The notes under the pieces are model-generated. The model saw only the letters and a program-made list of their open reading frames with translations. It had not been told where the DNA came from and ran no database searches. This document shows, piece by piece, positions 1 through 45,350 of a stretch of DNA of 45,350 nt. The stretch comes from Bacteroidaceae bacterium (GTDB lineage: Bacteria; Bacteroidota; Bacteroidia; Bacteroidales; Bacteroidaceae), in assembly GCA_017617805.1 (NCBI GenBank), contig JAFZVN010000091.1, positions 1 to 45,350 on the forward strand, written 5' to 3'. A program made the translations under genes and the position numbers. The first letter of the stretch is position 1. Each line of letters starts with the position of its first letter.

Positions 1-82
1 TAGGGCTTAGGGTTTAGAGTTTAGGTTATCGTTATGGTTAAGGTTAATTTGGTTAATCGGTTAATTGGTTAATTTTTTGTTT
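1..82. repeat. T/G-rich intergenic direct repeats
   Basis: The start of the window is made of variants of GGTTTAGAGTTTAGG followed by GGTTAATTGGTTAA words. The same vocabulary recurs at 8046-8072, 13368-13390, 20345-20415, 22897-22925 and 23686-23740. It is non-coding filler between genes and carries no recognisable promoter. Confidence 0.6.
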
Positions 83-1302
83 TTACACCCGTTGATAGCA
101 GAAGTAGTGCTTGCGGACTTTCTTGGAGGCGAGGGAGGGACTGAGCATGTCGCTGGCTTCGGTGAGGTTGTGGGTGGTGCCATCGTTGAAGCGAATCTCG
201 ATTTGGTCATCGTCGAGGCTGTACATGTCTTTGCCCACTTCGATGCAGGCAATGAGGTAGTTGGCTTCGTCGAGGGAAATGCCGAAATGCTGTGAGAGTT
301 CTTGGAGCTTCTCCTGCTTGCGTTCCTCGCTGACGGGTTGGTCGCTCATCTCAATCTTGAAGATATTGCGATTGATGAAATCGCGGCTGAGCAGCGAGAG
401 GATAGGGTCAGGGTGCTCGCACCACACCTTCATGGCCGACCAGATGTCGTTGTCATCGAGGGTGAGGTAGTGCTTCAGACATGCAGGGTCGTTAAGGAAG
501 ACCTTGCGGTCGATGTCGTGATAGAGGAAGAACCGTAGGGCAGGGGAGGCGAAAAGGTCTGTTCCTTGACGGGCTAACTGCTTGGCTCTGAGGAGGGCAT
601 TGATCATCACGTGTTCAGCAGCCACAGAGGTCTTGTGGAGATAGACTTGCCAGTACATGAGGCGACGGCTGACGAGGTAGTTCTCGATGGAGTAGATGCC
701 TTTTTTGTCCACCACAAGTTGGTCATCCACCATGTCGAGCATGTCGATGATGCGTGAGGAACCGATATTGGCTTCGTTCACGCCTGTGAAGAAGGCGTCG
801 CGCTTGAGATAGTCGAGGCGATCCATGTCGAGCTGGGAGGAGATGAGTTGGTGGAGGAACCGCTTGGGTATTCGTCCTTGAAAATCTTGATGGCCAAAGC
901 GAGTTGTCCACGCATCTCCTCATTCATCTGCTCCATCACCATCAAGGAGATGTCCTCATGGCTGACACCACTGATGAGGGTGTGTTCGAGCACATGACTG
1001 AAGGGACCATGCCCGATGTCGTGCAGCAGGATGGCGGCTTGTACAGCCTCTGCCTCGATGTCGAAGATGAAATGCCCTTTCTGCTGGAGCGAACGGATGG
1101 CTTGTCCCATCAGATGGAAGGCTCCGAGGGAGTGCTGGAAGCGCGTGTGCTGGGCACCAGGATAGACGATGTTGGCACCTCCCAGCTGCTTGATGCGGCT
1201 CAGACGATAGAAAGCAGGGTGGCGCACAATGTCGAGTAAAAGACCGCGTGGCACACGGATGAAGCCGAACACTGGGTCGTTGATGATTTTAGCGGACTGC
1301 AT
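83..1302 (-). pseudogene. HD-domain phosphohydrolase (dNTPase-like), broken by one frameshift
   Basis: Two overlapping frames together make one HD-superfamily phosphohydrolase of about 405 residues. The N-terminal part carries the metal-binding histidine in TRFQHSLGAFHL and the HD doublet in LLHDIGHGPFSH, as in dGTPase/SAMHD1-like hydrolases. The frame breaks after IFKDEYP. Removing one base shift at the G run at 866-868 (C run on the coding strand) restores KRFLHQLISSQLDMDRLDYL, a typical continuation of the family, and the second frame then runs to the end. I start at the ATG at 1302 rather than the upstream GTG/ATG options because MQSAKIINDPVFGFI matches the usual N-terminus. pyrF lies upstream on the same strand. 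The shift may be a real lesion or a homopolymer sequencing error. The family assignment is firm; the substrate is unknown. Confidence 0.8.
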
Positions 1303-1483
1303 ACAGCAAAGGGTTACAAGTGAATGGTTTAACAACGAATTTTACGAATGGAACGAATCTTTTGAAAGTGGCAATGCACCTTCTGTGCGACGAATGAAAA
1401 CGAATGGCATTCGTGATATTAGATGTCGCATGCGACATTCGAACTTACCGCATGGAAATTCGTTTTATTAGAGAGATTCGTTG

Positions 1484-2302
1484 TTAAAAAGATAAGAGTT
1501 GTGCCATTTGTTCTGCCACTTTCTTGGCTTCTTCACCTGCTACTTCTGCAAAGCGTTCGGTCTTGTCGGCATAGATGATGGCACGGGAGGAGTTGACGAG
1601 GAGACCACAATCTTTGGTCATGCCATACTTGCAGACCTCTTCGAGGCTGCCACCTTGGGCTCCGATGCCAGGCACGAGCAGGAAGTGTTCAGGAACGACC
1701 TTGCGGATGTCCTCAAACATCTTGCCTTGTGTGGCACCTACCACATACATCATATTGTCTGCATTGCCCCATTCCTGGCTCTTCTTGAGGACTTTCTCGA
1801 AAAGACGCTCGCCGTTCTGGTCGGTGGTGAGCTGGAAGTCGTGGCTGCCTTTGTTGGAGGTGAGTGCCAAGAGGATGACCCACTTGCCTGGATATTGGAG
1901 GAAAGGAGTGACGCTGTCCTCGCCCATGTAGGGGGCAACGGTGAGGGCATCGAGATTGATTTCCTCGAAGAAGGTACGGGCATACATGGCGCTGGTGTTG
2001 CCGATGTCGCCACGTTTGGCATCAGCGATGATGAAGTGGTCGGGATAGTTCTCGTTGAGGTAGGAAATGGTCTTCTCGAACGAGATCCAGCCCTTCACGC
2101 CCATGCTCTCGTAGAAAGCGAGATTAGGCTTATAAGCCACACAATAAGGGGCTGTGGCATCGATGATGGCCTTGTTGAAAGCGAAGATGGGGTCTTCTTC
2201 CTTCAGCAGGTGCTCTGGAATCTTCTTGATGTCTGTATCGAGACCCACACACAGGAAGGTCTTCTTGCTAAAAATTTGGTTAATCAGTTCTTTTCTTGTC
2301 AT
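1484..2302 (-). CDS. pyrF: Orotidine 5'-phosphate decarboxylase
   Basis: Catalyses the last step of UMP synthesis, decarboxylation of OMP, in the cytoplasm. At 272 residues it matches the longer (type 2) PyrF group. The catalytic signature [11 protein letters not shown] is near residues 93-103, FLCVGLDTD near the N-terminus holds the first catalytic aspartate, and [11 protein letters not shown] near residue 210 is the phosphate-binding loop. The ATG at 2302 gives the expected N-terminus [11 protein letters not shown]. It lies downstream of prfA and purM on the same strand, separated from prfA by about 95 bases of repeats, so cotranscription with the purine gene is possible but not shown. Confidence 0.95.
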
Positions 2303-2310
2303 AGTTGTTT

Positions 2311-2342
2311 AATTGACAGTTGACAGTTGACAATTGACAGTT
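2311..2342. repeat. TTGACAG 7-nt tandem repeat, intergenic copy
   Basis: A run of ATTGACAGTTGACAG-type units lies between pyrF and prfA. It is followed at 2362-2397 by a (TTTTTCAA)n stretch. The same 7-nt unit appears inside the aroE coding sequence at 13075-13102, so it is a family of short repeats rather than a local accident. Confidence 0.7.
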
Positions 2343-2397
2343 ATTTGCTGCTGGTGTCAATCTTCAATTTTTCAATTTTTCAATTTTTCAATTTTTA

Positions 2398-3498
2398 TCA
2401 AAGTTCAGCTTCTTTCAGGCGTTCTGCATTTTCTGCCACGATGAGGTGGTCGATGCAGTCTTGGATGTCGCCATCCATGAAGGCAGCGAGGTTGTAGATG
2501 GTGTAGTTGATGCGATGGTCGGTGATGCGGCCTTGCGGATAGTTGTAGGTACGAATCTTGGCAGAACGGTCACCTGTGGAGACGAGGGTCTTGCGACGTG
2601 AAGCGATGTCGTCGATGTATTTCTGATGCTCACGGTCGTAGATATAGGTACGCAGACGAGCCAATGCACGTTCCTTGTTCTTGGGCTGGTCGCGTGTCTC
2701 AGTACACTCCACGAGGATTTCCTCCTTCTCGCCTGTGTTAGGGTTCGTCCACATATATCGGGCACGAACACCTGACTCCACCTTGTTCACGTTCTGACCA
2801 CCGGCACCCGACGAACGGAAGGTGTCCCACTTGATTTCACCCTCGTTGATCTGCACATCGAAAGCTTCAGCCTCTGGCAACACAGCCACAGTGGCAGCAG
2901 AAGTGTGGACGCGTCCTTGAGTTTCTGTCACAGGCACACGCTGTACACGATGCACGCCCGACTCATATTTCATGGTGCCATAGACGTTCTCGCCAGTCAC
3001 ATTGGCGATGATTTCCTTGTAACCACCCACAGCGCCTTCGGAGAAAGAAGAAACGGTGAGGTGCCAACCCTTGATTTCGCAGTATTTGGAGTACATGCGG
3101 AAGAGGTCGCCAGCGAAGAGGGCAGCCTCGTCACCACCTGTTCCACCACGAATTTCGAGCGTCACATTCTTGCTGTCTTCCGGGTCGGCAGGGATGAGCA
3201 GGAGCTTGATTTCCTCCTCCAATTCAGGGATGCGCTTCTCGTTCAGGGCAATCTCCTCACGAGCCATCTCCTTCATCTCTGGGTCATCCTCCAAAGTGAG
3301 CATCTCTTTCGCCTCTTCCAAACCCTTGACCGCATTGATGTATTCCTGACGGGCTTTCATGATGTCCTCCAGATTCTTGTATTCCTTGGTCAACTGCACG
3401 TAACGTTTCTGGTCGGCAATGACGTTGGGGTCGGTGATGAGGGTTGATACTTCCTCAAATCGAGGCACCAACCCTTCTAATTTTTCGAGTATTTCCAT
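2398..3498 (-). CDS. prfA: Peptide chain release factor 1
   Basis: Class I release factor that reads UAA and UAG in the ribosomal A site and triggers hydrolysis of peptidyl-tRNA. The GGQ peptidyl-hydrolysis motif is in SSGAGGQNVNKVESGVRA around residues 228-245, and the stop-codon-recognition domain precedes it. There is no in-frame programmed frameshift as in prfB. At 366 residues it is of normal length. Its ATG overlaps the stop of purM by one base (TAATG on the minus strand), so the two are almost certainly translated from one mRNA. Confidence 0.95.
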   Translation of the reverse strand: MEILEKLEGLVPRFEEVSTLITDPNVIADQKRYVQLTKEYKNLEDIMKARQEYINAVKGLEEAKEMLTLEDDPEMKEMAREEIALNEKRIPELEEEIKLLLIPADPEDSKNVTLEIRGGTGGDEAALFAGDLFRMYSKYCEIKGWHLTVSSFSEGAVGGYKEIIANVTGENVYGTMKYESGVHRVQRVPVTETQGRVHTSAATVAVLPEAEAFDVQINEGEIKWDTFRSSGAGGQNVNKVESGVRARYMWTNPNTGEKEEILVECTETRDQPKNKERALARLRTYIYDREHQKYIDDIASRRKTLVSTGDRSAKIRTYNYPQGRITDHRINYTIYNLAAFMDGDIQDCIDHLIVAENAERLKEAEL

Positions 3499-4673
3499 TA
3501 GTAGTTAAATTCGCCAAATTCAGACTTGATGGTGAGTGATTTCTTGCCTTCTTCGATGTGTCCAACGATTTGAGCATCAATGTTGAAGGACTTGCTGATG
3601 GCAATCACCTTTTCAGCATTCTCCGGAGCCAAATAGACCTCCAAACGGTGACCCATATTGAACACCTTGTACATCTCTGCCCAATCAGTTCCGGACTCTT
3701 TGGCAATCGCCTTGAAGAGTGGGGGAACGGGGAACATATTGTCCTTGATGACACGACAGTTGTCACCCACAAAATGCAGCACTTTCGTCTGTGCGCCACC
3801 TGTGCAATGTACCATTCCATGAATGTCAGCACGCATTTCATCCAACAGCTTTTTCACCACTGGAGCGTAGGTGCGGGTAGGGGAGAGGACCAGTTTTCCT
3901 GCATTGACAGGTGCCCCTTCCACGGGGTCTGTCAGTTTGTAGGAACCAGAATAAACGAGTTCGTCAGGCACAGCCTTGTCGAACGATTCTGGATATTTCT
4001 CTGCCAGATACTTGGCAAACACATCATGACGGGCAGAAGTGAGTCCGTTGCTGCCCATGCCTCCATTGTATTCCTTCTCGTAAGTGGCTTGTCCACAGGA
4101 AGAAAGACCTACAATCACATCGCCAGGACGGATGTTGGCATTGTCAATCACATCGCTGCGCTTCATGCGACAAGTCACTGTGCTGTCCACAATGATTGTA
4201 CGCACGAGGTCGCCCACATCAGCTGTCTCACCACCCGTGGCGTAGATGCCGATACCCATGTTGCGCATCTCTGCCAAAAGTTCGTCTGTGCCATTGATGA
4301 TGGCAGAAATGACCTCGCCTGGAATGAGCATCTTGTTACGTCCAATCGTGCTGGAAACGAGGATGTTATCCACTGCACCCACACAAAGGAGGTCGTCGGT
4401 GTTCATGATGAGCGCATCCTGTGCAATGCCTTTCCATACGGAGAGGTCGCCTGTCTCCTTCCAATACATGTAGGCAAGGCTGGATTTGGTGCCAGCTCCA
4501 TCTGCATGCATGATGTTGCAATACGCTGGGTCACCTCCAAGAATGTCTGGGATGATTTTACAGAACGCCTGTGGAAAGATTCCTTTGTCGATATTTTTGA
4601 TGGCATTATGCACATCTTCTTTGGCGGCACTAACGCCACGCATCATGTATCTCTGCTTGCTGTCTGTAGCCAT
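3498..4673 (-). CDS. purM: Phosphoribosylformylglycinamidine cyclo-ligase (AIR synthase), long Bacteroidota form
   Basis: Fifth step of de novo purine synthesis: ATP-dependent closure of FGAM to AIR. The protein has the PurM fold signatures HADGAGTKSSLAYMYW near residue 58, the ATGGETADVGDLVRT substrate-binding segment near residue 146, and a C-terminal AIRS_C domain with GMVHCTGGAQTKVLHF near residue 287. At 391 residues it is longer than the E. coli enzyme (about 345) but like other Bacteroidales homologues known to me. It is first in the prfA operon and has a strong TACCTTTG promoter element directly upstream. Confidence 0.9.
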   Translation of the reverse strand: MATDSKQRYMMRGVSAAKEDVHNAIKNIDKGIFPQAFCKIIPDILGGDPAYCNIMHADGAGTKSSLAYMYWKETGDLSVWKGIAQDALIMNTDDLLCVGAVDNILVSSTIGRNKMLIPGEVISAIINGTDELLAEMRNMGIGIYATGGETADVGDLVRTIIVDSTVTCRMKRSDVIDNANIRPGDVIVGLSSCGQATYEKEYNGGMGSNGLTSARHDVFAKYLAEKYPESFDKAVPDELVYSGSYKLTDPVEGAPVNAGKLVLSPTRTYAPVVKKLLDEMRADIHGMVHCTGGAQTKVLHFVGDNCRVIKDNMFPVPPLFKAIAKESGTDWAEMYKVFNMGHRLEVYLAPENAEKVIAISKSFNIDAQIVGHIEEGKKSLTIKSEFGEFNY

Positions 4674-4713
4674 TTTGGTGTTGATTTTTGTCGATTTGGA
4701 TGTTTTTATGCCG

Positions 4714-4721
4714 CAAAGGTA
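4714..4721 (-). promoter_or_regulatory. -7 promoter element for purM-prfA
   Basis: TACCTTTG on the minus strand is an exact match to the Bacteroidota primary-sigma -7 consensus TAnnTTTG and lies about 40 bases upstream of the purM start. No clear -33 TTTG is visible at the usual 19-21 base spacing. Confidence 0.7.
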
Positions 4722-4764
4722 GTGAAAATTTGGGAGATATAGTCGATATGTCGAAAATCTTTCC

Positions 4765-4772
4765 TAAATTTG
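4765..4772 (+). promoter_or_regulatory. -7 promoter element for the lpxD-lpxC/fabZ-lpxA block
   Basis: TAAATTTG on the plus strand fits TAnnTTTG and sits about 30 bases before the lpxD start. It is back-to-back with the purM promoter, so this 130-base gap holds two divergent promoters. Confidence 0.65.
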
Positions 4773-4802
4773 CAAGCATATTAAGTACTAAAAGAACAAT
4801 AA

Positions 4803-5846
4803 ATGGTTTTTACTGCACAACAAATAGCAGCTTATACAGGTGGAACTGTTGACGGAGACCCCCAGGCAACGATAAGCACTTTCGCAAAAATTGAAGAAGG
4901 TGTGGAAGGTGCACTTTCTTTTCTGGCGAATCCACAATACGAACAGTATATTTATGAAACCAAGTCGAGTGTGGTGCTCGTCAATCAAGATTTTCAACCC
5001 TCTCAGGAGGTGAAAACCACGCTGGTGCGTGTGGCAAATGCATACGAATCGGTCGCCAAATTGTTGCAACTCTATCAGAGCATGCAGCAGAAGCGTGTGG
5101 GCATCGACTCATTGGCATTCATCCATCCATCTGCCAAGATTGGCAAGGATTGCTACATTGGTCCTTTTGTGGCCATTGCAGAGAATGTGGAGATTGGCGA
5201 TGGGGTGGTGATTCATCCGCATGCTACGATTGGCAGGAATGTGAAAGTGGGTGCTGGCACAGAAATTTACAGCAATGCGGTCATCTACCATGATTGTATC
5301 GTGGGTAACAACTGCATTTTGCACGCAGGCTGTGTGATTGGTGCGGATGGCTTCGGATTCGCTCCTACGCCTAATGGCTACGACAAGATTCCCCAGATTG
5401 GTATCGTGACCATAGAAGATAATGTGGAGATTGGTGCCAATACCTGTGTGGATCGTTCCACGATGGGCAGCACAATCATCCGTAAGGGGGTGAAATTGGA
5501 TAACCTTGTCCAGATAGCACATAATGTGGAAGTGGGACAGCATACGGTTATGTCGGCTCAAGTTGGTGTAGCAGGTAGTTCGAAAGTGGGTGAGTGGTGT
5601 CTGTTTGCTGGACAAGTGGGCATCGCTGGTCATCTGAAAGTGGGCGACCACACGACCCTGGGTGCACAAGCTGGATTGGCTGGTGGTAATCTCGCCAAGA
5701 AGGGTGGTGCCACGCTGATGGGTTATCCCGCTGTGGAGCATAAGAAGTTTGCCAAGAATATGGCTGCCCTCAATTCGCTGCCGGATCTGCTTAAGGAAGT
5801 GGCGGCGTTGAGAAAAGAAGTAGAAGAACTTAAAAACAACAAATAA
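4803..5846 (+). CDS. lpxD: UDP-3-O-acylglucosamine N-acyltransferase
   Basis: Third step of lipid A synthesis: transfers a 3-hydroxyacyl chain from acyl carrier protein to the 2-amino group of UDP-3-O-acylglucosamine. The N-terminal uridine-binding domain (about residues 1-100) is followed by a left-handed beta-helix built of hexapeptide repeats such as IGPFVA, IGDGVV and IGRNVK. The catalytic histidine lies in [12 protein letters not shown] near residue 240. The C-terminus ends in a short helix (residues 320-347). The length, 347, is normal. The stop codon abuts the lpxC-fabZ ATG directly, so the two are translated together. Confidence 0.95.
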
Positions 5847-7229
5847 ATGCAAAATCAACAAACCCTGAAGGAGTCGTTCACCCTGAAAGGTAAAGGGTTG
5901 CACTCAGGCCAGTATATCACGGCTGTGTTCAACCCTGCAGAAGAGAGTTACGGATACAAGATTCAAAGAACGGATTTGGAGGGTCAGCCAATCATCGATT
6001 GCAACGCTGACTTGGTAGGTGACACACAACGTGGCACCGTTCTTGTAAAAGGAGACATCAAGATCAGCACGATTGAGCACGCGATGGCTGCGTTGTATGC
6101 CAGCGGTGTCGACAACTGCCTGATTCAGTTGGATGGTCCTGAAATGCCAATCTTGGATGGTAGCGCTTTGCCGTTTGTGGAGGAGATTCAGAAAGTGGGA
6201 CTTCGTGAACAGGACGCTAAGAAAGACTACTATGTGGTGAAGCAGAAAATGGAGGTGAAGGGAGAGAATGGTGAGCACCTGATTCTCCTGCCAGATGACC
6301 ACTTCTGCGTGAACGCTCAGATTGCTTTTGATTCGAAGATACTGGACAACCAGTTTGCCAACCTCGACAATATAGAAGACTTCCCTACGGAGATCGCTTC
6401 GGCTCGTACCTTCGTGTTTGTGCGTGAAGTGGAACCGTTGCTGAGTCTCGGACTTATCAAGGGTGGTGACCTCGACAATGCCATCGTAATCTACGAGAAG
6501 GAATTGTCGCAGGAACGTTACGACAAACTGGCTGACACGTTGGGCATTCCTCACATGGATGCCACCCGTTTGGGTTACATCAACCACAAGCCTCTCACTT
6601 GGGACAATGAGACGGCTCGCCACAAGTTGCTTGACATCATAGGTGACTTGGCGTTGGTGGGCAAACCTATCTTGGGACGTGTCATCGCCACGAAGCCTGG
6701 TCATACAATAAATAATAAGTTCGCGCGCGCGATTAAGAAAGACATCAAGAAACATGAGGTGCAGTGCCCTATTTACGACCCCAACAACGAGCCGCTGATG
6801 GATGTGAACAAAATCCGTCATTTGCTTCCTCACCGTTATCCCATGCAGTTGGTGGATAAGGTCATTGCTGTGGATGAGGCTGAAATTGTGGCAGTTAAGA
6901 ACGTGACCAGCAATGAGCCTTTCTTCACAGGACACTTCCCAGAGGAGCCTGTGATGCCAGGTGTGTTGATTGTGGAGGCGATGGCACAGGCAGGAGGTCT
7001 GCTGGTGCTGAGCAATGTGGAAGAGCCTGAGCGTTGGTCCACTTATTTCCTGAAGATAGACAATGTGAAGTTCCGTCGTAAGGTGGTGCCTGGTGACACA
7101 CTGATCTTCAAAGTGAAGATGATGGAACCCTTGCGTCGAGGCATCGCCACGATGTCTGGTCTTGTGTTCGTGGGTGAAACCATTGCTGCAGAAGCAGAAT
7201 TTACTGCACAAATCATTAAAAACAAATAA
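5847..7229 (+). CDS. lpxC/fabZ: Bifunctional LpxC deacetylase / FabZ 3-hydroxyacyl-ACP dehydratase
   Basis: A fusion protein typical of Bacteroidota. Residues 1 to about 305 are LpxC, the zinc-dependent deacetylase that commits UDP-acylglucosamine to lipid [10 protein letters not shown], the zinc ligand region [10 protein letters not shown] and [13 protein letters not shown]-like [13 protein letters not shown] with HxxxD are all visible. Residues about 318-460 are FabZ, which dehydrates 3-hydroxyacyl-ACP; [12 protein letters not shown] holds its catalytic histidine and [20 protein letters not shown] its helix motif. Joining the two couples lipid A entry to fatty acid elongation, which compete for the same hydroxyacyl-ACP. 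It lies between lpxD and lpxA in one operon. Confidence 0.96.
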
Positions 7230-7265
7230 TTGGGCAACGCTCAATGATCAATTGTAAATAAGAAT

Positions 7266-8039
7266 ATGGCAAAGATTAGTCCTTTAGCGTTCATCGACCC
7301 TGAGGCAAAGATTGGGGAGAACTGTGAGATTGGTCCATTCTGTTTCATTGACAAGAATGTGACGATTGGTGATAACAACGTGTTGATGAATAGTGTGACG
7401 CTGCTGTCAGGCACTCGTTTGGGTAGTGGCAATATCCTCTTCCCAGGTGCTGTGATTGGTGCCGTTCCCCAAGATCTGAAGTTCAAGGGTGAGGATACCA
7501 TTGTGGAGATTGGCGACAACAACAAAATACGTGAGAATGTGACGATCCATCGTGGTACAGCCAGCAAGGGGAAGACCCTCGTAGGTAGCAACAACCTCAT
7601 CATGGAGAATGCTCATATCGCCCACGACTGTGTGTTTGGCAATGGTATCATCATGGGCAACTCGACCAAATTGGCAGGTGAAGTGATTGTGGATGATAAT
7701 GCCATTATTTCAGCTGTGGTGCTGGTGCATCAGTTCTGCCGCATTGGTGGCTATGTGATGGTGCAGGGTGGTACACGTACCAGTAAGGACATTCCTCCAT
7801 TCGTGATGGCAGGTCGTGAGCCTGTGGCATACGCAGGACTGAACGTCATCGGATTGCGTCGTCGTGGCTTCGACCGCGAAGTGATTGATAACATCAGCCA
7901 TGCTTACCGTTTGATTTATCAATGTAACCTGACTGTGAATGAGGCTGTTGAAGCGATTCGTGGAGAGGTGCCGATGAGCAAAGAGATTGAATATATCATG
8001 GATTTTGTAGCTAATTCTCAAAGAGGCATCATTCGATAA
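7266..8039 (+). CDS. lpxA: UDP-N-acetylglucosamine O-acyltransferase
   Basis: First step of lipid A synthesis: acylates the 3-OH of UDP-GlcNAc from 3-hydroxyacyl-ACP. Hexapeptide repeats (IGENCEIGPF, IGDNNVLMNS, IGDNNKIREN) form the beta-helix, and the catalytic histidine is in MENAHIAHDCVFGN near residue 120-125. The C-terminal helical domain begins around residue 190 (NVIGLRRRGFDRE). The length, 257, is standard. It follows lpxC-fabZ after 36 bases and completes the lpxD-lpxC/fabZ-lpxA block. Confidence 0.95.
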   Translation: MAKISPLAFIDPEAKIGENCEIGPFCFIDKNVTIGDNNVLMNSVTLLSGTRLGSGNILFPGAVIGAVPQDLKFKGEDTIVEIGDNNKIRENVTIHRGTASKGKTLVGSNNLIMENAHIAHDCVFGNGIIMGNSTKLAGEVIVDDNAIISAVVLVHQFCRIGGYVMVQGGTRTSKDIPPFVMAGREPVAYAGLNVIGLRRRGFDREVIDNISHAYRLIYQCNLTVNEAVEAIRGEVPMSKEIEYIMDFVANSQRGIIR

Positions 8040-8075
8040 TCAGTTTAAGCCCCCAACTCTAAACCCTAAACTAAA

Positions 8076-8615
8076 ATGATCTACAGATTTACCATCATCT
8101 CAGATGAAGCGGAAGGCTTTATGCGAGAAATCCAGATAGATGCAGATGCCAAGTTCTTGGAACTGCACAAGTTGATTCTTGAGGCATGTGGTTATGAGGA
8201 TAACCAAATGACATCGTTCACCATCTGTGAAAATGGATGGGAGAAGGGTCAGGAAATCACGTTGGAGGAGATGGATACTGATGCCGATGAGGACAGTTAC
8301 ATCATGGCTGAGACAGAACTGAGCGAGTTTTTGGAGGATGAGAAGCAGCATATGCTCTACACCTTCGATCCCTTGGCTGACCGTGTCTTCTTCATCGAAC
8401 TTTCTGAAATCAAGACAGGTAAGAACCTGGAGAAGGGTAAGATTACCCGTTCTTTGGGAGAGCCTCCTGTGCAGCAACTGGATTTCGACGAGATGTTTGC
8501 CCGCAATCCGATTGGGGATGATTCTTCCATTATGGATGATGAAAATATGTTTGGTGAGGAAGTGGACAGCAGCGAGATTGACCTTGAAGGTTTCGACATC
8601 AGCGACGAGTTTTGA
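8076..8615 (+). CDS. pRiA4b ORF-3 / IS1096 TnpR-passenger-like protein
   Basis: A 179-residue protein whose N-terminal 130 residues (IYRFTIISDEAEGFMREIQI, then KFLELHKLILEACGYED and LYTFDPLADRVFFIEL) resemble the plasmid pRiA4b ORF-3-like family, a domain of unknown function found in many chromosomes and some insertion elements. The C-terminal 45 residues are strongly acidic. It follows the lipid A block after a 36-base gap containing a T/G repeat. No transposase is nearby, so the family name should not be read as evidence of mobility. Function unknown. Confidence 0.7.
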   Translation: MIYRFTIISDEAEGFMREIQIDADAKFLELHKLILEACGYEDNQMTSFTICENGWEKGQEITLEEMDTDADEDSYIMAETELSEFLEDEKQHMLYTFDPLADRVFFIELSEIKTGKNLEKGKITRSLGEPPVQQLDFDEMFARNPIGDDSSIMDDENMFGEEVDSSEIDLEGFDISDEF

Positions 8616-8664
8616 TGCCTCAAAAAATACATTAGAAACTATTTTTTAATTAGAAGATTGGAGT

Positions 8665-9108
8665 ATGAGAAAATTGAGTATGTTTTTGATGGGCATGATG
8701 TTGATGGTGGCAGTCAATGTTCATGCACAGGAATACAAGAAGAGCACAGTGAAAGGCATAGCTAATGGCTTCATTTCTACCTTGATGCAGGGCAATCTGA
8801 AGGGTACATTGTATTTTTTCGATCCCAGCTATGTCGCAGAACAGCATGACAACTTCCTTGAAGGTCGCACAGAACAGTTTGTTGCTGAATTCTTGGCAGG
8901 AAACGTCAAGAAAGATTTTTATGCCATCACTCCTCAGCTCAACAGAATCAAGTCGATGAAGGTGAAGAAAACTTGTTGTGATCTTGAGAAAGATGAGATT
9001 TATGCCGATGTCAATATATTGATGGACTATGGCGTAAAATATACAGTGAGGCTTCAACTGCGTGTCACAGAATCTGGTGACTTGCGCTTTATCGGTGCTG
9101 TTGGATAA
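8665..9108 (+). CDS. Small secreted protein of unknown function
   Basis: 147 residues with a clear signal peptide (MRKLSMFLMGMMLMVAVNVHAQ, cleavage likely after HAQ). The mature part is about 125 residues, mixed alpha/beta in appearance, with two adjacent cysteines (KKTCCDL) and the pattern of a small cystatin/SnoaL-like (DUF4878-type) fold: an initial helix KGIANGFISTLMQGNLKGTL followed by strands. I do not recognise the family with certainty. It precedes miaA by 22 bases and is probably cotranscribed with it. Confidence 0.65.
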   Translation: MRKLSMFLMGMMLMVAVNVHAQEYKKSTVKGIANGFISTLMQGNLKGTLYFFDPSYVAEQHDNFLEGRTEQFVAEFLAGNVKKDFYAITPQLNRIKSMKVKKTCCDLEKDEIYADVNILMDYGVKYTVRLQLRVTESGDLRFIGAVG

Positions 9109-9130
9109 TTCCTGAAAGAAGACAATCTGC

Positions 9131-10066
9131 ATGAAAACCCTTCTTGTCATTCTTGGCCCTACAGGAGTGGGCAAGACGGAATTGAGCCTGCAACTGGCCG
9201 AGCGGTTGGGAAGTCCCATCATCAATGCCGACTCACGTCAGATATATCAAGACATAGAAATAGGAACTGCTTCACCCACAGCTGAGGAATTGGCGAGGGT
9301 AAAGCATTTTTTTGTGCATACGCTTCCGCTTGATGCCTATTACAGCGCTGCTGAGTATGAGAAGGATGTGCTTACGCTCCTTGACGAACTCTTCCAAACA
9401 CATGACACACTGCTCCTTTCTGGTGGCAGCATGATGTATGTGGATGCTGTGACGAAGGGCATTGACGATATTCCGACTGTAGATGAGGAAACTCGCTCTA
9501 TGCTGAAGGAGCGCTTCGAGAAGGAGGGCCTGGAACCCTTGTTAGCTGAACTGAAACTGCTCGACCCTGCCTATTATGACCTTGTCGATAAGAAGAACCA
9601 CAAAAGGGTGGTGCATGCCCTTGAAATCTGTTATATGACGGGCAGGACCTTTACCTCTTTCCGTACCAACACACAGAAAAAAAGACCTTTTCGCATCATT
9701 CAATTTGGACTTCGAAGGAATCGTGAACAACTATTCGAACGAATCAATCAGCGAGTCGATGAAATGATGCGGAATGGACTGATGGAAGAGGTGAAACGGG
9801 TCTATCCGTTGCGTCACCTGAACTCATTGAACACCGTTGGATACAAGGAACTCTTCAAGGTGCTCGATGGTGAGTGGGAATTGCCGATGGCTGTGGAGCG
9901 TATGAAGAAAAACACACGTGTCTATGCCAAGAAGCAGATGACCTGGTATCAAAATGATGTCGGCATCCATTGGTTGGATGCCGACAAGATGAATTCAGCA
10001 GAGATGCTGAAAGCGATAGAAGATGTAGTGAAGACTACAGATCTTACTTGCAAAGATTCTGAATGA
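9131..10066 (+). CDS. miaA: tRNA dimethylallyltransferase
   Basis: Transfers a dimethylallyl group to N6 of A37 in tRNAs reading U-initial codons. The P-loop GPTGVGKTELS is at residues 9-19, the DSRQIYQDIEIGTASPT segment that binds tRNA and substrate is near residue 36, and GGSMMYVDAVTKGID lies near residue 98. The length, 311, is normal. Its 3' end overlaps the convergent lipoprotein gene by 23 bases, so no dedicated terminator fits between them. Confidence 0.95.
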   Translation: MKTLLVILGPTGVGKTELSLQLAERLGSPIINADSRQIYQDIEIGTASPTAEELARVKHFFVHTLPLDAYYSAAEYEKDVLTLLDELFQTHDTLLLSGGSMMYVDAVTKGIDDIPTVDEETRSMLKERFEKEGLEPLLAELKLLDPAYYDLVDKKNHKRVVHALEICYMTGRTFTSFRTNTQKKRPFRIIQFGLRRNREQLFERINQRVDEMMRNGLMEEVKRVYPLRHLNSLNTVGYKELFKVLDGEWELPMAVERMKKNTRVYAKKQMTWYQNDVGIHWLDADKMNSAEMLKAIEDVVKTTDLTCKDSE

Positions 10067-10853
10067 ACTGCCATTCACTCTCGTAGCTCTTCACCTTCAG
10101 GAGTGTCTGGTCAACGACCACATACTCAGAGAGACCCTGACGGTCTGCCCCATGATGCCAGTCGTAGGTGTAACCAAGACGTGTCCAAGGCAGTGGGCTG
10201 TCATCCTCGAAAGCTGCTGACACATTGTAGCGGAACCACTCACGGAAGTTGGTGTCACCCACCTTGTAGTTCTCGTCTGCCCATGCTGGGAACTCGATAC
10301 CTGCTGTGGTGGTGTCAATGCTTGGGTCAGAAGCTGGACGGAAGATGCCGTTCACGTCTGCATAGAACTGAACCATGATGTTGTAGGTGCAATCTGGGCT
10401 GAGACCATACATCTGAATCATACGCATGTGAGCAGCCACACTGTCAAGACCTTCAAATGCCTCTTTCTTGGTGAGCCATTCGCCAGGAATCGTTACCCAA
10501 GTACCCATTTCACGGTCAATCTTGTAAGTGCCTTCCTGTCCGAAGAAACGCTGCAGACGGCTGGAGTCCACGAGTGTCACGAGCAGCACCATGTCCTTGC
10601 CATCGATGGTAGCCCATTCTTCATTGGGGGTTCCCTTCTTGATAGGCATGAGGGTAGTGCTCATCTTGCTTTCGTCGAGTTCGCGAGCATCATCGATGGC
10701 TGCCTTGAGGTCAGCCTCCAATGCCTCCGTGTCCTCATACCAAGGAATGGAATCTGTGTTACTTACGTTGACATCAACTTTCACGTTACCTCCTCTGCAG
10801 GCAGTCATGAAGACAGCCGCTGCCACGAGGGCAAATGTAAATAGCTTTTTCAT
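10044..10853 (-). CDS. Putative lipoprotein, unknown function
   Basis: 269 residues starting with a lipoprotein signal (MKKLFTFALVAAAVFMTAC); the lipobox cysteine is residue 19. The mature protein begins with a short variable linker (NVKVDVNVSNTDSIPW) and continues as a soluble acidic domain with many aromatic residues. I do not recognise the domain. Its end overlaps the end of miaA. No binding or catalytic motif is visible. Confidence 0.75.
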   Translation of the reverse strand: MKKLFTFALVAAAVFMTACRGGNVKVDVNVSNTDSIPWYEDTEALEADLKAAIDDARELDESKMSTTLMPIKKGTPNEEWATIDGKDMVLLVTLVDSSRLQRFFGQEGTYKIDREMGTWVTIPGEWLTKKEAFEGLDSVAAHMRMIQMYGLSPDCTYNIMVQFYADVNGIFRPASDPSIDTTTAGIEFPAWADENYKVGDTNFREWFRYNVSAAFEDDSPLPWTRLGYTYDWHHGADRQGLSEYVVVDQTLLKVKSYESEWQFIQNLCK

Positions 10854-10914
10854 AATTGAATTTGTTTTGAGTTATTTATAATGTATATAGTAATTTACTC
10901 TAATCTCTAAACTG

Positions 10915-11559
10915 TCAAAGTTCGTTGTCTCCTAATTTCTCTAAGGGCTGCTTGGTCAGTTTGCTCCAAGTTTCCTTTTTAACAACATCTTCGAACGCAT
11001 TGTCCTTGATGGTTTGGCGCTTCCACGTCAGGTAGTTCTCGCTCACAGTGGTTATCTCACCTGAGTTTCGTATCAGTTCTGTGCTTTCCTTGCCAATCAG
11101 GTAGAAATCGCCATTCTGGTAGCGATAGGTGTATCTGGTCATGTCTGTACTCCAACCGCCTGCACTGGCGAAGAATTCTGTGTCGATGTTCAAAGTGCCC
11201 CGTTCTGTGATTTCGATGTCCACATCCACGCTGGAATATTCACTGTCGGGTTCAAACAATTCCTCGTACTGCTTCCACAGCTTATGGTTCCCGTCTTCCT
11301 GACCGAAATAGATGGCGAGAATATACGGATTGAAGTTGTATTCATAGCCGTCATCACGGGTCTTCATGTTTTCCTTGAAGTTGGGCTTTGCCAACACCAC
11401 AAGGTCTTTGATGCCGTCCTTGTTCAGGTCGCCAATAGCCTCTTTGTGTTCCCAACCTTCAGGCACAATCTGTTCGACAGATGCTCCCTGTTGTTTCAAT
11501 GTCTGTGCATTCATGCTGATGGCACAAAGGCACAAGATGATGGACATGAGATGTTTCAT
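10915..11559 (-). CDS. Secreted protein with an FG-GAP/VCBS-like repeat
   Basis: 214 residues when started at the ATG at 11559, which gives the clean signal peptide MKHLMSIILCLCAISMNAQ; further upstream starts would place nine polar residues before it. A segment IGDLNKDGIKDLVVLAKP near residues 44-61 is the calcium-loop pattern (DxNxDGxxD) of FG-GAP/VCBS repeats, common in secreted Bacteroidota proteins. The start lies one base after the stop of the YARHG-domain gene, so the two form a translationally coupled pair. Function unknown. Confidence 0.75.
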   Translation of the reverse strand: MKHLMSIILCLCAISMNAQTLKQQGASVEQIVPEGWEHKEAIGDLNKDGIKDLVVLAKPNFKENMKTRDDGYEYNFNPYILAIYFGQEDGNHKLWKQYEELFEPDSEYSSVDVDIEITERGTLNIDTEFFASAGGWSTDMTRYTYRYQNGDFYLIGKESTELIRNSGEITTVSENYLTWKRQTIKDNAFEDVVKKETWSKLTKQPLEKLGDNEL

Positions 11560-11560
11560 A

Positions 11561-12517
11561 TTATGGTTCGTTTGCGTATTCATCATGATTAGGATTCTCC
11601 TCTTCGGCTTTGATGAGTTCCACGTTCAGTTGCTCGATGAAGGAGAGTTTGATATTGTCGTTTGATGCAGCTGGTTTGTACCAAGGCTCTTTGCCGAAAT
11701 ATTCTTGTAAGTCCTTCGATTGGAAACGGTAGCCATTTCTTGCCATGATGGCGTTGCGCATGAGACGAAGTGTGGATTTCTTGTAACTGCGGAAGAACTT
11801 GCAAGTGAGCAAAGTGTTTGTTGCATAGTCAAAGCGTCCCACATTCGGATTGGATTCCTTCAGTCGGATATTGAAACCACTGCGTTCCCAATCAGTAAAA
11901 AACTCACCTGTCTGGATGGAATAGACGTGGATGCCATCGTAAGTAGGGACTACTTCCCAAACGCCATCAAATTCTGTGCCACTGTCTTCGATTTGGATGT
12001 AACCTGTCGCTCTTCCATTGAAAGAGACAACACGGTAGGGGATTTTCATGCCATTCACTGTGATATGATTGTTACCACAGGTCACATGAGCGCTGCCATC
12101 TTCAGATGTATATTCTCCGATGACTTGCTGTTTCCATCTGTCTTGAGTCACTTGTTCATAGTGCATCGCAAATTTCTTGGTGTTCTCCATCAGCGCCACC
12201 AACTGGTTCTTGCCGTTGTAGAATCCGATAACATCCCAGCCATCTTTCTTGATGTGCTTGGCTGTCATTCCGTAATATTCGTTTACGCAGTCGTTCGTAC
12301 CGTCTGTCACCTTGTAGGTTTCCGTTTTACCAGCTACAGGCACCAGCACACATTCATGTTCCTCGCCTTCATCCATCGCGTTCATCAAGATTTTTCCACC
12401 TCCGATGTTCTCGGCTGAGTACTGAATCGAGCCGTTATACCACTCATTTCCTGCAATTTGTGCCTGTATCGTGACAGCCACGCACAGACACAGCATCATC
12501 GTTGATAAAGTTTTCAT
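11561..12517 (-). CDS. Secreted YARHG-domain protein
   Basis: 318 residues from the ATG at 12517, which gives the signal peptide MKTLSTMMLCLCVAVTIQAQ. The C-terminal 80 residues carry a YARHG-type domain: LRLMRNAIMARNGYRFQSKD, then LQEYFGKEPWYKP. This domain occurs in extracellular or periplasmic proteins and may bind peptidoglycan or another envelope component. The central part is unrecognised. First gene of the pair with the FG-GAP-like protein, with a TACCTTTG element about 50 bases upstream. Confidence 0.8.
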   Translation of the reverse strand: MKTLSTMMLCLCVAVTIQAQIAGNEWYNGSIQYSAENIGGGKILMNAMDEGEEHECVLVPVAGKTETYKVTDGTNDCVNEYYGMTAKHIKKDGWDVIGFYNGKNQLVALMENTKKFAMHYEQVTQDRWKQQVIGEYTSEDGSAHVTCGNNHITVNGMKIPYRVVSFNGRATGYIQIEDSGTEFDGVWEVVPTYDGIHVYSIQTGEFFTDWERSGFNIRLKESNPNVGRFDYATNTLLTCKFFRSYKKSTLRLMRNAIMARNGYRFQSKDLQEYFGKEPWYKPAASNDNIKLSFIEQLNVELIKAEEENPNHDEYANEP

Positions 12518-12568
12518 TATCTTTAGGTCTTTAATGGTTGGTGAAGTAGTAAATTGAAATTGATATTG

Positions 12569-12576
12569 CAAAGGTA
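12569..12576 (-). promoter_or_regulatory. -7 promoter element for the YARHG gene pair
   Basis: TACCTTTG on the minus strand, an exact TAnnTTTG match, about 52 bases before the ATG at 12517. Confidence 0.65.
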
Positions 12577-12616
12577 CGACTTTTATATAAAAAGTGACGC
12601 ACGAAATGGAAAAAAG

Positions 12617-13366
12617 TTATCGATTCCAGAACTCCCAAGAGGCAATTGCCTGTAAATGTAACATTTCGAGTCCGTTTTTCACTGTGGCACCTTGTGCGGC
12701 CCCTCGTTTCATGAAAAGGGTTTCAAGGGGATTATACACGAGGTCGTAAAGGAGGTGATGCGCATTCATGGCTTCGTAGGGGAGGGTAGGGCATTCGTCC
12801 ACATGGGGGAACATACCCACAGGAGAACAATTCACAATCACTTCATATTCCTTCAAAAGCGATGGCGTTACCTCTTCATACGTAATTACTCCCTCACGAG
12901 CAGAACGGCTCACAAACAGCGTTTCCATCCCCAATTTCTCAGCCAAGCCATAACGGATGGCCTTCGAAGCACCACCTGTGCCCAAGATGAGGGCTTTCTG
13001 ATGATGCGGCTTTAATAATGGTTTGATGCTCTCCACAAACCCAATCACATCGCTATTATAGCCCGTCAAGTGTGGTTGACAGTTGACAGTTGACAGTTGA
13101 CATCTCACCACATTCACCGCTCCAATGGCTTTCGCCTCCTCGCTGATCTCATCCAAATACTGCATTACCTGCTGCTTATAAGGAATAGTCACGTTCAAAC
13201 CCTTCAGCTCAGGGTTGTTCTTGATGATGTTGGGAAACTCCTCGATGGATGGAATCTCGAAGTTCAGATACTGGGCATCAATCACTTCCTTTTCGAATTT
13301 CTCCGTGAAGAATTTGCGAGAGAAGGAATGTCCCAATGGGTAACCAATAAGTCCGTAAGTGGTCAT
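12617..13366 (-). CDS. aroE: Shikimate dehydrogenase (NADP+), with a repeat-derived insertion
   Basis: Reduces 3-dehydroshikimate to shikimate in the chorismate pathway. LIGYPLGHSFSRKFF at the N-terminus binds shikimate, NVTIPYKQQVM near residue 60 holds the catalytic lysine, GTGGASKAIRYGL near residue 129 is the nucleotide loop, and the C-terminal GLEMLHLQA matches the family. The segment CQLSTVNCQPH, just before LTGYNSDVIGF, is encoded by four tandem copies of a 7-nt repeat that also occurs between genes; homologues usually have a short variable loop here, so the insertion is probably tolerated. The length, 249, is slightly short but complete. Confidence 0.93.
   Translation of the reverse strand: MTTYGLIGYPLGHSFSRKFFTEKFEKEVIDAQYLNFEIPSIEEFPNIIKNNPELKGLNVTIPYKQQVMQYLDEISEEAKAIGAVNVVRCQLSTVNCQPHLTGYNSDVIGFVESIKPLLKPHHQKALILGTGGASKAIRYGLAEKLGMETLFVSRSAREGVITYEEVTPSLLKEYEVIVNCSPVGMFPHVDECPTLPYEAMNAHHLLYDLVYNPLETLFMKRGAAQGATVKNGLEMLHLQAIASWEFWNR
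13075..13102. repeat. Four tandem copies of GTTGACA inside aroE
   Basis: Four perfect 7-nt units in the aroE reading frame. Seven is not a multiple of three, so gain or loss of one unit would shift the frame. The same unit lies intergenically at 2311-2342. Confidence 0.85.
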
Positions 13367-13399
13367 TAAAGTTTACAGTTTAGAGTTTACAGATTACAG

Positions 13400-14140
13400 C
13401 TATTTCTGGGCTGTGTAGAGGATGCACATGCCAAAGGCTAAGCGTTTGAAGTTCACGTTGTGGAATCCTGCCTGTTGGATGATGGCTTGCATACGTTCCG
13501 CTTGGGGCACTGCATCCATTGTGGCTGGCAGGTAGGAATAAGCGGTTTTGTCTTTCGAGAAGAGTTTGCCAAGCACAGGCATCACGCACTTCTTATAGAG
13601 CCAGAAGAGTTGCTTCATGGGAAAGGAGATGGGTGTGCAGAGGTCAATGACAGAGAGGTGCCCATGCTCATTCAGCACACGATGCATCTCTCTCAGACAC
13701 TCATCAAGGTTCTGAAAGTTGCGCAGAGCAAAGGCTGAGATGACAGCATCGAAGGAATCATTCGCAAAGGACATCTTCGCACAGTCCTCTTTCTGGAAGG
13801 TGATGGTGTTGGTAAGTCCCTGTTTTTCCACTTTCTCACGACCAATCGCCATCATTCCCTCGCTGATGTCAATGCCCACAATCCTGCTGGCTTTCAGCTT
13901 GTCATAAGCAAGGATAGCGAAGTCGCCAGTGCCTGTGGCAATGTCGAGGACGCTATCCGTGCTTTGTCTGTTCTTGAGCAGAAAGTCAATGGCGTTGTTT
14001 CTCCAAATTTTGTCCACGCCAAAACTGAGGGTGTGGTTCAGCGTGTCGTAAGAGTGGGCGATGTTGTCAAACATCTGCTCCACCTGTTCACGCTTGCTGC
14101 CCTCCTCGCCGTACGGCTTGATCTGCTCCTGTTCGTACAT
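13400..14140 (-). CDS. menG: Demethylmenaquinone methyltransferase (UbiE/MenG family)
   Basis: SAM-dependent C-methylation that finishes menaquinone synthesis. MFDNIAHSYDTLNHTLSFG near the N-terminus is the UbiE signature, VLDIATGTGDFAILAYDKL is SAM motif I, and VISAFALRNFQNLDECLREM is the second signature. Bacteroidales use menaquinone, so menG fits better than ubiE. I start at the ATG at 14140 (MYEQEQIKPYGEEG); the extra upstream codons are read through a repetitive AATTGAAGAATTG stretch and look non-native. The gene is 246 residues and lies between purC and aroE. Confidence 0.92.
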   Translation of the reverse strand: MYEQEQIKPYGEEGSKREQVEQMFDNIAHSYDTLNHTLSFGVDKIWRNNAIDFLLKNRQSTDSVLDIATGTGDFAILAYDKLKASRIVGIDISEGMMAIGREKVEKQGLTNTITFQKEDCAKMSFANDSFDAVISAFALRNFQNLDECLREMHRVLNEHGHLSVIDLCTPISFPMKQLFWLYKKCVMPVLGKLFSKDKTAYSYLPATMDAVPQAERMQAIIQQAGFHNVNFKRLAFGMCILYTAQK

Positions 14141-14262
14141 GTTGAAGAATTGAAAAATTGAAGAATTGAAAAATTGAAGTCTGGGCAAACAAACCGCATG
14201 GCACTTCAATCCTTCAATTGACTAACGTCGAGCTAAAGGTTCTTCAATTCTTTAATTTTTAT
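14141..14262. repeat. AATTGAAGAATTG repeats flanking a GAGCTAAAGGTT element
   Basis: Between menG and purC the DNA is mostly AATTGAARAATTG words in both orientations, with the 12-base element GAGCTAAAGGTT at 14230-14241. The same element flanked by similar words is seen at 22759-22770, 22800-22811 and, inverted, 24522-24533. Confidence 0.6.
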
Positions 14263-15199
14263 TCAAGTAATTTAATACGTTTTTCTCGATACGCTTGGCG
14301 ATGTCTTCATTGCCCTCAGCCTTCACGAACTTCTCACCAATGATGTGTTCATACAGCTCGATGTAGCGGTCAGAAACCGATTCTGCATATTCGTCTGTGA
14401 TTTCGGGCATCACCTGTCCTGGCTGGTTCATGAAGTTGTGGTCGATAAGCCACTGGCGCACGAACTCCTTCGAGAGCTGCTTCTGAGGTTCTCCTTTGGC
14501 AAATTTCTCCTCGTAGCCCTCTGCATAGAAGTAACGGCTGGAGTCAGGCGTGTGAACCTCATCGATGAGATACACCTTGCCATCGCGCTTGCCAAACTCA
14601 TACTTCGTATCCACGAGGATAAGTCCCTTCTCCGCAGCGATCTTGGTGCCGAGGTCGAAGAGGGCGCGAGTGTATTTCTCCATCACCTCATAGTCCTCCT
14701 TGCTCACGAGACCCTGTGCGATGATTTCTTCCTTCGAGATGTTCTCGTCGTGACCCTCGTCTGCTTTAGTGGTAGGGGTGATGATGGGCTCTGGGAACTT
14801 CTGGTTCTCCTTCATACCCTCAGGCAGGGTAATGCCGCAAAGCGTGCGGTTGCCAGCCTTGTATTCACGCCAAGCAGAGCCTGTCAGGTAACCACGGATA
14901 ATCATCTCCACACGGAAGCCTTCACACTTCAGGCCGACCGTCACCATTGGGTCGGGAGTGGCGAGTTTCCAGTTGGGCACGATGTCTGCCGATGCATCGA
15001 GGAACTTCGCTGCAATCTGGTTCAGCACCTGACCTTTGAAGGGGATGCCCTTTGGCAGCACGACGTCAAAGGCGGAGATGCGGTCTGTAGCGACCATCAC
15101 CATTAGATCATCATTGATGTTATACACGTCACGGACTTTGCCGTGATACACTTCCTTCTGACCAGGGAAGTTGAAATCAGTCCTTGTTAAAGAGTTCAT
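14252..15199 (-). CDS. purC: Phosphoribosylaminoimidazole-succinocarboxamide synthase
   Basis: Condenses CAIR with aspartate to SAICAR in purine synthesis. [20 protein letters not shown] near residue 17 is the ATP-binding beginning, [20 protein letters not shown] is the PROSITE-like PurC region, and [20 protein letters not shown] and HTPDSSRYF hold the catalytic and aspartate-binding residues. At 315 residues it belongs to the longer form found in Bacteroidota and yeast rather than the 237-residue E. coli form. Lies just downstream of phoH with a 29-base gap. Confidence 0.94.
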
Positions 15200-15228
15200 A
15201 AGTCTATTTACTATTTTACGATTTACAA

Positions 15229-16215
15229 TTACAATTTATTTTCTTCCCTGTTCTCATTGAAAAGGGGATACTTCTTTTCGCTCTCATACTGGTGGTAAGC
15301 ATTCACGATTCTTGTCACCAACTTGTGGCGCACAATGTCCCGTTCGTCCATCTCTACAAAGGCGATGCCTTTCACGTCCTTCAACACCTCTTTTGCCTCC
15401 TTCAGACCGCTCTTCACGTTGCGGGGCAGGTCTATCTGTGTCAAGTCGCCTGTGATGATCATCTTTGTGTTTTGTCCCATACGGGTGAGGAACATCTTGA
15501 TTTGCTGAGTGGTCGTGTTCTGGGCCTCGTCAAGGATGACCACCGCATCGTTTAGTGTCCTGCCTCGCATGAAGGCCAATGGAGCAATCTGAATGACGTT
15601 CTGCTCCATGTATTCCGTCAGTTTCTGTGCTGGAATCATGTCCTGCAGCGCATCGTAGAGCGGTTGCAGATAGGGGTCAATCTTTTCCCTCATGTCGCCT
15701 GGCAGGAAACCCAATTTCTCACCTGCTTCCACAGCAGGACGGCACAGGATGATTTTCCTGATTTCCTTGTTTTTCAAAGCTCTCACAGCCAAAGCAATCG
15801 ACACATACGTCTTACCCGATCCTGCAGGGCCGATAGCGAAGAGCATGTCGTTCTCGCGATAGGCATCCACCAGCGTCTTCTGATTCTCCGATCTTGCAGC
15901 GATGGCTTTGCCCGTTACGCTGTAGCAGATGGCGTTTCCGTCAGCTGCATGACCGTTGGGCACCTCTCCCTTCACGATTTGCAGAATGGCCTCCTCGTTC
16001 AGCGAGTTGTACTTGGCGCAGTGTTCCTGCATCTTCTGGATGTTCTCCTCGAAGGCACACATCTCCTCCTCATCGCCCATCACCTTGATGATGTTGCCAC
16101 GAGCCACAATTCTCAGCTTCGGATACAGCGCCTTGATCATCTGCAGATGCACATTTTGTACACCATAGAACGTCACGAGGTCGATGTCCTCCAGAACTAT
16201 CATTTTCTCAATCAT
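15229..16215 (-). CDS. phoH: PhoH family ATPase
   Basis: P-loop ATPase/helicase-like protein implicated in RNA metabolism. An N-terminal KH-like region is followed by the Walker A motif [11 protein letters not shown] near residue 133, Walker [12 protein letters not shown] near residue 224 and the sensor segment [13 protein letters not shown] near residue 255. Length 328 is normal. The ATG at 16215 lies only a few bases downstream of a TAACTTTG element, so transcription may begin at or next to the start codon; the internal ATG at 16203 would give [14 protein letters not shown]. Followed by purC on the same strand. Confidence 0.9.
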
Positions 16216-16219
16216 GGTG

Positions 16220-16227
16220 CAAAGTTA
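16220..16227 (-). promoter_or_regulatory. -7 promoter element very close to the phoH start
   Basis: TAACTTTG on the minus strand ends four bases before the phoH ATG. With the usual -11 to -4 placement of the TAnnTTTG element, the transcript would have almost no leader. Confidence 0.55.
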
Positions 16228-16343
16228 CGATTAAGTGAGAGAAAAAACAAATTTATTTGAGTTTTTCCGAGCGTGAGTAACTTCGAGTGAAACTCAACGG
16301 TACGATTATGTGAGAGAAAAAACAAATAAATCGGGAAAAAACA

Positions 16344-16775
16344 CTACTCGTCCTCCTCGTCTTCGTCTTCGTCATCAAAATCAAAGTCGAAGTCACCGAA
16401 AAATGCTGGCTGGATGAACTCGTCGAGGTCTCGCCGTTCCTTTTTCGTGGGACGACCCGTGCCTCGTGCTCTGCCTACGAAGCCGCTGATGCGGTTCATC
16501 TCCAAGAGTTCGAGTTGGTCGGGAGCTGTCACGTTTTCAAGCACTTCCGGAACAAGTTTGGCACCTACACGGTTCTGGATAGCTTTGAGCACACGGAAAG
16601 CGTAGGTGATGGGAGGCTTGCGCACCTCGATGATGTCGCCCTCCTTAATCATCTTGGAGGCTTTCTGCTTGACACCCGCTATGGTGATACGCCCGTTCTT
16701 GCAGGCGTCGGCAGCAATGGTGCGGGTCTTGAAGATACGGGCTGCCCAGAGCCATTTGTCGAGTCTTGCTTCCAT
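16344..16775 (-). CDS. S4-domain RNA-binding protein (HslR-like)
   Basis: 143 residues. The N-terminal 60 residues are an S4 domain (MEARLDKWLWAARIFKTRT, GRITIAGVKQKASKMIKEGD) like E. coli HslR (Hsp15), which binds free 50S subunits carrying nascent chains and helps recycle stalled complexes. The last 15 residues are almost all aspartate or glutamate. It lies 28 bases downstream of pth, so both may come from one mRNA concerned with stalled translation: Pth frees peptidyl-tRNA and HslR-like proteins handle split 50S subunits. Confidence 0.85.
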   Translation of the reverse strand: MEARLDKWLWAARIFKTRTIAADACKNGRITIAGVKQKASKMIKEGDIIEVRKPPITYAFRVLKAIQNRVGAKLVPEVLENVTAPDQLELLEMNRISGFVGRARGTGRPTKKERRDLDEFIQPAFFGDFDFDFDDEDEDEEDE

Positions 16776-16803
16776 CTTATTGGGTGCTATTGATTATGTA
16801 CAG

Positions 16804-17367
16804 TTATTTTTTGTTGTATTGGTTCATCGTGCGGTCAAGTCCCTGGAGACAGAAACTCTTGATCATCTCGCCTACGTAGTCAAGTTTCTCCTCGATGAGC
16901 TTGTTGTCCTCATCGCTGAACTGTCCTAACACGAAATCGATTTGCGTGCCATGTGGAAAATCGTTGCCAATGCCGAACTTGATGCGGGCATAGTTCTGGG
17001 TCATCATGCACGACTCGATGTTCTTCAGTCCGTTGTGTCCTCCTGCACCTCCATTGCCACGCATACGGATTTTACCCACAGGCAAGCTGAGGTCATCGAC
17101 CAAGATAAGTATGTTCTCCACAGGAATCTTCTCCTGCTGTGCCCAGTAACGAACGGCTTGACCAGAGAGATTCATGTAGGTGGAGGGCTTGAGGAGGGTG
17201 AGTTCGGCGTTTTTCACACGTGTTTTGCTGACAAAGCCATAACGCTTGTCCATCCATTCCGCACCCTGTTTCTTGGCAAAGGCGTCAATAAGTCGGAATC
17301 CGATGTTGTGGCGGGTTCCTTGGTATTCGCTGCCGATATTGCCAAGTCCAACGATAAGATATTTCAT
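16804..17367 (-). CDS. pth: Peptidyl-tRNA hydrolase
   Basis: Hydrolyses peptidyl-tRNA released prematurely from ribosomes. [20 protein letters not shown] carries the catalytic histidine and asparagine region, [13 protein letters not shown] and [14 protein letters not shown] hold further active-site residues, and [18 protein letters not shown] is the substrate-binding loop. I use the ATG at 17367 because it gives the canonical N-terminus and 187 residues; an upstream ATG at 17421 would add 18 unrelated residues. Located between rplY and the S4-domain gene on the same strand. Confidence 0.94.
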
Positions 17368-17437
17368 GCTATTGTCTTCCGTTTCGGTTTTGCGGTGTAG
17401 CAACCAATTGAATAGCCACATCTTCTTAATAAATGAA

Positions 17438-17477
17438 GAGAGTGTACCAAGGGTCTGATGACCGCCGATACACCCTC
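17438..17477 (-). terminator. Possible terminator or attenuator after rplY
   Basis: On the minus strand GAGGGTGTA and TACACTCTC can pair over nine positions (one G-U) around a loop of about 22 bases. No strong U-tract follows, so it may only reduce readthrough into pth. Confidence 0.35.
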
Positions 17478-17499
17478 ATAGGTTGATTTCAATGTGAAA

Positions 17500-18102
17500 T
17501 TACTCAGCTGATTCAGCCTCAGCAGCTGCGGCACGTGCGGCACGAGTCATGCGAACGGCGCAAACAACCACTTCCTTCGAGGTGATGATTTCGAGACCTT
17601 CGTAAGAGAGTTCGCCCACCTTCATGGCCTTACCCAGTGCAAGGTTGGTCACGTCAATGTCGAGTGTGTCAGGGAACTGAGTGTAGAGAGCCTTGACAGC
17701 GAGCTTGCGCACGTTGAGGGTGAGCTTACCACCGGCACGTACACCTTCTGCAAGACCATTGAGCTTCACAGGAATCTCGAACACAACTGGCTTGTCCTCG
17801 GTGATCTGGTAGAAGTCAACGTGAACAGGACGGTCAGTCACGAAGTCACACTGAAGTGCCTTCAGGATTGCCTTCACGGGCTTGCCATCCACATTCAGAT
17901 TAACGATGTACACGTTAGGCGTGTAGAGCAGCTTTGCAAGCTCTTTCTCTGAAACCTTGATTGACTTGGCTACGGGAAGACCCTTCTCGTCCTTCTCCAC
18001 ACCATAGAACACTGCAGGAATCTGACCTGCGCGGCGAAGCTCCTTGCTTGCCTTCTTGCCATACTCTGTGCGAGTCTGTGCATTGATTGTGATTTCTTTC
18101 AT
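17500..18102 (-). CDS. rplY: 50S ribosomal protein L25, CTC-type
   Basis: Binds 5S rRNA in the central protuberance. Residues 1-95 are the L25 domain (TRTEYGKKASKELRRAGQIP near the start) and residues 100-185 are the TL5/CTC C-terminal domain (IPVKLNGLAEGVRAGGKLTL, DTLDIDVTNLALGKAM). The tail is alanine- and glutamate-rich. Length 200 fits the two-domain form. It sits upstream of pth, an arrangement common in many bacteria. An exact TACCTTTG element lies 134 bases upstream with a leader that can form hairpins. Confidence 0.95.
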   Translation of the reverse strand: MKEITINAQTRTEYGKKASKELRRAGQIPAVFYGVEKDEKGLPVAKSIKVSEKELAKLLYTPNVYIVNLNVDGKPVKAILKALQCDFVTDRPVHVDFYQITEDKPVVFEIPVKLNGLAEGVRAGGKLTLNVRKLAVKALYTQFPDTLDIDVTNLALGKAMKVGELSYEGLEIITSKEVVVCAVRMTRAARAAAAEAESAE

Positions 18103-18235
18103 TGTTGAAATGTTTTGTGTTACTATAAATTAAGTCTTTTGGAGGAGTCAAACTCCCCACTATTGCGCTTAATTCGCCATCACACGAAGACCCTCCAAAC
18201 AAGGGAGGGCTAAGGTGTTGCCCAAAAAAGCGGCA
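18103..18235 (-). promoter_or_regulatory. rplY 5' leader with two hairpins
   Basis: Downstream of the promoter the minus strand can form CCCTCC-N7-GGAGGG (18191-18209) and GGAGT-TTG-ACTCC (18136-18148). The first resembles the C/G-rich palindromic repeats seen elsewhere in this window, so part of this leader may be a repeat rather than an autoregulatory site. Confidence 0.35.
18189..18211. repeat. C/G-rich palindromic repeat, rplY leader copy
   Basis: ACCCTCC-AAACAA-GGGAGGG. Same design as the copies at 22665-22691, 24294-24320 and 24744-24770: a C-rich arm, a short A-rich centre and a G-rich arm ending in GGAGGG. Confidence 0.5.
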
Positions 18236-18243
18236 CAAAGGTA
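18236..18243 (-). promoter_or_regulatory. -7 promoter element for rplY
   Basis: TACCTTTG on the minus strand, exact match to TAnnTTTG; the predicted leader is about 130 bases. Confidence 0.65.
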
Positions 18244-18355
18244 CGACTTTTGCGGAAATCCACAAAAGTTTTACCCGTTTTTTTCTGTTTCGAGGAATGA
18301 ATAGATGACTTTACCCGTCCATTTGGAACGGGCAAAGCCCTCTTTTCATGTGTTT

Positions 18356-18775
18356 TTAGAAGATGTCCTTCACCTTGTCGAGGAAGCTCTTCTTCTCAGT
18401 TTTCTCCTCTTCTTCAGCTGTAGCTGCGGCTGGTTCAGCTGCTACTGCCTGAGCTGGTGCTTCAGCCTCCTGAACAGCCTCTTGGGCTGCTGTCTGCTGT
18501 GCGCGGAGTTCAGCTACTGAGATTGTACCTTTTGCCACACCGAGTGCGCGATTCAATGCATCAACGAACTTTTCATAATCCTCTTTATATAAGAACAGCT
18601 TGTGCTTCTCAAATACAAAGCGAGGGTTGTCTATTGTACCCTCATTGATTTTCTTACTCTCCGTTATGGCAATGTACTTATCACCGTTTCTGCTCTGCTT
18701 CACATCAAAATAGTAGATGCGCTTGCCAGCCTTGATACCTTCTGAGTAGATCAAGTCTTTTTCTGTCTCACCCAT
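18356..18775 (-). CDS. PUR-family (DUF3276) nucleic-acid-binding protein
   Basis: 139 residues. Residues 1-90 (LIYSEGIKAGKRIYYFDVKQ, GDKYIAITESKKI, FVFEKHKLFLYKEDYEKFVD) match the bacterial PUR-alpha-like family, DUF3276, found widely in Bacteroidota; PUR domains bind single-stranded DNA or RNA. Residues 100-128 form an alanine/glutamate/proline-rich linker and the last ten residues are a basic amphipathic helix (SFLDKVKDIF). Single gene, facing nusB across a 284-base gap. The domain call is firm; the nucleic acid target is unknown. Confidence 0.85.
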   Translation of the reverse strand: MGETEKDLIYSEGIKAGKRIYYFDVKQSRNGDKYIAITESKKINEGTIDNPRFVFEKHKLFLYKEDYEKFVDALNRALGVAKGTISVAELRAQQTAAQEAVQEAEAPAQAVAAEPAAATAEEEEKTEKKSFLDKVKDIF

Positions 18776-18922
18776 AAAAAATCTTTGTTATTAAATTTAT
18801 CTGATTTGAAAATCTGCTACAAAATTGTCGTTTTTTTTTGGTTTACACAAGAAAAATGGCCGTTTTTTTCACTTTCGAGCAATCATTCACATAAAAAAGC
18901 CTCGTTTTTCAAAGAAAATCAC

Positions 18923-18930
18923 TAAATTTG
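18923..18930 (+). promoter_or_regulatory. -7 promoter element for the nusB-yajC block
   Basis: TAAATTTG on the plus strand, about 130 bases before nusB. The long A/T-rich leader between them has no recognised riboswitch. Confidence 0.6.
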
Positions 18931-19059
18931 CACGCAAATAACCAAACAAAGCAAAAGTAAAATGATCAATGGGAAGTTGTACTTCACCCCCCATTTGCAT
19001 CGACAACGACAACACATATATTATATAATAAGGATTACAAAAAAAGAGTTTTTTGAGAT

Positions 19060-19986
19060 ATGATTAACCGTACACTCATCCGTCTGAAAATCGTACAGCT
19101 CATGTACGCATTCTATCAGAATAGTGGTAAAAGCATAGACACAGCCGAAAAGGAACTCCTTTTCAGCCTCTCCAAAGCATACGATCTCTATAATTACATG
19201 CTCCTGCTCATGGTGAGCGTGGCTCGTTATGCCTTCCAGCAGGTGGAGCACAAGGAGCACATGAACAAGGTGGGACACATCGATGAAGTGGTGAGCCATC
19301 GCTTTGCCGACAACCAATTCACCTCTCAGTTGGAGATCAATCATCAGTTGCAGGAGTTTGTGGAGACGAAGAAGAAGACTTGGGACAATGACCTCGACTA
19401 CGTGAAGAAGCTCTACAATGACATCGTTCAGAGCGAATACTACAAAGAATACATGGCGAAGGACAAGGTCACCTATGCCGATGATCGCGAACTTTGGCGT
19501 AAGCTGTACAAGAACCTCGTCATGAAGGACGAGCGCATTGACGACATCCTTGAGGAGCAGAGCCTCTACTGGAACGATGATCGTGAGGTGGTGGACACGT
19601 TCGTGCTCAAGACCATCAAGCGTTTCTCTCCAGAGAGAGGTGCCAATCAGGAACTCGTGCCAGAATACAAGGACATCGAAGATCAGGAGTTTGCCACGCG
19701 TCTTTTCCGTCGTACCATCATGAACGACGAGTATTACCGCTCTCTGATTGGCAAGTGTGTGAAAAATTGGGAATTCAACCGCTTGGCCTACATGGATGTC
19801 ATCATTATGCAGATAGCGGTGGCAGAATTGCTCAGCTTCCCGCTGATTCCTATCTCTGTCACCATCAACGAATACGTGGAGATTGCTAAATACTACAGCA
19901 CACCCAAGAGTGCGGGCTATGTGAACGGCATCATCGACGCTGTGGCACAGATGCTCAAGAAAGAGCACATCCTGACCAAGGATTGA
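19060..19986 (+). CDS. nusB: Transcription antitermination protein NusB, long Bacteroidota form
   Basis: NusB with NusE binds boxA RNA in rRNA leader transcripts and prevents termination. The C-terminal 130 residues are the NusB fold (ATRLFRRTIMNDEYYRSLIG, NRLAYMDVIIMQIAVAELLS, PISVTINEYVEIAKYYSTPK). Residues 1-170 are an extension rich in charged helix that is usual in Bacteroidales homologues (308 residues here against about 140 in E. coli). Starts a plus-strand run with yajC, the YbbR gene and coaE. Confidence 0.92.
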   Translation: MINRTLIRLKIVQLMYAFYQNSGKSIDTAEKELLFSLSKAYDLYNYMLLLMVSVARYAFQQVEHKEHMNKVGHIDEVVSHRFADNQFTSQLEINHQLQEFVETKKKTWDNDLDYVKKLYNDIVQSEYYKEYMAKDKVTYADDRELWRKLYKNLVMKDERIDDILEEQSLYWNDDREVVDTFVLKTIKRFSPERGANQELVPEYKDIEDQEFATRLFRRTIMNDEYYRSLIGKCVKNWEFNRLAYMDVIIMQIAVAELLSFPLIPISVTINEYVEIAKYYSTPKSAGYVNGIIDAVAQMLKKEHILTKD

Positions 19987-20024
19987 TTTTATGAAATTTA
20001 ATCACAAAACAATACAATAAGACT

Positions 20025-20348
20025 ATGTTTACATTGATGCAGGCAGCACAAGGTGCTGCAAAAGGTGGCTTCGACTGGAGCATGATCATCATGATTGTGG
20101 CGATGTTCGCCATTGTCTATTTCTTCATGATCAGACCCCAGCGTAAGCGTCAGAAAGAGATTGAGAACTTCCGTAAGGGACTTACTATCGGCAGCAAGGT
20201 CATCACGGCCAGTGGCGTGTATGGAACAGTCAAGTCGCTCAACGAGGGTCAGCCTTATCTCACCATCGAGATTGCCAAGGGCGTGACTGTGCAAATTGAC
20301 CGCAACTACGTCTATGCCGAGGGAAGCCAGCAGCCCCAGCAGCAGTAA
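20025..20348 (+). CDS. yajC: Preprotein translocase subunit YajC
   Basis: Small membrane protein associated with SecDF. One transmembrane helix (MIIMIVAMFAIVYFFMIRPQ, residues 22-41) is followed by RKRQKEIENFRKGLTIGSKV and a small beta domain (ITASGVYGTVKSLNEGQ). The glutamine-rich tail is short. Length 107 is normal. Follows nusB after 38 bases. Confidence 0.93.
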   Translation: MFTLMQAAQGAAKGGFDWSMIIMIVAMFAIVYFFMIRPQRKRQKEIENFRKGLTIGSKVITASGVYGTVKSLNEGQPYLTIEIAKGVTVQIDRNYVYAEGSQQPQQQ

Positions 20349-20420
20349 GAGTTGAGAGTTTAGTGTTGAGGGTTTAGAGTTTAGAGTTGAGGGCTGAGCG
20401 TTAGGTTTTAGAGTGTACGC

Positions 20421-21401
20421 ATGTTGACCGACTTCACAAAAGTGATATTCAGAAGGTTGCGGTTGGTGAAAATCGACCGCGATTTTCTTGTGTTCCTCAT
20501 CTTCCTCGCTGTGTCCGTCATCTTCTGGTTCATGCAATCCATCCAGGAAACAACCGAGGTGTCTTTGCCTTACAGGCTGAAGATTGAGGATCTCCCCAAG
20601 GATGTGGTCTATACCAGCAATATGCCCTCTGAAATCAACGTCACCTACACCAGTAAGGGGTGGAACGCCTTCTACTACAAGTTCCTGCTCAACGACAGCT
20701 ACGAAATGTCCATCCCCTTCAAGGAGATCAACCAAAAGTCGGGCAAAATCGTCATCGACGCCAACGTGCTCAAACGTGCTGTCATGAAGAACAAGCTGCA
20801 GGGTATGACCTTCAAGGGCACCACCCCCAGCAAGATTGAAGTCTATTACTCCAACGGACAGCACAAGCGCGTGCCTGTCATCTTCAATGGACGCATTAGT
20901 ACCACCGCTGGGCGCTACCTGTGTGGCACCTTGCTTCATCCCGATTCGGTCGATATTTATGCCCCCAAGCACATCTATGGCAGCATCAACAAAGTGAAGA
21001 CCGAAAACTTCACCTTCAACGAGTTGGAGGACACGCTTCACACACGGCTGGCACTCCTCGTGCCACGTGGTGCCAAAGCCATTCCCGACTCCATCGATGC
21101 AGAGATATGCGTGGACATCTTCACCGACAAGACCCTGCAAGTGCCTATCTATAGCGAGAATGTGCCCCACAACAAGATCATGCGCACCTTTCCGCTCAAG
21201 GCTACCGTTACCTTCCTTGTCAGTGCCACCCTCTACGAGTCCATCACTCCCAGCGACTTCCTGCTCGTGGTTGACTACAACGAGGCCACCGCTGGCTCCA
21301 AACGCTGTAAGCTCTACATCCGTCAGCAGCCAGAGCACATCCGCCATCTGCGTGTCTTGCCTGAGAACGTCGAATACGTCATAGAACAATCTACAGAATG
21401 A
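20421..21401 (+). CDS. YbbR-domain membrane-anchored protein
   Basis: 326 residues with one N-terminal transmembrane segment (FLVFLIFLAVSVIFWFMQSI, residues 24-43) and an extracytoplasmic part with YbbR-like repeats (LPYRLKIEDLPKDVVYTSNM; VPIYSENVPHNKIMRTFPLK). In other phyla YbbR proteins (CdaR) regulate the diadenylate cyclase CdaA, but no cdaA is visible here. Its end overlaps the coaE start by four bases (ATGA), so the two are coupled. A T/G repeat fills the gap to yajC. Confidence 0.85.
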   Translation: MLTDFTKVIFRRLRLVKIDRDFLVFLIFLAVSVIFWFMQSIQETTEVSLPYRLKIEDLPKDVVYTSNMPSEINVTYTSKGWNAFYYKFLLNDSYEMSIPFKEINQKSGKIVIDANVLKRAVMKNKLQGMTFKGTTPSKIEVYYSNGQHKRVPVIFNGRISTTAGRYLCGTLLHPDSVDIYAPKHIYGSINKVKTENFTFNELEDTLHTRLALLVPRGAKAIPDSIDAEICVDIFTDKTLQVPIYSENVPHNKIMRTFPLKATVTFLVSATLYESITPSDFLLVVDYNEATAGSKRCKLYIRQQPEHIRHLRVLPENVEYVIEQSTE

Positions 21402-21985
21402 CACGCATCGGCATCACAGGAGGCATTGGCAGCGGCAAGACCTACGTCTGCCATCTGCTTCAGCAACGCGGCATCCCCGTCTATCATTGCGATGACGAAG
21501 CCAAGCGGCTCATGACACAGAGCACCACCATTCGCAAACAGCTCAGCCAGCTCATTGGCAACGACATATATATAAATAATGAGTTGAACAAACCTCGCAT
21601 CGCAGCGTTCCTCTTTGCCAATGAGGACAATGCCGCTCAAGTCAACGCCATCGTCCATCCTGTTGTCCGACAAGACTTCCTCCGATGGACAAAACGGCAA
21701 CACAGCCCCATCGTCGTTCAGGAGTGCGCCCTCCTCTTCGAGTCAGGATTTCAAGACACCGTCGATGTCACCGTCGAAGTCTTTGCTCCCCACGACCTGC
21801 GGCTCCAACGAGCCATCCAGCGCGACCACGCCACAGCTGAGCAAATCCAAGCTCGAATGGCACAGCAGATGGATGAGGACGAGAAACGTCAACGTGCCGA
21901 CTTCTGTATTCTCAACGACGGCACCGACCTCGAAACGCAACTCGACCAATTGCTCCATGAAATCGAAAGAATTTCCTCCAAATAG
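21398..21985 (+). CDS. coaE: Dephospho-CoA kinase
   Basis: Last step of coenzyme A synthesis: phosphorylates the 3'-OH of dephospho-CoA. The P-loop GITGGIGSGKTYVC is at residues 5-18, VYHCDDEAKRLM near residue 29 is the CoA-binding aspartate region, and IVVQECALLFESGF is the CoaE signature. Length 195 is normal. Its ATG lies within the stop of the YbbR gene. Confidence 0.94.
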   Translation: MTRIGITGGIGSGKTYVCHLLQQRGIPVYHCDDEAKRLMTQSTTIRKQLSQLIGNDIYINNELNKPRIAAFLFANEDNAAQVNAIVHPVVRQDFLRWTKRQHSPIVVQECALLFESGFQDTVDVTVEVFAPHDLRLQRAIQRDHATAEQIQARMAQQMDEDEKRQRADFCILNDGTDLETQLDQLLHEIERISSK

Positions 21986-22025
21986 TAAATTATAAATTGT
22001 AAATTGTAAAATTGTAAATATAATC

Positions 22026-22472
22026 ATGATCAAGAAAATTCTCGCCATCTCAGGCAAACCAGGGCTTTACAAGCTCATCTCACGAGGCAACAAGAGCCTT
22101 ATCGTGGAAACCGTCGATGAACAGAAGAAGCGCATTCCAGCCTTCGGAGCCGACCGCGTTGTATCCCTCGGCGACATCTCCATTTACACCAACGATGACG
22201 GCGAAGTGAGCCTCGCTTCCGTCTTCGAGTCCATCAAGCAGAACTACGGCGACAAGCCCCTCGACCTCTCTCCCAAGAAGGCCTCGCAGGATGACATCAT
22301 CGCCTTCTTCGCTAAGGTGTTGCCCAACTACGACACCGACCGTGTTCGTGTCTCCGACATGCGCAAGGTGCTCGCTTGGTACAACATCCTCACCGCCGAC
22401 GGCATCACCGACTTTGTCAGCAATGGCGAAGAGACCACCGAAGAAGAAGGTCCTGCACCATTGGAGAAGTAA
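22026..22472 (+). CDS. DUF5606-type protein
   Basis: 148 residues. ILAISGKPGLYKLISRGNKS at the N-terminus, followed by a small barrel-like beta region and VLPNYDTDRVRVSDMRKVLA near residue 100, match a conserved Bacteroidota family (DUF5606). Function unknown. The last residues are acidic. It follows coaE after 40 bases and is closed by a strong terminator, so it is probably the end of the nusB-coaE transcript. Confidence 0.8.
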   Translation: MIKKILAISGKPGLYKLISRGNKSLIVETVDEQKKRIPAFGADRVVSLGDISIYTNDDGEVSLASVFESIKQNYGDKPLDLSPKKASQDDIIAFFAKVLPNYDTDRVRVSDMRKVLAWYNILTADGITDFVSNGEETTEEEGPAPLEK

Positions 22473-22492
22473 ATCACACTCCCAAGATAACG

Positions 22493-22527
22493 AAAGAAGA
22501 GCATCCGACCCTTGGATGCTCTTCTTT
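22493..22527 (+). terminator. Strong intrinsic terminator after the DUF5606 gene
   Basis: AAGAAGAGCATCC and GGATGCTCTTCTT pair over thirteen positions around a 7-base loop and run into TTTTGCTT. The palindrome makes it bidirectional in principle. Confidence 0.85.
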
Positions 22528-22969
22528 TGCTTCAATCTTGTTGACTCCCAATAACGCACCTCTGCTGAGCAATAACCCAGCGTTATTGGAGGAGACCATC
22601 TCCATAGCAACAAAAAACGCCTCGCACGATTTGAGCATTGTTAAGAGGCTTGGCGAGATGCTTGCCCCCCCGACCCCCCGAAGGGGGAGGGCTGACGCAG
22701 CGTCTGATGGCTCCTTCGCTTCCTTCTGAAGCTTGGAAAAACAATAATTGGCTACGCCGAGCTAAAGGTTGCCAATCATTGCCAAAAATTGACTTCGTCG
22801 AGCTAAAGGTTGGTTCCAAAAATAATTATTGGACAAAATTATTGAAAATTGTTGGTGATTATTGTTTTTCGAGACACCGAAGGTGTTGAGAGCGATTAAG
22901 GTTATCGTTAAGGTTAAGGTTATCGCATTGACCATCAACCATCGAAAAGTACGGAAGTAAAAGCATTTA
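22528..22969. repeat. Gene-free stretch filled with several repeat types
   Basis: About 440 bases without a gene. In order: an inverted repeat CCAATAACGC/GCGTTATTGG (22548-22557 and 22580-22589); a small GGAGA-CCA-TCTCC hairpin (22591-22603); a C/G palindromic repeat (22665-22691); two GAGCTAAAGGTT elements (22759-22770 and 22800-22811), the first between ATTGGC and GCCAAT; AATTATTG words; and GGTTATCGTTAAGG repeats (22900-22925). No reading frame here resembles a protein. Confidence 0.6.
22665..22691. repeat. C/G-rich palindromic repeat, intergenic copy
   Basis: CCCCCCGACCCCCCGAAGG followed by GGGAGGG. This is the clearest intergenic copy of the repeat that is also found inside the HAD and YfiH-type genes. 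Confidence 0.7.
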
Positions 22970-23001
22970 TTTGCGTATGTGGAAAAACAATTGTAACTTT
23001 G
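22970..23001 (+). promoter_or_regulatory. Full Bacteroidota promoter for the Nudix gene
   Basis: TTTG at 22970-22973 and TAACTTTG at 22994-23001 with 20 bases between them fit the -33/-7 consensus. Transcription would begin near 23005. Confidence 0.75.
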
Positions 23002-23015
23002 CATTCGAAATATAA

Positions 23016-23696
23016 ATGTTTATCTCGCTATTTTTCATGGTCGCATTTCTGCTTGGTAACGCCGAGGGTCTTAGGACTGGCGTGACGATGCAGATGAGGG
23101 AGGGTGTCAGGACATCATCCCAGATGGAAATGGTGACCGATGAGGATAGCATCAATCGTGAAGAGATGGAAGAAATGATGTATCAGTACAAGTATCCGCA
23201 TCCAAGCGTGACGACGGATTGTGTGATTTTGGGATTTGACGGCAAGGAGGTGAATGTGTTGCTTATTGAGCGACGTTTCGACCCCTACAAAGGGTGTTGG
23301 GCATTCCCAGGCGGCTTTTTGGAAATAGATGAGTCGGCTGAGGATGGTGCCAGACGCGAACTGATGGAAGAGACGGGGCTGACAACAGCAATGGTGAGGC
23401 AGTTTCATGCCTTTTCGGCTCCTGACAGAGACCCTCGCGAACGGGTGCTGACGATTGCCTATTATTCGGTGATTAGATTGAGTGAGGTGAAGGGTATGGA
23501 CGATGCCAAGCAGGCGAAGTGGTTCCCATTGAGCGCTGTGCCTAAGCAGCTGGCATTTGACCATGCCGAGATGCTGCGTGTGGCACTGGAGGAGATCAGC
23601 AAGGAAATCCGTTTGCAGACGCAGGTGTGGAAGGAAATGACGAAGGATTTCACGAAGGAGGAAGTGGAAAGGATTGAAAAAGAGTTGAGAGTTTAG
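23016..23696 (+). CDS. Nudix hydrolase
   Basis: Hydrolyses a nucleoside diphosphate linked to some other group. The Nudix box is complete: GGFLEIDESAEDGARRELME then ETGL, with the REL..EE glutamates that bind metal. YPHPSVTTDCVILGFDGKEV before it is typical of a Bacteroidota ADP-ribose-pyrophosphatase-like or NrtR-like subgroup. The start is uncertain: ATG 23016 gives 226 residues with an atypical hydrophobic beginning and only a 10-base leader, while ATG 23166 or 23175 would give the usual MYQYKYPHP beginning. The C-terminal 25 residues are a charged helix. Substrate unknown. Confidence 0.88.
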   Translation: MFISLFFMVAFLLGNAEGLRTGVTMQMREGVRTSSQMEMVTDEDSINREEMEEMMYQYKYPHPSVTTDCVILGFDGKEVNVLLIERRFDPYKGCWAFPGGFLEIDESAEDGARRELMEETGLTTAMVRQFHAFSAPDRDPRERVLTIAYYSVIRLSEVKGMDDAKQAKWFPLSAVPKQLAFDHAEMLRVALEEISKEIRLQTQVWKEMTKDFTKEEVERIEKELRV

Positions 23697-23750
23697 GGTT
23701 GAGAGTTTAGGGTTGAGAGTTTAGGGTTTAGAGTTTAGAGTTTGTGCTGA

Positions 23751-24530
23751 ATGGAAAGGAAAGAGATAGCAGCGGCAATTGAGAAATACCTGGCAGAGAA
23801 GGGCTTGGATAGGATGGATTTGAAGGCCGTCATGTTCGATATGGATGGGGTGTTGTTCGACTCGATGAAGAACCATGCCCGTTGCTGGCATGAGACGATG
23901 GCGCATTTCGGATTGGATTTGCCTGAGTGGGAGGCGTACATGCATGAGGGACGCACAGGGGCTGGCACCATCAATCTGGTGTCGATGCGTCAGCGTGGAC
24001 ATGAGGCCACGGAAGAGGAGATACACAATATATATAAATATAAGAGCGAACTGTTCAATCAATGTCCCAAGGCGGAACGGATGCCCGGGGCGTATGAGTT
24101 GCTGGTGAAGGTGAAAGCGAGTGGGGTAGTGCCGATGGTGGTGACGGGCAGTGGTCAGGTGACGCTCCTCGATCGATTGAACAGGAACTTCCCCGACATC
24201 TTCAAGAAGGAACTGATGGTGACAGCTTTCGATGTGAAGTATGGAAAGCCCAATCCTGAGCCATATCTGATGGGAATGGAAAAGTTCAGAAAAGCCCCCC
24301 AGCCCCCAAAGGGGGAGGGAGACCTTTCGGCTGGTTCTTTCATTGTGGTGGAGAATGCCCCTCTGGGTGTTCAGGCTGGTGTGGCGGCTGGGGTGTTCAC
24401 CATTGCTGTGAATACGGGGCCATTACCCGATGAAGCGCTATTGAGTCAAGGGGCAAACCTGCTGTTCCATTCGATGCAGGAGTTGTGTGACGAATGGGAG
24501 GTTTTGGTGGGAGAATTGAAGAACCTTTAG
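23751..24530 (+). CDS. HAD-superfamily phosphatase (beta-phosphoglucomutase-like), with a repeat-derived insertion
   Basis: HAD subfamily IA hydrolase. Motif I is VMFDMDGVLFDSM (residues 27-39), motif II is VVTGSGQ, motif III lies in VKYGKPNPEPYLMGM, and motif IV is in FIVVENAPLGVQAG. Between motifs III and IV the segment FRKAPQPPKGEGDLSAGSF is encoded by a C/G palindromic repeat (24294-24320) and is longer than the usual loop here. The last codons and the stop are part of a GAGCTAAAGGTT element in inverted orientation. It could be a phosphoglucomutase or a sugar-phosphate phosphatase; I cannot choose. Confidence 0.88.
   Translation: MERKEIAAAIEKYLAEKGLDRMDLKAVMFDMDGVLFDSMKNHARCWHETMAHFGLDLPEWEAYMHEGRTGAGTINLVSMRQRGHEATEEEIHNIYKYKSELFNQCPKAERMPGAYELLVKVKASGVVPMVVTGSGQVTLLDRLNRNFPDIFKKELMVTAFDVKYGKPNPEPYLMGMEKFRKAPQPPKGEGDLSAGSFIVVENAPLGVQAGVAAGVFTIAVNTGPLPDEALLSQGANLLFHSMQELCDEWEVLVGELKNL
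24294..24320. repeat. C/G-rich palindromic repeat inside the HAD gene
   Basis: GCCCCCCAGCCCCCAAAGGG followed by GGAGGGA. Translated in frame as APQPPKGEG. Its near-identity to the intergenic copy at 22665 indicates that a mobile or duplicating repeat entered the gene. Confidence 0.75.
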
Positions 24531-24567
24531 CTCAACGTAGTTAATTGAAGAATTGAAGGATTGAAGT

Positions 24568-25290
24568 TTAGTCTTTCCTCATGATTCCGTTGATGATGCG
24601 GCCGTTGAAGTGGCGGCGAGCGGAGAAGAAGCGGTCGTAGTTTGTATAGGTGTCGATGCCTGAGACGTGGATGTGCTCAGGGTTGACGCCTTTTTCGATG
24701 AGTTGCAGACGATTGCACTCCCAGAGGTTGATGTGCCATTTAGACCCTTCCCCGTAATGGGGAGGGAGCCCATGCGGGGTGTTGGAATGCATGGGGGGAT
24801 AGCGTTTCGCGAGTTTGTCCATGGGAAAACCAGCCTCTGCGAAGAGGTCATAAACTTCATCACCTACCTCGAAACTCTCTGGGCCAATGCCTGGACCAAT
24901 GATGGCATGGAGATGTTCGGCAGAGGTGCCGTAGGTCTCTCTGAGCAAATCAATGTTGCTCTCCACGATGCGTCGCTGTGTGCCTTTCCATCCGGCATGG
25001 ACTGCTGAAACGATGTGGGTCGTGTCATCCCAAAGAAGAACGGGAATGCAATCAGCTGTTCTGACACAGATGCAGACATTGGAAATGTTCGTGGAAAGGG
25101 CATCGACACCATCCAGGGAAAGAGCCTGCTCAAGGGGATTCTTGTTCAGGAACTCTTCGTCGATGATGACGGTTTGCGTCTCATGCGTCTGATGGAGCGG
25201 CATGAGGAGCCGAGGTATGTCGATAGAAACACCGCCATCTCTTGTGGTGGAGAAGGCGGTGATGTTTTGTGGTGTATCGTAGATTAACAT
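24568..25290 (-). CDS. YfiH/PgeF-family multicopper-like purine nucleoside phosphorylase
   Basis: Formerly called polyphenol oxidase or laccase domain; characterised members act on purine nucleosides and one role is peptidoglycan editing. The metal-binding residues are visible in VCICVRTADCIPVLLWD (cysteine) and SAVHAGWKGTQRRIVE (histidine), with IIGPGIGPESFEVGDEV after them. The C-terminal part KWHINLWECNRLQLIEKGV follows the family. The stretch PPMHSNTPHGLPPHYGEGS before it is encoded by a C/G palindromic repeat and is longer than usual. Length 240. Downstream of obg on the same strand. Confidence 0.88.
   Translation of the reverse strand: MLIYDTPQNITAFSTTRDGGVSIDIPRLLMPLHQTHETQTVIIDEEFLNKNPLEQALSLDGVDALSTNISNVCICVRTADCIPVLLWDDTTHIVSAVHAGWKGTQRRIVESNIDLLRETYGTSAEHLHAIIGPGIGPESFEVGDEVYDLFAEAGFPMDKLAKRYPPMHSNTPHGLPPHYGEGSKWHINLWECNRLQLIEKGVNPEHIHVSGIDTYTNYDRFFSARRHFNGRIINGIMRKD
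24744..24770. repeat. C/G-rich palindromic repeat inside the YfiH-type gene
   Basis: ACCCTTCCCCGTAATGGGGA followed by GGGAGCC. It matches the repeat family in arm composition and the GGAGGG end but has a different centre, so it is an older or divergent copy. Confidence 0.55.
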
Positions 25291-25308
25291 GAATGGACAA
25301 TCAATAAT

Positions 25309-26493
25309 TTATTCTTCATACTCAAAATCTTCGAGGTCTTCGATGTCTTCCTCGTCAAGATATTCAATGTCCTCTTCCTCGGGAATGTCCTCACCCCAGC
25401 CTTCATCATCGTCTTCGGCGATGTCATCCATGTAGGCGAAGGTCTTGGTGGCGTGGATGATGGACTCTTGGGTGTTGATGGCAGCGATCTTGTTGCTTTC
25501 GCTGTTCATCTCGCGCCAGAGCGTATCCTTGAGTTCTTGCAGACCTTGCTGGGCCACAGAACTGATAAAGAGGACGGGAATGTCGTCGGGCAGTCCTTCA
25601 CGCAGCATTTCCTTCAGTTCCTCATCTTGACCAAGGAGGTCACACTTGGTGATGGCCAGCACCCGTCCCTTGTCGAGAAGGTCGGGGTTGAATTGTGCCA
25701 GCTCATTGAGCAGCACATCATATTCGTGGCGTATGTCCTCGGTATCAGCTGGCACCATGAAGAGCAGTAGAGAATTGCGCTCGATATGACGCAGGAACCG
25801 AAGTCCCAATCCACGTCCCTCGCTGGCTCCCTCGATGATGCCTGGGATGTCGGCAATGACGAATGAACGTCCATCACGATAAGACACAATACCCAAGGAT
25901 GGTTCGAGGGTGGTGAAGGGGTAGTTGTCAATTTTTGGCTTGGCAGACGAGATGGCATTGACGAGGGTGGATTTTCCTGCATTGGGAAATCCCACGAGAC
26001 CCACATCGGCCAAAAGCTTCAGCTCGAGGATGAAGGAGCGCTCCTGCATCGGCTCACCTGGCTGTGCATAACGTGGTGCCTTGTTGGTGGCGGTAGCAAA
26101 GTTGAAATTGCCCAATCCACCACGTCCCCCTTTCAAGAGGATGACCTCCTGCTCGTGTTCTGTCACGTCGCAGATGTACTCACCAGTCTCAGCATCATAC
26201 ACGGCTGTGCCACATGGCACCTCGATATAAGCGTTGGCTCCTTGCTTGCCTGTCGATTTGTTCTTCGACCCATTACCACCATGTTCCGCCTGAATGTGAC
26301 GGTCGTAACGCAGATGGAGCAATGTCCAGTAGTTGCGGTTGCCACGCAGAATCACGTGACCACCACGACCACCATTGCCTCCGTCGGGACCTCCCTTGGG
26401 CAGATATTTCGCACGGTGCATGTGGGTGGAACCGCGTCCACCACGACCCGAACGGCAATAGATTTTGACGTAATCTATGAAGTTGGAATCCAT
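25309..26493 (-). CDS. obg: GTPase Obg
   Basis: Ribosome-associated GTPase needed for 50S maturation. Residues 1-160 form the glycine-rich Obg fold ([35 protein letters not shown]). The G domain has G1 [12 protein letters not shown]3 DIPGIIEGA and G4 TKCD. The C-terminal 45 residues are strongly acidic, common for Bacteroidota Obg and probably unstructured. Length 394. It sits between adk and the YfiH-type gene, 18 bases before the latter. Confidence 0.95.
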
Positions 26494-26519
26494 AGTTGTT
26501 TAGAGAGTGGAAAGTGAAG

Positions 26520-26589
26520 AGTGAAAAGTGAAAAATCTATTTTACCTGTCATCCGGATGGTTGGTAACTTAGATTTTTCACTTTTCACT
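26520..26589. repeat. Long perfect inverted repeat between adk and obg
   Basis: Arms at 26520-26538 and 26571-26589 are 19-base perfect complements (AGTGAAAAGTGAAAAATCT) around a 32-base centre that itself contains ATCCGGAT. Arm flanks continue as degenerate AAGTGAA words. It could be an RNA hairpin between adk and obg or an element with inverted ends. Confidence 0.85.
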
Positions 26590-26598
26590 TTTCGTTTT

Positions 26599-27171
26599 TC
26601 ACTTTAATTGATCGAGGAAAGCGAAAATCTCACCTACCATCACATCCTTGGAACCCTTCCAAGTGAAGGTGTTGCGGATGCCCTCCTGCTCGAACCATTT
26701 GGAGAGAGGTTCGGTCTGCTTGTGATAGACTTCGAAACGCTTCTTGATGGTCTCTTCATTGTCATCAGCACGGCCTTGTTCCTTGGCACGCTTCAGAAGA
26801 CGGGCAAGAAGAGTTTCCTCATCGACGATGAGTTCAATCATCACACCCATGTCGTGCTTGCGTTCGGCAAGCATCTTCTTGAGTGCTTCAGCCTGAGCGA
26901 TGGTGCGTGGGAATCCGTCGAAGATGACACCCTTGCCTGCTGGCAGGGCATCGTATGTCTTGGCGAGGATGTCAATCATCAGCTCATCAGGAATGAGCTG
27001 ACCATTGTCAATGTATCCTTTGGCAATCTTGCCGAGTTCTGTACCATTTTTGATTTCACTGCGGAGCACATCGCCTGTAGAGATATGCCCCATGCCGTAG
27101 CGTTCAACGATTTCGTCGCTGTAGGTGCCTTTGCCTGAACCAGGGGCACCAAAGATAATGATATTCTTCAT
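26599..27171 (-). CDS. adk: Adenylate kinase
   Basis: Interconverts AMP, ATP and ADP. MKNIIIFGAPGSGKGTYSDE has the P-loop at the N-terminus, GVIFDGFPRTIAQAEAL is the AMP-binding signature, and the LID segment (RAKEQGRADDNEETIKKRFE) is short and lacks zinc cysteines. I start at the ATG at 27171, giving 190 residues; upstream codons in frame are antisense-like readings of the hpt 3' end. hpt lies 50 bases upstream on the same strand, so purine salvage and adenylate balance appear cotranscribed. Confidence 0.95.
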   Translation of the reverse strand: MKNIIIFGAPGSGKGTYSDEIVERYGMGHISTGDVLRSEIKNGTELGKIAKGYIDNGQLIPDELMIDILAKTYDALPAGKGVIFDGFPRTIAQAEALKKMLAERKHDMGVMIELIVDEETLLARLLKRAKEQGRADDNEETIKKRFEVYHKQTEPLSKWFEQEGIRNTFTWKGSKDVMVGEIFAFLDQLK

Positions 27172-27221
27172 TTTCGTGTTATGGTTATTGTTGTTGTGTG
27201 ATTTAGCTGTTGAGTGGGTTT

Positions 27222-27755
27222 TCAGCCCTCCTTCACCACATAGATGCTCTTGTAGTTGCGCCCGATGCCATCGTAGTCGAGGCCATAGCCCACGATAAAC
27301 TCGTTGGGGATTTCCATGGCACAATACTTGATGTCGAGTGGCATTTTCAGCTTTCCTGGCTTCATGAGCAGGGTGGCAATCTCCACTGTCTTGGCGCCTT
27401 TCGATTTGAGCATGGGAATCAGGCTGGCCATCGTTGTGCCGGTGTCGATGATGTCTTCGACGATGATGACATCTCTGTTCTCGATGCTGATGGAGAGTCC
27501 GATGAGTTCCTTCACATGCCCCGTCGTGTCCATGCCTTCATAGGATGAGTATCTGGTGAACTGAATTTCGTGGTCGAAATTGAGACAGCGCACCAAGTCG
27601 GCTGCAAACATGAAAGCTCCATTCAGGATGACGATAAGGATGGGGTTTCTGTCCTTGTAGTCAGCATTGAGTCTATCTGCCAATGCCTTCACCCGATCTG
27701 CTATTTGTTCGTGGTGAATGAATGGATCAAATTGCTTGTCTTTTATTGTAATCAT
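27222..27755 (-). CDS. hpt: Hypoxanthine phosphoribosyltransferase
   Basis: Salvages hypoxanthine and guanine with PRPP. The PRPP loop is DVIIVEDIIDTGTTMASLIP near residues 94-113, and YKDRNPILIVILNGAFMFAA near residue 33 is the first phosphate-binding region. Starting at the ATG at 27755 gives MITIKDKQFDPFI and 177 residues, the normal size. A near-consensus -7 element lies about 30 bases upstream. Confidence 0.94.
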   Translation of the reverse strand: MITIKDKQFDPFIHHEQIADRVKALADRLNADYKDRNPILIVILNGAFMFAADLVRCLNFDHEIQFTRYSSYEGMDTTGHVKELIGLSISIENRDVIIVEDIIDTGTTMASLIPMLKSKGAKTVEIATLLMKPGKLKMPLDIKYCAMEIPNEFIVGYGLDYDGIGRNYKSIYVVKEG

Positions 27756-27784
27756 TGAATGAGTTGTGAACGTTGAATTTGATG

Positions 27785-27792
27785 CGAAGTTA
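27785..27792 (-). promoter_or_regulatory. Probable -7 element for hpt-adk
   Basis: TAACTTCG on the minus strand, one mismatch from TAnnTTTG, at a sensible distance before hpt. Confidence 0.4.
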
Positions 27793-27898
27793 CACAAAAA
27801 ATCCCTATTTGAGGGTAAAATGAAGAAGAATAACGTGAAAAAACATCATCGGAAGTGCTATTTTAGCTCTTTTTGTCGTTTTTTTAATATCTATTCAC

Positions 27899-27906
27899 TA
27901 TTTTTG
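27899..27906 (+). promoter_or_regulatory. -7 promoter element for nnr
   Basis: TATTTTTG on the plus strand, 43 bases before the nnr ATG. A TTTG at 27872-27875 is three or so bases further away than the ideal -33 spacing. Confidence 0.5.
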
Positions 27907-27949
27907 CACATCAATTATGAGAATCGCTATTTGCTAATTCCTCAGAATT

Positions 27950-29497
27950 ATGAAGATTTTATCAGCAGCCCAGTTGAAGGCCATCGATGCTTATACGATA
28001 GAGCATGAGTCCATCACCTCCACCAATTTAATGGAGCGGGCTTCTCGTGCCGTGGCAGACAAAATATGTAGCCGTTGGGCTGTGAACACCCCTGTGAAGA
28101 TATTTGCAGGTCCTGGCAATAACGGTGGCGATGCGTTGGCGATAGCCCGTATGTTGGGTGAGGCGAATTACAAGGTTCATGTCTATCTTTTCAATACGTC
28201 TGATGACCTTTCGCCCGATTGCCAAATCAACAAACAGCGTCTCATTGACTTTCAGGACGTGAAGCAGAACACCTTGGGTGTGCAAAACATTGAGTTCACG
28301 GAAATCACGTCTCAGTTCAAGCCTCCTAAGTTGGAAGTAGGGGATTTGGTGATTGACGGCTTGTTTGGTACTGGTCTTTCACGTCCTCTGAATGGTGGTT
28401 ATGCTTCTGTGGTGAAGTATATCAATGGATCTCCTGCCACAGTCGTGTCCATCGACGTTCCTTCGGGCTTGATGTGTGAGGATAATACCTACAACGTGAT
28501 GAATCACATCGTGAAAGCGGATGTGACCTATACGATTCAATACCCAAAGCTGGCGTTCTTCTTCCCGGAACATGAACAGTATGTGGGTGAGTGGGAAGTG
28601 CTTGACATTGGTATTGTAGATCCTTGCAATGAAGATTCAAAGACTCCTTATAACCTGACGGAACGGGCTGATATTCAGGCCATGTTGAAGAACCGTTCTC
28701 GTTTTGACCATAAAGGCTCTGTGGGACATGCGTTGCTGATTGCAGGCAAGAAGGGTATGGCTGGAGCTGCCATTCTAAGTGCGAGGGCATGTATGCGTGG
28801 TGGAGTAGGGAAATTGACAGTACATACTCCTGAATACAATGCAAGAATCATGCAGGAGTCCATGCCTGAGGCCATTGTGGACATCGATGTAGATCAGAAT
28901 TGTTTCAGTCAATCGTTCGATGCCAGCGACTACGATGCGATGGCGATAGGACCAGGCATTGGCACTTCTTCATATACGGTTCAGGCGTTCATCGAGCAGG
29001 TCAGCATGACGAAGTGTCCGATGGTGATTGATGCCGATGCGCTGAACATATTGGGTTCACATCGTGGATGGATTGCCCAGTTGCCACGTCGCTGCATTCT
29101 TACCCCACATAAGAAAGAATTGTTCGGCTTGATCAGTTCTACTCGTAATTCTTATGAAGAGTTGGAGCGTACCCGAGAGTTGGCGGTTCGTCAGCAGATA
29201 TTTATCATTATCAAGGGAGCTTATTCTGCGGTTGTCACACCTGAAGGAAATGTGTTCTTTAATACGACAGGCAATCCGGGTATGGCGACAGCTGGTGCGG
29301 GCGATGTGCTGACAGGCATTATTTTGTCATTATTGGCTCAATCGTATGCTCCTGATGCGGCAGCACGTTTGGGTGTTTATCTGCATGGGCTTGCAGGTGA
29401 CCTTGCTGTTGAAGATTTGTGTTACGAAGGTCTCATCTCGAGTGACCTTGTTGAATATTTGCCCAAGGCGTTCAAGGCTTTGCGGGCAAAAAGATAG
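27950..29497 (+). CDS. nnr: Bifunctional NAD(P)H-hydrate epimerase / ADP-dependent dehydratase
   Basis: Repairs hydrated NAD(P)H. Residues 1-215 are the YjeF_N epimerase (FAGPGNNGGDALAIARMLGE, VVSIDVPSGL). Residues 230-510 are the ribokinase-like dehydratase (KGSVGHALLIAGKKGMAGAA, ILTPHKKELFGL, GNPGMATAGAGDVLTGIIL with the catalytic aspartate). Length 515 is normal for the fusion. It follows a divergent gap opposite hpt, and its stop abuts the start of the DUF4831 gene. Confidence 0.94.
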   Translation: MKILSAAQLKAIDAYTIEHESITSTNLMERASRAVADKICSRWAVNTPVKIFAGPGNNGGDALAIARMLGEANYKVHVYLFNTSDDLSPDCQINKQRLIDFQDVKQNTLGVQNIEFTEITSQFKPPKLEVGDLVIDGLFGTGLSRPLNGGYASVVKYINGSPATVVSIDVPSGLMCEDNTYNVMNHIVKADVTYTIQYPKLAFFFPEHEQYVGEWEVLDIGIVDPCNEDSKTPYNLTERADIQAMLKNRSRFDHKGSVGHALLIAGKKGMAGAAILSARACMRGGVGKLTVHTPEYNARIMQESMPEAIVDIDVDQNCFSQSFDASDYDAMAIGPGIGTSSYTVQAFIEQVSMTKCPMVIDADALNILGSHRGWIAQLPRRCILTPHKKELFGLISSTRNSYEELERTRELAVRQQIFIIIKGAYSAVVTPEGNVFFNTTGNPGMATAGAGDVLTGIILSLLAQSYAPDAAARLGVYLHGLAGDLAVEDLCYEGLISSDLVEYLPKAFKALRAKR

Positions 29498-30553
29498 ATG
29501 AAAATGAAAAAGACTTTCTTTATTGCATTGGCTTCGTGGATGTCGCTTGGAGCGATGGCTCAGACACAAGTGACGGAGTTTAATCCTGGTCTTGCAGCCA
29601 ATGGCGTGAATTATGCATTACCCAAGACGGTATTGAAAGTGGATGTGTCGGCTATTCAAGCGGTTTACACCCCTGGTGAATTTGCCAAATATGCAGATCG
29701 TTATCTCCACATTAGTGGCGTGTCGCAAGAGCCTGTTACGACGTGGAACGTGAAGACGTTGGACATCTATCAGGAAGGCGTACCAGACACCACGAAGCTT
29801 TTTACCGTCAAATTGAAGGACAAGACTGTGGCACCCATGGTGCAACTGACTAAGAGTGGTATTCTGGTGGCTGTCAACACAGAGGTTGAGGCAGAGGAGC
29901 GTGCGCTTCCCTCGTCAAGAACGACGAACCACAAACTCAATGCACGACAATACCTCACCGAAGATATTCTTTCCGCCACCTCAACGTCTAAGATGGCTGA
30001 GTTGACGGCACAAGAGATTTTGGACATTCGTGAGAGCAAGAATTCCATTAAACGTGGTCAGGTGGAGGCGATGCCACAAGATGGTGCGTCGCTCAAGATT
30101 GTGTTGGATGAGTTGAATCGTCAGGAAGAAGCGCTCACCCAACTCTTCATTGGCTATACAGACACGACTTTCACGACAAAGTCCTTTACTGCTATGCCTA
30201 CAGAAGACATCAACAAGCAGGTGCTTTTCCGCTTCTCTCGTAAGCTGGGGTTTGTGGATGCTGACGATCTGGCTGGCGACCCCTACTACCTCTCTGTGAA
30301 AGACCAGCATACCGTCATACTTCCGACAGAGCAGGAAAAGGCGAAACGGAAAATAGAAGGACTGGTGTACAATATGCCCAGCATGGCCAACGTTACTATC
30401 AGTACGATGCAGGGTGTCTTGTATGACCAGACATTGCCTTTTGCGCAGTTTGGCACCATCGACATGTTGAGCCCTACGCTCTTCAACAAGGGTGCGACCA
30501 CCAAGCTGACACTTCATGCTGCTACGGGTGGCATCCAACATCTGGAACAATGA
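29498..30553 (+). CDS. Secreted DUF4831-family protein
   Basis: 351 residues with a signal peptide (MKKTFFIALASWMSLGAMAQ from residue 3). The mature protein is beta-rich and follows the Bacteroidota DUF4831 pattern (YALPKTVLKVDVSAIQAVYT, PGEFAKYADRYL, LFRFSRKLGFVDADDLAGDP). Function unknown. It begins immediately after the nnr stop, so it is translated from the same mRNA although it acts outside the cytoplasm. Confidence 0.82.
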   Translation: MKMKKTFFIALASWMSLGAMAQTQVTEFNPGLAANGVNYALPKTVLKVDVSAIQAVYTPGEFAKYADRYLHISGVSQEPVTTWNVKTLDIYQEGVPDTTKLFTVKLKDKTVAPMVQLTKSGILVAVNTEVEAEERALPSSRTTNHKLNARQYLTEDILSATSTSKMAELTAQEILDIRESKNSIKRGQVEAMPQDGASLKIVLDELNRQEEALTQLFIGYTDTTFTTKSFTAMPTEDINKQVLFRFSRKLGFVDADDLAGDPYYLSVKDQHTVILPTEQEKAKRKIEGLVYNMPSMANVTISTMQGVLYDQTLPFAQFGTIDMLSPTLFNKGATTKLTLHAATGGIQHLEQ

Positions 30554-30606
30554 ACATGTATTCTCACAATCAACTTATTTTACAAACCTCTAAAAACATT
30601 TAAAAC

Positions 30607-31278
30607 ATGAAAAAGTATTTAGCAGAAATGGTGGGAACGATGGTTCTTACACTTCTCGGTTGCGGTACTGCCGTATCGCTCAATTGTGGTTCTGACACAG
30701 CATCAGTAGTAGGTACTGCTATTGCATTCGGTTTGGCTGTGGTAGCAATGGCTTACACGATTGGTGGCGTATCTGGTTGCCATATCAACCCAGCCATCAC
30801 CCTTGGTTGCCTCATCTCCAAGCGTATCAGCGGTAAGGATGCTGGCATGTATATGGTGTTCCAGGTGATTGGTGCTGTGATTGGTGCTGCGATTCTTTTT
30901 GCATTGACTACCAACGATATGGCTCAGGCTGGTGGCACGCTCACTGGTGCTAATAGCTGTGGCGACCATGGAGTGGTGGTAGGTCTTATCGCCGAGATCG
31001 TTCTCACCTGCATCTTCGTGCTTGTTGTATTGGGTACTACTGATGCCAAGAAGGGTGCTGGCAACTTCGCTGGTCTCGCCATCGGTCTTTCCTTGATTCT
31101 GATTCATCTCGTGGGCATCCACTATACGGGCACTTCTGTGAATCCTGCTCGTTCTATCGGTCCAGCTCTCTTCGAAGGCGGTCAGGCGCTGACAGATCTT
31201 TGGGTATTCATCGTAGGTCCATTTGTTGGTGCTGCCATTGCTGCTGGTATTTGGAAGATTATCGGAAGCGAAGAATAA
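30607..31278 (+). CDS. aqpZ: Aquaporin (MIP family)
   Basis: Six-helix channel for water, possibly glycerol. Both NPA boxes are present: SGCHINPAITLGCLIS near residue 60 and TGTSVNPARSIGPALFEGG near residue 177. The arginine after the second NPA (NPAR) belongs to the selectivity filter. Length 223 and the residues around the filter resemble AqpZ-type water channels rather than glycerol facilitators, which are longer. A terminator follows. Confidence 0.9.
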   Translation: MKKYLAEMVGTMVLTLLGCGTAVSLNCGSDTASVVGTAIAFGLAVVAMAYTIGGVSGCHINPAITLGCLISKRISGKDAGMYMVFQVIGAVIGAAILFALTTNDMAQAGGTLTGANSCGDHGVVVGLIAEIVLTCIFVLVVLGTTDAKKGAGNFAGLAIGLSLILIHLVGIHYTGTSVNPARSIGPALFEGGQALTDLWVFIVGPFVGAAIAAGIWKIIGSEE

Positions 31279-31301
31279 AATACACATTATTATATTATAA
31301 A

Positions 31302-31335
31302 GAAGAGCGGGACACGTCATGTGCCTCGCTCTTTG
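31302..31335 (+). terminator. Intrinsic terminator after the aquaporin gene
   Basis: AAGAGCGGGACAC and GTGCCTCGCTCTT pair over most of thirteen positions around a short loop; TTTG follows. Confidence 0.65.
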
Positions 31336-31377
31336 TTATGGACCATTAAACTTCCTCTTTAACTTCCTCTTTACTTT

Positions 31378-31791
31378 TTATTTCTTGAAGAAATCAAAGA
31401 AGAAGAATACTGCTGCATAGCGAACAGGAACGCCCTTCGCATAGCCGATGGTAGAATTGTTGGCGTTTCTCACCGTGCCGTCTTTTTCAATCTTTCCAAT
31501 GGTAGAGTTGCTTCCATTTCTTACGGTACCATCCGATTCCACCTTACCGATGCTGGAGTTGTTGGCATTGCGGATGGTACCGCTGGAGTCAATCTTTCCA
31601 ATGGTGGCGTTGTTGGCATTGCGGATGGTTCCATCAGATTCAATCTTTCCGACGGTAGAATTGCTGGAGTTTCTTACTGTGCCATCAGACTCAATCTTTC
31701 CGATAGTAGAGTTGTTGGCATTTCTCAGATCCTGGGCATTTGCAGCCAATGTGGCAAAAATCAATGCCAGACACATTAAAATCTTTTTCAT
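31378..31791 (-). CDS. Secreted beta-flower repeat protein
   Basis: 137 residues: a signal peptide (MKKILMCLALIFATLAANAQ) followed by five to six copies of a 17-residue unit, consensus NANNSTIGKIESDGTVR. The glycine and asparagine pattern fits the short repeat proteins annotated in Bacteroidota as 5-fold beta-flower proteins, in which each unit gives one beta hairpin blade. The C-terminus (VRYAAVFFFFDFFKK) is a run of phenylalanines with two final lysines, unusual for a soluble protein. At DNA level the units form a 51-base tandem array. Function unknown. Confidence 0.8.
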   Translation of the reverse strand: MKKILMCLALIFATLAANAQDLRNANNSTIGKIESDGTVRNSSNSTVGKIESDGTIRNANNATIGKIDSSGTIRNANNSSIGKVESDGTVRNGSNSTIGKIEKDGTVRNANNSTIGYAKGVPVRYAAVFFFFDFFKK

Positions 31792-31818
31792 ACGCTTGGG
31801 TTTTGTTGTTAATGGGTA

Positions 31819-32772
31819 TTAATTGACTTGATTGATAGGTTCTCCATCTAAGTAAGCCTTGACGTTCTGCGTGCAGATGTTGATGAGACGCAGACGAGCC
31901 TCACGTGTAGCCCAAGCAATGTGGGGCGTGAGGTAGCAGTTCTTGGCTTTCAGAAGCGGATTGTCGGCAGGAGCAGGTTCTGTGGTGAGCACGTCGGCTC
32001 CATAGGCGGCAATCTGATCGTTGTTAAGTGCCTCAGCCAAAGCTGCATCATCCACCAGTGGTCCTCTGCCTGTATTGATGAGAATGGCGGAAGACTTCAT
32101 GGATTCCAGCCGTTCAGCATCCACCAGATGGAGGGTGTCCTCGTTCAGGGGACAGTGGAGCGACACGATATCACTTTGCTCAAAAATAGTGTCGAGGTCA
32201 GCCTTCATGATGCCATAGGGGAGGTGGTCTTCATCTTTGGACGTGTAGGCAAGCACTTGCAATCCGAACCCTGTAGCAATACGTGCGGTGGCCATTCCTG
32301 TGTTGCCTAGTCCGATGATGCCCATCTTCTTACCGTGCAGTTCGATGAGGTCATGGTCGAGGTAACAGAAGTCAGGTGAGTTCGTCCACCTGCCTGCTCG
32401 ATTCTCGATGGCGTAATAATCCACATGGCTCACGATGTTGAGCAGATGGCAGAACACCATCTGTGCCACACTCTCAGTAGAATAGGCTGGAATGTTCGTC
32501 ACTACGATGTTCTGACGGTTCGCCACCTCGAGATCCACCACATTATAACCTGTAGCCAGAACGCCGATGTATTGCAATCGAGGCAGCATGTTCAGTACCG
32601 AAGCATCAAGCACCACTTTGTTTGTGAGCACCATTTCTGCCCCCTTACATCGGGCTATCACCTCATCAGGCGAAGTGCGTTCATACGCCTCCACCTCAGC
32701 CAGTTCGTTCAGTCCGTCCCAAGACAATTCACCTTGGTCAACGGTATATGCATCAAGTATAACTATTTTCAT
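31819..32772 (-). CDS. D-2-hydroxyacid dehydrogenase (glycerate/hydroxypyruvate reductase-like)
   Basis: NAD-dependent oxidoreductase. The Rossmann loop is GIIGLGNTGMATARIATGFG near residue 150, NTGRGPLVDDAALAEAL holds the catalytic arginine region, DVLTTEPAPADNPLL the glutamate, and YLTPHIAWATREARLRLI the catalytic histidine. Length 317 is normal. The overall pattern resembles Bacteroidales enzymes annotated as glycerate dehydrogenase; the substrate cannot be decided from sequence. Divergent from the flippase gene with its own promoter element. Confidence 0.88.
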   Translation of the reverse strand: MKIVILDAYTVDQGELSWDGLNELAEVEAYERTSPDEVIARCKGAEMVLTNKVVLDASVLNMLPRLQYIGVLATGYNVVDLEVANRQNIVVTNIPAYSTESVAQMVFCHLLNIVSHVDYYAIENRAGRWTNSPDFCYLDHDLIELHGKKMGIIGLGNTGMATARIATGFGLQVLAYTSKDEDHLPYGIMKADLDTIFEQSDIVSLHCPLNEDTLHLVDAERLESMKSSAILINTGRGPLVDDAALAEALNNDQIAAYGADVLTTEPAPADNPLLKAKNCYLTPHIAWATREARLRLINICTQNVKAYLDGEPINQVN

Positions 32773-32789
32773 AAATCATTTATTTGGTG

Positions 32790-32797
32790 CAAAATTA
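32790..32797 (-). promoter_or_regulatory. -7 element for the 2-hydroxyacid dehydrogenase
   Basis: TAATTTTG on the minus strand, about 18 bases before the ATG, giving a very short leader. Confidence 0.5.
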
Positions 32798-32820
32798 GTC
32801 AATATTCAAGAAAAAAGCAG

Positions 32821-32828
32821 TATCTTTG
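32821..32828 (+). promoter_or_regulatory. -7 element for the flippase-glycosyltransferase pair
   Basis: TATCTTTG on the plus strand, 18 bases before the flippase ATG; divergent from the dehydrogenase promoter. Confidence 0.6.
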
Positions 32829-32846
32829 CACGATATTTTGTAAAAG

Positions 32847-34361
32847 ATGGCAGAAAATACTCCAAATACACACGTTGATAGCTCCTCAGAAAGCGATGCA
32901 ACCTACGACCACGTGATCAAATATACGGGGCTCTTTGGTGGCGTTCAGGGCATCACGATGCTTGTTTCCATTGTGAGAAACAAGATTGTGTCGGAGTTTT
33001 TGGGCCCTTCTGGTTTGGCGTTGATTAACCTCTTCAACAATGCCATCAGACTGATCCATCAATCTACAGACTTTGGCATTTCCTTCAGTGCAGTCAAGCA
33101 TGTGGCGGAACTTTTCGAACGAGGAACGGAGGAGGAAATTCAGCACTTTGTGCGAACCGTTCGTACTTGGTGTCTCTGTGCGGGTTTGTTGGGCATGATG
33201 GTTTGTCTGGCTTTGTGCCGTCAAATCAGTTGTTGGACATTTGAGCATGATGGTTACACCTGGCACTTTGCTGTCCTCTCCTTGGTGGTGGGCATGCTGG
33301 CTGTGCAGGGTGGTGAGATTGCGATTCTGAAGGGCATGAAGCAGCTCAAGAAGGTGGCGCTCATCGCTGTGTTTGGTGCTATATCCACCCTTGTCATTAG
33401 TGCGCCCATCTATTACTTCTGGCGGATAGAAGGTATCGTCTGCTCGTTGGTGCTCTGCAATGCCGCCGTGTTGGCCATTCATCTCTGTTATTCCAGCCGT
33501 TTGATGCCTTGGCGTGTTTCACTATTCTCCAAAGATGAATATGCGAAAGGTATTCCGATGGTGAAGTTGGGACTGGGATTTATCATTGCTGGCATCTTCG
33601 GACAAGGTGCAGAGTACATCATCCGTGCTTTGATTCTCCGTTTTGGTGAGTTGGCGGATGTGGGACTTTACACGAGCGGTTACACCTTGGCTGTCAGCTA
33701 TGCCAACATCGTGTTCGTCGCTTTCGAGGCTGACTACTTCCCTCGATTGTCTGCTTCCCAACACGATTTGAAACGCATGAATCAGACGGTCAATCAGCAA
33801 ATTGAAGTAGGGGTGCTTCTTATGGCACCGTTGCTCACATGCTTTGTATTGGCTATGCCAGTCATCGTACCCTTGCTCTTCTCCTCCGAATTTGTCGATG
33901 CGGTACCGATGGCCATCTGTGCTTCTTTCTTCATGTTCTTCAAGGCGCTCACCCTGCCTACGGCTTATTTGGCATTGGCCAAGGGCGATTCGCTCATGTA
34001 TATGATGACAGAGTTGGTTTATGACATTTTTATCGCTATTGCCATTCCCTTTGCCTTCAAGTATTGGGGATTGGAAGGAGCGGGTTGGGCGCTTTCTGTG
34101 GCAGGACTCCTTGATATGTTGCTCATCCATACTGCCTATGCCATCAGTTATGGCTATCGCTTTGATTTCAGACGAGCTAAGATTTATTTGCTCCAGTTTG
34201 TGTGCTTCACAGTGGCGGTGGTGACGGCTCTTCATGCTAATCCGTGGATGAAGCTCATCACAGGAGTGGCTTTGGTTGTGTCTGCACTTATTTCCTTCCA
34301 TGTACTGAAGAACGAGACGCAAGTCCTCTCAAAACTCAAGAAGCGGTTATGGCGAAAGTGA
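32847..34361 (+). CDS. Wzx-type polysaccharide flippase (MOP superfamily)
   Basis: 504 residues with about twelve hydrophobic segments. The N-terminal region (HVIKYTGLFGGVQGITMLVS, NKIVSEFLGPSGLALINLFN) is the pattern of O-antigen translocases, which move lipid-linked glycans across the inner membrane. The last 40 residues are a final helix followed by a basic tail. It is paired with a family 2 glycosyltransferase that overlaps its end by 13 bases, so they probably serve the same glycan. A larger polysaccharide cluster is not present around them. Confidence 0.88.
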   Translation: MAENTPNTHVDSSSESDATYDHVIKYTGLFGGVQGITMLVSIVRNKIVSEFLGPSGLALINLFNNAIRLIHQSTDFGISFSAVKHVAELFERGTEEEIQHFVRTVRTWCLCAGLLGMMVCLALCRQISCWTFEHDGYTWHFAVLSLVVGMLAVQGGEIAILKGMKQLKKVALIAVFGAISTLVISAPIYYFWRIEGIVCSLVLCNAAVLAIHLCYSSRLMPWRVSLFSKDEYAKGIPMVKLGLGFIIAGIFGQGAEYIIRALILRFGELADVGLYTSGYTLAVSYANIVFVAFEADYFPRLSASQHDLKRMNQTVNQQIEVGVLLMAPLLTCFVLAMPVIVPLLFSSEFVDAVPMAICASFFMFFKALTLPTAYLALAKGDSLMYMMTELVYDIFIAIAIPFAFKYWGLEGAGWALSVAGLLDMLLIHTAYAISYGYRFDFRRAKIYLLQFVCFTVAVVTALHANPWMKLITGVALVVSALISFHVLKNETQVLSKLKKRLWRK

Positions 34362-35332
34362 CGGTACTGACAGCGGTGTATAACGCTGAACCTTATTTGC
34401 GGCAATGTCTTGATTCACTCCTGCATCAGACGTTGACCGATTGCCAGTTCATCTGTATTGATGACTGCTCTACCGATGCGTCTTACAGCATTTTGCAGTC
34501 CTATGCACAGTCCGATAGCCGGTTTCAGTTGCTGCGCACACCTGTGAACAGCGGTCAAGCCAAGGCGCGCAATTTGGGACTTCAATTTGCTCGTGGGGAA
34601 TATATCGCCATGCTCGATGCTGATGACTGGTTTGCCCCAGACACATTGGAATTGGCTTACCAATCCTTGAAAGAAAACCAAGCTCCATGTGCTGTGCTGC
34701 AGCTTGTTCAGCATTATGAAGAAGATGGTCATGAGGACTTGTATCCCATCCGTGACCAGCGGAAGGAATGGAGTGGGGAAGAGGCGTTTCGTCTCAGCCT
34801 TGATTGGTCTCTGCATGGACTTTATGTAGTTGCGGCTGACATCCATCGACGTTTTCCCTACGATGATTCCTGCCGTCTCTATAGTGATGACAACACCACA
34901 CGTCTTCATTATCTCCACTCCTCCAAGGTCATCCTATGTCAGGGTCGCTATTATTATCGGAAGCATGCTGCCTCCATGACCAATGCTGTGTCTATCCGTC
35001 GATTTGACTACATGCAGGCCAATCTCTCCATGAAGCAGCAGTTGGAGCGTCTGACCCTCAGCGACAAGCAAGGCATTCTCGATTTTTACGAAACTCACCG
35101 CTGGCTCAATCTTGTTGGCTGTTATTGGTACTATTACCAGCATCAAGCCTCCTTCTCCCCCCAAGAGCATCAAGAAATCCAAGCTTTGTTTACTCGTATG
35201 CTCCCCACTATCGAAACTGAGCGCATCCCTTGGAAACTCAAGTGCAAGCTGGGGTATTATCCCTTCCGTTCCTATCCGCTATTTTCCAAGGTTGAGAACT
35301 TCTACTTTTGGTTGCGAAAGATGAAGAAATAA
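34349..35332 (+). CDS. Family 2 glycosyltransferase
   Basis: GT-A fold transferase. VTVLTAVYNAEPYLRQCLDS is the nucleotide-binding start, FICIDDCSTDASYSILQSYA follows, and YIAMLDADDWFAPDTLELAY contains the DxD metal motif. I start at the ATG at 34349, inside the end of the flippase gene, because it gives the canonical MAKVTVLTAVYNAEP; upstream codons overlap the flippase more deeply. 327 residues. Donor and acceptor unknown. Confidence 0.9.
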   Translation: MAKVTVLTAVYNAEPYLRQCLDSLLHQTLTDCQFICIDDCSTDASYSILQSYAQSDSRFQLLRTPVNSGQAKARNLGLQFARGEYIAMLDADDWFAPDTLELAYQSLKENQAPCAVLQLVQHYEEDGHEDLYPIRDQRKEWSGEEAFRLSLDWSLHGLYVVAADIHRRFPYDDSCRLYSDDNTTRLHYLHSSKVILCQGRYYYRKHAASMTNAVSIRRFDYMQANLSMKQQLERLTLSDKQGILDFYETHRWLNLVGCYWYYYQHQASFSPQEHQEIQALFTRMLPTIETERIPWKLKCKLGYYPFRSYPLFSKVENFYFWLRKMKK

Positions 35333-35333
35333 A

Positions 35334-35366
35334 AAAGGCTCCACGGGAAAATCCTGTGAAGCCTTT
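35334..35366. terminator. Bidirectional terminator between the glycosyltransferase and rpmE
   Basis: AAAGGCTCCACGGGA and TCCTGTGAAGCCTTT pair with two wobble or mismatched positions around an A-rich loop, with A-runs on the left and T-runs on the right, so it can serve both convergent genes. Confidence 0.8.
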
Positions 35367-35386
35367 GTGTCGTTGAGTATATCGGA

Positions 35387-35641
35387 TTACTTCTTCTTCA
35401 TCACAGCCCAACGGTTCATGAACTTATCGACGCGACCAGCGGTGTCGACGAGCTTAGCCTTACCGGTGTAGAATGGGTGAGAAGTAGAAGAAATTTCAAT
35501 CTTGATTACTGGATACTCCTGGCCTTCGAACATTTCTGTTTCGTTGCTCTTGGCAGTGGAGCGTGAAAGGAACATATCGCCGTTTGACATATCCTTGAAG
35601 ATAACTGGGCGATAGTTGTCTGGATGAATACCTTGTTTCAT
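35387..35641 (-). CDS. rpmE2: 50S ribosomal protein L31, type B
   Basis: 84 residues, matching the zinc-free type B form: [40 protein letters not shown] and [10 protein letters not shown] are present and the CxxC zinc ligands of type A are absent. Elsewhere type B is often induced under zinc limitation; no Zur-like operator is evident here. Single gene with its own TACCTTTG promoter. Confidence 0.95.
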
Positions 35642-35731
35642 TGTTTGTTTTTGTTTTATACAGTCAATATACTACTGCTGGTGTAACAAATTATTTAATC
35701 TCTGATGCTTTCCGTTTTGTGAAAAGCGGTG

Positions 35732-35739
35732 CAAAGGTA
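35732..35739 (-). promoter_or_regulatory. -7 promoter element for rpmE2
   Basis: TACCTTTG on the minus strand, about 90 bases before the ATG. The rest of this 356-base gap holds a CTCTTAACTCTTAAC repeat at 35820-35851 and the aldolase promoter. Confidence 0.65.
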
Positions 35740-35918
35740 CGACTTTTTATCAAACGGACAAAACAAATGGGGGGAATTTTTCCCTTTTCAACAAAAAAGC
35801 GGCGTGAAATGACAAAAAAACTCTCAACTCATAGCTCTTAACTCTTAACTTTTCCGTACGTTGGCTACACCGAAAGTACTCTCGTTCGACCATAAAAATA
35901 AAAAAGTTCCTTATTTAT

Positions 35919-35949
35919 TTTGTATTGTGCTCACTTATCCGTACCTTTG
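35919..35949 (+). promoter_or_regulatory. Full Bacteroidota promoter for fructose-bisphosphate aldolase
   Basis: TTTG at 35919-35922 and TACCTTTG at 35942-35949 with 19 bases between them match both consensus elements. It is the best promoter in the window, in keeping with a highly expressed glycolytic gene. Confidence 0.85.
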
Positions 35950-35997
35950 CACTCGTTTTAGAGACACACATATTATTAACTTATAAATATTCAAGTT

Positions 35998-36999
35998 ATG
36001 ATAAGCTACAAAGAACTTGGTCTCGTGAATACGCGCGAGATGTTCAAGAGAGCTGTTGCAGGCGGTTATGCCATTCCAGCTTTCAATTTCAACACAATGG
36101 AGCAGATGCAGGCTATCGTGATGGCTGCAGTTGAAACGAAGTCTCCTGTCATCATGCAGGTGTCTAAGGGCGCACGCAATTATGCGAACGGCGTTATCCT
36201 TCGTAACCTCGCTAAGGGTGCTGTGGAGTATGCTAAGGAACTCGGTTGCGAGCATCCTGAAATCGTTCTCCACCTCGACCACGGAGATAGCTTCGAACTT
36301 TGTAAGGACTGTATCGATAACGGTTTCTCTTCTGTGATGATTGACGGTTCTCACCTCCCATACGAGGAGAACGTGGCACTCGCCAAGAAGGTGGTTGAGT
36401 ATGCTCACCAGTTCGACGTGACTGTTGAGGCTGAGCTGGGTGTGCTCGCTGGTGTAGAGGATGAGGTTTCTGCTGCAGAGTCTCACTACACGAAGCCAGA
36501 AGAGGTGATTGACTTCGCTACTCGTACTGGTTGCGACTCTCTCGCTATCTCTATCGGTACTTCTCATGGTGCTCACAAGTTCACTCCTGAGCAGTGCACA
36601 CTCGTGAACGGCGTTCTCGTTCCACCACCATTGGCATTTGACATCCTCGCTGAGATCGAGAAGAAGCTTCCTGGCTTCCCAATCGTACTCCACGGTTCTT
36701 CATCAGTTCCTATGGACGAGGTGAACACTATCAACCAGTATGGTGGCAAGCTCGAGGCAGCTATCGGTATTCCTGAGGAGCAGCTTCGCAAGGCAGCTAA
36801 GAGTGCAGTATGCAAGATCAACATCGACTCTGACTCTCGTCTGGCTATGACTGCTGCTATCCGCAAGCACCTCGCTGAGCATCCTGGAGACTTCGACCCA
36901 CGTCAGTACTTGAAGCCTGCTCGTGAGAACATGAAGAAGATGTACATCCACAAGATTGTGAATGTGCTCGGTTCTGATGGAAAGCTCGCACAGGCATAA
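35998..36999 (+). CDS. fba: Class II fructose-bisphosphate aldolase
   Basis: Zinc-dependent cleavage of fructose 1,6-bisphosphate in glycolysis. GYAIPAFNFNTMEQMQAIVM near residue 21 is the family N-terminus, VLHLDHGDSFELCKDCIDNG has zinc ligand and catalytic aspartate, AVEAELG-like TVEAELGVLAGVEDE follows, and VLHGSSSVPMDEV is the phosphate-binding loop. Length 333. Codon use is strongly biased to a few C-ending and GCT/GTT codons, as expected for high expression. Its stop overlaps the start of the PAP2 gene by one base (TAATG). Confidence 0.95.
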   Translation: MISYKELGLVNTREMFKRAVAGGYAIPAFNFNTMEQMQAIVMAAVETKSPVIMQVSKGARNYANGVILRNLAKGAVEYAKELGCEHPEIVLHLDHGDSFELCKDCIDNGFSSVMIDGSHLPYEENVALAKKVVEYAHQFDVTVEAELGVLAGVEDEVSAAESHYTKPEEVIDFATRTGCDSLAISIGTSHGAHKFTPEQCTLVNGVLVPPPLAFDILAEIEKKLPGFPIVLHGSSSVPMDEVNTINQYGGKLEAAIGIPEEQLRKAAKSAVCKINIDSDSRLAMTAAIRKHLAEHPGDFDPRQYLKPARENMKKMYIHKIVNVLGSDGKLAQA

Positions 37000-38312
37000 T
37001 GCGACGCTTTACAGTTATACTGATTATTTTATTCACGGCTTCTCTGTCTATTGCATACGCGCAGGCAGAGAAGCCTGATTCTATTCTTTTGGAGGAGATT
37101 GATTCCATCCTCGCCCATTATGAGGAGATGGAACGTACGCATAAGGTGGAGAACGTCATCAAGTCGTATAATGAGCGGCAGCTGGAACGTGAGATGAAGT
37201 TCAGTTCTGATGGTGCGTTACATCTGGTACGTGGACTCCTCCTTTTGTGGACTGACCACAACTTCATTACTCGTGACGCTTATTTCGAGAAGAAGAGCAA
37301 TTCCTTCAAATGGACTGACTACGCAGTGGGAGGTATCCCATTGGCGGCCAATTATGTGTTGAAGGCAGCAGGTGTGGAAAGCCGTTCGAAGCTGGAACGT
37401 ATGCTTTCAGCCAATGCGATGGCGCTGGGTCTCTCGTTTGGTGTGTCCGAAGTGCTCAAAGTGAGTGTGCATGAGGGACGTCCCGACCAGAAAGATTCCA
37501 ATTCCTTTCCTTCTGCTCATGCCAGCTTCGCTTTTGTTTCAGCCTCCATTCTTAGTCGAGAATATGGCTACATTTCCCCTTGGATTACCATTGGTAGTTA
37601 CACGACGGCTGCGGGTACGGAACTGTTGCGCATCAAGCACAACAAACATTGGATGAACGACCTCTACATGGGTGCTGGCATCGGTGTGATGAGTACCAAT
37701 CTCGCTTATTTCCTGACTGACAAGATTTTTGGAGCTGACGCCATCAACAGCCCCGAACTGCGCAAGCGTGATGTGGAGCGTCTTATCAAGTTCAACGACC
37801 GAGCTTCAGGCTTCACGTTTGTGTCAGGTACAGAGATCGGTGACCGTACAATCCGATTTGATGACGCACGCATCAAGAGTGGAGCTGCTTTCTCAGCAGG
37901 AGCTGACGTGACGTGGTTCGCAACTCCCCACATTGCCGCTGAGTTCATGACCCGTGTGGTGGATGTGCAGGCAAAGGTGTTCGATACTCCCAATCCTTTC
38001 TCTGGCGGACATCTCGACCTCTACCACTTTGACCTTGGTGCCAAGATATCATCCCCTTACGCTCTCGGTAAGCGATTTGCCACGCGTGTGTTTGCCGGTG
38101 TGCGCATGATGGATGGCGACCAGTTCACGGATGGTCATACGACCTACACGATACCTGATGAGACTCGCTTCGAACTTGGCGCCAGCCTCACCTACGAGTG
38201 TTTGGACTCCAAGAATTATGCGTGGGGTTTTAATATTGACTATTACCACACGTTCTCTCACTACATGAAAAATCGCTACAGCCTTGCCTCCACGTGGAAG
38301 ATTCTCTTCTGA
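36999..38312 (+). CDS. PAP2 phosphatase with a probable outer-membrane beta-barrel half
   Basis: 437 residues with a signal peptide (MRRFTVILIILFTASLSIAYAQ). The PAP2 triad is complete: KVSVHEGRP, SFPSAHAS and RIKHNKHWMND (patterns K-x6-RP, PSxH, R-x5-H-x3-D). From about residue 265 the sequence alternates in amphipathic strands (AGADVTWFATPHIAAEFMTR, HFDLGAKISSPYALGKRFAT, RFELGASLTYECL) and ends in an aromatic residue (WKILF), which suggests an outer-membrane barrel. The substrate may be a lipid A or isoprenoid phosphate. It is translationally coupled to aldolase, which is an odd partner. Confidence 0.8.
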   Translation: MRRFTVILIILFTASLSIAYAQAEKPDSILLEEIDSILAHYEEMERTHKVENVIKSYNERQLEREMKFSSDGALHLVRGLLLLWTDHNFITRDAYFEKKSNSFKWTDYAVGGIPLAANYVLKAAGVESRSKLERMLSANAMALGLSFGVSEVLKVSVHEGRPDQKDSNSFPSAHASFAFVSASILSREYGYISPWITIGSYTTAAGTELLRIKHNKHWMNDLYMGAGIGVMSTNLAYFLTDKIFGADAINSPELRKRDVERLIKFNDRASGFTFVSGTEIGDRTIRFDDARIKSGAAFSAGADVTWFATPHIAAEFMTRVVDVQAKVFDTPNPFSGGHLDLYHFDLGAKISSPYALGKRFATRVFAGVRMMDGDQFTDGHTTYTIPDETRFELGASLTYECLDSKNYAWGFNIDYYHTFSHYMKNRYSLASTWKILF

Positions 38313-38392
38313 CCACCTCCGAAAACGATGCGATGAGCTTGTAGATAGACACTTTTTTCCATATTTATGGTGTTGGTTTGAGAAAAATGCAC

Positions 38393-38400
38393 TAACTTTG
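38393..38400 (+). promoter_or_regulatory. -7 promoter element for the EIIC-kduI-methyltransferase run
   Basis: TAACTTTG on the plus strand, 28 bases before the EIIC ATG. Confidence 0.6.
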
Positions 38401-38428
38401 CCGAAAATTCAATCAACTACTAACTAAT

Positions 38429-39799
38429 ATGGAACAAGTATTTTCTTACATCATCAGTCTTGGTGCCGCTGTGATGATGCCTATTCTGTTCACAATCATC
38501 GGATTGTGCATTGGCATGAAATTTGGCAAGGCACTGAAGAGCGGACTCTATGTGGGTGTCGGTTTTGTGGGCCTCAATGTGGTCACCAAATTGTTGACAG
38601 ACAATTTTACGTCTCCTTTGGAGAATATCTCCGATCTCTATCAATTGGCGTTGAAGGTATTTGATATGGGATGGCCTGCTGCTGCTGCTGTGGCTTACAA
38701 CACGGCTGTGGGCGCTTTGATTATTCCCATTCTTTTGGGTGTTAACTTCCTGCTCTTAATTACTAAATGTACGCGCACGGTCAACATCGACCTGTGGAAC
38801 TACTGGCATTTTGCCTTCATCGGTGCTGTGGCGTATTTTGTGATGGATCAGTCGTTGGCATGGGGCTATTTTGCTGCCATTGTGTGCTACATCATCACCT
38901 TGGTCATGGCAGATTTGACCGCCAAGAAGTTTCAGACGCACTATGACCTGCCAGGTATTTCCATCCCTCAACCTTTCTGTCAGAGTTTCACACCCTTTGC
39001 CGTATTGATTAACAAAGGGTTGGATCTGATTCCAGGTTTCTCCAAGCTCGATGTGGATGCAGAGGGATTGAAGAAGAAGTTTGGCGTTTTGGGTGAACCG
39101 CTCGTGTTGGGTGTCATCGTAGGTGCTCTCATAGGCATTGCTGCTCAGTTGAATATCAAGATGATTTTGGCATTGGGCGTGACGATGGGTGCTGTCATGG
39201 AGCTGATTCCACGCATCACAAGCCTTTTCATCGACGGATTGAAACCCATTGCAGAGAAGACACAGGAAGTGGTGAAGAAGAAGTTCAAGGGCAAGGAAGT
39301 CTATATCGGCATGTCGCCAGCGCTGGTGATTGGTCATCCCACCACATTGGTTTGTTCCGTCATCCTCATTCCGGTCATCTTGGCGATTGCTGTTGTCGTG
39401 CCAGGCAATCAGTTCCTTCCATTGGCATCCTTGGCGGGCATGTTCTATCTGTTCCCCCTCATCCTCCCTTATACCAAAGGTAATGTGGTGAAGAGTCTCA
39501 TCATCGGCTTCGTGGCGCTGGTGGTAGGTCTTTACTTTGTCACCGACATGGCATCAGCCTTCACACAGGCAGCCCATGAGGTGTATGCAGCCACACAAAA
39601 CGACGCTGCCAAGATTCCAGAAGGATTTGAAGCGGGTGCCCTCGATTTTGCCTCGAGCCTCTTCGGTTGGGTCATCTACAAATGCGTGGCTTCGCTGAAA
39701 TGGATTGGTGCAGGTGTGCTCACTTTGATTACGGTGGGCATGGTGGTGTGGAACCGCATGCGTATTGTGAAAGAAGAAAAGAAGGAATCTTTAGCTTGA
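38429..39799 (+). CDS. Galactitol-family EIIC permease without visible PTS partners
   Basis: 456 residues, ten or more transmembrane helices. MEQVFSYIISLGAAVMMPIL and TIIGLCIGMKFGKALKSGLY at the start, and MSPALVIGHPTTLVCSVILI later, fit the GatC/SgcC-type EIIC family of the PTS. No EIIA, EIIB, EI or HPr is present in the window, and most Bacteroidota lack a working sugar PTS, so it probably works as a secondary transporter. The next gene is kduI, which suggests a uronate or ketouronate substrate; this is an inference from order only. Confidence 0.82.
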   Translation: MEQVFSYIISLGAAVMMPILFTIIGLCIGMKFGKALKSGLYVGVGFVGLNVVTKLLTDNFTSPLENISDLYQLALKVFDMGWPAAAAVAYNTAVGALIIPILLGVNFLLLITKCTRTVNIDLWNYWHFAFIGAVAYFVMDQSLAWGYFAAIVCYIITLVMADLTAKKFQTHYDLPGISIPQPFCQSFTPFAVLINKGLDLIPGFSKLDVDAEGLKKKFGVLGEPLVLGVIVGALIGIAAQLNIKMILALGVTMGAVMELIPRITSLFIDGLKPIAEKTQEVVKKKFKGKEVYIGMSPALVIGHPTTLVCSVILIPVILAIAVVVPGNQFLPLASLAGMFYLFPLILPYTKGNVVKSLIIGFVALVVGLYFVTDMASAFTQAAHEVYAATQNDAAKIPEGFEAGALDFASSLFGWVIYKCVASLKWIGAGVLTLITVGMVVWNRMRIVKEEKKESLA

Positions 39800-39839
39800 T
39801 GAAGTCAATCATAAAAAACTAACGAATAACAAGTAACCT

Positions 39840-40814
39840 ATGAAGAAATTTATTACGAGTTGTGCCCTGCTGATGGGCGCATTGGGCATGAACGCCCAAA
39901 TGAATGTGAGCTTCCAGAAGGCTTGTCATCCAGACGATGTGAAGCACTACGACACACAGACCCTTCGCGACCGGTTCGTGATGGAAAAGGTGATGGCGCC
40001 TGACGAAATCAACCTCACGTATTCAATGTACGACCGCTTCATCTTTGGTGGCGCTATGCCTGTGACGAAGGATTTGAAGTTGGAGACCTTCCCAGAGTTG
40101 CGTGCTCCTTACTTCCTCCACAATCGTGAAATCGGTATTGTCAACACAGCTGGCGATGGTGTGGTCATTGTGGATGGCGTTGAATATCCTCTCAGCGAAC
40201 GGGAGGCCCTCTACATTGGTCGTGGCAACTTGGGCAAGGATAAGAAGGGTAACGGCATTGAGTCGAATCAGGAGGTCATCTTCCGTTCGAAAGACCCACA
40301 AAAACCCGCCAAGTTCTACATCAACTCCGCGACAGCACATCAGCACTACAAGACACAATGGATCACATTGGATGGCCGAAAGAATGGCAATGTTCAGTCG
40401 CTCAAGGCAACCGTGCTGCGCAACTTGGGTTCATTGGAAGAGTCGAACCAGCGCACTATCTATCAGCTGATTGTCAACACAGCCCTCGAAGAAGGTCCTT
40501 GTCAGTTGCAGATGGGTCTGACGCAGTTGGAGCCAGGTTCTGTATGGAACACGATGCCACCTCACACTCATGGCCGTCGCATCGAGGCTTACTATTACTT
40601 CAATCTGCCAGAGGGTCAGACCATCAGCCACATCATGGGTGAGCCCCAGGAAAGCCGTGTCGTATGGCTCCACAACGAACAGGGCATCATGTCGCCCGAA
40701 TGGTCTATCCATGCCGCTTCTGCCACCTATTATTATACCTTCATCTGGGGTATGGCAGGCGAGAACCTCGACTACAACGACAAGGATGTCATCAAAGTGA
40801 GCGACATCAGATAA
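39840..40814 (+). CDS. kduI: 5-dehydro-4-deoxy-D-glucuronate isomerase with an apparent signal peptide
   Basis: Isomerises 5-keto-4-deoxyuronate, the product of unsaturated uronate breakdown from pectin or glycosaminoglycans. Metal-binding [20 protein letters not shown] near residue 238, the [21 protein letters not shown]-terminal segment and the final [18 protein letters not shown] all match KduI. Unusually, the protein begins [20 protein letters not shown], which looks like a cleavable Sec signal; most KduI proteins are cytoplasmic. A second methionine at residue 21 could start a cytoplasmic form. It lies between the EIIC gene and the methyltransferase with short gaps. Confidence 0.9.
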
Positions 40815-40820
40815 CAGGAT

Positions 40821-41594
40821 ATGCTGAGCAAGAATAGAGTGAAATATGTGCGTTCGCTGGAGATGAAGAAATTTCGGAAGGCGGACAACGTATTCGTGGC
40901 AGAAGGACACAAACTGGTGGGCGACCTCCTCGATGTGTTCTCCTGCACCTATCTTGCAGCCACAGCCGAGTGGCTTGCCCTGCATTCCTCTTGGCTACAG
41001 AAACAGAGTGGGGTAGAGATCAACGAAGTGACAGACGAGGAATTGAAACGCCTCAGTTTTCAGGAAACACCCCAACAGGTGTTGGCTGTGTTCCGCCAAC
41101 CCACTTATGAGGTGGATGTGAACGACGTGGCGCAGCATCAATTATGTCTGGCTTTGGACGATGTGCAGAATCCAGGCAACTTAGGCACGATTGTCCGTCT
41201 TGCCGATTGGTTTGGCATCGAGCATATCTTCTGTTCCAGAGGATGTGCCGACATCTATAATCCCAAGACCGTTCAGGCCACGATGGGCGGCATAGCGAGG
41301 GTGCAGACCCACTATGTCGATTTGCCCGAGATGCTGAGTGCTCTGGACAAGACCATCCCCGTCTATGGCACCTTCCTGGATGGAGAAAATCTCTATCAGA
41401 AGCATTTGGAGAATCGAGGCTTGATTGTGATGGGCAATGAAGGAAAGGGCGTCTCAAAAGCCGTCGAGGCCTTTGTTTCCGAGCGTCTCTACATCCCCAA
41501 CTACCCATCAGGACGAGCCACCTCAGAGTCCCTGAATGTCGCCATCGCCACAGCCATCGTATGTGCCGAATTCCGCAGAATAGGAAGTATATGA
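40821..41594 (+). CDS. TrmH/SpoU-family RNA 2'-O-methyltransferase
   Basis: SAM-dependent methylation of a ribose 2'-OH in rRNA or tRNA. An N-terminal substrate-binding domain (VKYVRSLEMKKFRKADNVFV, AEGHKLVGDLLD) precedes the SPOUT knot: CLALDDVQNPGNLGTIVRLA is motif 1, LIVMGNEGKGVSKAVEAFV is motif 2 and IPNYPSGRATSESLNVAIAT is motif 3. Length 257. Starts seven bases after kduI. The target nucleotide is unknown. Confidence 0.92.
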   Translation: MLSKNRVKYVRSLEMKKFRKADNVFVAEGHKLVGDLLDVFSCTYLAATAEWLALHSSWLQKQSGVEINEVTDEELKRLSFQETPQQVLAVFRQPTYEVDVNDVAQHQLCLALDDVQNPGNLGTIVRLADWFGIEHIFCSRGCADIYNPKTVQATMGGIARVQTHYVDLPEMLSALDKTIPVYGTFLDGENLYQKHLENRGLIVMGNEGKGVSKAVEAFVSERLYIPNYPSGRATSESLNVAIATAIVCAEFRRIGSI

Positions 41595-41667
41595 TGCTTC
41601 CCGATTGAACAAATTAAAACACTTATGCCTATGGGGTAAGAAAGAAGGGATGATGAAGGAGATAAAG

Positions 41668-41696
41668 AAAGAGCCTGTGCGATTGCACGGGCTTTT
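41668..41696. terminator. Bidirectional terminator between the methyltransferase and the EVE-like gene
   Basis: GCCTGTGC-GATT-GCACGGGC with A-runs before and TTTT after. It closes both the plus-strand run and the minus-strand accessory operon, and marks a likely boundary between core and accessory DNA. Confidence 0.8.
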
Positions 41697-41720
41697 ATGG
41701 TGTAAGATGTAAATGTTTTG

Positions 41721-42596
41721 TTATTCCGATCCTTCGTCCCAAAGTTCAAGAAGCTTTTCACTCACCTCATCTGAGAGCAAAGCACCAGAGTGACCTTTAC
41801 CCCAATCAATAGAAGGAATGGCGGCTTTCAGTTTTTCAAGGGAGACAAAAGGCACCTCACCAGGCGTTTCAGGATTTCTGCAAACCATATCCACATACAT
41901 TCTCCGTTTGGTGGTTCCCGCCCAGTCATCCGAAGGGTATGGATCGGACAAGAACTGCCCGTTGAACACAATGCCAGCCTTGTCATCACCCACACGCATC
42001 ATGTAGAAGCAATCTCCTCGTCGAGCCTCCTCCCACTCATAGATGCTCCAATTCATACGGAACATTCCATTTTTCATGTTTGCCACACACGCCTCATAGT
42101 CCTTCTCCTTGAAAGAGCTAATGGCAGGATTCCAGCGCATCAGATACTTCTTTGGTTTCTCAGGCACAGGCAGCACCTCAAAGCTCACCTCCCATATACA
42201 GCTGGTGCCATTTGACGCAGGCATGATGGGCAGACCAGCTCCTTGATAATTGAAACGGACAGTGGGTTCCGTTTCCGTTCCGATGATTTGCACCAGACAG
42301 TTCTTGCCATCCTCCTCCGTCAGCAGCAAGAATTGCAGAGAACGTTTGATGAAATATGGGAACTCACCATGATTGTACAGATAGCAACTATGATACGTGG
42401 TGGGCTTTTCATCAACATTCAAGATGAGCATCCCGTCCATGTTCTCCAATACCAGATGCTGATTATCTTCGCAGATTTGCAGGGTTATGTACCCCACCTC
42501 ACCACTACGAACCCTTTCAATCGCACCAGGATTCACCTCAATGCTCATTGCTGCCTCGTTGATGTCAACCTCCTTGTTCTTTTCTTCAGCTTTCAT
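41721..42596 (-). CDS. Protein with C-terminal EVE/PUA-like domain
   Basis: 291 residues. Residues about 150-290 fit a PUA-like (EVE-related) domain seen in 5-methylcytosine-type restriction proteins and HNH nucleases: YLMRWNP, then RRGDCFYMMRVGDDKAGIVF, SDPYPSDDW, MYVDM, and GALLSDEVSEKLLELW at the end. Such domains bind modified bases in DNA or RNA. The N-terminal 150 residues are beta-rich and unrecognised. No nuclease motif is visible. It starts four bases after the membrane protein stop, last in the operon with the RuvC nuclease. The domain call is by pattern; binding is inferred. Confidence 0.7.
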   Translation of the reverse strand: MKAEEKNKEVDINEAAMSIEVNPGAIERVRSGEVGYITLQICEDNQHLVLENMDGMLILNVDEKPTTYHSCYLYNHGEFPYFIKRSLQFLLLTEEDGKNCLVQIIGTETEPTVRFNYQGAGLPIMPASNGTSCIWEVSFEVLPVPEKPKKYLMRWNPAISSFKEKDYEACVANMKNGMFRMNWSIYEWEEARRGDCFYMMRVGDDKAGIVFNGQFLSDPYPSDDWAGTTKRRMYVDMVCRNPETPGEVPFVSLEKLKAAIPSIDWGKGHSGALLSDEVSEKLLELWDEGSE

Positions 42597-42600
42597 AGGC

Positions 42601-43407
42601 TTATTGGTTTAGATGTTTAAGTTTCAGGGGCAAAGATGTAGTCTTTTCACTTATATGATATCTATCATACTTGTTTACCAATTCATTAAGTGATTCCCTG
42701 GAACGATCATAATCAAGCAGGCTTTTCTTTAAAATGCCAAATCTTATGTTAAGATCTTCTGTACTAAATGAAGTTTTCATGTAGCCAGCACATCTTCCTC
42801 TTAATAGCGAAATAAAACTATCATGCTTAATTGCTGAAAGAACTCTATGATTTTCTGGTGATAACCATGAAGCCATAGCTTGGATATCAAATAAAATTTC
42901 ATCTAACTTTTGTAATGAAAGAGATAAGGCAATCAAATATTCTGGCTTAAAATGTACATTATACCCAAACTCTTCGACAGACAAACTATTCCTCTCACAA
43001 TAAGGCTTGCAATCTTCCCGTATTACTCTCTCTACAAATGATTTCAAATCGAAATCTGTGGAATAATCTTCATTCGTACAACTGACCGCCATAAAATCCC
43101 CCAAAGCCTCTCTTAATTCGGCCAGTTTGTCGGAGAGATGAGGAAGGATTATAAAACGACTTTGTATGGTTGGAATTATTACAGAGAAAACAAAGAAAAG
43201 AGAACCCGCTATATAGCTTAATGAGAGGCTATGTACAATTACATTTACAACCTGATTATATTCAGAAGGGAGGGCTGTCTTAATGTAAAAATCTGGTAAT
43301 AAAGTCCATAATGATAGAAGAAAGGCTATTATTGTTGATAGCCAAACTAATTTATAATTATAGATGACTTCTTTTATTATTGTTGTATAAACCTGTTTCT
43401 TTGTCAT
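42601..43407 (-). CDS. Two-helix membrane protein, unknown function, coupled to the RuvC nuclease
   Basis: 268 residues from the ATG at 43407, one base after the nuclease stop; an alternative TTG start at 43428 would overlap it. Two hydrophobic segments lie at about residues 19-38 (KLVWLSTIIAFLLSLWTLLP) and 58-82 (HSLSLSYIAGSLFFVFSVII). The remaining 185 residues are soluble and mostly helical, probably cytoplasmic, with four or five cysteines but no catalytic motif I recognise. The gene is clearly richer in A/T than its neighbours, a sign of recent transfer. Not matched to a known family from memory. Its tight coupling suggests a role with the nuclease, perhaps as a membrane-acting effector. 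Confidence 0.75.
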   Translation of the reverse strand: MTKKQVYTTIIKEVIYNYKLVWLSTIIAFLLSLWTLLPDFYIKTALPSEYNQVVNVIVHSLSLSYIAGSLFFVFSVIIPTIQSRFIILPHLSDKLAELREALGDFMAVSCTNEDYSTDFDLKSFVERVIREDCKPYCERNSLSVEEFGYNVHFKPEYLIALSLSLQKLDEILFDIQAMASWLSPENHRVLSAIKHDSFISLLRGRCAGYMKTSFSTEDLNIRFGILKKSLLDYDRSRESLNELVNKYDRYHISEKTTSLPLKLKHLNQ

Positions 43408-43408
43408 A

Positions 43409-44986
43409 TTACAAATCCTTCGCCCCAATCGTTGAGCGGTCGTCTTTCTTCTCCTTATTTTTATAGCGCAAGATTTCCTCCTGCTCCAGTTCGCAGAAGC
43501 GGTCGTAGTGCTGCGCCATTGCTTCCGTGTCGTACTGCTTCTTCTCGGCTTCGTCGTACTTCAGGTGTTGCAGGTTGAAGGCTGCAAGCATATCACGCTG
43601 GTGGGTGTCGCCATTCGAAAGGGTAACACTACGTTCTTTCAGTTCGTGCTTCTCAAAGCTGTTGTTCGTGAAGTCGTATTGGCTGGCAGCATTCTGCGTG
43701 TCCACCTTCACCACCTCACCACCCAGCGACTTCACTTTGTTCTCCAAGATAGTGACGAACATAGCCGGAGCATGGTTGGCTACCGACTTGCCGAAGCGTT
43801 TCTTCTTCTGAATCTTGCCCGTCTTCTCGTTCACCTTGGTTTCTTTGGCCTTTCGCGTCCAACCGCTTATCTGGTTATTCTCCACGATAAACGTATCGCC
43901 CTCTTTCAACAGCGCGTTGGCTCTGTCAATGTGCTGCTGTTTGCGGATGGCAGCCTGACGGCGTAGCAACTCAGCCATCTCCTTGCGTAATTCCTTGTAA
44001 CGTTTCGAGTCGTTCCACACCAGTCGCACACCTCGTTTGATGGTGCCGTCCTCGTTGAAGTTCTCAGGATTGTTGGCTCTGCGGCTGCGGTCAATCTTTC
44101 GGGCCAAGCGTGTAATCTCCTTCTGGATGTTATCGCACTTCGAAGCCAGTTTGTCGATGCTGGCAATGTTTACTCCAGAAACGGCTACGGTGGTAGGACC
44201 AATATCAATACCCACATTGCCCTTGCCCAGCGTTCTTCCCTTCTGTGGTTTCTCTCCCTCGATACTCATCTGTAGGTAGTACTTATACTGACCTCGTACC
44301 AATCGGCGAACCACCGTGATTACTTTCACGCTGTCATAACCGCCCTTTAAAGCCCACATTTCATAGTCTGCATGCTTAGGGGTATGCAGAATTGGTAGGA
44401 TGATAAACTTTGCTTTTTTGCCAGTTTTACTATTTAACTTGATAGCTAATTCCATCTTCTCAAGATGTAGTTCCATACCCGAGAAAACTTTCTTCCTACT
44501 ACCATTCATTTTCTTTCCACATCCGAAGGAGTTCAACTCTCCATGCCTTTTGAACGATATTTTTCTAGCTTTATTATCGTACAGCAACTTGTTCCAAGAA
44601 GACCAGATGTTGTCTGATAATTTTGCCAAAATAGCGGAATTAATACCGATATCAGTATAAGTCTTCTCATTGCTGATGCTTTTCAGTCCCAGCTTTGTCA
44701 CAAAACCATTGATACCATAATCGTCAAAAGTAATGTCAAGCAGCTCCTTGTTACTGCCCAAGATGCCGTTGATGTGAAAAGGATGATTTTTAAAGAAATC
44801 CCGTTTCTCCTTGATACTCTTGCAAGCTTGAAACTCAGCCATTTGCTCGAAGTATCTGTACTGACGGAGCAACTTCCCCTGCACATAGTTGTACAATTGG
44901 CGAAGCTGCTCGTAACGCTTGTTGAGGATATCTGCCTGATACTTCTCAACCTGCAAAGGCAATTCCAATACAAATACTTCTTCCAT
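43409..44986 (-). CDS. RuvC-fold nuclease related to TnpB/Cas12, no zinc ribbon
   Basis: 525 residues from the ATG at 44986 (MEEVFVLELPLQVEKYQADI); an upstream GTG at 45022 would run through the first hairpin and looks wrong. The RuvC site is intact: D261 in GNVGIDIGPTTVAVSG, E369 in FIVENNQISGW and D465 in GDTHQRDMLAAFNL. Between the first two, a long basic helical insert contains KIDRSRRANNPENFNEDGTI. The region that in TnpB holds two CxxC pairs (NAASQYDFTNNSFEKHEL, then KERSVTLSNGD) has no cysteine. The N-terminal 250 residues would be the WED/REC part. No TnpA or IS200/IS605 ends are seen. It is headed by a three-repeat array. Either a Cas12-like effector or a domesticated TnpB. Confidence 0.85.
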   Translation of the reverse strand: MEEVFVLELPLQVEKYQADILNKRYEQLRQLYNYVQGKLLRQYRYFEQMAEFQACKSIKEKRDFFKNHPFHINGILGSNKELLDITFDDYGINGFVTKLGLKSISNEKTYTDIGINSAILAKLSDNIWSSWNKLLYDNKARKISFKRHGELNSFGCGKKMNGSRKKVFSGMELHLEKMELAIKLNSKTGKKAKFIILPILHTPKHADYEMWALKGGYDSVKVITVVRRLVRGQYKYYLQMSIEGEKPQKGRTLGKGNVGIDIGPTTVAVSGVNIASIDKLASKCDNIQKEITRLARKIDRSRRANNPENFNEDGTIKRGVRLVWNDSKRYKELRKEMAELLRRQAAIRKQQHIDRANALLKEGDTFIVENNQISGWTRKAKETKVNEKTGKIQKKKRFGKSVANHAPAMFVTILENKVKSLGGEVVKVDTQNAASQYDFTNNSFEKHELKERSVTLSNGDTHQRDMLAAFNLQHLKYDEAEKKQYDTEAMAQHYDRFCELEQEEILRYKNKEKKDDRSTIGAKDL

Positions 44987-44987
44987 A

Positions 44988-45154
44988 ATTTCAAATAACC
45001 AAATTTTCCGGGTGACTATCACCCGGCAAAACAGCCACTACAACGACTACCACCTGTCAATAGCCTACATTTCTAGGTGACCATCACCGACCGTTCACGG
45101 CAGGGTACAACTTGCCAACCTGTCAATAGCCAACATTTCTGGGTGACCATCACC
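44988..45154 (-). CRISPR. Three-repeat, two-spacer CRISPR-like array upstream of the RuvC nuclease
   Basis: Read on the minus strand, repeats of 36 nt lie at 45154-45119, 45088-45053 and 45023-44988, with unique stretches of 30 nt (45089-45118) and 29 nt (45024-45052). Repeat starts are 66 and 65 bases apart. The first two repeats match at 34 of 36 positions; the third matches the first at about 26 of 36 without gaps and ends one base before the nuclease ATG. Each repeat begins GGTGAT(G/A)GTCACC, a five-pair hairpin, and the two good copies end GGCTATTGACAGG. Degeneration of the repeat nearest the gene fits a leader on the right. With only three copies, hairpin operators or attenuators remain possible. 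Confidence 0.6.
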
Positions 45155-45350
45155 CTATAGTGCATAATCACCTAGGAATGAATAAAATAGGCCATGATTT
45201 GCATACTCAAAGACTTGCTCTATACTCCCATTCCCGAAGGAACTGACTGTTATTTTTGCATTCTTAATTCTGCAGAATCGTTTGTCGCACCAGCCGCCCA
45301 CTGGCATTAGCTTAACGTGCGCAAGGCCTGACAACACCTTTATGGTTGCA
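45155..45350 (-). other. Possible leader, or the 3' end of a truncated frame
   Basis: A minus-strand frame is open from the window edge to a TAG at 45155-45157, exactly where the first repeat begins; it reads VLSGLAHVKLMPVGG and later SSFGNGSIEQVFEYANHGL. It is not recognised and may be chance. CCTA-GTG-CAC-TAGG pairing at 45154-45176 could form a small hairpin before the array. I see no further intact repeat to the right. Confidence 0.25.
45182..45211 (-). promoter_or_regulatory. Weak candidate promoter reading into the array
   Basis: On the minus strand TTTG (45211-45208) and TATTTTAT (45189-45182) are 18 bases apart. The -7 element has two mismatches to TAnnTTTG. If used, transcription would start near 45175, just before the first repeat. 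Confidence 0.25.

What the first reader, a model, noticed from the sequence alone, without database searches (positions are those of the whole stretch)
44988..45154. CRISPR-like mini-array directly upstream of a TnpB/Cas12-like gene
Seen: three 36-nt repeats with 66 and 65 base periods, separated by unrelated 30 and 29 nt segments, on the same strand as the nuclease and ending one base before its ATG. Two copies differ at 2 of 36 positions; the gene-proximal one differs at about 10. Known: CRISPR arrays of single-effector types have repeats of about 36 nt and spacers near 30 nt, and the leader-distal repeat is often degenerate. Inference: a short guide array transcribed toward its own effector, possibly on one mRNA.
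Basis: partly seen in the sequence, partly recalled or inferred. Interest (0 to 1): 0.92.

Follow-up and report, generated by a model that had tools for sequence, protein, structure and literature searches.

The report
Borrowed-memory mini CRISPR beside TnpB-like nuclease
A gut bacterium related to rumen Prevotella carries a tiny CRISPR system built from a transposon nuclease; its relatives store real phage snippets, and in one of them some snippets look as if a different, resident CRISPR system had filed them there.

Summary
All 21 relatives with a complete gene start also have an upstream array (2-41 repeats, spacers of 28-30 nt, none shared between loci). A conserved ~185-nt structured RNA precedes it, whole in 17 of 21. 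Eight more distant relatives have an array downstream of the gene.

Spacers match rumen temperate phages above a null (15 of 125 at <=5 mismatches, null 0), with a 5'-YYN motif (14 of 16). The RNA's 5' end can pair with the repeat's 3' end, as in TnpB/Cas12 guides.

Cas1 was found in 2 of 22 host genomes. In one of these, three spacers recur in the host's type II array, inverted and in register; a shared flank motif is suggestive only. Best reading: a TnpB-derived, tracrRNA-using type V system that borrows adaptation. No biochemistry was possible.

The parts
43409..44986 (-). TnpB/Cas12-like effector gene, 525 aa; RuvC residues D261, E369, D465; no zinc-finger cysteines
   Evidence: guided_TnpB E 5e-20, below cut-off; Cas12u2 E 7e-10
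45119..45154 (-). repeat 1 (leader-proximal)
45089..45118 (-). spacer 1, 30 nt; its first 21 nt have no exact match in IMG/VR
45053..45088 (-). repeat 2
45024..45052 (-). spacer 2, 29 nt; first 23 nt match phage portal genes, last 6 differ; 5' flank TTC (TTT in L043)
44988..45023 (-). repeat 3, degenerate, ends 1 nt before the ATG
45155..45338 (-). conserved structured RNA (tracrRNA / omegaRNA-like)
   Evidence: no Rfam family
45329..45334 (-). UUGUCA at the RNA's 5' end, pairs with the repeat 3' end (pseudoknot-like helix)
   Evidence: helix 1
45120..45125 (-). UGACAG at the 3' end of repeat 1, partner of the above
   Evidence: helix 1
45166..45172 (-). GGUGAUU, candidate antirepeat to the 5' half of the repeat
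   Evidence: helix 2

Best explanation
It is a compact DNA-targeting type V-like CRISPR system derived from a TnpB nuclease. One transcript (inferred) carries a tracrRNA-like RNA, a short array and the effector. The tracrRNA 5' end pairs with the 3' end of each repeat next to the spacer, forming the pseudoknot used by TnpB and Cas12 guides (pairing supported by few compensatory changes). The effector, with an intact RuvC triad, is guided to phage DNA next to a 5'-YYN motif (motif shown as a statistic; cleavage inferred). No cas1 was found at the locus. New spacers are supplied in trans (inferred). In the relative L019 the supplier is most likely the resident type II Cas9-Cas1 system, which files the same prespacers in inverted orientation, so that a 3' acquisition motif comes to lie on the 5' side, where this effector needs it. 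That last step rests on one genome; for the other hosts, the window's included, the supplier is unknown.
Against: No expression, processing or cleavage data. The model is only fair (mean pLDDT 63, pTM 0.41). The window RNA plus repeat 1 folds no better than shuffles (z -0.32). On shuffles do as well on two of five measures (pairs with a double change 94 of 500, further pair types 456 of 500), and the antirepeat helix breaks in 3-6 of 21 rows. L017 lacks the 5' part of the RNA, the pseudoknot arm included, although its contig goes on. Three spacers of L019 match its own genome exactly and a fourth with one mismatch, with the motif, in chromosomal genes; strong cleavage should be lethal there. 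The window's own match is partial (23 of 29). Two of 16 well-matched protospacers lack YY. Cas1 is missing from 20 of 22 hosts, so trans adaptation is unexplained there unless MAG gaps are to blame. The motif link to the type II array is weak: the motif was noticed in these same data, 4 of the 12 L019 sites are own-genome matches, and only 4 type II spacers have targets at <=3 mismatches, of which 2 have YY and 2.1 have the full CGG.
Confidence: 0.76

Rival explanations
1. The array is a working guide store, but the effector blocks or silences targets (or nicks weakly) rather than cutting chromosomes, like Cas12m or TnpB-derived repressors.
For: Exact self-matches with the motif in nadA, a GDSL lipase gene and a SIS-domain gene of L019's own genome. 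The zinc finger of the TNB domain is lost.
Against: D261, E369 and D465 are present in all 31 ingroup proteins. Self-matches may come from strain mixing in a MAG or from an unexpressed locus.
Confidence: 0.2
2. The locus is a TnpB transposon that keeps its own copies in place (homing), and the repeats are accumulated element ends.
For: TnpB relatedness. Sequences outside promoter and stop codon differ from locus to locus. Distant relatives keep the RNA at the gene's 3' side, as TnpB elements do.
Against: Regular 65/66-nt units, up to 41 repeats, and spacers matching phage genes. Apart from the nuclease and frames that overlap it or the array, no protein family was found in more than 5 of 22 loci, so no regularly linked transposase was seen; several contigs are short.
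Confidence: 0.03
3. The three shared spacers in L019 reflect independent acquisition from the same phages, each locus with its own machinery, not shared adaptation.
For: Both arrays target the same phage group. Two of the three pairs differ at 1 and 2 of the aligned positions, so they are not copies of one event. The flank motifs of the two arrays agree only in part.
Against: All three pairs share register and inverted orientation. A rough estimate for two random draws from one 40-kb phage is 0.04 coincidences. No Cas1 lies at the array, and only one Cas1 was found in that genome.
Confidence: 0.2

Closest known systems
Type V-U: TnpB-like effectors with CRISPR arrays and no adaptation genes
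   Same: TnpB-like RuvC effector, array, no cas1 at the locus; PADLOC Cas12u2 (E 7e-10) and Cas12u4 (E 1e-8) are the only defence profiles matched
   Different: Matches cover only residues 224-491. Here tracrRNA and array sit upstream, with a terminal repeat next to the ATG. Whether this branch is among the about 50 inferred origins that PMC12669027 mentions (passages) could not be checked
TranC, transposon-CRISPR intermediates (LaTranC)
Cas12n (RdCas12n, 9j09)
   Same: Only solved structure matched by the family profile at E <= 0.1: E 8e-4 over the RuvC part
   Different: Weak, profile positions 318-471 only
Type VI-B array of Flavobacterium columnare fed by type II-C Cas1
   Same: Adaptation-less array that shares a protospacer pool and a reverse-complemented acquisition motif with a resident II-C array (PMC8092290, passages)
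   Different: VI-B targets RNA and its function seems not to depend on a PAM; here the inversion would hand a 5'-PAM DNA nuclease a motif on its correct side. Shown there by cas1 deletion, here only by sequence in one genome
ISDra2 TnpB omegaRNA
   Different: One RNA with one guide and a CCCC zinc finger; here split RNA, array and no zinc finger

Membership tests
Type V CRISPR-Cas (class 2) | Single RuvC effector related to TnpB/Cas12 | tested here: met
Type V CRISPR-Cas (class 2) | Linked array of conserved repeats with unique spacers from mobile elements | tested here: met
Type V CRISPR-Cas (class 2) | PAM on the 5' side of the protospacer | tested here: met
   YY at -3,-2 in 14 of 16, expected 4.2; (24 spacers at <=5 mismatches): 5' columns up to 0.43 bits, 3' columns up to 0.20
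Type V CRISPR-Cas (class 2) | crRNA processing and RNA-guided interference | not testable with these tools
   needs RNA sequencing and biochemistry
Type V-U | No adaptation genes in the locus | tested here: met
   Cas1 in 2 of 22 upstream-array genomes, there on other contigs than the locus; only Cas1 was searched, not Cas2 or Cas4
Type V-U | Membership of a named V-U or Cas12 branch by phylogeny | tested here: inconclusive
   Cas12u2/u4 only over residues 224-491; no reference tree at hand
IS200/IS605 or IS607 TnpB (OMEGA) | Passes the curated guided_TnpB cut-off | tested here: not met
   72.1 bits against 100
IS200/IS605 or IS607 TnpB (OMEGA) | CCCC zinc finger in the TNB domain | tested here: not met
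   no cysteine in window residues 410-465 in 27 of 31 ingroup proteins, the window's included
IS200/IS605 or IS607 TnpB (OMEGA) | Linked tnpA transposase | tested here: inconclusive
   no neighbour family in more than 5 of 22 loci once frames overlapping gene or array are set aside; no TnpA profile was run
Cas12f (V-F) | Cas12f1-like TNB domain at the curated cut-off | tested here: not met
   PF07282 21.5 bits against 26.3
TranC | TnpB lineage whose guide is split into tracrRNA and crRNA | tested here: inconclusive
   split anatomy seen; relation to published TranC not tested by sequence
In trans adaptation by type II | Same protospacers as a resident type II array | tested here: met
   one genome only (L019): three of 19 type II spacers
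In trans adaptation by type II | Reverse-complemented acquisition motif | tested here: inconclusive
   partial agreement, few type II targets
In trans adaptation by type II | Loss of spacer gain when the donor cas1 is removed | not testable with these tools
   needs a cultured host

The most novel reading that the evidence does not exclude
A TnpB-derived, 5'-PAM DNA nuclease with its own tracrRNA-array-effector operon lives as a compact cassette in rumen Bacteroidales and has its memory written by whatever Cas9 system the host carries. Its repeat is oriented so that Cas9's 3' acquisition motif is inverted into a 5' PAM, which would let a single-gene effector become an adaptive immune system without ever owning cas1.
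Probability: 0.43. Interest if true: 0.87.

Novelty: new variant of a known kind. Interest (0 to 1): 0.75.

Why it matters
How adaptation-less TnpB-derived systems obtain spacers is, as far as I know, an open question. Here one natural case points to a donor, with shared protospacers and a geometry that would make sharing useful: inversion puts a 3' Cas9 motif on the 5' side that Cas12-like enzymes read. The family also offers three layouts of one RNA-nuclease pair (RNA and array upstream, RNA and array downstream, RNA without array), a natural series for studying how omegaRNA became tracrRNA plus crRNA. The cassette is small: RNA, two-spacer array and 525-aa effector span about 1.9 kb in the window.

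Tried and rejected
The array searches of phage and plasmid reference collections gave nothing significant: best E 0.7-0.9 for the L019 array (phages, plasmids) and the L008 array (phages), no match for the window region (phages). No relative of the protein in IMG/VR. No Rfam family at E <= 1. phmmer of the single protein against the PDB gave one match, a ribosomal protein at E 0.55. The first 21 nt of window spacer 1 and the first 23 nt of the duplicated spacer of L019 had no exact match in IMG/VR.

L032 (no array, RNA downstream of the gene) first looked like the unsplit ancestor: it has UUGUCA at the RNA's 5' end and UGACAA about 150 nt on. The tree does not support ancestry. It groups with downstream-array proteins on a long branch, and the root is unsure, so loss of an array is as likely.

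A simple NRR 3' motif for the type II array was my first guess and does not fit its targets. I had also counted 20 type II spacers; there are 20 repeats and 19 spacers between them, the twentieth stretch being flank. Against its own genome the type II array matches, besides itself, the L019 array, one repeat copy (C38:97-146) and two weak places (84% and 81%); against 4 self-matching spacers of 40 in L019 this difference is too small to use. The upstream layout as one clade has weak support (65/45).

Literature: seven searches of the held library. No title or abstract opening in the listings shown describes this locus or type II-fed adaptation of a TnpB-like array; the lists were capped. The Altae-Tran 2023 and Tordoff 2025 papers are not held, and a recalled DOI for the TranC paper gave nothing, so novelty claims are limited.

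Full report
Observation. The three repeats are at the stated coordinates on the minus strand, with spacers of 30 and 29 nt; the last repeat ends one base before the ATG of the gene 43409-44986. The window is contig C47 of a 92-contig genome, 66% complete, and ends 12 bases upstream of the conserved RNA.

Relatives. The scan of genome contigs gave 24 loci. Three (L024-L026) match only part of the gene and were not examined for arrays. The other 21, by title from Bacteroidales, Bacteroidaceae, Prevotellaceae or Prevotella genomes of uncultured origin, several naming ruminant hosts, have an array upstream. Three spurious repeat hits far upstream (L003, L014, L021) and two spacers broken by N or misparsed were dropped, leaving 121 spacers of 28-30 nt; the best match between loci is 18 of 30. 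Four spacers read from printed sequence were added later, making 125. L019 has 41 repeats and 40 spacers. It holds one spacer twice and two spacers that overlap with an 8-nt offset, which points to repeated capture from one source. L011 has an in-frame stop in the effector.

Conserved RNA. Upstream of the array lies a ~185-nt sequence, complete in 17 of 21 relatives. In L006, L020 and L023 the contig ends within it; L017 lacks its 5' part although its contig goes on. Mean column identity is 90% in 19 sequences, the window and C88 included. RNAalifold finds 51 pairs, 8 with changes on both sides; the window RNA plus repeat 1 does not fold better than shuffles (z -0.32). A TAnnTTTG box, the recalled Bacteroidetes -7 element, stands 8-11 nt before the RNA's first GG in 16 of 17 loci. 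UUGUCA at the RNA's 5' end pairs with UGACAG at the repeat's 3' end. In three downstream-array relatives both sides change together at one pair (C-G to A-U), one pair changes on one side and one is lost; the helix has 97.6% of cells paired. For both helices together 93.4% of cells pair, against 25-70% for slid controls and 89.7% for shuffles; on two of five measures the shuffles do as well. The three rows that change include close kin, so this is few events. It is the place of the pseudoknot in the TnpB omegaRNA (PMC10097598, passages).

Layouts. Eight more distant relatives (L029-L031, L151, L160-L163; L029-L031 are 62-63% and L151 55% identical to the window protein) have arrays downstream of the gene, and one (L032, 44%) has a similar RNA downstream and no array found. 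In L151 and L160 the effector frame runs on through the RNA, as TnpB and its omegaRNA overlap. The tree needs three changes for four groups, the least possible, but the upstream group has only 65/45 support and the root is unsure.

Targets. The first 21 nt of window spacer 2 match 10 IMG/VR contigs. In nine of them the match extends to 23 nt and the last 6 differ; these nine hold a homologue of the portal gene, the tenth (L039) does not. L040 is a temperate tailed phage by its portal, head closure, adaptor, integrase, tail fibre and endolysin genes; the protospacer lies in its portal gene. A portal alignment fetched 80 loci. Against 88 viral loci (84 distinct contig names, 859 kb) 6 spacers match exactly and 15 at <=5 mismatches; reversed spacers give 0 and 0; at <=7 the counts are 22 and 1. 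The set is not random: 11 loci came in through spacers of the window and L019, so the L019 matches in L035 are by construction. At <=2 mismatches, with hits in family genomes added, 14 of 16 spacers have YY at -3,-2 against 4.2 expected; a first tally over 24 spacers showed less signal on the 3' side.

Who writes the spacers. Cas1 was found in 2 of 22 upstream-array genomes and in 4 of 8 downstream-array genomes. MAG gaps can explain some absences. In the genome of L019 the only Cas1 found stands on another contig with Cas9 and an array of 20 repeats and 19 spacers. Three of those 19 spacers are spacers of L019 in the same register, inverted: 30/30, 28/29, 27/29. In an all-against-all comparison of 266 spacers from 36 arrays, both strands, these are the only matches between different arrays at the script's threshold. 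Random draws from one 40-kb phage would give about 0.04 such coincidences by a rough estimate. L019 protospacers carry GG at -6,-5 in 8.6 of 12 (expected 0.7), other loci in 0 of 7 (Fisher p 0.003 on 9/3 against 0/7); 4 of the 12 are matches in the own genome, and the motif was noticed in these data before it was counted. CG at -7,-6 holds for 5.6 of 12 in L019, 0 of 7 elsewhere, and, in the inverted frame, for 3 of the 4 type II spacers with targets at <=3 mismatches (background 0.07), but the full CGG only for 2.1 of those 4 and YY for 2. So the motif agrees in part. The repeat ends are alike at the junction (GGTGTTAAT and AGTGTTTAT). This is the geometry shown experimentally for VI-B and II-C in F. 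columnare (PMC8092290, passages). Other loci have another flank (G-Y-C at -4 to -2 in 5.5 of 7), as if fed by other donors; that is inference.

Against simple cutting. Three L019 spacers match its own genome exactly (nadA, a GDSL lipase gene, a SIS-domain gene) and one with one mismatch (a cation efflux gene), with the motif. Either the nuclease is weak or silent in that host, or the MAG mixes strains.

Novelty. PMC12669027 (passages) states that about 50 origins of type V variants from TnpB have been inferred, so another one is of a known kind. The upstream RNA-array-effector layout and the in-register inverted sharing with a type II array are what I did not see in the listings of the seven searches named above; key papers were not held.

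Noticed in passing
L143 2380-3886 and L019 3300-5998: Type II array and the TnpB-side array of one genome share three protospacers in register and inverted.
   Followed up: yes
L189, L190, L191 (genome of L019): Spacers of L019 match chromosomal genes of its own genome: nadA, GDSL lipase, SIS-domain gene (exact) and a cation efflux gene (1 mismatch).
   Followed up: partly
L002 / L145 (contig C88 of the window's genome): A second copy of RNA and repeat, 94% identical, in the same MAG, cut at the array; beside it helicase- and primase-like genes (judged by eye, not profiled). Second locus or strain variant.
   Followed up: partly
L003, L006, L016, L018, L021: One protein family, primase-like by eye, recurs near the locus in 5 of 22 loci, suggesting that some copies ride on integrative elements.
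   Followed up: no
L011 6001-7587: Effector gene with an in-frame stop at codon 53 while its array looks intact.
   Followed up: no
L017 upstream of the array: The conserved RNA lacks its 5' part, the pseudoknot arm included, although the contig continues.
   Followed up: no
L032 1316-1485: RNA-like sequence downstream of a TnpB-like gene without array, with both arms of the pseudoknot helix in one stretch: unsplit omegaRNA or array loss.
   Followed up: partly
L029, L031, L144: Downstream-group repeats (GTTGTGGTT...GATACAAG) resemble a type II repeat of the L011 genome (GTTGTGGTTT...GATACAAC) at both ends.
   Followed up: no
genome of L019, G317:C38:97-146: A further copy of the 47-nt type II repeat at a contig edge, perhaps a second array piece.
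   Followed up: no
window 35998-41594: Ordinary metabolic genes beside the locus: class II aldolase, PAP2, PTS EIIC-GAT, KduI, SpoU methylase; the two genes next to the nuclease (41721-43428) match no Pfam family at E <= 0.001.
   Followed up: partly
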